Positions 1 to 64,000 of a DNA stretch of 64,000 bases are shown in pieces. The DNA is taken from NCBI RefSeq assembly GCF_000226095.1, contig NC_016475.1, positions 3,534,001-3,598,000 on the forward strand. The letters are read 5' to 3'. How positions within the stretch are numbered: the first letter of the stretch is position 1; each line of letters opens with the position of its first letter. The translations under genes and the position numbers were made by a program. The notes under the pieces were generated by a model, which saw only the letters and a list, made by a program, of their open reading frames with translations, had not been told where the DNA came from and did no database searches. This stretch comes from Thermothelomyces thermophilus ATCC 42464 (Eukaryota; Ascomycota; Sordariomycetes; Sordariales; Chaetomiaceae).

Positions 1-537
1 CAAGGGGAAGATTTCGGTTGCGCTCAGACCGCTGTCGGGGAGTGAAGGGAGAACAGGGGCCAGGGCCAAGTTGTGAGCCTCCTGCTCGGTGGGTGGCTGC
101 ATCCCATTCTACATCCTCGGACAACCGCGAATGGAAGGTCACTGTCAATCAAGGAGGCCTGGAGCTTTCCCAAGTGATCGTAGTATATCATTCATGGTGT
201 GCTCAATGACCCTCACTAATATGGCTGCCGTCTTTTTTTCCCATGGGCAGAGATCATGAAAGTATATGTACATACATTACAAGTGCAGTTCATGCACAGG
301 TTGCAGCTTCGACCGGGCCATCAAGGTTCTTCTCGCTGCCTATTCCCACAATAACATACTAGCCCTACAAGTAACAGGACGTCGTTGTCAGACCCGTGCA
401 CAGATAGTCCGGCCCGTAGATCAGAATGAACAAATATCCAGACATCCGTAAGCCCAACAGTCCTCCCTCTCACAAACTCTAGATGCTGTTCCTCCCCTCT
501 TTCCCCACCCCACCCCACCCCCCCCTTCATCATTGCT
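1..537. other. Intergenic, no gene seen
   Basis: Only short, composition-driven open frames occur here. A C-rich run lies near 500-528. The stretch probably holds the 3' UTR of the DNMT5-type gene, whose stop is at 538-540 on the minus strand, plus flanking spacer. Confidence 0.5.
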
Positions 538-3500
538 TCACAGATCCAACCACCAGGGCTTGCGCTCAAAGTTGTCAAAGAATTCCTGCACGGGCGGGCT
601 ATGTCTGCCGAGTGTGCGCAGCGTCTCCTCCTCGATCGTGCCGGGGACCATGAAGTGGTACACATGCACCTTCTTGGTCTGGCCGGTACGGATACACCGG
701 CCCTTGGCCTGTCGGACAGTCCTGACCTGGTGTTCTTCATCCTGGTGCACGTAAGGGCTGGCAAAGATTACACGAGTAGCAATCGTCAGATTACTCCCGG
801 CGCTCGTCTCGCTGTCCATGTCGAGCAGCAAGATCCGACCCGCCTTTCCGATCTTGAATGCCTCGAGTTTGCGGGCGATGTCGTCGTCCTTCGCGGCAGA
901 GAGGTCGAGGACCCGGAGGTCAGCCCTGTTAAACGCCGCCGCTAGCGAGCTGATCAGCCGGCGGTACTGGGCAAAGACGACGATATATTCGTCGGCCGGG
1001 AACTGCCTCACGAGCTCGACGACGTGGTCGGCCTTGTCACGAGGCCCAGCCTGAGACGGCGTCGGGATGTGGGAGCACCGGATCACCGGCCTCTTGCGAA
1101 TGAAGGCCGGGCAACCTCTGACGGGACAGTAGAATCCCGCAGTGGATCTGCATTCACAGCACAGGAGGTGTCCGCAAGCTACTACCAGAAACGATGCCGT
1201 CGCTGATGGCAGCAGATTCTGACAGCCGCAGCACGCGTGGGTTTGAATGACGCCGTCCTTGTCCAGAGCATTGGCCGCCTGGGAGTACCGGGGGATGAAC
1301 TTGGTTTCCAGCATGGTTGCCCTGAGGTCCTCGACAGTTTTGGCAAGGTGCACCATGGTGCGCTTCAACTCCTCGTTGACAGCCTCCGCCTGCTTACTGA
1401 CATCCTCCACGGTGCACATGGTCGCCGCCTCAAAGTCCCGATGCCTGTCTGGTGGGGCCCGGCCGTCGCGGTAGTTCTCACAGGTGGCGAGACCGGCCCT
1501 GTGCCGCCGGAGCTTTTCCTTGAGGTCCTCCGTGGCGGCATTCGGGGCAAACTTTACATTCACCTCCGTCAAAATCTCGACGAGAGAAGACCTGGAAGCT
1601 CCGGAGGCGCAGTCTTCGTCCACGTGGTCTGTCTCGGAGGCATCCAGCCTTGTCGTATTCAACTTCTCCACCCGGGCGCAACTGCGGACGAGGTGCCTGA
1701 TCTCGTCCCCAGTGAGACTATCGATGACGCGCTTGTCCACCTCGAAGAGCTCCCTTATATCTGGTGGAATAGACCGCCGAGCTTCCGGAGCTAGATGTGC
1801 CCCCGTCAGGGCTAGTACGGGGAAGCTCACACTGAAAGGAGCCGTACGGGGGTCGATCTTGTACTTCAGCCAGCAAAGGTCTTCAGCAAGCAGGCGGAGC
1901 TGGTCTTCGGTAAGTCTGTCTAGCGTGGACTCTGTGACAGCGAAGAAGTCCAGCCAGGTGTACAGTGCCTTGTCGATGTTGTAACCTTCCTTCCAGTCGC
2001 TGCAGAAGTGCGGTCGAAGGGACTGCATTATGTCTGAGGCAGAGTGGGGTGGGGCCCCTTGCGGCGGGATCTGTTGATGGGCAACAATAGAGGCTTCGCG
2101 CAGGAACACGTCAATGCCGCCAAACGGCTCCAGGCTTCCATCCCCGAGAAGAGCGTCGTTCATGTTACTGCACAAGGCTTCCACCCGCGCCAGGCTATCC
2201 TTGATCGACGTGCCTGGCTGAAGGGCCAACCCTTCTTCCGAGCCAGCCCTCGAGCCGAATACCCGTAGTATCCAGCGCCGGAGCCACATCATCTTGTCCC
2301 AAAGAAACTTCATCTGGCAACCAAGCCTAGCGCTTCGTTCCTCCAGGGCCTGGGTTAGGTCGTTGACCGAGCTCACATGCTTGCCGAGGCCGCAGGCAAG
2401 GAGGCCGAGGAGCATCTTAGCCGCGGCCGAACCGTCTTTGCCAAGCAGGTCGGCGCCCTTCAGGGCGACCTCGCGCCGGGCGTGCTCTGGGAGGGCGGTG
2501 TAGTCGAAATCTGCGTCGAGGACTTCCTGAGTGAGCAGATGGTATCGAACCGAATCCGGCTCCGTCATGTCAACGGGCACGACGTGTTCCTCGGACTCGA
2601 TATCCACCTCGGCGTCCAGAGCGTTGGCGCGAAAGTAGGCGGCCACAAACGTCTCGGCGTGGGCGTGGCGCTCTCGAGCCAGCGTGACCGACTTTACCGG
2701 TGAACAGAACTTATGGAACTGCTCGCTCTTCGACATGGGCGCGAGCTCCGGGCCCTTGGTGACCGCGGGGAGGCCGGGCGTAATTCGCGGCTCGGGCCTG
2801 GCGACGTGCACGCCAAAGGCGGCGGAGATCCTGCAAACCTGCTCCAGCGCGAAGAGCTTTGGAGTCCCCGAGAGCAGCCACTTAGTGTTGGCCACAGCAT
2901 GAGCAACAAACAGGCGGATGTTGTCGTCGTCGTCGTAGGAGCACTCGTCCCAGACAACCCTGGCGAAGCTGCAGTTGTGAAGGCAGGAGATGGCCCACGG
3001 ACCTCTCGCTTTCGAGTTCCTTTTAACCTTGGCAGCCTCGCTCGCCGCCGCTTCCACGGGGTCCGAACTGCTTCGCTTTTTGCCCGAGCCGGCATCGCGC
3101 TGCTCCGTGCACAGGGTAATGTCGCCCAGTCCCTCCTTGAAACCGACTGCGCCCAAGTCGTTTCCGGGGCCGCCTACGGTAGTGTCAAGTCCGGCGGCAT
3201 CGACTGTATCCCTCGCTTTCTTCTTGTAGTACTGGCGATCGATTTCGGGAACCTGTTTCATAACCAGGGCGTCAATCTCGGCCTTTCGCCTCCTCCTCAG
3301 TCCGGGCACGAGTTTCTCCTCGATCGTCTCCATGAGCTGGTCATACGGGATATTGGCGTCGCGGCCGGAAAGGTAGTATGCCGTAAGGACCCTGTAAGCG
3401 CGCAGCGCCTCGCGATACCAGGCCTCGAGGGTCCTCCCGGAGAGTCCCGCTGGGAAGCTGTCATCCGGACCCGAGACCGTTTCCAGCCGCTCTAGAAATG

Positions 3501-6500
3501 CCTTGCCAAAGACGGCACTGCTGACAATAATAAACTCGGCTTCCTGCAGTTGCTGCATCAAGCAATCTCCGTAGAACGCCGCTACCGTCTTGATCACGAG
3601 CACCTTGGGCCTGGTCAGACCGAGGAACTTTGCAGCTTCGCTCTCCCATTGGGCCGTGATGTGCTTGGGCACCACAACAAGAGTTGCCGAAAGGTGGCAG
3701 AAGAAAGACTTGACTTTTTGTTCCGGTGAGGGCAGGTTGTCCTGGAGCTGCCCAAACAGGCTGGAGAGTTCCTCAGACCAGACGGCGTCGACCTTGTCTG
3801 CGCGCTCGGCGACGGACTCAGTCGTGTCAAACTCGCGCATGTGGTCGCACACCGCTAGTGTGACCACCGTCTTCCCATAGCCCACCTCATGGGCGACAAC
3901 GCCGCCACGGGAGCAGTAAGGAAAGCGGTTGGTCCACTCGGCCTTGCCGAGAACGCGCAGGTTGAGCGGTGCGACCACTTCCTCCTCGACTTCGCGCTTA
4001 ACAAAGTCGAGGGGCACGCGCTCACGCTGCAGCATCCAGTTGACGGCTTCCCTCTGACTCGGCCTGAGCCGGTACTGCCCCGGGCCCATCTTCCGTGCCT
4101 TGGTCATAGTCCTCCGGAATCTCGGGGGATCGGCGTCGGGAAGCTCGAAATCGCGCGCGAGGTCGATGCCAGTCGTGTTCGCTGCGCTGCAGGGCCGGAC
4201 GGAGTCGATAAATGGGCCGAAGTCGGCAGTCGAGCCGGGTGTGTAATCGAGCGTCACCGTGAAGGACGTGACTGCGCCCGAGTCCACGGCCGTCCGACCA
4301 CGCGCTGCAGTGTGGTGCGCCTGCAACAAGTGCGCGAGGGCCCTCGAGGCGAGTGTCTTGGGCTGCAACAGGAGCCTCATGTCCAGGGTCAAGAAGCCGT
4401 TACTATCAGGTCGGATATGGGCGGCGACTGCCACCGCCCTAGGGAGGTCCTGGTAGTGCCGTTCGAAGGTCGCGGCTTCGTCGGGATCTTCAATGACGAC
4501 CTTTGTCGTCCTCGAACTGTCGTCACCCGTTGCCGGCAACTTCTTTCTACTAGGTCTCTCACTGGGTGCGTTTCCTTTGCTTCCCCCTCTCGCCTTCTTC
4601 TCCCGCGACACCTCTGAGGTCTTGACCCCGGCCCTCTTCGGGTCTTTCCTCGCGTAGACGGCGATCTTGGGCGGGGTCACGGAGCAAACCCGACAGCGGG
4701 CGACAGGGACCCATGACCCGTCGAGGTGCGGAGCCAACGCGAGAGATTCCGGCCGTCTCGACCAGCGGACCTCGCTCGAGGCGAAAGAGACCATCCGCAA
4801 GAACGTGTCTAACCCGGTTGGCGGGACGACGTAGAAACTAGTGTCCGACCGGGGCGTACCACACCTGGATGCCGACAGCGGGAATCCGCGGAAGGTGGCG
4901 GAAACGGCGGCAAGGACGGCCATCTGAGCGACAGGAGCTTGCCCGTCCGCGTGGCAAGGCGCCTGCTGAATAGCTTCGGCCGGACCCCAGTGAACCCGGA
5001 CGGGGTTGTAAGGTTCGGCGGTGCCGGAATCGGAGCATGTGGGCTCGGGAGGCCAGGACCAGTAGCCGGGCCAGAAGACGCTCATGGGCCTCTCCTGGGT
5101 CTGGTGATCAAGTTTCCAAGAGCGCGCAGGCCTGGCATGGAGTAAGACCGGGCGATACTCGTGGGGCTCCATCCTCCGCATCGTCTCAGTCCAGATAAAA
5201 TGGTCATCGTCCGGGTCGCGGAGCCTTGCCGACTCCCACATCAGGAAGACCCTGCCATCCGCGGTGACTGCGGGTTGCTTGACGTGCAGCCGACTGCCGG
5301 CGGTGCCGCACCCGGGATGGTGAGTGTATGTGCCGCACACCCTGGCCTCCACCAATCTCTTCCAGTGCTGCAGTGACGGGTCCGGCCCGAGATCGTGTCC
5401 GCCAGCAAATGACAGCCTGTCGAAGCGGAGCTGGCCGTCCTGGGCCTCGGCAAACCCGAGCTCCAAGTCGATACGGGTTGGAACCCATAGAGACCAGTGC
5501 GGAGCAGAGATGTCGCCAGAGAGGACCTGTCCCCGCGCGATAGGCTGGTCGAGGTCGAAGCACTCGGAGAGCTCCACGCGGCGGTGGTGCCAGGGCGCGA
5601 CGTAGATGTACCAACAGCAGGCCGAGTCAGCAGAGAAAACTAGCCGGGCGATGCTGTCGGCCTTCTTGTAGCATACGGTCACGGCCTCGGTGACCTTAAT
5701 CTCGTCCAGAAAGAACACAGCATCCTTCTTGTTAAGAATGTCGCGGACAACAGAGCGGTACAAGTCCCCCTTGACCGAGCCGAGGGCGGTGTGGACGACG
5801 GCTTCCGGCACGGGCAGCATGAGAGCGTTGGGCAGGACGTCGGCGAGCCGAACCTTGCCCTGTTCGGCGGAGTACCGAGAGCCCGTGACCACCCGGGCGA
5901 CGAAGCGATGCACCGGGTTTCCGCGACAGGCGGAGCAGGCTGTCGTGCCGCAATCAGCGCAGGCGAGCACCTCGGCGATCGGTGCGGGACAGGAGCACAG
6001 GCGCATCATCCTCTTCGCGATGCCGAGCAGCATTTGGGCGTCGAAGACGATGGAGCGGTTCCGGCCACGCTCCAGTGATTCGCCCGGTTCGGGAAACTCC
6101 AGGTACAGGCCGGGCTTCGGTCGTGCCGAGGGTACCTGGTCAAGAAGGCCCGTGGCCGCGTTTGTCTCAAGGACGGCGAGCAAGGCAGCGAGGGTGACGG
6201 CGCCGACCACGGTGACGGTCATGGCGTTGCCGGCCAGATCGCGCAGCTGCGCTTGGGATTCGGTGGAGACGACCAGGTCGTCGACGGGGAGGCCCTGCAG
6301 GGCGAGAGTCTCGAACCCCGTGATGGGGCGCATCAGGTCGGTCACTATGGGCATCCCAGAGGGCGTGATGCAGCCGACGACGCCGAGATGGCTCCTCACG
6401 CGAGCCCTGCCGCCGTTGACCAAGTCGTTGCGGTCGACGTTCTGGCTCACGTCGATCATGCAGGTCTTGTAGCCCAGATCGACGCTCTCGTTGCGCAGGG

Positions 6501-8206
6501 CGGCGAAGGCAATGTCCATGAAGTCGGCCACTCTGGCCACCTGGCCGTCCCAGAACTGCATCCAGGAATGTGAGGGGTACGCGGCGAAAATGTGTCGGCT
6601 GTTTCGCATGGCTTTGAGGCTGAAGGGATTGTCGTCCCGGCGTATGCCGTGCCTCTGGCGCACGTCGGCATGGCGGAGCGAGCAGAGAGCCCACTCGGCG
6701 TTGGGCGAGGACCTGTTCTTCATGTCGGCCCTGGCTTGGATGGTAGCCGGGTCGTCGGCCGGGCGGAGGAAGACCGAGACTGGTGCCGAGGCCGGCCGCT
6801 GGCAGCTGGGAATCCTCCGTTTCCATCCCCTGACAATCTCGCCGGCGTTCCTCGCGCCGATGCCGGCGGCATCGACGGCGACCAGATAGCCGCGCTGACG
6901 TGTCTGTGGCAAGTAGAAATCCTTGCTGTCGAGCCTGACAAAGTCGGCCACGTAGCAGATCTTGGGGAAGATCTGCTCCGTGTACATGTCCCACGGCGCG
7001 TTGTAGACGTTCTCCAAGATGACAAGTTTTGGTCGGATGACCGTGATGAGCTTAATGGCCGCGAAGAAAGTTCGTGCCGATTCGCCGCCCGACGACAGGA
7101 GAGCGAGCTCCCGGAGAGCCTCGTCGAGATCGTCAACAAACGTTTGATCGAGAAGGATGGGTGACTGGTTCCCCTCTCCGCCATCACCATCACCACAGCC
7201 ATCGACCTCCCCGCCCTCTGGTGCATCGCTGGTCGTCCGCTTTCCCGAGCCCTGTTTCTTGGTCGCTCGTCTCTTGCCCTCCTTCGGTTGTTGTTGTTTA
7301 AGATGGCGGTCCAGTGCCGGCACGCGCCCAGACGGCTTGTTCTGATTCATGTTTGAGTAATCGACACAAGAGCAACCGGCGAACAAGATGTCGACCTTCG
7401 AAGCTGGAATCTCGGCCTTGGAGCCACTGGCGGTGGTCCTGTGTTCATGTCAGCGCCCAGTCCGGTTGGCTCGCGCCCCATTGTGTGAGGTTGGATGGGC
7501 GAGCTTACGCCTTTCCTGTCAACGCTGTGCTCGCCAGCTCAACGACGTCGCGGAAGATAAGTGTGCCGGGAGGGAGGTTGCGCCGAATGAAGCCCTGCTT
7601 GAAGGGTTCAATCTCGCAGCTGAAGAGGTGCTGGAATTCAAACCCGGCACCAAAACCGTGAGTCACGAGAGCTTCCTGAATGAGGCTCAGAGCGAAAATC
7701 GGCGCGTCTGTACCGGAGCAGAGAGTCGCTACATTCAAGCGGACGGGTGATTCTTTCAGGCTAACAGGTTCGACCCTCGCAACCATGTCCTCGAACATCT
7801 CGCGAACATCGGAAACGGGAGGCAAGCTGCTGTCGAGTCCGGTTTTGACTCTCCTATCTGGCTTACCGGGTGCGTCGCCGGCCACATGGTCGACATCCGC
7901 GGCGCCGTGAGCATGGAAGCCGCCCAACTTCTCGTCGCTGTGCGACGAACCGGTGTTACTGTCAGTAGTGCCGAAGGCAGCGAGCAAACTTGGGCCAGAT
8001 GCTTTCCGCCTCTTGGTGGAATGAGCAAGATGTTCTCCGTTACAACTATTGAGGTCGGGTTCATTGTCGTCGGTAGCATCGCTCGCGACGCGCTTGCGGT
8101 TCCCAGCAGCGGCGGGTGCGGCGAGCTGCTGCCTGGAGGGAAACGAAGCATGAGTGCCGAGCCCATCGGCCACATGACCGGAAACTCCTCCCTTCTTGGG
8201 AGGCAT
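538..8206 (-). CDS. DNMT5: DNMT5-type C5 DNA methyltransferase / RING / SNF2 ATPase fusion
   Basis: Two exons, complement(7509..8206) and complement(538..7438), flank a 70-nt intron (GTAAGC donor, CTGAC branch, ACAG acceptor) whose removal gives 2,532 residues. N-terminal methyltransferase motifs: I (VATLCSGTD, ~159-167), IV (AGCSCVDYS, ~253-261, likely catalytic C257), VI (ENV, ~375), VIII (QTRQRGY, ~411), then LQGLP and GNAM (~613 and ~636). A Cys-rich patch lies at ~705-735. SNF2 ATPase: Walker A HEVGYGKT (~1417), DECS box (~1729), a RING (~2300-2350) inserted before the C-terminal helicase lobe, and RCIRTGQ motif VI (~2482). This order matches DNMT5, an ATP-dependent CG maintenance methyltransferase described in Cryptococcus. 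Differences: motif IV has Ser-Cys instead of Pro-Cys, a charged low-complexity insert (~265-325) follows it, and I see no chromodomain in the first ~150 residues. Start context is AACATGC. Family assignment is firm; activity is inferred. Confidence 0.93.
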
Positions 8207-9755
8207 GTTCCTGACTGGCGTCAGTTGAGTTGTTCGGTCGACCGACAGGCCAGCAGCAGTTCTCTACCTGATGACCCGTCGGCGAGAAAGCTCTCTCTGC
8301 CACGGAAGCTTATGGAAGGCCCTTTAACGCCGACCGATTGTTCTGGCCAGAACAAAGCAGGAAGAAAAAAGAAAAAAAAAAAGAAACGAAAAGTAGAAAG
8401 AGAGAGAACGGCCAACTGGCAGAGCAAAGACAGGTGCCCGAGATTGCGGATAATGGCCAAAGGTGGTGCGAACTTGTTGGAGTTTTGTAGCACATCTGTG
8501 GTGTTTTCTGGGTGGTGGAAGAGAATTTTTGAAAACAACGCGCGTCGGAAAGACCGTGGGCAAAATTCACAGGCAGCGAAAGCGAAGAGAACGGGCAGAA
8601 TAGACCCCGGGGCGAAGAACGCGGGCAGAATAGGTCGGGTCAGCATGTTCTTCGTGTTCATGTCCGGGTACTAAGCGGGTCTCTGACGCCGGAACCTTCT
8701 ACAACGGAGGGGAGCGGCAAGATACTCTGCTGAGAAAGCCTCTGGCTGGAAGATGTGGTGCGAGAACCAGAACTCAGACAGTAGAAAGGCAGCCGAGGTG
8801 CGTGCTTGAGGCGGTAGTATGAGCCCATGGTCGCCCAGCTAGTGTCGCCGGAGAATGAACGCGATCTGAGTAGCGGAAGGTGTGCCTGCTTGACGGTGAG
8901 GGGTGGCCTGAGGTCAAAAGACAAAAACAAAAGCATGTTAAATACCGCCATTATTGTCACCGACCGGATCTTTAAGGCCACGAAGTTCATGTTGTATCAC
9001 TGATGTTCCTGCGGCGTGCCAGCTCAAAACAGTTCTCCTTGCGTGCCACTTCCTGCTTCTCTTGGCTCGACGTAACTGACCTTGAGCCATTTCAGGCTAA
9101 GGATTCCTACGTTGACCATGGAAGAACGGCGATGCGCGTCAAAACAAGAAGACCTATGCAGGACGGGAGCAGTCAGCTTAGCCCAATGTTGGGGTTGGCC
9201 TTTTGACTTCTCGTGGCTTTGAGGCGCCCCTCAAGAAAGACTACGGCCATGCGAGGCTGGGGTGATGAGGTCAGCCCTCGTCGCAACCAGACAGCCATCG
9301 AGGCCATAGATCGCCATGGCCCAACGTGGCTCAAAGAGAAGGAACGAAACCACAGGAAACAAATATTGCTTGGTGGAAGCGCCCCGGTGTCTTGGGCGCC
9401 GGCGCAGCCGCCAAGACTTCCGCAAGATTTGTGGCTGGGGTGCGTTCCGGTGGCTTGCACCGTGGGGATGCTCCTGTGGCTAGCCGCCTGAACCCATTCG
9501 CTGACTGCCAGTATACAGTCGCGTGCTCAAAACACGAGAACTGGGATCACTTTGGTGTATGTCAGCGTCTCTCCCAGCGGAGTAGATCGGGATCTGCAAA
9601 GGAGAAAAAGAACGCCGGCAGGACGACGAATATCCTTCGCCGGATTCGGTCGGGTTGCCGAGATCGGGAGAACTACGGATTACAAACCGACGAGTCTCAT
9701 CACCAGGGGATTTAAACGGGTCAAGACAAACCTCAAGCTTTGAGAACGAAACGAG
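8207..9755. promoter_or_regulatory. Divergent promoter region between DNMT5-type and 2H-phosphodiesterase genes
   Basis: About 1.5 kb separates two divergently transcribed start codons. A purine tract at ~8360-8400 is a T/C-rich tract on the minus strand, about 155 nt upstream of the DNMT5-type start, and resembles the pyrimidine-rich leaders common in fungal promoters. The open frames here show no recognisable domain. Confidence 0.45.
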
Positions 9756-11142
9756 ATGGCGGCGGCGCCGGCTGGTGACTCGCATCCGGCAGACGCCGGA
9801 AACAAGTTTGAGGATCTTTCGGGGATCCAGGCCAAGCCGGGTGAGAACCCGTACAGCGCTCTCATCGACGCATGCCATGGCTCTCCGGTAAGCTACTATT
9901 AGTTGCCCCTTGGTTGCCGGAATGGAGGGTGAACAGCAGGGAGGATCCGTAACACCTCCGTGGTAGCAGAAGCAAGCGTGCCTCGTGGGTGCCATCGAGT
10001 TGCAAGATTGGCTTGGCTGGGATGCATGTTTACAACCCCAAGCCCAAAACCAAGGCGTTCGGTAGCTGCCGGCAAGCGACCTGTGTCGGCGTCACCGTCA
10101 TGGTCCGCCATGCGAGCCATGCCTTTCAAAACAAAGCAGCCGTAGCAGCAGCAGCAATGGGAGCGGGTGTGTGGCGGTTTGGGTAAGCTCGAATGCTGAT
10201 AAGTAACCCAATCTAGGCCAAGATTCAGGCCCTTTACGCCACCCATCGTACGACGAGAAACGCCCAGCAGCGGGAGAAGTTTCTGTGCCCCGAGTTCAGC
10301 GGGTTGGACATTGACCCCGTCCTCTTGCGGCTGGAAAAACCCGAGATTGAGCCCGGGTTCAGAGATCCCCGCCATTGCCTCGTCTTCTGGGCGAGGCCGC
10401 CGAACCACATTGTGAAGCTGGCATGTCACCTGCAGTCGCTGCTGCAAAAAGCGGCGCCAAGTAAGAATCCTACCATGTTCAAATCTCCCGTCCGAACGGG
10501 CAGTGACCGATATCTTGGCAATCAGATCTCTGGCTCATGCCACCCCACCGAATGCACTTGACTACCCTCGAGATCGCCCACTCGCGAACGGCCCGGGAGA
10601 TTGCCGACTTGGTGGCATTGATGCGGCCGGTGATTCCAGCTCTGACTGGCATGACGATGCAGCGCCGCTCGCGGCTTGTGAAGCCCATGATCTCCTACGA
10701 CCTCTCTGCCGTGGCAGTCTCCTTCCTGCCGGCTTCGGGGGAGGAGGTGGTGTCACCACCGTCGGACGACATCGTGGAACTTGACGGTCCCAAAGACGAC
10801 ACGACAAGGGGGGATCACTACACCTACCACCATCTGCGGCGAGACGCATTCGTCTTGGCCTCGGAAACCGTCCCGATCAGCTCGCGATATGTCGTCCCCA
10901 GCGCACACATCACCCTGGGCCGCTACCTCACCCAGGACGACCATGAGACGCCCGAGCAGCGGGAGCGGTGGGTTCGCACTATCGATGACATCAACAAGTG
11001 GCTTGAGAATGAGGTTTGGGACGTCAAGGACGGAGAGTTCCTCGGCGAGTGGATCGTCGGCCAGGAACGTGGTCTCGAGGCTCGATGCGGGACGGTGTGG
11101 TATGGTGGTGGGCGCACCCTCCTGATGGGAGAAGGCTTCTGA
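9756..11142 (+). CDS. 2H-superfamily phosphodiesterase / RNA-ligase-like protein
   Basis: Three exons, 9756..9887, 10217..10460 and 10526..11142, give 330 residues. Introns are 329 nt (GTAAGC...CTAG) and 65 nt (GTAAGA...TCAG), and the phases agree. The second splice restores a run reading LWLMPPHRMHLTTLEIAHS, in which HLT is the first H-x-T motif; the second is AHITLG near the C-terminus. Two H-x-[ST] motifs define the 2H superfamily of cyclic phosphodiesterases and RNA-ligase-like proteins, acting on 2',3'-cyclic phosphate or related ends. The exact substrate cannot be inferred. No signal peptide or membrane segment is seen. The gene is divergent from the DNMT5-type gene, with no evident functional link. 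Confidence 0.82.
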
Positions 11143-12728
11143 ATCAAGGGTTGAGGACTGAGAAGGCTAGCACGTACTCCTTGTGTGGAGTGCTTCGTGA
11201 GTAAACCCCTCGAAGAGGGACCTTCGAGTTGTCTTCTTGAACAGAAGAGTTAAATAATGGGTTAGGGTTGTGTGCAACATTCCAGCATGCATGCTTTTCA
11301 ACTGGTCAGATCAATTGCGAAATAACTTCGAAGTATTTTTTTTGTAGGCGACTCGTCAATTGCTCACGGAGACTTCCGTCCAAAGAAGTGACAGGGATGA
11401 GCAGCCAACCCCTGCAAAGCTGTTGAGCAGCGAAGGGCAAGACCCCTCGCTTCTTGACATGACAAGGTGCTTTCGGCTGTTGGGCGCGGCGTTGCAGGAA
11501 GATGCGGGGCCAAATGCCGTGTAACCTGATCGGAACTGATACCAAACCATCTCCTCTCCTACGCCAGTTACTGGTGTGTAGTGATGTGTGCAGTCAGGAA
11601 AGTACTGATCTCATTCTCCATTTTCCGCCATATGGCCACGCATCTCCGCGCAGCTCTCCCGGGTCTGCTGCCCTCGAAGAGCTACTTAGGATCGGCCCCA
11701 GAAAGATGGCGACGCCCACACTAGTGTGCGGACGTAATTGACTGGGAAGGAATGTGCGTGCACGTACGCGCACTAACTTACGGGTAAGGTGGGCCCCGGG
11801 CAAGCAGTTCTCGGTCCCTCGCCGCCGCGCCGCCCGAGCTGGGGTAGGTTCGTTACTTTAGCACCGCAACCAAGGCACCTCGCTAATTAATAATAATAAT
11901 CCCGTACGGAGTACACTGCACACTTACATAACTAATACTTGTTCGTCTCGTTGCTTGTTGGTCAGCGCCCTGCAGCGCCTGGCAGCTGGTTGCTGCGATC
12001 TCCCGGACGATCTGTTGGCGGTCTTCCCGGCTTTTGCCCTCTCGCTCGTCTGGCTCCAATTTCGCTTTTGCGTCCGCGGGCTATCCCACCCTCGTCGATC
12101 CCCCAGGCTGGATCGGCGCCGCTCGGCATCGGAAAACCCATTGCTCATCTGGCTCCCCTGGGACGCCGCCGTATGATGCAGAACTCCGACTTCTCCCCGC
12201 CCCGCAACGCTGCCCACGACGCCGACCAAGGGACGAAGTCGTAGTACGAAGGACTTCGTTAGCAGCATCTGCCACGCCCGCGACTCTTCTCGAACTTCAC
12301 TGGTCGCAAAGCTACAACGAACACCCGGCTTTTTTGTCTGGCGCCTTTCGACGCCCACCTTTTACCCTAGCGCCGCATAACTGATAGCACACTCATCGTC
12401 GCGTTCTCGACTGCTCGACTCCGCGCACCGACCCATTGTTCGCTGTCTGTTAATCTGTCACCCACCCGTCTTCCGCTTGCTATGGTTGCCCAGCGGTGGC
12501 TGTGTGGGATTTTGGACAATCGAGTGGGATCGTGAACCGTGGCCAAGCGGGTTTGACCACCCGAAAGGAGCGACGAGACAGAGCTCGCGGATACGGCAGC
12601 GCGCATATGTGCCGTCTTGTGGCCTCCATCCCCTCTACGGGTCATTGTCCCTCTACTGGCCGCCGCCGCAGTCCTGCCATCTGCGCATGCCTGGAGAACG
12701 AAGGCTGACGAGTCCGCTCCCCGTCGCC
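11143..12728. other. Intergenic spacer and RasGAP leader
   Basis: No supported gene. It includes an A/T tract with TAA repeats (11885-11900), one copy of TACGGAGTA (11905-11913), and a long GC-rich leader before the RasGAP. That leader contains several out-of-frame ATGs, which may act as upstream ORFs if transcription starts near 12.0 kb. Confidence 0.4.
11905..11913 (+). repeat. Recurrent 9-mer TACGGAGTA
   Basis: Exact copy, extended to GTACGGAGTAC. It is one of seven copies in the window on either strand (also 18808, 33022, 40510, 52328, 53516, 61074), all outside coding sequence. Confidence 0.7.
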
Positions 12729-15700
12729 ATGGACGGGAGATCCTACTCCCAAGGGAGCAGTCCCCATGGCGTGATCGCTCCTCCTTTGTCCGAGAGGCCT
12801 GGGCGCACGTCCGTACTTCCTCCGCTCTCCGAAGTGCCATCGCCACGCGACACAGAGAGACCCTCGGCCAGTACTCTGCGGGGTGCCTTGCGACAAACAG
12901 TGAGGGCGGTAACTCCCGAGCCGGCCGAGGCCTCCCTCGATGGGCTGGACGGTGCTGCAGGCGACCCATCACGGGTTCCCCGCGGTTTCGGCTCCATGTC
13001 GCCGCAAACGTCGCCAAGGACCATACCCGCAAACAACGCCAACGCCAATGCCAACTTGCCGAGTAGGCGACAGGGAGTCGTGTTCCAGGACTCGTTTTCC
13101 AGCGCCATCGAGGGTACCTCAGCGAGCCCACCTCTCCGATCGGCCTCGATCCGGCCGAGAACGCACACGATGGACGGCGCATTTCGCCAACAGCTTGCCC
13201 CGGCCCTTGAGACGCGCAATCGGATGGGCTCATTTTCATCAGCAACTTCTCTCACCGTGACCGACGACCTGAAGATCCCGTCGTTCCAGTCTCCCATCGA
13301 CTCGTATAGGCATGTCGATCCCCAGCAGCATTCGGCGCTGCCTTCCTCCAAAGACAAGAAGGCCTCCGGAGCCAGGAGCCGCCTGACGAAGCGGCCGACG
13401 TCGCGTCCAAGCTCGCCTCTCTCGTCTCTCCCACCATCTGTTGACTCCCTTCCTCTCCCGATCCCGACGACGGATGCCAACAAGGTCCTGCTTCTCATGA
13501 AGAACCTCTGCGGCCGCATGCGGGGTGAGGTCGAGTATCAGAAGGAAGCCGGCGGCCCCTGGGTGAGCGGCATGTGCTACATCGAAGAGGAGAGAGGCAG
13601 TTTGATGTTTGACTCGGGCGACAGCGGCTCCTTCCATATCGCTCTCATTCCCGATCTTCGAGGCTGTCGCGTGGTTCCGGTGGAGCGTCCCGACAGGGAT
13701 GCTCACTGCCTCGAAGTCGCCAATACTCAGCTTGGCATCACGCTCTTCCTACGGCCGGTGGTGGCTGAGGAGCTGGAACCATGGCTGGCTGCATTGCTTT
13801 GCTGGCAGCAGCTACGGCCTGCTGCTGCGGCGAAACCTCAGACCGCTCGTTCCGGCAATGTTGCCGGCCCGGCCTCCAGGACAGAGATGAAATGCCGCGT
13901 TTCGTCGCCCGGCCTTCGAGAACCGGCCGTCATCAAAGTCGGCAAGGTCATGCTCTGGGACAAGGGTGCGGCCGTATCGCCCCGCGCTATCGTCAGGCGG
14001 CCATCCACCCGCGATCTACGATCTTCCCAGACATGTTGGAGGAGAGTGTCGTGTATCCTGCACGACAATGGCGAGCTCAAGATCATGACGGAAAACGACG
14101 TGGCTGTTTTGTCTGTGATTGAGCTCTCGCAGCTCGCAAGGTCTGCCATCCAGCAGCTCGACAGGTCCGTCTTGGACGAGGATTACTGCCTGGCCATCTT
14201 TCCCAGCTACTCATCGACATCGACCCAGCTCTCCATCTTCAGGCCTGTATACATCGCCCTGGAGAGCAGGGTGTTGTTCGAGGTCTGGTTTGTGTTGTTG
14301 CGCGCCTTCACGACTCCGGATCTTTATACCTTGGACATCGAAAAAGGAGGGAGAGTTTCAGAATTGACCGATCCCCAGCAAGAACCGACAGGAGAGGTAT
14401 TCCGGGTGGAGAAGACAATCTTCCTCAGAGTCACCGAAGCCAGGTTACGGGGCATGACTTGGACTGCGGAAGGAGGTCACGGAGATCGTCAAGGAAGAGG
14501 GTCACACTCTGACCAGCTGGTTGGCAACTATCTGGCCGAAGTGATTCTTGATGGAGAAGTCCGCGCAAGAACTTCGACCAAGATGGACACCAAATACCCG
14601 TTCTGGCGCGAGGACTGTGTGTTTACGGACCTACCAGTCTCTCCACCCGACCTTTCGGTTCTCCTAAAGCGGGTAGAGGACAATACCGAGAGCTTCGCCC
14701 ATCAAATCCAAGCAACTCTGGGTCTAGCGAGGACGGCTAACATGACAGAAGTCCTCTGCGGCTCTGTCGATATACCCCTCCATCAACTCGACAATGGGAA
14801 GGATCACGAACAATGGCTCCAAATCTGCGACGATAAGCAGCAACCCATCGGTTCCATGCTTGTCAAGGTTCACCACGAAGAACTCGTGGTCCTTCTCCAG
14901 CAAAACTATCAGCCGCTCTCAGATCTCCTTCACCGTTTCAGCCCCGGCCTCATAGCCCAGATCACCGAGGCGCTCCCTGGCAGTTTGCGTCGGGTCGCAG
15001 AGATTTTTGTCAACATCTTCCAGGCCTCAGGGAAGGCCAATGAATGGTTCATGAACATGGTTGAGGAAGAAATTGATGGGATCGGAGCCAAAACACCAAT
15101 GAAGAAGGGACGGTTCAGCGGGCGCCTCAAGTCCGACGACTCGATCGAGTCAAATGTTGACAGAGAACAGGTTGTGCGCGACCTGAGCAGGTCACTCCAG
15201 GGCGAGGCCAATCTGCTCTTCAGGGGCAATTCGCTGCTGACGCAAGCCTTGGAGTTCCACATGCGCCGCCTCGGAAGGGAGTACTTGAGCGAGACGCTTG
15301 CGGACAGGATCCTCGAGATCAACGAGAGCGACTGTAGTTGCGAAGTGGACCCGAGCAAGCTGCAGCACGGCGAGGACATTCAGCAGCATTGGGATCAACT
15401 GATTCAGTTCACCACTGATATCTGGAACAGCATCGTCACGTCCGCTAGCCGTCTGCCTCCCGAGTTGAGGCATATTCTCAAGTACATTCGGGCTGTTGCC
15501 GAGGATCGTTACGGCGACTTCCTTCGCACCGTCACGTACACGTCTGTCTCGGGATTCCTCTTCCTCCGCTTTCTCTGCCCGGCTATCCTGAACCCGAAGC
15601 TGTTTGGGCTGTTGCGTGACCACCCTCGGCCCCGCGCCCAGAGGACCCTCACCCTCATCGCCAAGTCCCTGCAAGCACTCGCCAATCTGACAACCATCGG

Positions 15701-16649
15701 CAAAAAGGAGACGTGGATGCAGCCTATGAATCGGTTCCTCACGGCGCAGAGACAATCCTTCAAGGACTTCCTTGACGATGTGTGCGCCATTCCGGCAGAG
15801 CGTACCGCAGCCCCGCCGCCGGCATCCTACTCCACACCCACCACCATCATGGGCCGTCTGTCGCCGATGGCGCGCGAGGGGTTCCCCTCGCTTCCTTACC
15901 TCATCGATCAGGGGCGCTGCTTCGCCGCGCTCGTAAAACTCTGGGCGGACGCCCACCCAGTTTCGGCCAGCGAATCCCAAATCTACGAAGGCGACCTGCT
16001 TACCTTTCACAACCTCTGCATCGACCTCCACCAGCGTGCAATGGACTGCCTTGCCGGTATCGAGGCGCTTCGGTCTGCAGACACGGCCAGCCAACCGGCA
16101 GAGGACCAGGCGGCGCTGTCCGATGTGATGGATCGCATCAGCATCGGCGATATGCTCAATCTGTCCTCCTACGGCCCCGATAGCACGGCAGTCTGGGCCG
16201 AGAGCGAAGCCCGCGCCCCCGGGTCATCGGGCAGCGAGATGGACGCGTCCGGCGCGAGCCCTCCATTTGGGACGATCAGCATCAGCAGGGACACCCGACA
16301 CGGCAGCTTCAGCCGCGACTTGAGTTCGAATTCTCTGCGCCAGATGCTGCGGAGTAGCGAGGCGTGCCCCAATCCGGGGATCAACCTGGGTAGCGATGGC
16401 GGGAACGGCGGTGGGACTGTGCGTAGTTTGCGCAACGGAATCCACCCGCGGAAGTTTTTCAGCGGCTTCATTCGCAAGACCCGGACGACGTTGCCCGACT
16501 TGCCAGTGCCACCAGAACCACCGGCGTGTGCAAATCTACGGGAAGGCGAAGGTGACCGAGATGGGGACGCTGATACCGCCAAAGACGGCAGGGGCTGGGA
16601 GAGGACCAAGGAGAGAGAAGAGAGGGAAAAGGAGGGGGAACTTGAATAA
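12729..16649 (+). CDS. Ras-family GTPase-activating protein, Bud2-like
   Basis: One continuous reading frame gives 1,306 residues from the ATG at 12729, chosen for its GCCATGG context. The frame is open upstream and another ATG at 12687 would add 14 residues. A Ser/Pro-rich N-terminus (~1-240) is followed by a likely PH-like region (~255-370), a C2-like segment around the KMDTKYPFWREDCVF block (~615-640) and the RasGAP domain. The GAP domain has the arginine-finger loop LFRGNSLLTQ (R832) and the FLRFLCPAILNP signature (~945-958). PH-C2-GAP order and size fit fungal Bud2/Cla2 proteins, which stimulate GTP hydrolysis by Rsr1/Rap-type GTPases in polarity control; IRA-type GAPs are much longer. 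The C-terminus is charged and repetitive. Domain call is firm; Bud2 orthology is inferred. Confidence 0.88.
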   Translation: MDGRSYSQGSSPHGVIAPPLSERPGRTSVLPPLSEVPSPRDTERPSASTLRGALRQTVRAVTPEPAEASLDGLDGAAGDPSRVPRGFGSMSPQTSPRTIPANNANANANLPSRRQGVVFQDSFSSAIEGTSASPPLRSASIRPRTHTMDGAFRQQLAPALETRNRMGSFSSATSLTVTDDLKIPSFQSPIDSYRHVDPQQHSALPSSKDKKASGARSRLTKRPTSRPSSPLSSLPPSVDSLPLPIPTTDANKVLLLMKNLCGRMRGEVEYQKEAGGPWVSGMCYIEEERGSLMFDSGDSGSFHIALIPDLRGCRVVPVERPDRDAHCLEVANTQLGITLFLRPVVAEELEPWLAALLCWQQLRPAAAAKPQTARSGNVAGPASRTEMKCRVSSPGLREPAVIKVGKVMLWDKGAAVSPRAIVRRPSTRDLRSSQTCWRRVSCILHDNGELKIMTENDVAVLSVIELSQLARSAIQQLDRSVLDEDYCLAIFPSYSSTSTQLSIFRPVYIALESRVLFEVWFVLLRAFTTPDLYTLDIEKGGRVSELTDPQQEPTGEVFRVEKTIFLRVTEARLRGMTWTAEGGHGDRQGRGSHSDQLVGNYLAEVILDGEVRARTSTKMDTKYPFWREDCVFTDLPVSPPDLSVLLKRVEDNTESFAHQIQATLGLARTANMTEVLCGSVDIPLHQLDNGKDHEQWLQICDDKQQPIGSMLVKVHHEELVVLLQQNYQPLSDLLHRFSPGLIAQITEALPGSLRRVAEIFVNIFQASGKANEWFMNMVEEEIDGIGAKTPMKKGRFSGRLKSDDSIESNVDREQVVRDLSRSLQGEANLLFRGNSLLTQALEFHMRRLGREYLSETLADRILEINESDCSCEVDPSKLQHGEDIQQHWDQLIQFTTDIWNSIVTSASRLPPELRHILKYIRAVAEDRYGDFLRTVTYTSVSGFLFLRFLCPAILNPKLFGLLRDHPRPRAQRTLTLIAKSLQALANLTTIGKKETWMQPMNRFLTAQRQSFKDFLDDVCAIPAERTAAPPPASYSTPTTIMGRLSPMAREGFPSLPYLIDQGRCFAALVKLWADAHPVSASESQIYEGDLLTFHNLCIDLHQRAMDCLAGIEALRSADTASQPAEDQAALSDVMDRISIGDMLNLSSYGPDSTAVWAESEARAPGSSGSEMDASGASPPFGTISISRDTRHGSFSRDLSSNSLRQMLRSSEACPNPGINLGSDGGNGGGTVRSLRNGIHPRKFFSGFIRKTRTTLPDLPVPPEPPACANLREGEGDRDGDADTAKDGRGWERTKEREEREKEGELE

Positions 16650-17096
16650 GACTCCGCTGGTCTTCCAGAACCAAGGCACGCAGGCAGGGTTCTGCGTGAT
16701 TCCATGTATGTGCAACGGCGGGGCTATCGTTTGCGAATTGTGGTGTGTTATCGGTACCGACTCATCAGGAGCCTGCGGGTCCGGAGTTTCACGGTTGATG
16801 AGAGCAAGCCAGCTCTGTGTCCGTTGATTTGTATTGGGTAGCATATATTGTGAAAGGGGGAGGGGTGGGAAGGGGCTATATCCGTTGAGTGGACTTAACC
16901 ATTGACTGAACAATCCCCGTAGTGACTGTTTATGGGATATCACTTATCATTAGTCTTCGGTCTTGATCATGCTAAACTGTGATCTTGAGTCCCTTCCACA
17001 CAGTTGCGGGAGGCTCTAGACTGTGGTGCACGACTCTCACGCGCCCTTGCGGACATAAACACGGCTATCTCACCGCCGAGGTGTTTCCTCACCCCA
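16650..17096. other. Convergent 3' spacer between RasGAP and Cyp40
   Basis: The two genes converge here, so the 447 nt should hold both 3' UTRs. No RNA gene or repeat is seen. Confidence 0.5.
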
Positions 17097-18296
17097 TCAG
17101 CTGAAGAACTTCTTATAGGCGGCCTTCTCTTTGGCGAGCCTAGCCGCGGCCGCCTTCTTTACTGCGGCCAATTCGGTGACGATGGCCGCGTCCTCCGGCG
17201 CAAGCTTCTTCGCCTGTTCAAGACTCTCAAGCGCGCCATCCTCATCCTTCAAACGCACCAGTGCAAAGCCGCGACGGTAGAGAGCCTTGGCCTTGTCCTT
17301 GTCAGAGATGCCGGCGACTTCAAGAGCGTTATCAGCCGCACGAACAGTCTCGTCCCACGCGCCGAGCTTCAGGTTCATCAACGCCGCGTTGCTATTTAGG
17401 CTGATGCGTAGCGCGTCCATTTGCTCCTTAGTGCCTTCCGGCTCATTGTCAAGGTCGGGGTCCTCATTCAGGTACCGTAGACCTTTCTGATATTTTTCGA
17501 GTGCAACGTTAAGGTCGCCGGCCTTGAACGCCTTATTGCCGAATTCCTTGCAATCGGCCGCAATCTTCAAAATCGTTGGGGCAGAAAGCGTTTCGTCTCC
17601 TGTCACCTGGTCTTCAGGATAGTCTTCGTATTCGTCACCATAGGCGTCCGGGGCCTTGGTGTCGGCGGAAATGGCTTCGGACGGCGAGAGCTCACCGCAG
17701 TCGGCAATGACAGCATCCTGAATGGGTTTGTCGCTCTGGGTCCTAAGGTTCTCGATCCGACGAACGACGGACTTCCCGCTGAGGACTTCGCCAAATACAA
17801 CGTGCTTGCCGTCCAGATGGGGGGTGGCAACAGTGGTGATGAAGAACTGGGAGCCATTGGTTCCTGCAAGAAAGCACAGAGTATGGTCAGCAAGCCGAAC
17901 CTCCCTCGTTCAAACATCCGCAGCGTGGTTCTACTCACCAGGACCTGCGTTGGCCATGGAAAGAAGGAAGGGACGGTCGTGCTTCAGCTCAAAGTTCTCG
18001 TCGGCGAACTTGGCCCCGTAAATTGACTCGCCGCCAGTGCCATTGCCAGCAGTGAAGTCGCCGCCCTGAATCATGAACTGCTTGATAACCCGGTGGAAGA
18101 TCGAGCCCTTGTAGTGCAAGGGCTTGCCGGCCTTGCCTACGCCCTTCTCACCGGTGCACAAAGCACGGAAGTTCTCAGCCGTCTTAGGCACAATGTCATT
18201 GTACAGTTCGAATGTGATGCGCCCGGCCGGCTGGCCGCCAATCGTGATATCGAAGAACACGCGGCTTCGAGCCGCCTTGGTCTCGTCGGCACTCAT
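17097..18296 (-). CDS. CPR6: Cyclophilin-40 type peptidyl-prolyl isomerase with TPR domain
   Basis: Exons complement(17939..18296) and complement(17097..17863) with a 75-nt intron (GTGAGT...TGCAG) yield 374 residues, the usual length of fungal Cyp40. Splicing rebuilds the [13 protein letters not shown] active-site strand across the junction. The PPIase domain (~8-175) keeps FHRVI with the catalytic Arg at residue 69, and FMIQGGDF. An acidic Asp/Glu/Tyr linker precedes three TPR repeats (~215-350), including [12 protein letters not shown]. Cyp40 is a cytosolic Hsp90 co-chaperone; the TPR domain binds the MEEVD tail of Hsp90 and the cyclophilin domain isomerises prolyl bonds. The C-terminal helix is Lys/Ala-rich. 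No departure from the family is seen. Confidence 0.95.
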
Positions 18297-19052
18297 GATG
18301 GAAGGGTTGGCCTAAGGAGTGTCTTCGTCCATGATGCAATTGCAAACGTTAACGCCGAGATCAAGACTCAATGGCCGATACAGATGGCACCGGGGCGAAG
18401 GGAAAGTAATTCCGCGAAGCGTTACAAGTTGTACTTACCAAAGGTACCTTGTAGGCGTTTTTGACGAGCGACTTGCTTCCTCTCCTTGTTCGCTTATCGT
18501 ATTGGACTGCGGCCTCTGCAGGTTGATGGTAACTTGTTACTGGTTTCTCAACAGCTGAAATCGACGGCGCAGAAAGTTAATGAGTTGATTAATAGAGCAG
18601 AGACCGCGGTCTATTTACTGGCCGCAGCTGCAAACCCCAGACATGCAAGCTTGAGGGAGGGACGTTTCGTGAACCTTCGATATGGTGGGGCTGTGTACTT
18701 GCATGAGGGGCATTCCGGGGGTCGAATTGAGGTTACCATTCAGCGACTGCGGGATCTAGCCGGTTATGGAAAGCGGTGAGAAACCGGTCCAGAGAAGCCG
18801 GTCCTTCTACGGAGTAGCCTTTTCAAGAAACACACAACCATCTCATGGGCGCAGTTTGCCGTTTCGCGCAGCCTCCTTTGTCTGGGATGAGCCTGAATCA
18901 GCGATGCTTGCAAAGTAGGGATCACAATGCCTCGTTCCGCAGCATCGTAATACCTTCTGAACGTGACTATGGGTCGATTTTCATTCCGTTTTTCTTCAGA
19001 AACGTCGGATAGAGGCGCCTTGTTTCGATCTTGCCACGGTCCGCCGTCCACC
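18297..19052. other. Intergenic, Cyp40 promoter and DTD 3' flank
   Basis: This stretch holds the Cyp40 promoter and the 3' end of the deacylase gene. One TACGGAGTA copy lies at 18808-18816. A 97-codon frame on the plus strand (18486-18779) has no recognisable domain and is probably fortuitous. Confidence 0.4.
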
Positions 19053-19797
19053 TCAAGGCTCGCGAACCTTTGGGGGCTTTTCCTCTTTACTAGTACCCTG
19101 CGGCGCCTGCTTCGGAGATACCGAAATTTCCAATGTTACCTAATCAATCATCAGCAATTTGTTTTAACCCAAAATACTTGAGATGAGGCGAGCCTCACCG
19201 GTCCATCGTTGACCAACGAAACCTGCATCATGGCCTGAAACACGCCATCCTTGACCTTTTCTGCCACGTATCCCTCTTGTACTTTGCTGTAGAAGTACTC
19301 ATATAGCTTCTTGGCGTCGTCTCCGCCCATCGCGCCGTGGAAGTCTGGCTTGTTACCCTTCTTGGTCGAGGCCAAAAGCGTAAATTGAGAGACTATCAAC
19401 AGCAGTTAGAGACAACCCACGCAGTTATGACCATTATTGGCACTCACCGCATAGAACTTCTCCGCCAATATCTTGAACACTCCTTTTCCACTAGCGTCGA
19501 GTTGTTAGAGCGACCGCTGGATACCATAACAGCGAAACTTGGGAGGAACCTTACACGCCCCCCTGAGTCATCATCCCAAAGCTTCAACTTCAGGACCTTG
19601 GCGGCTAAGGATTCTGCCTCCCTTTCCGTATCACCAGGTGCCATAGCTGCAAACACAAGCACACCTTTGCCAATTTTAGACACGATCTTCTCGTCAACAG
19701 CGACGGAAGCTGATAGGACGCGCTGAAGTATGGCTAAGAAAAATTGTCAGGAACACCGCAAAGCATAAAATAAGGTGTCGAAACTCGCACCTTTCAT
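19053..19797 (-). CDS. DTD1: D-aminoacyl-tRNA deacylase (DTD1 family)
   Basis: Five exons on the minus strand: 19791..19797, 19555..19733, 19448..19490, 19199..19392 and 19053..19139. They join without frame conflict into 169 residues. Introns are 54-64 nt with consensus ends. The first exon is only 7 nt (ATGAAAG) and splices to give MKAILQRVLSASVAVD, the family N-terminus. The family motifs VSQFTLLASTKKGNKPDFH and AMMQVSLVNDGPVT are present, the second completed across the last intron. The enzyme hydrolyses D-aminoacyl-tRNAs (and glycyl-tRNA-Ala) in the cytosol, protecting translation from D-amino acids. The C-terminus has a short Lys/Pro-rich extension beyond the fold. Without the microexon and the 43-nt third exon this gene reads as two disconnected fragments. 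Confidence 0.93.
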
Positions 19798-20747
19798 CTT
19801 CTATTTTCCCCAATGCTCTTTCTATCCTGACAAGGCGGGCTCACGGCAGAAGGGTGAGAGATGGATGTCTGCAAAAGGCAACAACCCGCGGCTGGATGCA
19901 ACAGAATTGTCACCGGTTCTCCACGAAATAATGCCCAAAGAAATGCATAGGAGATGCTAGTAGTCGTGGAAGGACTTCAAAATGACTATGCCGAGTTTGA
20001 GAAAGTGAAGCGAATAGTTATCTTGAAATGGCTCCTTGAACACTACTTAATCTCTGGTATTTACGGCACACATCCAAAAAAGCGGGGTCTAAGGAGAATT
20101 CCTACGAAATACCATAGGCACACACAGGTACCAAGCTGTTTCCGTTTCCGATCAAGGAAAGGGCCAGAAGTAGAAAGAAACATGTCAGTTAAGACCTGGA
20201 GGAGCACCTGGTGATGGTAGAAAGAAGGAAAAGTTGATATGGGCGTGATGAAACATAGATGGACATCGCACACAGTGGTACTTTCCACAGTCTTTCCTAA
20301 CTGTGCCGCTAAGGGGCTAGTGTATTGTCCGCGCCAAACGGCGGTCGCCAGCCGCCAGCCGCTGCGCCAGCCGCGCCAGAGCTGGAAACCGACCTAACCG
20401 CCTTCGTTGAATTATGACCTGCATATACTCTATTTCAGCAACTGGCACAACCGGACGCCAAACCGCAAACAAGGCCAACAAACCGCTACGTATTCGCTTC
20501 CAATAGTGGCCTGTCTGCCCTAATACTACCAGGTGCCGTGATCCCTTTGTGAGGTGGTGTATCCCATGTTCTGCAATTTGACCGGATTCGGGATTAACTT
20601 GAACCCTGTTCCTGCAGGCCCCTCTGCCTCTGCGCGATTGCAGAACCAGCCGCCGGGCCATTCAACCGCGCCGACAAGCGACCGCGATCAGACGATTTTG
20701 CCGTCCTTAAGCTTTGCGTTCCTGCTCCACGGAGCCTCACCGACGAG
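19798..20747. promoter_or_regulatory. Divergent promoter region between DTD1 and NOT3/NOT5
   Basis: About 950 nt separates the two divergent start codons, and no coding evidence is seen. Its left half is noticeably more A/T-rich than the rest of the window. It should hold both promoters, but I see no motif I can assign. Confidence 0.4.
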
Positions 20748-22804
20748 ATGGCTGCGCGAAAACTGCAACAAGAAGTCGACAAGTGCTTCAAGAAGGTGGC
20801 CGAGGGTGTCGCCGAATTCGAAGCCATCTACGAAAAGATTGAACAGTCGTCAAACCAGGCGCAAAAGGAGAAGCTAGAAGACCAACTCAAGCGCGAGATT
20901 AAGAAGTTGCAGAGGCTCCGCGACCAGATCAAAACATGGGCCGCGAGCAATGACATCAAGGACAAGGCCCCGCTCCTGGAGCAGCGCCGGCTGATCGAGA
21001 CGGTTTGTATTCCAACTGGCACCGTCTTCGCATGTCCAGCAGACTTACCCCTCTCTATAGCAAATGGAAAAGTTCAAAGCTGTTGAGAAAGCCATGAAGA
21101 CCAAGGCTTACTCAAAGGAAGGACTATCTGCCGCCGCCAAGCTGGATCCTAAGGAGCAGGCCAAACTGGACGCGGGCGAGTTCCTCGGCAGCATGGTCGA
21201 TGAGCTGGAGCAACAGATCGAGACTCTTGAGGCCGAGAGCGAATCAATACAGGCAACCATGAAGAAGGGGAAAGGCCACGCGGCGAAGGCGGAGCGCATC
21301 GCCGAAATCGAGCGCATCATCGAACGGCACAAGTGGCACCAGGGGAAACTCGAGTTGATCCGGCGCTCGCTTGAAAACGGGGGAGTTGACGCCGAGCAGG
21401 TTCAGGATCTTGGGGAGAATATCAAGTACTACGTGTCGGACGGCATGAACGAGGACTTCATGGAGGACGAAACCATGTACGACGACCTGAACCTGCAAGA
21501 CGAGGAGGACCAGTACGGGATGAACCTGGACAACGACAAGGTATCCTCACAAGATACCCAGTCGATACAAGAAGACGCAAACCAGGAGGCCGAGACGAAG
21601 CCCAGCGGCCCGTCAGGAAAACAACGGAGCGCGGTTGATGCAGTGGCAGCGTCGGCTGTGCGGCGGCCATCGACGCAGCTCAAGTCGCCCCTCCCTACCC
21701 TTGCGACCGTGCACAGTACTCCGCTACCGACCCTCAATACTGGCTCTTCGGCCACTGCGGGCATGAAGCCGGCCACGGCGCCGACGAGGCCCGCAGGTGA
21801 GGGCTTGAAGTATGCCAGCGCTGCAGCGGCAGCTGCCAACAACGTCGGCATTGCCCCGTTACCACCACCGCCCCCAGCACCATCCAGTGTCAGCGGGGCC
21901 TCAATACCGGCACAAGTAAGGACAAGTGCGGCAAACTCTCCCAGCGTCCCGTCCATACAGCCGGCCTCACAGGAGAAGGCGTCCAACGCGAACGTGGCGC
22001 CGTCAAGCGGGGCGACAGCGGCAAACCAGTCGCACAAGACGCCGGCGAAAGGAAAGGCGGTGGCGCAGGCAAGCCCCGCCGATACTGCCGACGGGGCAAA
22101 AGGTACCAACGATACCTTGTAGCGTTCTGTCCAGTAGATGTGCTAATGTGATGTTGTACAGGGGCGCAAGCAAACGGCGCGGCCAATGGCATTCGACCAA
22201 TCGAGGAGACCGAAGAGGAAGAAGAGTCGATCTACCACCTCCCTGCCTCATTGCAAGATCTTGTCGAGTCATTCGAAGTCACGAAGAAGCGACCTGCGCC
22301 GATCAACGCGCCCGCAACCCAGAGGATGCAGGCTGCCTCCGAGGCGAACAAGCCTGGTATTTTGGACTCCGAGCCACCACGAAACTATCAGCCGGATGTG
22401 AAGTTTCATTCTCACACGCGCTATCCGCAAGAACCGCTGTCTATCTTTGACGATCCTCGGCTGTATAGCAGGATCGACCCGGACACGCTCTTCTACGTAT
22501 TCTACTACAAGCAGGGCACTTACCAGCAGTACCTCGCCGCTCGGGCGTTGAAAGATCAGAGCTGGAGGTTCCACAAGCAGTACCAAACGTGGTTCCAGAG
22601 ACACGAGGAGCCCAAATCGATAACAGAGGAGTTTGAGCAGGGGACATATCGCTTCTTCGACTATGAGAGCACATGGTACGACCAGATCTTTGGGGAAAAA
22701 ATGTTCCGCACATGTGATCATTCGATGGCTAACCTTGAAGCAGGATGAATCGGAGGAAAGCTGACTTTAAGTTCGCGTATAAATTCCTCGAGGATGAGGT
22801 TTAG
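20748..22804 (+). CDS. NOT5: CCR4-NOT complex subunit NOT3/NOT5
   Basis: Four exons, 20748..21002, 21061..22102, 22162..22675 and 22744..22804, give 623 residues; introns are 58, 59 and 68 nt. The N-terminus begins [20 protein letters not shown], the conserved start of the Not3/5 coiled coil (~1-235). A low-complexity Ala/Pro/Ser/Gln linker follows (~245-400). The C-terminal NOT box (~440-623) includes the [19 protein letters not shown] block and, across the last intron, [24 protein letters not shown]3/5 scaffolds the deadenylase complex and, in yeast, senses ribosomes with an empty E site. The final 61-nt exon supplies the conserved C-terminus and is easily missed, since the unspliced frame continues a further ~20 codons. 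Confidence 0.95.
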
Positions 22805-22933
22805 ATGACCCGCTTGGTGTTGAGACAATCCACGCCAAAGCAATCAATGGGTGGATTTGGTTGACGGCACACTAGGGATGGTAGGTAACAATAGGGTGTG
22901 CTTTGGTGCTCTGTATGGGTAACGGTTTCCTTT

Positions 22934-22970
22934 GTCTCTCTCTCTCTCACAACACACACACACTCTCTCT
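22934..22970. repeat. CT/AC compound microsatellite
   Basis: A run of CT dinucleotides passes into an AC run and then back to CT, just downstream of the NOT3/NOT5 stop. Confidence 0.85.
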
Positions 22971-23723
22971 GGGGCGGGGAACACGAATGAGTTGAAGTTG
23001 TGCGCGGCCGCGCCACCAGCTCTAGCCTCGGATGAATAGCAAGTCGACATGTCTACTTGCAAGGCTTTCATTTCCACTGAGAATGGACGCATATGAAGGT
23101 GTGAGATGACGCGGTCTCTGCAACCGACATACCAGCCACTTGCTACGGTATGCCGGGCAAAACTACGAGAAAATGAAACCTGAAGGGATGTGGCCATCAG
23201 GGCGCTAATCCAATCCCCGACTTTGTCCATCTGAACTTGCCTTGAGGTCTATGTCCATACAGTATCGACTCGAACTGGGAGACGCGATGGTTGGGGATCC
23301 AACTGAGACCGGTTAGCTCCCGGAACGTCACTCGGTAACCCGCTCTCTGCACTGCGGGATTGAGCCCCTGAGTCTGCCTAGCGGACCCGAGCAGGCACGA
23401 GAAAAAGGAGTATAGCGACTGTGCCGGGCACCGGCAACCCATCACGGTACCTCGGTGCCAAATCCGGAAAGCTGGGCCTTCCGTGGTGATCCAGCTCGGC
23501 GGCAGCCGGCCTCAATCCGATGGAACAGCAACGGAAGTCCTGTTTTTCCAAGTTCAAGGTTCCAAGTTCCACCATTCTCTCCTGTAAAGGCCGAGTCCCT
23601 TTTGCTGTGCACAGGAATGGTGGACTGCACGGATTACACGGAAGTTGTCTCTCGGCTGCAGGGCGTTTCTCGGGCGCGGCCCATCTGCCCAAATGGGATG
23701 GTATGTTGTAAGTAGTACCTTGC

Positions 23724-23745
23724 GTAGGTACAGTACAGTACCTAC
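23724..23745. repeat. Perfect 8-bp inverted repeat, 6-nt spacer
   Basis: The arms GTAGGTAC and GTACCTAC are exact reverse complements separated by AGTACA. It could be a dimeric factor site or a hairpin. No gene starts nearby. Confidence 0.6.
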
Positions 23746-25646
23746 CTTCTTCCAGTGTAGGTGATGGAAATTCGGCCGCCACGCGGTTCGTTCCGAGAAA
23801 GTCGAGAAATCAAGCTCTAATCTACGTAGTGTACAGTGTACGAAGTAGTCTTGCAATCCTGTTGGATGCACGCGTCAATGCGGCTTATCGCATCCGATAT
23901 CGCGTACGTATCAATATCAGAGAGATCTCTTGCCTTCTGCTTCCTCCACACTAGACGCCCATGAAACACGCGGCGGCCATTCCGAACAAAATCCCAAATC
24001 CTGACATTGACGAATCGTAAGAGGATAGCATCCCGGGCGCCCGAGGTGTACGGATGTGATGGAAGGAAGGATGAGCACACCGAAAATTGTTAGGCACCCC
24101 AGATGGTTGGCAAGCCAATCAAGGAGCAATTGGGTGTGGGTCAATCCGCCCGCGTTTTTCTGCCTACCCGCGCACAGTAATCCATAGGTCCTTCAGCCGC
24201 ACTTGACAGGCACTAACCACCGGGTAGTACGCAAATATAGACAAAGAAGGCGGCCACAGCCTGCTAGCTTCAAGATCCGGTGAGCTGTCCTGATTACTGG
24301 CCAGGGAACCTGCAAGTCTATATGCATGTATTATGTAGAATGCATACGTGCGTACCTATGTATGTACTGTACATACCGGAGATTCTCCTTGCCGTCAATC
24401 TTCGCAGGCCGGGTGAGGCTCCCTAATAACCTCCGTACCCCTCGCCGGATACGCTGCAAGGCTCCAAGGACTCGTGTGACCCTCTTCGAGGTCTCCCGCA
24501 GCGCGGGGAAGTTTCCCACTGGTTGGCGGAGAAGCGAGTGCTCACTCGGATCGTCTCAAGTTCATCCTAGAGTGCGAGATTCGATAGAGCCGAGGTCTCG
24601 GCGGGCAGCACATCCCTTGGGTTTGCCCTACGCTAAGGCATGATTGCAACAGACCAAGCGAAGGGATGCGTGCGTGCGCGCCTACACGTAGCGTCAACGA
24701 CCCAGGTGAACAAAACGGGAACCGCGTGCCTTTGTTTCCGTATCTGGTTTTCCTGTGGGTTCGTTGCCCGGTCTGAGCTCACCCAGCGTCGTCGCTGTGC
24801 TTTGCCCAGGACCATCCAAGGCCGATGATTGGAAAAACTGCATGGACGTCGCTTCGACTTCTTGCTTATCCTGTTTAAGCATCACCAAGCTCCGACGGCA
24901 GAACCGCACTTTAATCGTGCTACGCCAGGAGCCTCCTGACACCGTGTCCCCGCGATCCTCGGCGATGATGCCGATGATCGGTGTGGCTGTGAATGCTTGC
25001 GTCCAATATCGCCTCGGTCCCGTGGCCCCAAAGGATAAAGGCGTATAGAGTGCGAACTTTCTGTTCTTAGCCTAGGCATCCGCCTAGCAGGGCTGGGGGA
25101 TAGGGCATGTGCAAAATCGGGCTGAGGGGTACTTCTACCCTCCGAGCCTTCTCGGCCTCTAGTGGATGTTTGTGATTTTGGGCGTCTAGCTGTAACGTAT
25201 TGCCCGTTCTGGAAACCTCCATTTCGAACATTTGTTCGCCTCGTACTGCAGTAAGCGACCTGTTGTTCGCCTCACCCCGATGCGGTGATTTGGGCAAGGG
25301 CCCAGATACAGAGATATTCGAGGCTATGGAATGTATTGATAGACTTCGTCCACTTTGTGGTGCGCCACTAGAATCTCGAAGTTTATATCGAGCCGCACCC
25401 CACCCTCCGTCTCCGTCCTGTTTCCAGGACTCACATCCACGGCGAAGTCAATCAACACTTGCACCTACTGCTATATTACCTAGTACGCATATATTCTTTG
25501 TGTCCTGTCTTGAGTTTTGTGTTTTATAGCTTGTTCACTACCTGCAGCTTCCTTCAGCCTTTACCCCAGTCCTCGGAGTTCAACCGGACAACGGGGCGGT
25601 TGGGATACCAGAACTTGCGACTCTCTTCGCAGCCTGCATCTTTCTG

Positions 25647-27026
25647 ATGGCTTCGTACCCGAACCCCTGGTACCCATCGGCCATGAATGGGTTTCAGACC
25701 CAAGATGGCGGCTGGTATGGCGCCGCTGGCATGAAGAGGAGCGACTCGCAGTCGACCAGTTGTACGGTCGACACCAGCTGTACGGCCAGCACCGTGGCTT
25801 CGGGATATTCTTCAGCGACGGACATCTCATCCGCTGAATACGCTTGTTCCGAAGATACCATCTACGGCGACATGCCATCATTGTGTCCAGATCTGTGCTC
25901 CTTTCGCGAGCCTCCTGATGCCAACCATATCCCCTCTGCTACCGGTTCCCAGTATCTTGACAACGGCGGGAGTTGGCCCCAGCCATTACCGCTGTCGAGC
26001 CCCCTACCGGCCCTCGGCACCCGAGCTGGAAACGAGGATGCCGCCTGGCAAGCCACCTTGGCTGCTAACTCCCTGATCACCAATCGGCAGCCGCCGGGGA
26101 ACGGTCGGTCGTCCCTCATCTCATCCGTGGCTGTTGACGAGGCCGTGAAGATGCATCAGGACCGTGGCGTGGAGGAGCCAGTACGCCCGGCTATTCAGGA
26201 CGTCCTGTACCGTCACCTGCGGCCGCGGTTTAGTGACATTGATCACTACTATGCCGACATCATCCAGCTTCTCGAAGAGGCCGCCTACCAGCTCCAAGTA
26301 CGGCTTCAGGGGCCCCAGGTCATGGAGATATGCTCCATCGCCATCGCCGCCGTCCTCGCCATGCTGTCGGAAGACGCGGGAGCCGATAACAACGGGGCGA
26401 ACCCTGGGTGGCCAGATTCCCACGGTTCGCCCTCGGCAACGGCTCGGTATGCGTCCGCCGCCTCATTCCCCCTTCCCGGTGATTGGTGAATGCTAACAAG
26501 ACCGCGCAGGGCCTCGCCGGAGAAAGAAAGATTCAAGTGTCACTATCCCGGGTGCAACAACGGCGCCAGCCGTCAGGCCGACCTGGAACGCCACTACAAG
26601 ATCATGCATCTGGCCGACGATGAGAAGGTCAGGTACTTCTGCGACTACAAGAAGTGCCCCCGGCACAAGGCACCCTTCTTCCGCCAGGACCACTTCCGGG
26701 ATCACCTCCGCGAATACCACAAGGAAGACCTGCTGCGGCGCGGCAACAAGGGCGACGACGAGTGGTGGTCGTCTCGTTCTCCGCACGCCCTGTACAACGG
26801 CTGGTGGCGCTGCAGCCGGTGCCTGATCCGCGTCCGCCTCGACAAGGATGGCTTCACCTGCCCCGACTGCAGCGGCTCCTGCGAGAAGGAGCGGCAACAG
26901 CACAGGACCATGGCCGCAGGCGCCGAGCTCCGGGCCGACAGCAGCAACGGGTCGTCGCCGTCGTTATTGCGCCGACATCCCGCTCCTGCTCCACTTGGCC
27001 GCAGACGTATTCGCTCTTCTTCTTGA
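25647..27026 (+). CDS. C2H2-type zinc-finger protein, possible transcription factor
   Basis: Exons 25647..26446 and 26510..27026 (63-nt intron, GTATGC donor, GCTAAC branch, GCAG acceptor) give 438 residues. The first ~265 residues are Ser/Thr- and Asp-rich, with a helical segment around residues 195-245. The second exon opens with a C2H2 finger of the form C-x4-C-x12-H-x4-H (around CHYPGCNNGASRQADLERH). A second, wider finger (CDYKKCPRHKAPFFRQDH) follows, then a CxxC...CxxC pair (CSRC...CPDCSGSC). This arrangement of finger, finger and C4-like module is common in uncharacterised Pezizomycotina regulators. DNA binding is inferred only. A donor 25 nt downstream would leave an intron of ~31 nt or less, so the 26447 donor is preferred. 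Confidence 0.8.
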
Positions 27027-28876
27027 CTTTGTGACATTGTTATCCCACGTCGGGTGTGTCTTCTCATTTCTCCTCGACTGCCGAGTGATTCTTTCGTTTC
27101 TCTTTTTTTCCCTTTCCATTTCTGCGAGTGCTCGTGGGAGTTACTTTACTCGCCTACCCCGTGTCACGGTCGGCAGAAGAAGAAAGTGAGGCCGAGACGG
27201 TCTCGAGACGGCGAACTGGCATATCGCCTTGTTCTTTTCCCTCTACTTTTCCGTTTTTTACTGATCTTTTATCCTCTTCAGTATTTCGGACATGCCAAAA
27301 GGTGAGTAGTTTCTCACTTGCTCTTGGATCCGGGGCGGCGTTTGGAGGCGGACAACTTGTGTGTGTTCCGAGGCAGCGGTTGGTGGGCACTGGGCTCGGG
27401 TGGGCGCAGGTCTGTTCTCTTGCTTTCCATCTTTGTTTTCCATTTCGATGTTCTGAAGCCGACCCAACCCAGAGCTCACTTGAGATGGATTGGAGGCTTC
27501 CCAAACCACGTTTCCGGCGGGTCTCAAAGCGCTAGCTGCATCATCAAGCGACCAGCTAGTTCCTTTCTAGGCCTTCGTGTGCCAAATTCAGCCTGGCGAG
27601 GCTGTGTATACTAACGTTGTACGTTCTCGCATACGGTGGCGTCTGAGGATAGATGGGATTGGGTGTCGGATGAGGAGATGTTTTTACATTGAGATGGGCT
27701 TGGGTGAGGCTCCGCTCAAAAGAGACGGCTCTTCAGAGCCTGGGATGACGCAAAGTGGGGGAGGGGCTATCGCGCTTAGTTAAAGGGCCGAGAGCACGCG
27801 GCGCTACACCTCAAGACGTGGAGGCCAGACTAACAGCGGTGAAGTCGTGCTGCTCGTAGCCCTTTTGTTCTAGTTATGCGTTGCCACGCATGACGAACAC
27901 GAAACGAATGAGAAAAAAAACATCACTATCACCTCCTCCTCTTTTGGGCCACCTTGACAGGTCCCCCATTTTCGCATTTTGTGTTGGCGACCATTGCGAT
28001 TGATGGATTGTTCAAGAATGCCGCTGTTCCCGTAGATTATATATTCCCGGCGATATCCGAACCCTTATCGCCGCCGGCTCGGGCCATCAGGCAGTTCGGA
28101 TGAGTTGTTTTCCGGACGACCCCGCAATCTGCTCGCTTGCATGCTCCGCACTTACATAGTACGTCTCGCCAGAAGCCAGGGGTCCGTCCATGTGGGGGAT
28201 CCCAGGGCCCTCGCCCTCCGGTTTCCGGCAAGAGTTTTACCCAAGTGTCGACAAGCGCCAATTTTGTCAAATTGGTGTGCATCTCCTCAATTACCTGGAT
28301 TCAAGCCGAGAGCAGACAGCGCGGGAAAAGTGCCACGGCCCCGAATTAGGCTCGAGGTTGAGGTTCCTGCATCTGGCAGGGTTTAATTCCGTTTGACCAG
28401 ACGTGTATATCATCCCACCGATCGCCCCTCGCTCCACACTCCTGGGCCTCGCAGCTGACATCGCCTCTTTCTACGAGTAGATCCCTCTCTACTACGACTC
28501 TCCGAACTCCGCCAAGCAAAGCCGGCAGTCTTGTGTCGCGACCACTACCATACAGTGTGTGCATCGCGCTGCGGCTGGCACCGGGTTCCCCAGTCTCAGA
28601 CGCCCCCGTGTGGCCTCTTCCTTCCTGCCGGAGGTAGTTGCCGCGGCCCACCCGACGTGCCCAATCAAGAGCCTACTTGACCTGGCATCGCGGTTGCTTC
28701 CTCGGCTCTCGTTCACCGGCAGTCTTTACCGCTTGCCAATTTCAGCTCCGAAAGGCCGACCTGCCTGTTGTCTTCGGGCGGCCCGACCCGGCGCGTCTCG
28801 ACAGCGCCGACCCCCTTACCCGCTTTAGCATCAACTACTTACTTCTCCCTGTTTCCCCCCCTTTCTTCTTTTCACC
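27027..28876. other. Intergenic, IDP promoter and long leader
   Basis: About 1.85 kb with no supported gene. T/C-rich stretches occur at 27090-27260 and just before the isocitrate dehydrogenase ATG (28841-28876), the latter being a typical pyrimidine-rich leader. Confidence 0.4.
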
Positions 28877-30435
28877 ATGTCGCCCGCCGCCGCCGCAACG
28901 TTTCGTGCTTCCCTCCTTCGCACATCTGCCTGGTCTCGTGTCACCCTGAACACAGCCTCCAGCAGCTTCCGTGCCACGCCTGCTTCTTCCGTGTCCCGCG
29001 CCGTCCCTGTCTTTGCGTACTCGCACCTGAACCGCCGCACAATGGCGACCAACGCCCCCGCCAAGATCAAGGTCAAGAACCCCGTCGTCGAGCTGGACGG
29101 CGATGAGATGACCCGTGTCATCTGGAAGGACATCAAGGAGAAGTTCATCTACCCTTACCTGGACATTGACCTCAAGTACTACGACCTCGGCCTCGAGTAC
29201 CGCGACCAGACCAACGACCAGGTCACTCTGGATGCTGCCGAAGCCATTAAGAAGTACTCGGTCGGCGTCAAGTGTGCCACCATCACCCCCGATGAGGCTC
29301 GTGTCAAGGAATTCAACCTCAAGCAGAGTACGTGCTTCTTGTTTCCGCTTGTTGCTATCTGGTATGGCCATATCCGCTAACGTGTGCTTCGCGGTCGCCG
29401 ACAGTGTGGCTCTCCCCCAACGGCACCATCCGCAATGCCCTTGGCGGTACCGTCTTCCGTGAGCCAATCGTCATCCCCCGCATTCCTCGCCTCGTTCCCG
29501 GGTGGAAGAAGCCCATCATCATTGGCCGCCATGCCTTTGGCGACCAGTACCGGGCAAAGGACATAGTCGTTCCCGGCCCCGGCAAGCTCACCATGGTCTA
29601 CACCCCTGCCAATGGCGAGCCGCAAGAGATCGAAGTGTTCGAGTACAAGAACGGTGGCGGCGTCGCTCAGACTCAGTACAACACCAACGAGAGCATCGCC
29701 GGCTTCGCCCACGCCAGCTTCAAGCTCGCCCTTGACAAGGGGCTGCCACTCTACATGAGCACCAAGAACACCATTCTCAAGAAGTACGACGGCCGCTTCA
29801 AGGACATCTTCCAGGAGCTGTACGACACCCAGTATAAGGCCGACTTCGAGGCTAAGGGTATCTGGTACGAGCACCGCCTGATCGACGACATGGTCGCTCA
29901 GATGATCAAGAGCAGCGGTGGCTACGTCATGGCGCTGAAGAGTAAGTCATGAACCACTTGAGGACCGACCCACCCGGTAAGGAGGATGCAGAGGCTAAAT
30001 CAGCCCGCAGACTATGACGGTGACGTCCAGTCCGATATCGTCGCTCAAGGGTTCGGCTCCCTGGGTCTGATGACCTCGGTTCTCATTACTCCTGACGGCA
30101 AGACTTTCGAGTCCGAGGCCGCCCACGGCACCGTCACCCGCCACTACCGCGAGTATCAGAAGGGCCGGGAAACGTCGACGAACCCCATTGCCTCCATCTT
30201 CGCCTGGACTCGCGGCCTGATTCAGCGTGGCAAGCTCGATGGGACTCCCGAGGTTATCGCCTTTGCCGAGAGCCTGGAGCAAGCCTGCATTGACACCGTC
30301 GACATCGACGGTATCATGACCAAGGACTTGGCGCTTGCGTGCGGCAAGACTGCCCGCGAGGACTATGTAACCACAAGCGAGTACCTCAACGCCGTCGAGA
30401 GGAGGTTGAAGCAAAGTCTCAAGGAGAAGCTCTAA
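28877..30435 (+). CDS. IDP1: NADP-dependent isocitrate dehydrogenase, mitochondrial form
   Basis: Three exons, 28877..29327, 29405..29941 and 30011..30435, encode 470 residues; introns are 77 and 69 nt. Residues 1-55 are Ser/Ala/Arg-rich, without acidic residues, consistent with a mitochondrial presequence. The enzyme core begins at an internal Met56 (29042) with [20 protein letters not shown], where many cytosolic homologues start. Signatures include [32 protein letters not shown] and the substrate/Mg region [19 protein letters not shown]-like block across intron 2 (here NYDGDVQSD). The enzyme converts isocitrate to 2-oxoglutarate, producing NADPH. The start at 28877 has a CACCATG context. 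The C-terminus (KEKL) is not a canonical peroxisomal PTS1. A strong full-length call. Confidence 0.97.
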
Positions 30436-31328
30436 ACCGAGGAACGAAACCAACAAATGCCGGTTGGGAGCCTCTCGGAGCTTTTTAGGCCCTCGGCTTC
30501 CGTGGTAGCAAGCGCGGCTCCCGTTGTGGACACACCCGGCAGTCATATTTGCTGGCCAGACAAACATCCGTATGGATAGGTCCCGGTGAGCTGATCCACC
30601 AGATTTGGCTGTTTGGGGTATCTGAGATTGCATATCAGCATCGATTTGGCCATGCATTCTCGGTTTTATAGGGGCATTTTTGTCATAGTTCCCGCATCAG
30701 TTTCCCAGTGTATATTTCCCATAGGGGCAAGCGAGGACTTGACGTGTTTGTATATACAACGGTCCAGGGACGTTCAGGAAATGATGTTCTTGAGTGATCT
30801 CATGCTTGTACGTAGGCTTGCGGCGTCGCGGTAGTTTTGGAACCGAGCGGCAGTCAGTGGCATTTTCATCTCAGATTCCGTAACTTTGCTGGATTTTCCC
30901 CGTCGAGAAGACTTTCTTCGTTATACTGCCATAATGATACAAGCCAGAGAAAACAGGGAAAGAGCCGACCCGTACCCATGTGCCGATTAACTACCAGAGA
31001 CTTCCAATCTAACCCTGTGCCACGTATAAAGTCGGCTGCTGCTGGGGTCCCCAAATCACAGCAGGTATAGGGCTTCTGCGTCTCATTAGGGGTGACGCGC
31101 TTATCATGCATATCTGTTCCCAGGAGACGTGCCCGAAGAGGGGTTAACGTGAAGGGCTCATCTTGAGTCAGTTCCCTGACTTGGCCTCAAAACCCTAGGT
31201 CTTTGGCCGACTATCGACCTCGGGTGACCAGTCTTTGACACGTCGATTCAGCAGGGCGCAGCTCCTTCCACTCTTTTTTCGAGTCCCTTTACCCAAGAAC
31301 TCCTGTCAGAAGCCAAGTTATACCCCAT
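30436..31328. other. Convergent 3' spacer between IDP and Iec3
   Basis: About 890 nt between two converging genes. No coding, RNA or repeat signal is seen. Confidence 0.45.
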
Positions 31329-32563
31329 TCAGCCAGCGCCTTCGCTCTTTCGCGACGCTGCCTTGGCCGTCGGCATCCGCTCGGGCCCCTCGCTCTTGCG
31401 TTTCTTCTTGGTCGGCCGGCTGGAGCCGCCTTTGGGCCTGTACCCGGGATCGTCGTCCACGACTCTCTTTCGCTTGCCTTTGGCCGCCGCGCTGCCAGAT
31501 CCCGGAGCACTCGGCGTCCCCGGGCCGCCTGCGTAGCCGTGTTCGTCATCGACGTCCTCGAAGCTCTCGCCCGACGCGCCTGTGGTACGGATATGTGCTG
31601 CGCTGGCGCGCTTGGCTCGCGGGGCGCCGGTCCCACGGGACGCGCGCTCGCCCTTGACCCGGCGGCTGGAGCCGACGGCGTGGCCGTCGTCGCCGTTCTC
31701 TCTGCCGCCGCTGCCGCCGTCCTTGTCGTGCTCGCCGTCCTGGAGGAACGTCTTGGGGGCGTGCTTGCGCAGCCAGTTGTAAACCGAGGTCGGGTTGCGC
31801 GCGGCGAAGTCGCGCTGCGAGTCTTTGGGATTGGAAGTTCGGTCGGCGCGCGCGAGCGGGGCGAGCGTGGGGAGCGGAGCCGTGTCCGTCTTGCCGGGCC
31901 CCGCCGCGGCGTCCTCGTTTGCGAGGTGAATGTCGAGTTCCCAGATGTAGTTGTCGATGTCGTCGGCTGTAAGGAAGGAAGGTGGGTGTGGTTGGCCCTG
32001 CGCCGGATCCGCGGGCGAGTCTCGGCCGGCTTCGAGGTCGGCGAGGAGTTCTGGGAAGCGCTCGGCAGCGGACGCGAAGGTAAAATGCGGCACCTCTTTG
32101 AGGAGCTTCTTGTAGGACTTCTCCGGCCTCGGTTCGGGCGGGGGGGCCGATGGCCGATCGATGTCCAGGCAAGGCGCGTCATCGTCGGAGGGCGGGTCGA
32201 GGCTGAGGTCTATCCTCTTGCTCGGCGGTATTTGGCCGGAGTTGTTGACATCGAGAAGAATATCTAGCAATCGACTGAAATGAAGTGTCCAGCGTCAGTG
32301 GGACACCGCGCGGCAGACGAATCGAACGGCAACAAAGCTTACTCTTTTTGTACCGCGAGCCTCTTCGCCGTGGCCAGAGCCTTTTGTTCAAGCTTATAAA
32401 GCTCCTCGCCCTCGTGCATCTTTTGGTCAAACACGATGCGCATCTTGCGGTATTTCTTCTTCCAAGACCGGTACGTGGGCTTGTCGTCGCCCATTCGGAC
32501 ATCGCCGGAATCCTCCTCGGTTTTAACCTTCATGTCGAGCCGGCTGCGCGCAGCGACTTCCAT
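31329..32563 (-). CDS. iec3: INO80 chromatin-remodelling complex subunit Iec3-like
   Basis: Exons complement(32343..32563) and complement(31329..32274), with a 68-nt intron, give 388 residues. The conserved N-terminal helix holds YRSWKKKYRKMRIVFDQKM, followed across the splice by a Lys/Ala-rich helix and DRLLDILLDVNNSGQIP, the hallmark block of the Ino80/Iec3 family as I recall it. The remaining ~280 residues include a conserved-looking FLTADDIDNYIWELD segment and a long basic, Gly/Ser-rich disordered tail with nuclear-localisation-like clusters (KGKRKR, PTKKKRK). In fission yeast Iec3 is a fungal-specific subunit of the INO80 nucleosome remodeller. It lies divergent from the MYG1-type gene. 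Confidence 0.8.
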
Positions 32564-33173
32564 GTGCAGAGTGCTTGGATATATGTGCGTGTGTTTGTGG
32601 ACTTGAACTGGTCGTTAGAGTTTGTGATTAGAATCTTTGTGGGCGATGCGAATCCAAAAGGAATTCCAATGGCGTTTGAAACCGGCAAAGCGGCGGCCTG
32701 TGCTTGTGTTCGGAAAAGCGGGTGCGTGGGTGAGAAACAGGGAACCGAGGCGTTGATTGTCATCGTGTTGGATGGGCGCGTTGCAATCCACCCCTGTATT
32801 AACGGTTACCCTTTTCGGTGCATGTGTGTGAGGAGGCCGTAACAAAGCAGTAATTTTCAACTATGCACAGCCTTGCAGAGGAATAACCACCACTGAAATT
32901 GACGTATAGATTACCTTCCGTAACAGGTTCATACATTACTCGATACGAATCATACGAAGTCTCAACGACGGCATACATCTCTAATTAGTCCCTGCCCACT
33001 TACGTAGAAGTGGGTATTATGTACTCCGTACTAGTAGTGTGTGGATTACACTAGCGTTTGGTAGACTTCCATACCAGTCCTTGGACAAAACTTAAGAATT
33101 CTCCGACTAGGAACAGGCAAAGAACATTTTTTTCTGCTCCAGCCCTCTCCAGCAAAGCATCCGGCTCATTTGC
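32564..33173. promoter_or_regulatory. Divergent promoter region between Iec3 and MYG1 genes
   Basis: 610 nt separates the divergent starts. A perfect GTACTCCGTAC motif lies at 33021-33031. No other coding signal is seen. Confidence 0.45.
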
Positions 33174-34259
33174 ATGTTCCGCTCGCTCGTCCTAAAAATG
33201 GCCGAAAACGCAGCCAAGCGGCTCAAGACCGACAACGGCGTAGTCGCCATCGGCACGCACAACGGCCACTTCCACGCCGACGAGGCTCTAGCCGTCTACA
33301 TGCTGCGCACCCACGTCCCTACCTACTCGGGCGCCAAGCTCGTGCGCACGCGCGACCCCAAGTTGCTCGACGAGTGCCACACGGTTGTTGACGTCGGCGG
33401 CGAGTACGACGCCGCGCGCAACCGTTTCGACCACCACCAGCGCAGCTTTGGCACCTCCTTTCCCGGCCGCCAGACCAAGCTGAGCAGCGCGGGGCTGGTG
33501 TACATGCACTTTGGTCGCGAGGTTATTGCCCGGCGCCTGGGGCAGGCCGAAGATAGCGAGCAGGTTGACTTGGTGTGGCGCAAGATCTACGAGAGCTTCA
33601 TTGAGGCGTTGGACGCGCATGACAACGGTATCAGCGTCTACGACCCGGCCGCGCTCGCCGCGGCCGGCCTACAGAAGAAGTTCTCGGACGGCGGGTTCAC
33701 TCTGGGCGCGATGGTGAGTCGGCTGAACCCCAACTGGAATGATCCCGTCCCCGAGGACCCCGCCGCGGCGCAAGAGGCGGAGGACAAGAGGTTCGAGCTG
33801 GCTAGCCAGCGCATCGGCGAGGAGTTTGACCGCGATCTGGACTATTTCACAAAAGCATGGCTCCCCGCGCGGGAGGTGGTCGCCGAGGCATTTGCTGCGC
33901 GTCAGGAGCACGACAGCCAGGGCCGCATCATGGTGCTGAAGCGCCAGTCGGCGCCGTGGAAGGATCACCTCTACAGTCTGGAGGAGGGGCAACCCGAGGG
34001 CGGCAAGGTCCTGTACGTGCTGTATCCGGAAAAGCCGACCCCGGATTCCAAGTGGAGGATCCAGTGTGTACCAGTCGCCAAGGACTCGTTCGAGAGCAGG
34101 AAACCGTTGCCTGAGGCCTGGAGGGGCTTCCGCGATGAGGAGCTGGATGGGATCTGTGGAGTGAGCGGCTCCATCTTCGTGCACGCTTCTGGTTTCATCG
34201 GAGGCAACAAGACATACGAGGGCGTGCTCGCCATGGCGAAAAAGGCGCTCGACCTCTGA
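33174..34259 (+). CDS. MYG1: MYG1-family exonuclease (UPF0160)
   Basis: An intronless frame of 361 residues. Family motifs are present: IGTHNGHFHADEALAVYML near the N-terminus (residues ~24-42), VDVGGEYD and the FDHHQRSF 'DHH' block. MYG1 proteins are 3'-5' RNA exonucleases of the DHH type reported in nucleolus and mitochondria. The first ATG (33174) adds eight residues (MFRSLVLK) before a second ATG at 33198, which has the better context (AAAATGG) and matches the usual start MAENAAK. Leaky scanning could give two forms, but the 8-residue extension is short for a targeting signal. Length fits the family. Confidence 0.94.
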   Translation: MFRSLVLKMAENAAKRLKTDNGVVAIGTHNGHFHADEALAVYMLRTHVPTYSGAKLVRTRDPKLLDECHTVVDVGGEYDAARNRFDHHQRSFGTSFPGRQTKLSSAGLVYMHFGREVIARRLGQAEDSEQVDLVWRKIYESFIEALDAHDNGISVYDPAALAAAGLQKKFSDGGFTLGAMVSRLNPNWNDPVPEDPAAAQEAEDKRFELASQRIGEEFDRDLDYFTKAWLPAREVVAEAFAARQEHDSQGRIMVLKRQSAPWKDHLYSLEEGQPEGGKVLYVLYPEKPTPDSKWRIQCVPVAKDSFESRKPLPEAWRGFRDEELDGICGVSGSIFVHASGFIGGNKTYEGVLAMAKKALDL

Positions 34260-35107
34260 GAGGGTTACATGGGCGCGGCCGACGTGCCTTCGTCGCTGCC
34301 CAAGCGGGTCGTCTCAATCCTTGAGCATTGGGCAGCCAGGGTGGACTGATTGCGGAGGAAGCGCCGTACGAGGGAAAGAGCCAGTCCACAGAGCCAGTCC
34401 ACGGCGGGAGGTCGCGGGCGCCCTCCTTCTTTGCATTGCTCCAACGAGCAAGGTTCGGAGCGACGCATCGCACAGATTCCAGGTTGGGTCACGCCTTGCT
34501 AACAACCTTGGAACTTAGTGTGTTTGCCACCGATCAGGGAAGCATACATCTTGATACAGATACACGAAGGAGAAAAAAAAAGCGATCATGAAGCGATAGC
34601 TTCCATATCCGCAATGTTTCCTTTTCATCCTCAATCGCGTAACAACCTCGCGGGACCCAATTCTCGCAGTTGAGTGCTCGGCCTCGGCCCTCGAAACTGT
34701 AGAGGAGGCGGAGGCGAGCGGCTGGCAATCAACCAAAACGATCGGCTCCGGTTCGGTGAAGGAAGGTTGCCAAGTGCTTTTCCCATCCGTGCCAATAACG
34801 GAATAAGTTTCGGAAAATGACGGCCGTAACGATCTCGGTTCTCCGATCCGTGTTTCTTTGTCATTCATTATCAAACTCAATCATCCCAGACCCAGCCCAA
34901 CCGAACGCCACAATCAGTCTTCCTCATTGTCGTAGAATGGGCCGGAATGTCTGCTTAACTAGCAGCACTCCGAAAACGGATTGTGTGAAGCAAGATGTAA
35001 GCATGGTCTTGAAATCAGAGAGCAGAAGGGCCTCTCAAGGCAACACAGGGCACGGCGACGACTCGCAACTCGACACGTCCTTTAACCTTCCGTTGAGGCC
35101 GCACAGC
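34260..35107. other. Convergent 3' spacer between MYG1 and endosulfine
   Basis: About 850 nt between converging genes. Short open frames on both strands have no recognisable domain, and no structured RNA is seen. Confidence 0.45.
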
Positions 35108-35700
35108 TCACCGACGAACGGGAAGTTCCTGTTGCTCGCCAGCGGCCGCCTGGGTTGCCGTCTCTGACTCTTTAGAGGGCTGGTCCTCGTTTTTGTTTTC
35201 CGCCTCGAGGTCCTCCGCGCTAGTCTCGCGGTTCAAGAAACTGCTCTCCTTGACGGGACTGCCGGCCTGCATGCTCGGATGATGTTGATGGTGGGCGTGC
35301 AGAAGACTGCTGATGCCGTTGGGCCCGCTAACCGGGCTAGAGAGATGGGGGATGTTCTCGGGGACGGGATGCTGGCTTCCGACGGCGCCCGTGTCGACGC
35401 TGTCGCCCTTTCCGGCCTTGCTCATGGCATAGTCGCCGCTGTCGAAGTACTTGCGTTCCTTCAGATGCTTGGCAAGGTGGTCGGTGCGGTTGGGGAGTTT
35501 GCCATACAGGCGGAACAGCCGCTGCTCGTCGGGCGAGAGAGACTGCGGGGTCGGGGCGTGTTAGTTCGCAGATCTGGCTAGGTGCGAGAACGGCCGAAAG
35601 GCAAAATACAGCATTGTCTCCTTGGTGACGGCGGGGGGCCAATGTAGCCGGGAGAGCGACTCACCTTGATGTCGATTTTCTTTGCCTGATGAGGGTTCAT
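35108..35700 (-). CDS. IGO1: Endosulfine-family PP2A inhibitor (Igo1-like)
   Basis: Exons complement(35665..35700) and complement(35108..35542) with a 122-nt intron give 156 residues. The 12-codon first exon encodes MNPHQAKKIDIK and joins SLSPDEQRLFRLYGKLPNR. The core motif KYFDSGDYAM carries the Ser that Greatwall/Rim15 phosphorylates. Phosphorylated endosulfine then inhibits PP2A-B55, linking nutrient (TORC1/PKA) status to quiescence entry and mRNA stability. The rest is disordered, His/Ser/Pro-rich and ends in an acidic stretch and RR. The length is typical for filamentous fungi. Confidence 0.95.
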
Positions 35701-36999
35701 GATTGCGCAACTTCTCAAGAGTACCTAGCTGTTAGCCGGTTGAGCGATTCGACTTCTAGTCAACCAGGCCCTCGCTTTGACTATAATCCGCAAGCAAACG
35801 CTGCTGGATGAAGTCTGCCGTACTGAACCTTGCGAGATCCCGTCGCTTGGCCGACAAACACTTATTCCGCGTAACAACTCTGCTGAGGGGCGCGATCGAG
35901 GTTGGTTAGGTGCTGCTGGGAGTAGGATGGCCAGTGGTGCAGAGCGGTTGCAAGTGGGGGAGATGTGGTCGGGTTCTGTCGTTTCGTCACTGCGTGCCCA
36001 GCAGTCGCTCACTAACGCTTGGCTGAGAGCCGCCTGCGAAATTAGCTCCAGTGGGGTTTGACCTGCTGGTTCAGCGTCTCGAGGGAATTGTTTCAAGATG
36101 ACCAAAACCCAAAATCCATCCAGACAAAGGACACAAAATCTATCTAAATGGGACCATAAGTGGAATGTTTTTTTGTTTCCTCTCCGTCGTCCGAAACAAC
36201 AACAGCCGTTGACGTTACGTTGACAGAAATTGAATTCATGCGGTTATTGCCCCTCCCCGCCACCCCACACGGATGCAGCAAAGTGCCTTGTTACTGCAGT
36301 ACTTGTCGTTCTCGACCCACGATCCGCTCAAGTCGTACAGAGGCCATAGCGTCACGGACGGAACATTCCTGGCTTGCTCCTCCCATGGCGGGGTCGCTGC
36401 AGCATGGGGAAAACTGCCCAATCATCTCGGTCATATCCAGATCGCCCAACCTACTATTGGAATCGTGCGGATTCATTCGTGAAGACAGAAGCTTGGTTCT
36501 CAAAGATGAGGGACAATCATCGATGCTACCAAGAGTTTCCTACCTCTCTTCCCACGTAACAGCCCTCTGGTGCGGTTTGTAGGACGGAGTGCATCGCCTG
36601 TTTCCCAAAACACAAATCATGATCAAGGACTTAAGAACTAAGGAGGGTGTATCCAGGAATTTCAGGATCAACCGCATGAATCATAGCCTTGTAGTCTGTA
36701 TCCAAAGAATGAGGACTCGGCTGATGTCTATACATCGATGGCGCGATTCATTGTTCAATAATCATAGAAAAGGCGAAAAGGTAACAAAAAAAATCGTTCT
36801 GAGCTAGCCAGACCTTCGTGTGTATGGTATCTCTCAATCAGGCTCCGACGGTCAGAAACTCTAAAAGCATATGCAAGAAAGAAAGAAGGAAAGAAACAGT
36901 AATAATAAGAATGATGATGATAAAATAACCAAGCCCAAGGCCCGACGGTGCAGGGCGGCGAGCGACGCCTTCGAGACCGCACCCAGCACCCTAAGGTAC
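35701..36999. other. Intergenic, endosulfine promoter and glutaminase 3' flank
   Basis: About 1.3 kb without a supported gene. A/T-rich patches occur at 36100-36180 and 36600-36800. The latter runs into the 3' flank of the glutaminase gene. Confidence 0.4.
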
Positions 37000-39554
37000 C
37001 TACTCGCGATTCAAGGCCAGGAGAGCAAACATACCCCCCACCACGGGCCGCGCAACGAAGGTCGGCCCGTTCTGGGGGTAGCCGCCCGTCACCGAGTCGT
37101 ACAGGTCCGTCATGGCCCGGTTGGACGATGTCGTCCCCACCCACCGGGCCAGCTTGGAGATGAACATGTCCCGCGTCGACCGGCTGGACACGGCGGCCAC
37201 AAACATCTCCCAGTCGCTCTTGGTCCAGGTGTGCCGGGTGTCGAGGGCGACGCCGTAGTCGCTTGCGACCGTCGGGTAGAACTCGCTCTGCATGTCGAAG
37301 ACGGACTGGTCGACGAAGTGGAGGTCGAGCAGCTTGTCGGCGTAGATGTTGTAGAGAAGGCCTGGGAACGAGGGAGAAAGAGAAGAAGAAAAAAAAAAAA
37401 GGGAACTTAGCATGAGCCGAATCAAGAGGAGGGATACGGAGCAGCGAGTGGTGCGTGTTTACTTACCGTGGCTGTCGTCATCTCCGTAGCTGAGGGTCGT
37501 GTGCGGTGGATCTGCCTTGGTGTTGATGCCCAGATCTTTCCAGCCCTTCAGGTACCTGTCGGCTACCTCCCCATATTTGTCCTCGTTGTTTGTCAACTGG
37601 GCAATCTGGGACATGGCCTTGAGACCGATGATGCCCTTTATGGCCAGGTTGGTCTGGTTGCTGAACGGCGGTACGTAATCAGCATGCATACCTTATGGAC
37701 AACAGTGTACTAGTACTGTATATGAAAGGGGGACACGTACGCCAGAGTTCCCGCAAAATCATCGGTGCTCAGCTGATTAGCCGGAATGAGAGACTCTTCT
37801 ATCAAGAACTCGGCCCATTGCGACAGGATCGGGTAGTGGTCCGAGAGGTAGGCAGTGTCGCCAGTGCGCTGGGCGTAGGCCAGGGTCATGATGATCATGT
37901 TGCCGCACTCCTCCAAGGGCATCGGCTCGTCGTTTCCGTCGGGGTAGCCCCTAGCTACCGGGAAGGTCCCGAGGTCATGCTCGGCATACTTGTTGGGATA
38001 CGCCCCGCTCTCCTGGTTCTCGAACAGCGGGTCGAGCAGGTACCTCCCGAGGCTGGCGTTGAGATACATGAAGATGGGGTACGCGGGGAAGATGACGTCG
38101 ACGGTCTGGATGTCGCTGTTGGAGCTGATTTCCTTCAAGAAGATGTACGGCTTGGAGGCGGTGCCCGCGTACTGGAGCGCGCCAAAAGTCTGGCGGACGG
38201 CGAGCGTGGTGACAATGGCGTAGTCGGCTCCGGCAGCAGCCTCCGAGTCGCGCCGGATCCGCTCATCGAGGGCGGCGGATGCTTCGATGGCGTGCTGGTA
38301 GTCGTCGTAGAACGCGACGAGCGCCGAGACTTGGTCCTTGTAATAGGATGACCAGAGGCCTGGTACCGCCTCCAACTGGCCGCTCTTGCCGGCGAAGTTG
38401 ATGACCTGGTCCTGGATCAGACCGAGGGTAAAGACACGCTCCACTTCGGATGCTTCCACGTCGCCCAGATCGTGGGAGAAGGCAAATACTGGCCTGGGAT
38501 CGTCAGTCCCGGGGGTCCAAGGTACGCATCTCGCCATACCAGAAAGGCGTCTTACCATTGATCGTTCACCGGCCTGAAGTTGGACTCTTTGGCGTTTGAC
38601 AAGACCCTGTGGTCCGCAAATTGGCCTCGCACCGCTGTGTCGGCACCGATTTGCCAGGTCAACTGTTGCGCGTGTTGTTTTCCATTTTAATTGCTGTTTT
38701 AGTTCTCATCGCCCCATTCGACGCCGCCAAGGGGATTGACTTACGCCGTCATCGGCACTGGTGGCCAGGTACCAATTGCCCCAGCTGGCAATCTCACCCG
38801 CTTCTTTGAACTCTTCCTGTGTTTGGCGAAAAAACTTGTGGTAGACTATCTTGCCAGACCTGGCGTTGTCCCACTCAACGACTTGGGAAGTGTCTCCGCT
38901 AGCCCATTCTGGACGGAGGAGTTAGTGAGGAGAGGAGGTTCCGGAGGACGAGTGTAGGAGGCGGCAACAATAAAAAAAAGGAAAGAAAGAAAGAAAGAAA
39001 ACGTACCACCAGAGACATCCATGTAGATCTGGACTTTGTGAGAATTGCCGTCAGAGGACTTGGCCTTGGCAGAGATGTAGGATAACTGCTGCGACTGCCG
39101 CGCCATGTCATCCGGGTACACCGGCGACAGAAAGGTGACGGTCAGCGTGACTTTGCCGGCCACATCGAAGGTGAAGATGCTCTTGGTCGACGTGTATTCG
39201 AGAGAGACCTGGTCCACGAGGGCTGGGCCCGGTGCCCCGCCCATCCAGTTGTAAGTCTCGCCATCCACGGCCACGAGACCTTGCCAGCCCAGAATGCTCC
39301 CCCTGCGAGACTGGTGAGTTGCCAGAGCACCAGAAAGAAAACAGGAACCAAAACCGGGGTGCCTCTTACGTCCAATGCCGGGGCCAGGCGCCAGGGAGGG
39401 TGTCCCCCGACTCGCCTTGAAGCCAGGCGTTCAGGTAAGGCGACCTCACAGCTAGGGGGACCGCCGGTGGTCTCGCCGGTGTGAAAGACGATGCGGCAGC
39501 GGCAAGTCCGACGGTCATGGCTGCCGTAGCGGCGAGCATGATCAGGAACCGCAT
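37000..39554 (-). CDS. gtaA: Secreted glutaminase, GtaA family
   Basis: Seven minus-strand exons join in frame: 39370..39554, 39007..39302, 38745..38908, 38556..38662, 37741..38493, 37467..37660 and 37000..37361. Introns are 62-105 nt. The product has 686 residues, close to the ~690 of Aspergillus GtaA. It opens with a clear signal peptide (MRFLIMLAATAAMTVGLAAA). The N-terminal domain contains GSILGWQGLVAVDGETYNWM, the middle VNDQWPVFAFSHDLG, and the C-terminal helical domain HDLGTFPVARGY, LEECGNMIIMTLAYA and FYPTVASDYG. Together these match the DUF5127-DUF4965-DUF1793 series of GtaA glutaminases. The enzyme hydrolyses L-glutamine to glutamate and ammonia outside the cell or at the wall. One intron carries a GAAA microsatellite (38981-39001). 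The gene is likely nitrogen-regulated in the family; I see no diagnostic site. Confidence 0.94.
38981..39001. repeat. GAAA microsatellite inside a glutaminase intron
   Basis: About five GAAA units lie in the second intron of the glutaminase gene, next to its donor site on the minus strand. On the coding strand this is a TTTC polypyrimidine run. Confidence 0.75.
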
Positions 39555-42500
39555 GGCTTCAGCTAGGACGGCCCGCGTGCAGCGGGCTGGCCGGCGGGGA
39601 TGTGTAAGGGACGGAAGGAGGATAAGGTAGGCAATGAGAACCAAAAAAAAGGGGGGGGGCCTTTGCGGCGCGCAGTGCTTCTTCTGGACGCAAAGGAATT
39701 TTGAAGGAGACACCGAGATGAGGGTTTCTGGAATGGACGATTAAGACATACAGATGCCCCTTAGAGCTGTCGCGCATCTGAGACCAGGATCGGGGTTTCC
39801 CGACCCTTATGTACGCATTGCCCATCCAGCAACGCGGAGAAAAGTGACACGAGAATGATACAGGAACATGGGATGAGACTCATTCACTGTGTTACAACAG
39901 CAAAGGGCGAGCAAGTCTTGGGAACCCTCCTCAACCCCCGACGGCTCTGACCATCCAGAGGCAACCCCGCCCTCCGGAAAATCAGAGGGCCCTCCAGGAA
40001 GAAGAAGGTGGTGAGGTAGCAGCATCCAGACATCGTGCTTTGGCGGTCGTAACGTGTGTTGGACGGTAGCATCTCGGCTCAAAAAGATGGGTCAGAGGGA
40101 GAGGATTTGAGGAGGTATTCTCGGTGTAGTACTTTCACGAAGCTCTCGGCAAGGGGCGGGACCAGCTCCATACCCGGGTACCATGCCAGTTGAGCCAGAT
40201 GTGGGACAAGGAACAAATCGCAGATGTTCCCCGCCGAGAATCAAAGGTGCCAAGAGGAGTAGTGCCCGTGGAGGATGTAGTGTCATGACCACGCGCATGG
40301 TTACGGCAGCGGAGGGGAGTGCTGACGGGTCGGGGCGGGGCCCAAAAACGCATTCGGGCGACGGCCCAAGCCTCAGGTGACTATGGTTGAGGGAGGGATT
40401 GGATTCCCAGGAATGCCGAAAGGAGAAAAAAAATTAAGGTGCCAAGCTCGGATGATCGCCGCCTCACCGCCATGGCCATTGTCTCTGATCTAGTGTTCTT
40501 GTACGATATTACTCCGTAGTGAGGGGAAGTTGATGGCAGAACATACAGAGTACAACCCGCACCAGCTAACCGGACAGGAGCGGGCGCGGCGGAGGCGGAG
40601 GACGGAGGACAAGCCCCCCAGGAGGACGTGGGCCATTTCTTCATTAACGTTAACGTTTTCGGATGAGGTGATCATCCGGAAGAGGTGGCCGCCGTGGCTG
40701 CCAGGGACCGGGACCGTGGGGCCGGATTGTTGGTCGGCTTCAGCCTGACAAAAACAGGTTGCGATACATACTGCGAAACGCAGTATAGGACGATGATGAT
40801 GATCATGATCTTGATGAGTCAGAGATAGCGATATGCGTATTCCGTACAACCGCTCCGTAGCGCAATGGGATCGCCATGAGGGAGAGATAGTCAAATGATG
40901 TCGTCACGATCATGTTTTGTGAACTTCGCCTGTGGCTTTCATCACCGATCGCCCAACACGCAAAACCGGGAGATGCTCCGGGCCTCTGGCGAGCTACTTG
41001 GCAGGAAAGGACTGCAGGCTGGGGTGAGATGTGAGCTTGGCAAGCTAGCCACACCAATCCGGAAAGCAGCAAAGCCAAGCGCTCCAGAGCCGGGAGCGGT
41101 GCGCAGCAGGGGGTTGCGATCGTTAGGGGAAGCCATATTCGATACAAATTCGGGAAAGCGCGTGACGATCGCTCATCTGCACGGGCCAGGCTCCACATCT
41201 CGTTCGGCCAATTCCAGCCAGCGCAACATGCAAAGGCATGGTCACTGGGCGGAGACTGTGTCACGTTAACTCCGGCATCGCCTTGAAGTAAACGCGGTAG
41301 GTTTTTGATGGAGAGAGAGCATTTACGGGTTAGTGAAGGTGACATGCTCGGCCCTATTCCGTACGGACGCTTGAGCAACACCCACTAACAAGCAGGCCCC
41401 GAGGCAAAAGTTCCCCGAGGGATTCTCATGGTTACGGCATCGACTCGGGGTTCGGTCTGGCAGGCGCATTACATACAACCAACCCCTCAACGTCTCGACA
41501 TCTTCCCAAGTGCTTCACGCAGTTGTGCCTTTGTGAGCCTAAAATGTATTGGCCGGAATGAGTGGATCCAAAATCGGGAGTTCGCTTGGATTTCCATGTC
41601 GTTCATGCCGCCAACAGCCGGGTGTCGAGCGGACCGCTGCTGGAGTTTGATGTCGTGACGCCCCGGATGTCGGGCCACCGGCTTGGGCCGAACAGTCTCT
41701 ATCCGTATGTATGTACATACCATTTGCGGTTGTATATGAGAATTACAAACACCACGCTTCACAAGGTTCCGTTCAAATCGAGGCATGCTCACCAGCGTGC
41801 TCAGATGGCGGGACGAGACTCGGATGGCTTGCGACGTGGAAGAACAGACCGCATCGCCGTGGCTCCGAGTTCGTCTAGCCCTTACTGATGGTACTGAGCT
41901 CAAAGCGTCCCCCAAATGTACCATCACATTGGATGGAGATCGCATGTCCCTCTTGGCAGGGTGTATGTGCCACGACCATGCCCGGCAGGTGCCAGCCATG
42001 TGCCGTTGAAAGGCGTCGTGGAGTATTGCCTTCGTCGATCCAAGCCACCACGTGTTTATGTTTTCAGTGTAGGCCAAGTACAGCATACTGCCTGTCGAGG
42101 GGTTGCTATATCTAGAGCGGCCAGGCCCCTGTGACTGGGGTAGGAAATATCGACGGAAGACAAGCTTGGCTCCCGTTTCGTCTTTTCTTTCCGTCGGTTC
42201 CTTCCGCCCCTCCCTTCATTTCGACTTCTATTTTCTTTATATGTTCGTGCCGGTTTCTTTCTTTCTCCCTCCCATATCTTCTTTCTGCCTGATAATTCTC
42301 GGCAGTGAGAACCGTGAGCATAAAAGACAGGGGCGTATCGGGGGTCTTAATGGACGCCTAACCTCCCACGTCCCCGGCCCTTCCCTTTCCGCAGTAGTAA
42401 GGGACAAGGTGCCAACATGTTTCAAGCATTGTATCCTTGTATTGAGATGGGTATATTCCGTAGATACCCGATAAGAGGCACCTCGCGTTGTGAAGATGGC

Positions 42501-42722
42501 AAATGGTGGCACATGTCCTACGGGACACACTGTTGGCCGGTCCATACCTTAAGCGCCGGTCCTACGATGAGAGCAGCCATTCATAAATGACCTCTCAGCA
42601 TGCAACGTTCCGGCACAAAGTGTGATTTGAAGCGAACCGGTGTCCCGAGACCTGGGAAGGTATTGTGATAAGTTACCCGTGTATCGTTGACGAGGGCCCG
42701 ACTCGAAAAAAGTCCGGCTGAC
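39555..42722. other. 3.2 kb gene-free spacer
   Basis: It holds the glutaminase promoter and the 3' flank of the lipase gene. One TACTCCGTA copy lies at 40510-40518. Two open frames of ~190-200 codons (40803-41381 and 41487-42086, minus) show no domain and have Arg/Ser/Cys-rich composition typical of chance frames. A T/C-rich region spans 42170-42290. Confidence 0.4.
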
Positions 42723-43925
42723 TTAGAGCCCTTCCTTGGCAAGCATGTCGCCTATGTCGAGATAGAAGGCTACTGCATTGAAGCTACGACAGAAGGGAGG
42801 TTGTCAAGATGGTACGGCCAAGCCAGCGAGGGGCGAAGTTTGACTTACGATGGCGGATGACCCATCCATTTTTGCACCGTAAACCGGAGCCGGTTGCTCC
42901 AATTAATCAAGTCAAGGTGGTTGACACCCAGCAGGGTGCCCTTGTAGGTGCCCCATTTGCTGCTCTCGACACTGACAAGGCCGTCATTCGGTCCTTCGCG
43001 CTCCTCGATCACTTGGTGAGAGTGGCGAAACGGGCTCAGCAGGGGCGGCTTGTGCTTGACCATGGCGCCGTAGGAGAAGTAGCGTATCGTTGTGTTGTCG
43101 GGGGTCTTAGGATTGAACTCCTCAACCATGTACCTCGTCGTCAGCTGGGAAAAGGCGCTCGGTTCCCAGCCCGTCGTCCGCTGCCACAGGTCATACAGGC
43201 GAGGCAAGTAGCCCGGCCCGATGCTCTCGATGAGATAGTCGGCAAAGGGACTGCCGTGATGCGGAGTGGCCACGGTGATGAGGGACTTGACGTTGACACT
43301 GGCGGGCCGGAGATGCGAGATCATGTACCGGGCGTCCAGGCCGCCCATACTGTGAGCCACAATGTTGACACTCTTGCCACGGGCTTGGGCTTCGATGTCC
43401 TTGGCCAGCTTGGCCGCCCGCTGCTCGATGGAACCGGTAGGGGGCACCGAGGCGGTGATGACTTCTGCATTGTTGGCACTAAGCGCTTCTTTGATGCCAC
43501 GCCAGTATTGAATGCTGGGCAGGTAGGAACCGGCCAGCTTCAGCTCGGCAAAACCAAGGAGGCCATGGACAAGGACGATGGGGTGCTGGGGGGCCTCTAG
43601 TGTTGGGAGAAGAGTGCAAGTGTAAAGCGTCAGCGACCAACAACCGCTGCACGGCTGCTTTGAGAAACTCCCGGCAAAACACACCGTAACTGTCTCTCAA
43701 CAGGGCGTAGTCATGAGCTATCTCTCTGCCCAAGCCCTTGATGCGCGCGTCTGTTGGTGCAAGGCGGCGGCAAAGCGGTGCATAGGCGCCCAATTGCCTT
43801 GGTAGGCCTGCGTGCCGACAGATCGTCTGATTCCCCGCATACGCTAAGCGCGGACGGCCGCGACAGGCTTGAGCCATGAATCCCCATGATGGAAATGACC
43901 GACAGGGCAACCGCGGTTGTCTCAT
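42723..43925 (-). CDS. Alpha/beta-hydrolase triacylglycerol lipase
   Basis: Exons complement(43685..43925), complement(42849..43596) and complement(42723..42783); introns 88 and 65 nt; 349 residues from the ATG at 43925. Triad (this numbering): Ser163 in VAHSMGG, Asp285 in GPNDGLVSV and His307 in GVNHLDLINW; oxyanion motif is LVHGLLG (~89-95). This resembles bacterial family I lipases and fungal relatives with esterase/lipase activity. The last 61-nt exon encodes FNAVAFYLDIGDMLAKEGL; its donor GTAAGT overlaps an in-frame TAA, so an unspliced reading ends early. The start is uncertain: in-frame ATGs exist at 43877 and 44159, all in weak context, and another 5' exon is possible. The N-terminus is Arg-rich and poor in acidic residues, possibly a mitochondrial signal. 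Confidence 0.87.
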
Positions 43926-45711
43926 CTGGGGTGTGCGTTCGGAGTGCTCAAAGCGTGTCGGGGACCGTCGGATATTGCAGAACGGGTGAAACTCTACCCC
44001 CCCGCCCCCTCTCCGTCTCGTTAGTCCTTCAAAGTACTCTGCAGGTTTCTGTAATCCAAGTATTCCTTGGTTCGAACTGACCACAGCCTTTGTATTTGAC
44101 AATGTTTTTGCGCAAATGGCGGACCGGGGGAGACCGTGTCGGCGTGTCCGCAAATGCATGTTGGTGGCGATTAGCCTGGATGCTGCAGCAAGCACCCACG
44201 ACGATCAACCGGAGGATTTGGGGGCATTATCTGGCACAGTGCATCTAACACGTGTGCAACGCTAGCTTGCACCCTCCAACTAAGAAATAACCTTACCTAG
44301 CGTACCTCTGTACTGCCACTAATTCCCACTAAGGATTGCACATGGGCTAGTGCACACTATGTATTGCAGCGGATCAACCGGAATGTTTGACTAATCGACG
44401 GGAGAACAGGCGATTAAGTTAAGCTTAGCGTAGCCGCTTGGCATTGAAAGGCCGGGACAGCGGTCGGGTCAACAACTTGGAATTCTATCAACAACACTCT
44501 GACCGTGACATTAGTATAAGTACTGGGAGTCTTTTCGATATTTTTCCTTCCTTATTTTCCCTCCTCCTTCTATTTTTCTCAACCTTTTCTGGTGTTCCTC
44601 CTCACTCATTACGCAAATAAAATCTAGGAGCCTGCATTTGTAGCTCATGAGATATGATAATTGTACCTTATTATGTACGGCGCGGAGAGGCGGCCATTAT
44701 TACCGAACAAAGCTGCGCCCGAATTGAACACTGCCTGAAAGACTGCCGGTCGATGCCTCTGCAGTGCCTCTCCGTACTGTGCAGAATGCAGCTTCGGACA
44801 TGGCCGCTTTGCCGACGCCACCGCGCTAGGTTCTTGCCAGACCCTTTGATACATTGGGACTCGACCCCTTCCGACTGGCGACACAGGCTCCCGATTGGAC
44901 TCTAGATGGGGGTGTGCGGTAGCAGCTGAGGGACAAACAACCAACAGCATTGTCACCTGCAGGCCAAATGGCCAATCGAGTCAGGTCCTTTGGCCCTCGG
45001 CAACGTACCGAAACCCGTCGCGCTCAGAGTCGCCAACCGACCACCAACCCATAAGCCTAGACATCCGCCCGAACGGATCCCCATCTCTTGCGAAGAGACT
45101 CGGCGATGGCCCCGTCAATAGCTCGATCGCTGAATCATGGCTGAATCCAGCTCCGTTCCACGATCCCATGTGTATTAGACGCCAGTATCACCGGCTCTTT
45201 CCAGGGAAAGAAATGGGCGAGATGGGTGCATGTGTGTATGCACATACATACAATACAGTACAGTTCCCGCAATAGGGCTCTGTGAAGCTCATGCACGGTT
45301 GCCTATGATTGTCATCGGCATTCAGCCTCTGTCCACGGAGTAGCCGACGACAAGCCGGGCCGAGGGCCTGAGCTGTCACCCTCGCCTTCCAACAACCATC
45401 ACGCCCGTTCCCTTCTCGCGCGATTCAGCCTTGCATTTTAAGCGCCTTTGTCCAGACTGTCGGGTCCGCGCCACTTCACACGCACGACCCGCACCGCAAA
45501 CGGCAAAGAGAGAGAGAGAGTATCGAGTATTCTGTATATCTACAGTACATTGTTCTACCGTCCTGCTGCCCCATGCGACTCGCTTCTGAAATCCCTCTCC
45601 TCCCCAAGCATCTCATGTGTGCCGGCTCCCAGGCCATGCCGAGCCGATGCCGGTCCCCATCCGGCCGTCACTGTTGAGGACAGGAAGGGCGTCACCAACC
45701 TGTCCGGCACC
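43926..45711. promoter_or_regulatory. Divergent spacer between lipase and RTA1 genes
   Basis: About 1.8 kb. The left part may include the true 5' end of the lipase gene (frame open to 44195). The rest shows no supported gene. A CACGGAGTA near-copy of the recurrent 9-mer lies at about 45334-45342. Confidence 0.4.
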
Positions 45712-47160
45712 ATGCTGGATGTCGGAGACTGCTCCGGGGAAGCTTGCCTTAACCCGCCGGGCTCTTTGCCGTACGGAGCATCGCGGGCGGGCAGCGCCTT
45801 TATGCTCGCTGCCTTTGGCGCCCTAATCCCGCCCGTCATATACGCAGCGCTTCGGTACCGAACCGTACCCCTCTCTCTGCTTCTCCTGGCGGCACTCCTT
45901 GTCGAAGTCGTCGGCCATGTCGGCAAGGTTCTGCTAGCCGCTAATCCGGCTAGCGATGCTTATTTGACCGTCTACCTCATGGGGACACACTGGGGCGCCA
46001 TCCTGATCGGGTCCGCTACGAACCTCGTTCTTCCCCATGTCATGGTCATCTACGGCCCCGAGTTCCAGCTGGTTTCGGAACCCCTTTATCTGAACATACT
46101 CTTCTTCATCCTCGACATCTCTGCTCTTTCCTTCCAGTCGGTGGGGATCGGATTCGCCTCCACCGCGAACACGGCTGCCGAGGTAATAAACGGCCCCATG
46201 CCCGCGAGGAGGTGTTGGGACAGGGGACTTTTTTGTTGACGGTGCCTGTCAGGTCTCCCAGGGGTTGATCATACTCCTAACCGGCCTCGCTGTTCAGGCA
46301 GTCAATCTCCTGACCTTCTTGAGCGTGTATCGTTACTTTCGGCACAGACTTGAGCACCGGCGTTACATTCTCGATGACAGATACTCTCTCGTCTATCTCT
46401 CCAGGCGCTTCAAGTACTTCATGATATGTACGTTGATGGAGACTCACCCAGCTTGGCCGGCGGATCTGGGCCAGTTGGCCACACATGCTAAATGATACCA
46501 GGCGTCCAGGCGATCTCTTGCCTCCTCCTGTTTCGGACCGCCGTGCGGATCGCTGTCTTCGCGGACGGCTTGGCCAGCTCGTTCGCTCGCTCGCAGATCA
46601 CCTCGTTCCTTCTCGACGACGCCCTCGTCCTCGTCGCCGCCATGATACACGCTGCGTACCCGGCCGGCCGGGCATTCGGGGCCGCCTGGGCGGCAACCTC
46701 ACCTCTGGCCTCCTCCTCCTCGTCCCGCCGGCAGGACGTGCTGCCCCTGCGGCTGCGACGACACCGCCGCCGCCGAGGCGCTCGCACCGACAAACGCATC
46801 GTCTCGCTCCCGTACCCGTCCCCTTCTGCAACGTCCCGGTTCAGCCCCGGGGTCACCCATATAGGGGGGATGACGCCGGGTCTTCCGGCACATCCGTCGC
46901 CCCGGGTCGCCCCCGAGCCCTCGCCGCCGCTCACGTCGCCTCAGCAGAACCCGGTACACCGACGGGCCCCGTACGAGATCTCGCCCACGTCGGACGTGCC
47001 CTTCTTTGTTTCCCAGGAGAGTCCGGGCCTCGATTCGACCATGTGGACCGCGTCGTCGCCGCCTCTGGAGTATGGGACGAGGAGGAAGACGTATGGGAGG
47101 AGGAGGGCTGGTTCAAGCCCAGAGCTGACCCAGATGGTAGACCGCGATGCTCTTTGGTGA
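45712..47160 (+). CDS. RTA1-family seven-transmembrane protein
   Basis: Exons 45712..46182, 46253..46427 and 46502..47160 with introns of 70 and 74 nt give 434 residues. The start at 45712 is the first in-frame ATG and has a CACCATG context. Seven hydrophobic segments are readable, beginning around SAFMLAAFGALIPPVIYAAL and ending around LLDDALVLVAAMIHAAYPAG. Between them lie the family's conserved THWGAILIGSATNLVLP and LDISALSFQSVGIGF. RTA1/Rsb1-type proteins act at the plasma membrane in lipid (long-chain base) translocation and azole or 7-aminocholesterol resistance. The C-terminal ~130 residues form an unusually long Ser/Pro/Arg-rich cytosolic tail; whether an additional intron removes part of it cannot be settled from sequence alone. 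Confidence 0.88.
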
Positions 47161-48045
47161 TTTCTGTTTTTAAAGTCGGTTGTGAATATGCATGGGCTTT
47201 CTTCCCGGGTGAAGAGAAGGGTAGGGCAGATAGGCTCGGTTTTGTTTCTAGCAGTACAGGCGAACGGATCACGGTGTTTTGGGAGGGGGGGTAATGGCGC
47301 GATTCGTGAGTATCTTCTTTTTCTTGGATGGGCCACAAATGTACGGCGCATTAAAGGGTTTCCATGTCTTCTTCTATCTTTTCTTTCTTTTCTTTCTTTT
47401 TTCTTTCCCCTTGGAGACAGTCGCTCGTAGTTTGTTTCTGATTCTCTTCGTGGCCTTCCTTACGTCCGCTGTATCATTTGTGCAAGCGGCACCCAGATGC
47501 TCTGCGAGTTCTTGCATGAGAGTAAGGGGCGGATGTTCCGGGAACATGAAGACGTCGCCGAGCATCTTCCGTCTCCCACTCACGTCGGATATAGCATGAG
47601 AGTTTGGCACCCCTCTGGCTGAGAAACACATTAGTCGTGTCAAAATGGAGACAGCTTAACCTCGCCGCCACCTCGAAGACCTTTTCGTTTTGACGCATGG
47701 TTTTGTCGTCTTTGTCTTTTTTTTTACGGAGCGTCACATTAGTATTCGGGTTCTCATGGAGCACCTTCGGGCAGCTATGGGACGTAGTTCCGGAAACAAT
47801 ACTATTGTTCGATTGCGCCTCAACAAAGGGACTCGCTCTCCTTCGGCAACCCACGCGATAAGCACTCTTCGTCCACCATACGGTATATAAAAAGCATGAG
47901 AGAAGAGCTGCTTGTGGATGGATGAGAGGTACGGCTCTATTGCAAACCGCATTGACTCCGAACAACAAAGGTTCTGGTAAGCCTCAAAGAGACTGCCTGG
48001 ACAGACCAAGTACCAAGTCATCATAGGCAGAATTTAGCAAGAGAA
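47161..48045. other. Intergenic spacer
   Basis: Between two plus-strand genes. It contains T/C-rich tracts at 47370-47410 and 47700-47730. No supported gene or RNA is seen. Confidence 0.4.
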
Positions 48046-49908
48046 ATGTTGGATCAGCTCTCGGTTCTATCAACCTGTGAGAGGCAGCGTATCGCCGGGG
48101 ACCAAGGGGATGAGACTTTTCTTGGTGGACAAGACGAGCAGCAGAGCGGATGCCCAGAAGAGAGTGACGACGTGCCCGACGTTCCCAAGTCCTGGATTCT
48201 CCCGCCTTCCGCCGATGTTGGCAACAAGCGGTTTCACGATGCCCTGGAGACCAAACCCCCGTCAGGGGGTGAGGGTCCAACAGCCGAGTCACATCCTCCC
48301 GACAGCCTGGACCCGACTGCTACGCGGCAGCATGGCGAACATACACCGAAAACCTTACCAGATGAGAAGCCAGACAATAGACGAGAAGAAGCTGGTTTTG
48401 GAGGTGAGTCCCAAGACGGCGGTCTAGATGATGTTGATGATTACCTGGACGCAGAACAGCAGAGCCAGGACCACTCAGGCCTGCGGTCTCCTTACGGACA
48501 CCCGCCGTCCACTCTAGACAAGGAACTTGCGTTGTCCGGCGAATTGTCGGACGACAGCTCTTCTTATTATTCTGGCGCTACATCACTGGATGTCTCGCAC
48601 GTTCCTGAGGACGATCTCTCCCGTTGGACCTCTTCAAGCGAGGAGAAGAACTCCAGCGAGGTGCCGGCCGGCCAGTCCTCAACGCAGCCTCAAAAATGCC
48701 TAGGCGAGTCAGCAGGTGATAGCAAACGGTGTCGGAAACCTGAGAAGCCGTCTCATGCTGGCTCATCTGACCCGGTTAGAATCGATGGGCGAGTGGACGG
48801 CGGAGACGAGGAAAAAGACAACGAGGATGACCAGGCGCTTGAGCCATCAGCCGCCGCTTTACCTTACACTCCCAAGGAGACCGGGAAGCAAGGGGGGGAT
48901 CCTGGGAGAAAATCCGGAGAGGTACCCTCCCCGGACACAGGGAGCCCATCGCGCGCGCGCTCGCCGGCTATCGGACGACCAGCCCTCTCGGTTTCCCCTC
49001 CCACGGCAACGTGCGGAGCCGAAGACCGCCCACCTCCTCTGTTTCTGATCCTGAGCGACGAAGACGCCCGCTTCGCCCCTTTTTCCGGAGAGGGTGCCCC
49101 CCGGCCCGGCGAGTCCAGGACGGATGTCATGGTGCGGGACCAGATCGCTCGGTGCGAGGCGATCCGCGGGCAGCCCTTGAACGACGAGGAGAAAGAGGTC
49201 ATCCGTTCTTACTACAGGGAGATGAACCAGCGGCGCGCACCCCGGGAGACCAGCGAGCCGACAAAAGTCCACTCGGTCGCCGAACTGGCCAAGCTCGAGG
49301 ACCTTGCAGGACCGCCAGGATCCAACTCGGAGGCTGATGGCAGCAGCAATCGCGGGATTCACGGAGGGTCGTCTCCGGCCTCCGATGGGGGGGTACCCGG
49401 GGTTACCAACGATGACTATGACGACGACAGCAACACAGTCCAGCCTTCCAAGCTCCTAAACATGATCCGGGATCTCGAGGCCCGCTTCAAGGACGCCGCG
49501 GGTCAGCTCATGCGGGAGAAACAGGAGACGGAGAAAAGGCTTGAGAAGTTAGAGAAGGAGCTCCAAGATGTCAGGGCCGTCCTCAACGAGCCTGCTGTCG
49601 GTGGGAGTGGTTCCGACTCGGGTGCGGCGGGATACACGCATGCGTGGGGCGGACAGGCCCTGCAGGCAAACGGCCTCAGCTTCACCCCTACCCTCGTTGT
49701 GGCCGCCATGGTGGCGCTGGTCTGGCTCGTGACCGAGGCTATGCTGCATAGCAAGCGGCTGTCGGACGGGTACGGCCCGTTCATCAACGGAGGCTACAAT
49801 GGGTTGGCCAGTGTGGTCGTTTTTGGCACGTGGACCCAGTTCATCCTCTTCATCATTGTCTCTACGTACTTGGGAGTTGTTTCGGTTCTGGGGACACTGA
49901 GAAGGTGA
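48046..49908 (+). CDS. Uncharacterised acidic protein with coiled coil and two C-terminal membrane segments
   Basis: I do not recognise this 620-residue product. The first ~340 residues are acidic, Ser/Asp/Glu/Pro-rich and probably disordered. A helical, conserved-looking block follows (~365-430, including RDQIARCEAIRGQPLNDEEK and SYYREMNQRR). Then a Lys/Glu coiled coil (~475-520, REKQETEKRLEKLEKELQDV) and two hydrophobic segments near the C-terminus (TLVVAAMVALVWLVTEAML; WTQFILFIIVSTYLGVVSVL). This suggests a mostly cytosolic protein anchored by a C-terminal hairpin. The terminal codons read AGA AGG TGA, and GTGAGC there could be a donor: a 107-nt intron (49905..50011, GCTGAC branch, CCAG acceptor) would replace the end with RNWPLH and a stop at 50030. 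Confidence 0.75.
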   Translation: MLDQLSVLSTCERQRIAGDQGDETFLGGQDEQQSGCPEESDDVPDVPKSWILPPSADVGNKRFHDALETKPPSGGEGPTAESHPPDSLDPTATRQHGEHTPKTLPDEKPDNRREEAGFGGESQDGGLDDVDDYLDAEQQSQDHSGLRSPYGHPPSTLDKELALSGELSDDSSSYYSGATSLDVSHVPEDDLSRWTSSSEEKNSSEVPAGQSSTQPQKCLGESAGDSKRCRKPEKPSHAGSSDPVRIDGRVDGGDEEKDNEDDQALEPSAAALPYTPKETGKQGGDPGRKSGEVPSPDTGSPSRARSPAIGRPALSVSPPTATCGAEDRPPPLFLILSDEDARFAPFSGEGAPRPGESRTDVMVRDQIARCEAIRGQPLNDEEKEVIRSYYREMNQRRAPRETSEPTKVHSVAELAKLEDLAGPPGSNSEADGSSNRGIHGGSSPASDGGVPGVTNDDYDDDSNTVQPSKLLNMIRDLEARFKDAAGQLMREKQETEKRLEKLEKELQDVRAVLNEPAVGGSGSDSGAAGYTHAWGGQALQANGLSFTPTLVVAAMVALVWLVTEAMLHSKRLSDGYGPFINGGYNGLASVVVFGTWTQFILFIIVSTYLGVVSVLGTLRR

Positions 49909-52278
49909 GCTGGTCTCGCTCGTCATCTGGCCGGGCAGGAGGCGGGTAACGAGAGGAGGCGCAAGGGTGTGAGTGCAGCGTCAAATGCTGACGTTTTGTA
50001 TCGTTGGCCAGAAATTGGCCTCTTCATTAGCTACAGCAAGACGGGTGCATTGGTCTAGAGGGCGATTCGATGTTAGTTCTTTTGGCGATATAAAGCCATA
50101 GTGACGTGTCGAAAGGGATCCGCTCTATGCACTGGTAATAACAATGATTGTGTAAACAAACCCTGGTCCTGAGTAAGCAGGCACTTTAATCACCTTGCTG
50201 CAGAACAACGGTCGTCTAAACCTGCTTCGACTGACGCCGGTGGTTCTTCTGCAGCCGCCCACCTAGTTATTCCGCGTCCCTGATCCACGCCTCGGAGAAT
50301 AAGTGACGTGCACGACCTGTATGAGGCAGGTATCTAGACACCTGAGAAGAGGGGTGCCCGCCGCGAGCTTGCCCCCCACCTTAAGAGTATCTTCGGTCTC
50401 GATGAGCCAGTGGACGCGGCAAGGTCCCACAATGTTCCAAGAGGGAACAGATATCATTCATGGCGCAGATTCTGTGATGGTTTGAAAGCACATGCACCTG
50501 CCCTGAGGCGAGAGAAGAGAAAAGAGAGCGCAGAGAGGGAGATAAAGCTCTAAGTCTAGCATAACGATGCGTGTGGATCTTATTCGCCGTTTCTCGATCC
50601 CGTCCTTCCTGCTCTGGAAATAACCCCTCCCGTTCGACAAGGGGCTCCGGATGTACCGTGGTATTCTCACCTTTAAAGCATCGAATGAATGCTCGCACTT
50701 GTTGCGAATGCCCGGACAGAAGCGACAAACGAGCATGGAGAAGTAGGTCCGAAAAGACGGCGGTGGACCCCGCGTCGTGCAAGGCATATCTGACGACAAC
50801 TTTTGGGGGTTCGGGTGCTGTCGTAATCTTCTTTCCACCGTCGGAACAGCACCAAGTCTTTGGCGTGGCGGCTCTTTGAGGTTGCGACCGACAATAGGAG
50901 ATGCGGGAAGCATTTGTGACCTACTAGTAGTTAAGCGCGATAGGGCTCGTCCATCGCGCTGGCGGGTTGCGACGCTACCACACCTTGTGCGGCAATTATT
51001 AGGGCCGACCTCGTGTAGCTCGGCGGAGTTGCGGGCGGGCAAGCAAGCAATCGGACCGCCATTCGATGGGATGGATGGTCGATCTCCTGGCGGGCCTTGT
51101 GGTTGTGATCGAGATAAGCCCGGACGTGCAGCCGCACTTCGGCTTCCTCTTCTGGCCCAATTCAGCGATCCCTACAGGGCGAAATGCTAGCTGGCGGGGG
51201 TGGGAAGCAGAAGCTCGCGGCGCGGCGCTGCGGTAGCTGCCCCTGGGCCGAAGAACGACCGTTGTCGCCGGAGTGCCGCTGGAAGAGAGGTTGCGGTGGC
51301 GGTGGGGCACAGCGCTGGACGGCGGGGTGAGCGCAGGTAAAGAGAGGGATTGGCCGACCGGAAAACGCTCCGGAACTTTATTCAAAGCAGGCACTACTAA
51401 CAAGTGTTAGGCAAGCACACTACTCAAACTACCTACTCTGTACACACCAGCCCTTTGGGGAGTTCCTAGAGAACCTTCTTGCTCTGGGAATTTCGCCGGT
51501 GACGCAAATTCGGCCCCTTTTGACGATGCAGCTCCGGCGCGTCCTCACAGTCCCAAGGTTCCAATTACCGCTGCTGAGGGGATAAGTACCGAAGGAGGAC
51601 AGAGAGGCATCGCGTTGATCACCTAGGAAGAGAGGTAGAACAAGAGCCGACGGAAGCTCCTAGTTTCTAGCAGTGCTAATCTTGGTGCGTGTTTAGGATG
51701 CCGCGACGTGTCTGTTGAAGGAGGTCCTTCGATCGAGGATCACTGTCAGAACCCCCCCCATGCAAGAAAGGTTTCGGCTCAACCCCTGCGATGTTTCCCT
51801 TTTTGGGAAGGCGAGGCCGGGGCTCCATGTTGGCAACGGAGCTTAAACTGACGGCAGGTGCATTAACTAGCTGTTCACTTTTTGCAACCCTGCAACCGCC
51901 ACCTGCTTGATTCCATTCTCTCCGTCTTTTGGGCCGCCAACACCCTTTTGTATGTACATGTACCTCGTTCTCTACTTTTGGCGCCTCACCTGCTATTGCA
52001 GCAAAAAAAGACTAATTGATTCACCCCTCTAGGGGTACCATCAATCCCTGGATGACACGGAAACGGCTGCTTTTGGCCGAAGAGTACGAAAACCATTGTC
52101 GAGATGCCGCCTCATTCGGCAGTGTTTTTTTTGGTCTGTGAGGGCACGTCTTGTGCACTCTCATGACGTCCGCAAACCTGGTCTCCCTGCGGAAGAAGTC
52201 CTCGTCTAAAAAGCTTGGCCGCTGCTGGAAAAAGGAAGTCGAAAATCAACTTGCGAGGATTGGCCTATTCCCTGTAGT

Positions 52279-52300
52279 TATATATATATATATATATATA
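52279..52300. repeat. (TA)11 microsatellite
   Basis: Eleven perfect TA units followed by CACGG. It lies 28 nt upstream of a TACTCCGTA motif. Confidence 0.9.
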
Positions 52301-53836
52301 CACGGTACATCGTCCGTACATACAACCTACTCCGTACAGTCATCACTGTCATTTCCACGCTAGCCCTGGCTTCCTAGTGTACTCGTCAAGGATGCTATAA
52401 CACGCCCGATTATCATCCCCCTGCCTTCCCACACACCCCAGCTGCCTGCCCGATTTCGAAACTGCCGCGCCAGATGGTTATGCCGACTTATGATCTTCGC
52501 GCTTCATCAACTGCGATTGCTTGCAAGTTTGGTTCAACCTGTCGGTTGCGAGCTTGCTGCGATCTAGCTGGCACACGTTTCTCACAATTAGAAGCCTTCA
52601 GCAGATGTGTAACGGCATACATGCTCGCATGGCTCATGGACGTGCGCATACCTACCTTGTGTATGTACATGTACGTACATGTTCACGCACGTCTGCATGT
52701 GCATATAAGGTAAACACGCACATGTCCGAGTACTAATACCACGGCCGTGGTCGATCACCGGATGGATACCCTCGGTGCATCGGTTGCCGCAAGCCGCGCG
52801 GTGCTGCCCGATGCCTCTCGTTGCGGTCTCATCGGCCTCGGTTGAATTCAACATTGGCGTTCCCCTACACAGGTGTAGCTGATCTCGCGGGCTCCCTCAG
52901 GCCCGGCGGTCTGGAAGCCTGTGCGCTATTATCTATGCCACGAAGTTGCGGGTGCGATGCAGATGGCGCCCAGCTGCAGCGTGTCCTCCTGAATGTGATG
53001 TCCCCCGGATATACACCTCTGTTCGGAAGCTGGACAAGGCTGCTTGTCAGGTAAGCACGACGCGTTGGTGTCTCCTCGTCATTTGGGACATATTGCGTGC
53101 GTTTGTGGGGTAGAAACAAGGTGACAGTGGGAGTGGACTCTTGGATCTTGGTTCTCGAATGCGCTGTGCCATCCAACGGTCAGATGCTGTTCTTGGCTTG
53201 TTCCTGTATTATCCTACCTTTAGCCGAATTACAGATGCGACTGTCCTGCTAGCCACCCCGGACGTCGAGTACCACGGGGCCCGCAGTGGCTAGCCCCCCA
53301 AACGGCCTTGTCCTATCCGGCCAGGCATCGTCTTGGGTGCTTTGTCAAGCTGACCAAATCCCAGACCGGAAGTCGACGCTGTTAAAGAGATCCCCAAAAT
53401 GGTCATCGCTGGGACGGAACCCGCGACGGACCCCCGTCGATCCGCACATGGCAGCCCCCGAGACCCTGCGGAAAATGCCGTGTACGTGGGTGAGATGTAT
53501 AGGTGTATATGGGAATACGGAGTACTCGTGCGTGCTCCGTACCATGTCATCGTGACCAGCATTGCTTGCCAACATGTACTGGTACCGCCGCTGGCGCTCC
53601 GGCTCGAAGCTTTGTTAGCGGAGAGGCCTTCAGGCTTGCCTCGCTTTGGCATGCTAGAACTTGCCATCTCGTTTCGTTGCCTCCGTAGTTACGGTTCACT
53701 CGCAAGTGCCGTAGACCGCCAGTGGCCCTTGACACCGGACTCCTCCATGTGACGCTGGCTCAATCAACGATTCATTCTAGGAGCCATACTTGCCTTGTTA
53801 CAGCTCTCTTGTCCACTCAGTCGTTCTATTCTCAAA

Positions 53837-53848
53837 CCCCCCCCCCCC
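53837..53848. repeat. Homopolymer run of 12 C
   Basis: A 12-nt C run in the pyrimidine-rich leader upstream of the ferric reductase. A second C-rich patch lies near 54127-54133. Confidence 0.8.
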
Positions 53849-54215
53849 GGTTCTCCCTTCCCCCTTCCCACCACCCTTCTTTTTCATAGACCGTCCTGTT
53901 GCACGGACAGGGCAAGGAGCAGGTCGTGGTCGACGATGGCGCTGGGGTACATAGAGGCTACTTATGTACACCTGGGCCCTCGAGGAAAGGTGCCACTACC
54001 CCGTGGATGATCTAGACCGCCGTCCCATCCTCACTCAGCTCTGGAGGTTCTCTGGCTCTCTCATAAGGGACTGGCTCTTCGTAAGACGACGTCTGGGATC
54101 TTACTACCAGAGTCTCCCCAACCAAACCCCCCCCCTCCTTTTTCCTCCTCCTCCCTCCTCCACGGAAGGCGCCCATTACCTAGGTACCTTCTTCCCTTTC
54201 ACCAATTCCCGCAAC

Positions 54216-56350
54216 ATGTCCTGGTCGTCCGGTAAGCCTTCGAGGGAAGGTGGCCACGATGGAGGCACAATTCAGGCTCACACGGGGGGCCACGGGCCCG
54301 AGAATCCCGCCTTGATGGCCTACTTTGCCCAGAGACAAGTGCTTTCTGAGAGGCTAATGAGGTACTATGCCGCTGCCATCTGTGGTCTGGTCGCCATCTT
54401 CGTTGTCTTCCACTGGGCGCATTGGGCCTGCGTCAAGATCGAACGTGCAAAGCGACCTACCGGACTGCTGGGCCGCCCGTTCGTCACGAGTACGAGGTAT
54501 GGGCACGACTTCCCTCCCTTCCTTCTCTCGAAAGGGGGTTACTGACCTGCTGCGCCCAGGCTAGCAAGGAACTTGCTGGTACGGAAAGTTCCCGGGTTCA
54601 AGTCCGCCGGACATGCCATGGTCACCGTGGCCTATGTCGCCATCAACGCTTCTATCGCATTCACCAATGTGGACTTTGGCTCGATGGGAGGCTTGGCCCA
54701 CAGATTTGGGTGGTATGTCTGACCGACTCCACGCCGCTTCTTCGTCTGTATTGTTCGTGAGCAGCCGCTGATAGAGCGATCCGCCGTAGGCTGACGCTCG
54801 TGAACCTCGCCGTGGTCATATTCTTGGCGCTCAAGAACACCCCCCTAGCGTTCTTAACAGCCTACTCGTACGAGCGGCTCAACTGCCTCCATCAGATTGC
54901 CGGTTGCACGATGTTCATCTTGATGGTCCTCCACGCGTCCCTGTACACGGCCTTCTTTGCCAGCGAGAAGCGGTTAGTCGCCATTTACTCCCAAAGCTCA
55001 GGGATCGGGGGGATCGTGGCCGGCTTTGGCTTTTTGAGCGTCGTTTCGTCCGCTTTGGTTCTCAGGCGAATCTGGTACGAGCTGTTTTACGTCACGCACA
55101 TAACATCTTGGGTCCTGGCCATTGTCGCTCTCGGTGTCCACCGGCCCGAAATTGCCAACAAGACGCTTGTCGTCGTCCTCATCGCCGCCTCCATGTGGTT
55201 CGTCGACCGCGTCATCAGGGCATGCAGAGTCCTGTATTACAGCACCAACAACGAGGCGAGATTGTACCCCCTCCCCGATGGAAGTACCAAGGTTGTTTTC
55301 AAGAAGGTGCCCTCGAGAACACGACCGGGAAAGCACTGCTTCATCTGGATCCCCGCCATCCGCAAGTTCGAGACCCACCCATTCACGATCCATGGGAGCT
55401 CGCCCGTCGAGTTTACCGTCAAGGCCCGCTACGGATTCACGAGCGACCTCCACAAGTATGCGGCGGCTCACCCGGGCGAGGCCGTGACGGCTTCGATCGA
55501 CGGACCATATGGCACGTTCCCCGACCCAATGGAGTTTGACAAGATTGTGCTCATTGCTGGGGGCGGAGGTGCTACCTTTACCTTCGGCATTGCCGTCAAC
55601 GTCCTCGAGAGAATGCATGAAGACTCGCCCAAGGACATTGTCTTCATCTGGTCGGTCAGGAAACACGGTGAGTGGATGATGTGCTGCAGGCGTGATAGCC
55701 TTCCTTTTACCATCTAGATATCCTGAGGCTTGCTAGGAAACTGACGGCGTGATCGATTGGCAGAAAACCTCTCCTGGTTCAGGGAGCAGCTCGAATTGCT
55801 GCGAACCCATGTGCACTCGCCCAAAGTCAGCGTCTCTCTTTACGTCACGCGAGCGCCATCATCCACGTCCGACCTCCCCAGCGGAAGCGAAAGCGAGAGC
55901 ACCGAACAGAGCGGCCGGTCCAACACTTCTTCCAAGGATACCGAGTCGCCGCCCTTGTCACCGGCTGGTTCAGACCCCGAGAAGGACGCTCATCGGACCG
56001 CTGCACCAGCCGCTCGCCGGCCGTCCTCCGGGGCACACGGCGACTCCGAGAGGGAAAAGGAGGGTGCCATAGAGACTCCGGCCGAGCACACCGGCCTGGC
56101 GGAGAAAGGGTCTCTCAAGGCCGCGGCCGCCGTAGCTCACACGTTCTTCGAACATCCAGTCAAGCTAGGGCGGCCAGATGCGGCCTCGGTCATCCGGGAC
56201 GCAGTCAAGACCACACCGCGGGACCAGCGTGTCCTGGTTGCGGCATGTGGTCCGGACGGTTTGATGCGTGTGGTTCGGGATACAACGGCAAGATTGATCG
56301 TTGGCGATGGTCCGGCCGTGGAGCTGCACTGCGAAGAGTTCGGCTGGTAA
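54216..56350 (+). CDS. Ferric reductase transmembrane protein (FRE family)
   Basis: Four exons, 54216..54496, 54560..54712, 54790..55667 and 55764..56350, give 632 residues; introns are 63, 77 and 96 nt. Haem-ligand pairs are His179/His193 (HQIAGCTMFILMVLH) and His248/His262 (HITSWVLAIVALGVH), each 14 residues apart as expected. The FAD site is HPFTIHG (~341-347), followed by DGPYGTFPDP, the NADPH-binding AGGGGATFTFGI, and CGPDGL near the C-terminus (~600). The protein moves electrons from cytosolic NADPH across the membrane to reduce extracellular Fe(III) or Cu(II). The NAD lobe is interrupted by a Ser/Glu/Pro-rich insert (~470-555), common in long fungal FRE proteins. The start context is AACATGT. 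NOX enzymes are excluded by the FRE-like haem and FAD blocks. Confidence 0.94.
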
Positions 56351-57573
56351 AGGATGCGGAGAAGGTACGGAACACAGTACCGTATACTGCGTTAGATGGG
56401 CTCGATCTTTACGATCGGTCATTCTTGCCAATCTCTCCCTGCGTTACGTCCGGTTCAACAGGCGTTCAAGTTGGGTTGTGGTTCCGCTCCCTTCGGTTAT
56501 GGTTCATTTGTTGGCGGGTTGAGAATGACAAAGGGGGGAGGGTGTGTCCATGTATATATCCTGCCCGGGGGATACGTATTTCCAATTCAACCATTCCTGC
56601 GTCTGGTGAGGTCAACTGGCAAAACAATTCTGACCAAGCTCTTGGCTATTCGAATCGATGCCCTAGGCTGTCGCCCTCCTCCCCCTCTGGGTTCCTCCAT
56701 CCTGCTAAATGAGCAGGGATATCTGGCTCGTTTGTCTGGCCAGCCCGGTTACCTTCACCATCTTTCAGGTACTAGCTCGCATACAGCGCTACACAGCGTA
56801 AGCACCCGGTCGGTGTAGTTGAGACGGTAAGACGGATCGACTTGTTAGTCCATCGACTATCTTGCTCATGTTCAGTTTGTTGAAGCCAACGAAACCAAAG
56901 GGAGTCAGCAAGGAAAGAATGTGTCTCGTCCCGACATCCGGCAATTTGGTAATCGAAGTCTAGCACATCATTCTTTTGATTTCCTCGCCGGTTCCGATCA
57001 CGACCAGACTGGGACGTTGGGATAAAAAATGGAACTCGGAAGCGGCCGACCCTCCGAGCGGCTGACGAATGGCGGGGCAGTCGAGGAGCTGCAAGCTGCT
57101 CTGTTTCTCGGCATGCGCAATCACCCTCTTAGTGTGGCGCTAATGCGAGGCACCCTCACCACAGGTGCCCGCGCAGTTCATCAACAAGACTGGAGAAACC
57201 AGCCTCTCTCTGATTTGCGTGGATGCTGACCCATCTTAAGCCTTCTTATCACCGCAGCTCCAAGAATCCAGCTTGTACACTACATACTTTGTGCACTGAT
57301 CCGCATCTGCCGCGGTTTCGAACTCTTGCTCCCAATCTCTATCTCTTGCTGACTCTCGCGGAAACTATTTTTCGTTGGTCCTCATTGACTGACGTCAGCG
57401 AACTGTGACAGCAAAGTGATTGTGTGGTGCGCCCCGCTAGTTTTTTGCTCAGCCATCTAAGAAGGGCCCTGAGCTCCGCCTAAGACACCAAGCTTCCGAC
57501 CAAGGCAGACGACGCTGTTGTCGCATCGCAAAAGCAACCCATAGCAAGAGAAGAACCTAGTTACCGCTAACCA
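56351..57573. other. Intergenic spacer
   Basis: About 1.2 kb between two plus-strand genes. No supported gene, RNA or repeat is seen. Confidence 0.4.
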
Positions 57574-60500
57574 TGCGTAGTTACACTTTCAAGTGGTCAG
57601 TCACACCCCTTTGTCAAGGAAATTTAATGCCTGAGGGCAGGCCAAGCAAGAGCTTGCAACGCTAGCTTTTAGCTCGCCCGAGATGGTCGTCAGCTTCCCT
57701 GGATCGCGCGCTCCCGTTACAGGTTGATCGCCACTGACGGATTGATCGCACATCGTACTGGGACGGTAAGTTGCTAACGCCATTGACTTTGTAGGCCACA
57801 CGACGCCGAAGAGGTGTACGTTACCGGCACCTTCGACGATTGGACCAAGAGCGAGCGCCTCGAACGTGTCGGACAGGTGTTCCAGAAGACGGTGACATTC
57901 CCCGACTCTGTCGACAAAGTGCTTTACAAGGTCCGTGATCTATCCCCTTTCGTTTCGTTCCGTGTCGTTCCGAGCAATTGGCCTGGTGTTATCGACGCGT
58001 GCTAGTTCCCAATTGTGCACTTGAGGGGAGAGAACTCGTTTGAGCGGAAAGGGATGGATGTGCAGCCAGAGCAACGCGGCCAGAGAGAGCTGGTGAGGGG
58101 TAGCAGTGCTGAAGCGGCGGTGAGCTCGGTGAGGATGGAGCAGGACCTGCCCGCCGATGCCAGCATACCCCACAAACACCAGCAAGCCGCCAAGACGCGA
58201 CGTCTGCGCGACATCGCGGCGCTTGCTGGCAATGCGCCTTCCCCAGCCGTCAGTTCTAGTTGATGGGCTTCTTCCTTCTCTCTCTTTCCTCCGAAGCTGT
58301 TCTCGTCGCACATTTCCCTGATTGCCTCTGCTCTCCCTGCCTGGGGGCTGTGATGACGCAACCTTGTGCCCCTCCAACTCTCGGCGGGCGGGCGCGGCAA
58401 GCAAGAACGAACGATGACGGGCAGCCGATCCCAAACCCACACTAGCGGCAACTGTGGGACCCCTCGGTGCGAAAAAGCAGTCACCTGCCCGTGACCAAGG
58501 AGACGCGACAGGGGAGTCGGCGCCTTTGCTCTAATCTCGTCGACATCGATTACCCCCTCTTTTCTGCGCCCGGGCCTCGGATCGGCCTGGGAGCCCCGCT
58601 GCTTGCACCTTAGCATTGGCAATTGAATGTTTTGAACTCGAGTCATTTCTGTCTTCCAATTGCTGACACATCACCGAATTGACAGTTTGTTGTCGACGGC
58701 AGCTGGACCACCGATCACACTGCGCCTCAAGAGAAAGACCAAGAGGGAAACGACAACAACGTCCTGTTAGCCGAACAGATGGATAAACTAGAAGAAGCTT
58801 CTCAGGCTGCGGCCATCAACAACCTTGTTCCCGAGTTTACAACAGCTCAGTTGGCCGGCACAGTTCCCCTGGAAACCAACAAGGAGGGGGAGAAACAGAA
58901 AGACGAAAAGGATGAGGGGCAGGTTGCCACCTCGGGCGCTGCTATCCTCAGCTCCGCCGCCCCTGAATCTACCACCGCGCAGTTGGCTGCCGAGGTGCCA
59001 CGAGAGGAGAAGAAGGAGAAAGACATTCCTCCCGGCGGCTTCCCCGAGACTCCTGCGACCGAGCTTGAGAAGGAGGTGAAGGTCGAACCCCTCCCTGCTG
59101 CCGAGGGCGCCATCAATCCCATCAAGCTCGAGCCTGGCGAGGAGGTCCCGAAGGACATCACGGCCGGCGCCGCTGTCGACAGCCACGTCACCCTCGACAA
59201 GGATTCGTACGAAAAGAGTGACCGCATTCCGGGCATTGAAACCACGCTTCCGTCTGTTTCTGGCAACATAATCCCTGAGTCGAGCTTGCCAGTCGCCGCC
59301 CCCGACGTTGCTACAATTAGTACGGTCACACCTGAGTCAACCACCGCCAAATTGGCTGGCGATGTTCCCTTGGAGCCCAAGGTGCCCGAAGTTGTGAAGA
59401 AGAGCCAGGAGGAGGCCAAGGTCGAGCCCGAAGCCAGTGCCAACAGCGAGGAGGTGAAGGAGAAGGCAGCCGTTGAGGAAGAGCTCCTGAACAAGGTTGC
59501 CGAGGCTCCCTCTACCTCCGAGGGCACTGCCGGAAAGGGCACCGAGAAGGCCGAGACCGACAAAACGGCGCCTGAGAACGTGGTCGCTGCTGCTACCACG
59601 GCTAGCGAGGTGGCATTGGGTGCTGCGATCACGGCTGCCGGGGCGGCGATACCCCTTGCATCCGATGCTGCGGCCAAGGCGAGCGATGTTGCTGCTGATG
59701 TTGCCTCCAAGGCCGCAGCTGCTCCGGGGGCGGCCCAAGCCCAGGAGGAGGAGAAACAGAAGACTGCTATTGACAGTGTCTCTCCCGAAGTCCCGACTGA
59801 GGTCAAGGAATCCCTCAGGGAGGCAGGTGAGAGTCCCGAGGCCGCTGTTAACACCGCCGCCGTGGTTGAGAAGAAGGAGTACGAGGCCGAGCTCCTGGAG
59901 AAGGTGGAGCCGGCAAAGGCTGTTGACGAGTCGTCCACCAAGGTCGCCGAGGGAGAGGATGTCGCCAGTACCGAGGGGGCCAAGGCTATTATTGCGCAGG
60001 CGGAGGCAGAGGAGTCCCTTCCAAAGCCCATAGAGGAGCCCGCATCTGCCGAGGCCCCTCAAGCTGAAACAGAACCAAAGCCGGCCGAGGAGGCAACTGC
60101 TCTCGCAGTAGAGCCACCCCAACCTACCGAGGCGGTCAAGACTGTTGATGAGGCCAAGTCCACGGAGACACCAAAGCCCGCCGAGGAGGAGAAGCCTAGC
60201 GACATCAAGCTCGCCGAGGGCATCGCGCCTGCGGTGACTGCCACGGCCGTGGAGCCGCCGAAACCAGCCGAGGCCGTCAAGGCAGTCGACGTGGCCGAGC
60301 CCGCAGAGGCAACGAAGGCTGCCGACGAGCCCAAGGCTGCCGAACCGGCCGTGACGACTGAGCCTGCCAAGACTGCTGATGAGCCGAAGCCCGTTGAAAC
60401 TCCGGCGGCTACAGAAGGGCCTGCGGCTGTCGAGGCGGCAGAGCCCGCGGCAGAGCACGCTGCCGCGACGGAGCCGGCTGCACCAACGACTGAGGCGGCC

Positions 60501-60665
60501 GCGACAACCAAGGTTGACGATGCGAAACCGGTGACGAACGGCTCTACGACCGACACGCCTGCCTCTAAAGCCACCGACGGGGCCACAGATAAGGCTACAT
60601 CTGACAAGAAGAAGAAGCACAGGATCAGCGGCTTCTTTAGCAAGCTGAAGAGCAAATTTGCTTAA
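57574..60665 (+). CDS. CBM48 / AMPK glycogen-binding-domain protein with low-complexity tail (Crp1/Mdg1-like)
   Basis: Three exons, 57574..57596, 57795..57930 and 58686..60665, give 712 residues; introns are 198 and 755 nt. The first exon (MRSYTFKW) splices to PHDAEEVYVTGTFDDWTKSE and then to FVVDGSWTTDHTAP, rebuilding a complete AMPK-type carbohydrate-binding module (~1-75). Then comes an Ala/Glu/Pro/Lys-rich tail of ~600 residues. A motif of the form [ES]TTA[QK]LAxxVPxE occurs three times in it (near residues ~106, ~150 and ~270), with many PKPAEE-like units further on. The last residues (KKKHRISGFFSKLKSKFA) form a basic amphipathic segment. Yeast Crp1/Mdg1 are relatives of uncertain function (cruciform DNA binding; pheromone signalling suppressor). 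Carbohydrate binding is inferred from family. The second intron is about tenfold longer than typical here. Confidence 0.9.
57931..58685 (+). other. 755-nt intron of the CBM48 gene
   Basis: Bounded by a GTCCGT donor and a GACAG acceptor, with GCTGAC about 20 nt upstream of the end. It contains a GTGATGA box-C-like sequence (58350-58356) without a matching box D, and a 214-codon open frame on the opposite strand (58002-58646) without a recognisable domain. Confidence 0.75.
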
Positions 60666-61782
60666 GCAGGCATTGCTGTGTTCTCGAGGCTGCTCATCCT
60701 GTTGTGGCGGCCTGATCGAGCCCTCAAGCAGGGTTCAATGAGGGTGATGTTTCTCTCGCTATGAATAGGTGCCGTTCGCGCTTGACTTCATGTTGCTGGT
60801 GGTTTCTTGTTTGAATGAGGTGAAGGTCGGTTGTGTGGGAAGTTGACAAGTGGTTGCGATATCCAACTCTCTTACCATAGGTTGATTTCTGTATGGGTGG
60901 CTTTGTCCAAGGCTAATGGGACTGTTTTGATTTCTGCCGCTGCTTTGCGCCGTTGGGTGAGCTTGAAGCCTACACGTGCTTGGGAGCACGCGCGGAGACA
61001 GTGCTCGAGGCTAACCTCTTTAGTTACTGGTGGGGGTGGTAGTTCGTTGTATGTATGTATGTATGTACTACTGTACGGAGTAGTAACAAAGAATGATGAT
61101 GCGATATTCACCAGCTCTTGGGATCGGTTTCGATCGTTTCGCAGCAGATTGCTGGACGCAAATGTACAAACTCTATGCGGAAATTTTATGCCTTGAAACG
61201 ATGGTGCCATTAAATGTTCAATTGCTTGTAACAATGAGCGCTGGATCTACCAAATAACAGTCGGGTTAACCTATGTCCCATGCGCATGGTGTCAGTGTTG
61301 GCCACCGAGTCAGCTGACGGCCGCATTGATGACCCAAGTCGCATAGTAACCGCCCGAGCTTTTGCAGCCACTCCGCCAATGGAGCCCCGAAATTGCCGCC
61401 ATTTGCCCCGCGGAATCGAGACTCTTCCTCCTTCCTGGTCTTCCGCCAACTCCCCTGGGGTCCAGGTCGGGCCCCTCCACCATCGCCCTTACTATCTACG
61501 ATGTCCGATTGATAGATCGAGCTATCAAATCTCAATATTCGACCCGACTTAGGGACGAGGTTCCAGACGTGGGAGTGCGCGCCACGAACCACCAAGTCTC
61601 CAAGCGACCTGGTAGGCGGAGGCCCGCTTTCACCTGCCAAACCCGGCCAGCATCAGTCATCGGCAGCGAGCCGAGTGATTGACCTCCTCCCACTCAGCGA
61701 CCCGCCAGAGCTCGTTTGTTACGAGCCAACGCCTTGCGTCCCGCGTGCCGACTCATTGCTCTTCTTTCGCGCGAGCCCAATC
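60666..61782. other. Intergenic spacer
   Basis: It contains a GTAT tetranucleotide run (61049-61067) directly followed by TACGGAGTA (61074-61082). The last ~110 nt are open in frame with the RING gene but lack an ATG. No separate gene is seen. Confidence 0.4.
61049..61067. repeat. GTAT tetranucleotide microsatellite
   Basis: Just under five GTAT units, about 385 nt after the CBM48 stop. Confidence 0.8.
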
Positions 61783-63762
61783 ATGAATTCGACGTCATCG
61801 GTCTCTACGAAGGCGCCCTCGGCTCCTGCACCAGCGAATCACTCGCCATCCGCCCCTCCATCCTCGAACAGCGGCTTTGAAACGAACCGCCGCCAGAACC
61901 AGGGCGTGATACTACATCCTCAGGCGGCACCGAGGAAGAGTCAGGGCGCAAGGAAGCAGCACCGGAATCAGAGGCGGGCTGGAACGAAAGGCGGTTCGAG
62001 ACACCTCGACGACGAAGACACAATGACCGAGATTCGGGCACTGCGGAACGCCTCCAGCAGGCGTGGTCAGATGTCCATCACGCATCTGATGAGCTACGCC
62101 TTGCCACCTCGCCCACACGAGGAACACCACAGCTCGTACTCGCGCTCCTACCGGCGCAACCCGTCCTGGGGCGTGGGCTCGGGCTACCACGCCGCCGACA
62201 AGGCTCGCTACATCCATGCAAACTATCGCTTCGTCGTCAACCCCGGCGGGACATATACCGCCCAGGCGGCCGACGCCGACGAGCACCTTGACTGGAACGA
62301 TGTGCTTCAGGTTATTGCGTCGGCCGAATCCCAGCAGACGTCATGTCCCATCTGCCTCTCCGAGCCGGTCGCACCTCGCATGGCAAAATGCGGCCACATA
62401 TTCTGCCTGCCCTGCCTGATGCGTTTTATGAACACCATTACGAGTGACGAACCGGGAAAGAAGCAGACTCGGTGGAGGAAGTGCCCTATCTGTGAGGACT
62501 CAATCTACTTGTCGGATGTGCGCCCCGTCAGGTTTTACGCCGGCCAGGAGTCTCCGCTGCCGCGTAAGGGTGACGATGTCATCCTCCGTCTTATGATGCG
62601 GTCCTCGACAAGCACACTGGCGCTGCCAAAAGAAAGCGCGGCCGAAGTGCTCCAGTCCGGCGATGATGTTCCGTGGCATTTCGCGGCCAATGTCATGGAC
62701 TATGCCAGGATCATGAAGGGGACGAGTGGCTACATGGCCGAGCAGTTCGACCGCGAGGTTGAAGACCTCCTCAAGCAGGAACAGGAGGATGAGCTCCTGT
62801 ACCAAGAGGACAACGAGTGGACACAGAAGGCTATCAGGGCAATCAAGACGGCAAAGGAAAAGCTAGCTGAGCTGAGCGAGGCAGAAAAGGTGGCTGCTCT
62901 GGCCTCAACTCCGGGACCGAAGCAGTCCAAGCAGGCCGAGCAGGACTTCTACTTCTACACGTCTCCGCCACATCTCTACCTGTCGCCGCTGGACATCCGG
63001 ATCCTGAAGACGAGATACGGGTCCTTCTCAGCCTTCCCCTCCACCCTCCTCCCAAGAGTCGAGCACATCTCAACCGGTCACACGGTCGATGACGCTTTGC
63101 GAAAACGGGCGAAGTATCTCGGCCATTTACCTCGAGGATGCTTGATCAGCTTTCTTGAATGCGACTGGACGGACATCGTTCCACCTGAAATCCTGGATAG
63201 TTTTTCCGAGGAGATAGAGCGCCGCCGTAAACGGAACCGAGAAAAGGCGACGCAGGAGGAGCGTGAGCGGCTTCAAGCAGAAAGGCTCGAGGCAGCCGCT
63301 CTTCGTGATGCGCGGAGGAATTTCGGAGCCATTGATGAGGAGGTGACTGTGCGTTTCGGAAACACCGGCTTGGACGAGCCAGTAGTCGATATGAACGACT
63401 TCATACCTCTTGGGGCTGAAGGCGCAAGTCCGCCTAACCCGAGGACCGGCTTTTCTTCTTTGTCGAACATCAGCACCAGCCCCTCTGGCCGGAGGACTGT
63501 CTGGGGGACGCCGCTGGTTGGACCTCCCCCAGAGGCCCTTCCAGCGACCCAGTCACAGGTGGATGACGGATGGTTGAAGGATGATGTTGTGTTGGAAACG
63601 TTGGGGGCTGCCGACATTGCTATGCAGCTGGAGGCGTTAAAGGTGGAGTCGAATGGTGAAGGTAGCTCAGCGGTTCAGGCTGCTGGGTCGGGTGGCGGGG
63701 GCAAGAAGAAGAAGAAGCAGAAGATCACGTTGATGAGCACTGGCGGTCGGCGGGGTCTTTAG
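61783..63762 (+). CDS. MAG2: RING-finger E3 ligase, Mag2/RNF10-like
   Basis: One uninterrupted frame of 659 residues from the ATG at 61783; upstream in-frame codons lack an ATG. A disordered basic N-terminus is followed by SITHLMSYALPPRP and the RNF10-type NYRFVVNPGG block. The RING is C3HC4-like, CPICLSEPVAPRMAKCGHIFCLPC...CPICEDSIY (~189-245). C-terminal features are a Glu/Lys helix, DFYFYTSPPHLYLSPLDIRIL, LPRGCLISFLECDW and a charged coiled coil. RNF10 and yeast Mag2 ubiquitylate 40S ribosomal proteins in translation quality control. The last residues are Gly/Lys-rich (GGGKKKKKQK). No additional intron is needed. Ligase activity is inferred from the intact RING. Confidence 0.93.
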   Translation: MNSTSSVSTKAPSAPAPANHSPSAPPSSNSGFETNRRQNQGVILHPQAAPRKSQGARKQHRNQRRAGTKGGSRHLDDEDTMTEIRALRNASSRRGQMSITHLMSYALPPRPHEEHHSSYSRSYRRNPSWGVGSGYHAADKARYIHANYRFVVNPGGTYTAQAADADEHLDWNDVLQVIASAESQQTSCPICLSEPVAPRMAKCGHIFCLPCLMRFMNTITSDEPGKKQTRWRKCPICEDSIYLSDVRPVRFYAGQESPLPRKGDDVILRLMMRSSTSTLALPKESAAEVLQSGDDVPWHFAANVMDYARIMKGTSGYMAEQFDREVEDLLKQEQEDELLYQEDNEWTQKAIRAIKTAKEKLAELSEAEKVAALASTPGPKQSKQAEQDFYFYTSPPHLYLSPLDIRILKTRYGSFSAFPSTLLPRVEHISTGHTVDDALRKRAKYLGHLPRGCLISFLECDWTDIVPPEILDSFSEEIERRRKRNREKATQEERERLQAERLEAAALRDARRNFGAIDEEVTVRFGNTGLDEPVVDMNDFIPLGAEGASPPNPRTGFSSLSNISTSPSGRRTVWGTPLVGPPPEALPATQSQVDDGWLKDDVVLETLGAADIAMQLEALKVESNGEGSSAVQAAGSGGGGKKKKKQKITLMSTGGRRGL

Positions 63763-64000
63763 GCAGTGTGGCCGTTACCAAATCTCGAAAGGGAATGGGG
63801 GGAAATGGGGTAGAAGTCCTCGTGGAAGTCCGACCCCCGCGAGAAAGGCGCGTATTGGATTAGAGAAGAACGAGCCCGGTGAAACAATGCATGCAGGCTG
63901 ATGGCGCTCACGGCGCCTCTAAGGGATGGAAATTTCTACTTGGTACTTTCAAGGACTTGGGTTGGGTTCATCCCGCACATCATAGGTACGGTTGTGCACC

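What the first reader, a model, noticed from the sequence alone, without database searches (positions are those of the whole stretch)
538..8206. DNMT5-type maintenance methyltransferase in a Sordariales-like genome
The 2,532-residue protein joins complete C5-methyltransferase motifs to a RING-bearing SNF2 ATPase. In Cryptococcus, DNMT5 is an ATP-dependent, maintenance-only CG methylase. DNMT5 is patchily distributed in fungi, and Neurospora is described as having DIM-2 and RID instead. If active, this species could carry self-propagating CG methylation alongside or instead of RIP-linked methylation.
Basis: partly seen in the sequence, partly recalled or inferred. Interest (0 to 1): 0.85.

Follow-up and report, generated by a model that had tools for sequence, protein, structure and literature searches.

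The report
DNMT5 methyltransferase gene in Thermothelomyces
This fungus carries an intact gene for a known DNA-methylating enzyme, DNMT5, next to the two enzymes it shares with Neurospora; that trio is common in related fungi, so the gene is real but ordinary, and whether it methylates DNA here is untested.

Summary
A two-exon gene at 538-8206 (minus strand) encodes 2,532 residues with C5-methyltransferase motifs, two zinc clusters and an SNF2 ATPase. The genome is Thermothelomyces thermophilus ATCC 42464 (Sordariales). The protein is a DNMT5 orthologue: its closest solved structure is Cryptococcus DNMT5, and it trees with DNMT5, away from the genome's own RID-like and DIM-2 proteins. The catalytic residues I examined are kept.

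Neurospora did lose DNMT5, as did most Sordariomycetes. But one study calls DIM-2 + RID + DNMT5 the commonest ascomycete set, many Chaetomiaceae and Podospora-like fungi have DNMT5, and two such cases were listed in 2019. CG-only methylation persisting without DIM-2 is published for Zymoseptoria.

I looked for a CG-methylation footprint in 40 retrotransposon copies. Near-identical copies without RIP marks show no CpG excess. RIP-mutated copies change CpA most and CpG second, and CpG changes follow the strand bias of CpA changes, so they look like RIP products rather than decay of symmetric CG methylation. The strand support is moderate. A missing footprint does not exclude methylation, because methylated CGs in Zymoseptoria mutate little. 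Activity remains untested.

The parts
7509..8206 (-). exon 1: poorly conserved N-terminus, conserved box (7781-7828), MTase motifs I (7700-7735) and II
   Evidence: ORF and splice sites; residues 1-155 are 62% and 54% identical to T. fergusii and T. myriococcoides, against 89% and 87% in the MTase
7439..7508 (-). predicted intron, 70 nt, GT..AG with branch-like GCTGAC
   Evidence: sequence; removing it gives one open frame
538..7438 (-). exon 2: rest of MTase, zinc clusters, SNF2 ATPase, stop
6193..7080 (-). PF00145 match, MTase motifs VI to X
7345..7389 (-). motif IV ILFAGCSCVDYSNMN with the catalytic Cys (SCVD form)
   Evidence: SCVD[YF]S in 36 of 36 aligned DNMT5 proteins
6988..7026 (-). 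motif VI, LVILENVYNAPWD (ENV)
   Evidence: ENV in 36 of 36
6877..6927 (-). motif VIII, QTRQR
6202..6318 (-). motifs IX and X
5908..5997 (-). Cys-rich zinc cluster behind the MTase (lines up with Cryptococcus DNMT5)
   Evidence: invariant Cys/His columns in 10 proteins; alignment to 7r76
3589..4056 (-). SNF2 lobe 1 (PF00176 match), Walker A GYGKT at 3850-3906
2854..2967 (-). SNF2 motifs II (DECS) and III (SGTP)
1096..1233 (-). RING-type Cys/His cluster between the SNF2 lobes
   Evidence: no Pfam RING hit
649..987 (-). SNF2 lobe 2, motifs IV to VI with arginine fingers (QAKGRCIRTGQ)

Best explanation
An intact, vertically inherited DNMT5 orthologue. By analogy with Cryptococcus DNMT5 it most likely uses SNF2 ATP hydrolysis to recognise hemimethylated CpG and restore symmetric methylation after replication. 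In this species it is probably a minor, CG-only maintenance activity behind DIM-2, which would be directed by H3K9me3 and HP1. Shown here: gene structure, motifs, phylogeny, and presence of DIM-2, a RID-like gene and candidate HP1 and DIM-5 genes. Inferred: enzymatic activity, hemimethyl specificity, the minor role, and recruitment, which cannot use a Cryptococcus-type chromodomain because none is detected.
For: Best solved match 7r76, Cryptococcus 'Rad8'/DNMT5: 344 bits over MTase and SNF2, against 24 bits for the next hit; 142 bits for the C-terminal half alone. The window protein has every MTase and SNF2 motif examined; catalytic SCVD, ENV, Walker A GKT and motif II DE in 36 of 36 aligned proteins. 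Tree of 38 rows: 36 DNMT5 rows apart from own RID and DIM-2, SH-aLRT 100; the window protein sits with Thermothelomyces and Corynascus. MTase 89% and SNF2 lobe 1 84% identical to T. fergusii against 62% for the N-terminus, consistent with constraint on the catalytic parts. DIM-2, RID-like, chromo-shadow and Pre-SET genes present. Published: 5mC only at CG in Zymoseptoria without functional dim2, ascribed to Dnmt5 (PMC8016269, passages); a small Dnmt5 contribution in Verticillium (PMC8091789, passages).
Against: No expression or methylation data were available here. No chromodomain and no detected SRA partner, although the SRA search had no working control. No CpG excess among changes in 20 young retrotransposon copies. 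One Verticillium study found reductions in the dnmt5 mutant comparable between contexts, with some CHG preference, and little effect of dim2 (PMC10638132, passages).
Confidence: 0.62

Rival explanations
1. The protein is a DNMT5 orthologue kept for another job, such as chromatin remodelling, repair or a role in the sexual cycle, with little or no methylation in vivo.
For: Kramer et al. speculate that Dnmt5 acts under specific conditions or in processes other than methylation (PMC8091789, abstract). Podospora keeps DNMT5 although its RIP targets were reported unmethylated (PMC6709928, passages).
Against: The catalytic Cys motif and ENV are kept in 36 of 36 aligned proteins, which a pure remodeller would not need.
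Confidence: 0.25
2. DNMT5 maintains substantial self-propagating CG methylation genome-wide in this species.
For: Complete enzyme. Two other ascomycetes with DNMT1 or DNMT5 besides RID and Dim-2 (Tuber melanosporum, Pseudogymnoascus destructans) have mostly CG methylation (PMC7862722, passages). CpG is the second most mutated context in RIP-mutated copies: 823 of 8,447 sites, against CpT 424 of 8,198 and CpC 215 of 5,503.
Against: CpG changes follow the strand bias of CpA changes (Pearson r 0.59, Spearman 0.48 over 20 copies; 1% of 200 uncoupled simulations reach 0.59), so they look like part of RIP. Young copies show no CpG excess. CpG observed/expected is 0.97 in the window.
Confidence: 0.1
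3. Not DNMT5: a chance or false fusion of an unrelated methyltransferase and a RAD5-like helicase.
For: Some databases name relatives 'DNA repair protein RAD5'.
Against: One uninterrupted exon joins most of the MTase to the SNF2 part; PF00145 with PF00176 recurs in Chaetomiaceae, Podospora, basidiomycetes, chytrids and algae; the tree places it in DNMT5.
Confidence: 0.01

Closest known systems
Cryptococcus neoformans DNMT5 (PDB 7r76, 7r77, 7r78, 7t02, named Rad8)
   Same: MTase, zinc cluster, SNF2 with RING between the lobes; same motif order
   Different: No N-terminal chromodomain found here. [quoted passage not shown]
Podospora anserina PaDnmt5 (Pa_4_2960) and Thielavia terrestris Dnmt5 (XP_003650845.1)
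   Same: Same order, same family, listed in print in 2019 (PMC6709928, passages). P0018 (Thermothielavioides terrestris) is 53% and P0047 (Podospora comata) 36% identical to exon 2 of this protein; P. anserina itself was not compared
   Different: Sequence divergence; I saw no functional study of either
Verticillium dahliae and Zymoseptoria tritici Dnmt5
   Same: Ascomycetes with DIM-2, RID and DNMT5; Verticillium Dnmt5 also lacks the N-terminal chromo-type domain (PMC8091789, PMC8016269, passages)
   Different: Mutants or natural dim2 losses have been studied there; not here

Membership tests
DNMT5 | C5-MTase domain with motifs I, II, IV, VI, VIII, IX, X in order | tested here: met
DNMT5 | Motif IV of the SCVD[YF]S form | tested here: met
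   36 of 36 aligned proteins; own RID-like protein reads PPCQ and own DIM-2 SPCP
DNMT5 | C-terminal SNF2 ATPase with Walker A, DExx and arginine fingers | tested here: met
   no PF00271 hit for lobe 2 at E 1, but its motifs are present
DNMT5 | Zinc cluster behind the MTase and RING within SNF2 | tested here: met
   invariant Cys/His columns in 10 proteins and alignment to 7r76; no Pfam RING hit; several distant rows lack part of the RING Cys pattern
DNMT5 | Phylogenetic place within DNMT5 | tested here: met
   36 DNMT5 rows against own RID and DIM-2, SH-aLRT 100; quick tree, only two very long outgroup branches, 14 of 35 inner branches open
DNMT5 | ATP-dependent methylation of hemimethylated CpG only | not testable with these tools
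   needs enzyme assays
Cryptococcus-type DNMT5 pathway | N-terminal chromodomain reading H3K9me | tested here: not met
   no Pfam hit in exon 1; significant N-terminal match with Kwoniella and Cryptococcus-genus DNMT5 is a 23-residue stretch only. Not family-defining: PF00385 is noted for 1 of 86 listed relatives and 2 of 120 listed
Cryptococcus-type DNMT5 pathway | UHRF1-like SRA partner | tested here: inconclusive
   no PF02182 match, but no control genome rang either
Neurospora-type DIM-2/RID system | DIM-2, RID, HP1 and DIM-5 genes present | tested here: met
   DIM-2: solved fungal relative at about 1,200 bits, BAH domain. RID: PF00145 and motif reading only. HP1 and DIM-5: one chromo-shadow and one Pre-SET match only

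The most novel reading that the evidence does not exclude
DNMT5, or the CG marks it keeps, adds a CpG arm to RIP. In this genome only three loci were found to match the C5-MTase family (RID-like, DIM-2, DNMT5), CpG is the clear second RIP context, and CpG and CpA changes lean to the same strand in the same copies. Removing dnmt5 would then abolish the CpG share of RIP mutations but not the CpA share.
Probability: 0.05. Interest if true: 0.65.

Novelty: new member of a known kind. Interest (0 to 1): 0.2.

Why it matters
Modest. It places DNMT5, DIM-2 and a RID-like gene together in a thermophile of the Sordariales that is used in industry and can be transformed (recalled, not from a call), in the same order as Neurospora, which lost DNMT5. 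That allows a clean comparison of what DNMT5 adds where DIM-2 is present, a question the Verticillium study left open (PMC8091789, abstract).

Tried and rejected

SRA (PF02182) and DNMT1-RFD (PF12047) searches gave nothing, but no control rang, so absence is not shown.

The uncorrected strand tests (partial r 0.13-0.48 for CpG at four window sizes, p 0.0005-0.02; none significant for CpT or CpC) could be biased: a CpG hit on one strand makes a CpA that RIP can hit on the other. I therefore rely on the corrected fit with simulation. Its null is broad (sd 0.285), and the simple form of the correction predicts about 565 CG>TA doublets (my sum of the printed column) where 315 were seen, so the model is rough and the support moderate.

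The raw CpG rate (1,480 of 9,962) counts CG>TA doublets; the strict count is 823 of 8,447.

The high CpG observed/expected of degraded copies (1.09-1.27 in 20 of 20) is not used as evidence against CpG mutation, because the ratio rises as RIP removes C and G elsewhere.

The idea that a missing CpG footprint disproves CG methylation was dropped, because Zymoseptoria CG sites are methylated but mutate little (PMC8016269, passages).

Structure prediction was not run: the MTase is split by the intron and the sequence match to a solved DNMT5 is already strong. For Neurospora I rely on the papers: no Neurospora or Sordaria protein is among the 86 or the 120 shown of 455, but 335 rows were not shown and both searches scored capped candidates.
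Full report
OBSERVATION. Two open frames, 8206..7505 and 7386..538, are joined by a predicted 70-nt intron, 7508..7439, with canonical ends and a branch-like GCTGAC. The spliced product has 2,532 residues. The window is part of a 38.74-Mb, 7-contig genome. Exon 2 is 100% identical to MYCTH_2307313 of Thermothelomyces thermophilus ATCC 42464, on a contig of 4,710,208 bases, the length of contig C4. The NCBI model lacks the first 136 residues. It starts inside SLPPVSDVREMFEDMV, where a 23-residue BLAST match with Kwoniella and Cryptococcus-genus DNMT5 appears to lie, so the longer model is favoured.

WHAT IT IS. Pfam finds PF00145 and PF00176. Among solved structures the best match is Cryptococcus DNMT5, deposited as DNA repair protein Rad8 (7r76), with 344 bits; the next hits, DDM1 and RAD5, have 24 and 22 bits. 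The C-terminal half alone gives 142 bits to 7r76. I aligned 36 proteins, the window protein and 35 chosen by hand from the 86. The window protein has every motif examined. Motif IV SCVD[YF]S, motif VI ENV, the Walker A GKT and the SNF2 motif II DE are present in 36 of 36. The two arginines of motif VI are present in 35 of 36; P0085 has a gap there. Motifs I and II are missing from P0049, motif I is partly cut in P0083, and motif X is broken in P0018; these may be gene-model or contig-end effects, which I did not check. Several distant rows lack part of the RING Cys pattern. In a second alignment of 10 proteins the Cys/His of both zinc clusters are mostly invariant.

TREE. In a quick IQ-TREE of the MTase region (38 rows) all 36 DNMT5 rows separate from the genome's own RID-like and DIM-2 proteins with SH-aLRT 100. 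The window protein groups with T. fergusii, T. myriococcoides and Corynascus (99), in a Chaetomiaceae set of 14 (99), with Podospora-like fungi next to it (83). This broadly follows the species, so vertical descent is the simplest reading. The outgroup branches are very long, 14 of 35 inner branches are open, and the Madurella row falls outside the Chaetomiaceae set.

DISTRIBUTION. In one search, 50 of 86 listed relatives score 1,099 bits or more, and the next scores 384. The named ones among the 50 are all genera of Sordariales, mostly Chaetomiaceae and Podospora-like fungi (my reading of the genus names). In the profile search 120 of 455 proteins were shown, from many ascomycetes, basidiomycetes and chytrids. 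PF00271 is noted for only a few of the Sordariales rows but for most others, so lobe 2 is divergent in this group although its motifs are kept.

THE REST OF THE SYSTEM. Three loci in the genome were found to match PF00145: DNMT5; a 726-codon frame with PPCQ and EET in place of ENV, RID-like (RID enzymes have a non-canonical EQT triad, PMC6709928 passage); and a frame with SPCP, ENV and a BAH domain that matches the solved fungal methyltransferase 9bap/9baq at about 1,200 bits, that is DIM-2 (the entries say DNA (cytosine-5-)-methyltransferase, the name DIM-2 is my reading). One chromo-shadow match, with a partial chromodomain beside it (C4:1780688), and one Pre-SET match are candidates for HP1 and DIM-5. 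No SRA match was found, without a working control.

FOOTPRINT TEST. From 149 chromodomain matches I took by hand 20 copies with long open frames and 20 degraded copies. Two of the open frames carry reverse transcriptase, RNase H, integrase and chromodomain, that is a Ty3/Gypsy-like retrotransposon. The open ones form two families with mean pairwise differences of 0.8% and 0.07%. In the degraded copies TpA is raised and CpA lowered, as RIP does. Strict C-to-T rates in degraded copies, against the nearest of three young copies, are: CpA 2,877 of 8,378, CpG 823 of 8,447, CpT 424 of 8,198, CpC 215 of 5,503. Per copy, CpG rates rise with CpA rates (r 0.89, intercept near zero), and the strand ratio of CpG changes follows that of CpA changes after correction for secondary hits (Pearson 0.59, Spearman 0.48; 1% of 200 uncoupled simulations reach 0.59). 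Decay of symmetric CG methylation should not follow a strand, so CpG is best read as the second target of RIP itself; the correction model is rough. Among young copies, with each copy in turn as yardstick, CpG sites change no more than CpC or CpT: family A CpG 2.4%, CpC 2.6%, CpT 2.6%, CpA 1.4%; family B 0.15-0.22% in all contexts. This gives no support to substantial mutagenic CG methylation of young copies. It cannot exclude methylation, since Zymoseptoria CG sites are preferentially methylated yet not mutated at high rates (PMC8016269, passages). The counts are small and the copies were not drawn at random.

LITERATURE (passages seen through term searches unless stated). Kramer et al. [quoted passage not shown] A second Verticillium study (PMC10638132) saw slight reductions in the dnmt5 mutant and, unlike the first, little effect of dim2. 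PMC12543289 says Dnmt5 was lost in most Sordariomycetes including N. crassa and most likely kept in P. anserina and L. maculans, both with weaker RIP, whereas T. thermophila is in a class with more than 10% of the genome RIP-affected (PMC7882544). PMC7862722 calls RID and Dim-2 the main ascomycete enzymes and reports mostly CG methylation in Tuber and Pseudogymnoascus, which also have DNMT1 or DNMT5. PMC6709928 lists Thielavia terrestris and Podospora DNMT5. PMC4352252 ties CpG signatures to Masc2-type DNMT1, though its own table has Tuber with a CpG signature and no Masc2 found; it dealt with Dnmt1-type enzymes. The Cryptococcus structure and evolution papers were not held; their content is known to me through the 2026 review (PMC13297926) and from recall. 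Searches for a T. thermophilus methylome or DNMT5 study showed none in what was listed: 15 of 10,948 papers, 4 of 4, 2 of 2, 10 of 26. This does not show that none exists.

VERDICT. The gene is real and correctly named, but ordinary for its group: another member of a known family. The open question, what DNMT5 does beside DIM-2, is general and already stated in print; this species is one more place to test it.

Noticed in passing
L010-L029 (own genome; e.g. G000:C1:6986633-6990282): 20 retrotransposon copies in two families (mean pairwise difference 0.8% and 0.07%) carry no RIP marks in a genome with many RIP-mutated copies: a recent burst that escaped RIP, or RIP not used recently.
   Followed up: partly
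L030-L049: RIP in these 20 copies changes CpG as a clear second context after CpA, ahead of CpT and CpC, with strand coupling between CpG and CpA changes.
   Followed up: yes
window 7781-8206: The public gene model MYCTH_2307313 starts at residue 137 and cuts into a conserved box in front of motif I.
   Followed up: yes
proteins P0050, P0123, P0032, P0033, P0036: Some relatives are listed with only the MTase domain or only the SNF2 domain (Mycothermus VTJ49, Cercophora sp., Humicola, C. globosum, Chaetomium sp.): split gene models or real losses of one half.
   Followed up: no
window 12477-16649, 21064-22122, 33174-34259: Neighbouring frames are housekeeping-like: RasGAP, Not3 of CCR4-NOT, MYG1 family.
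   Followed up: no
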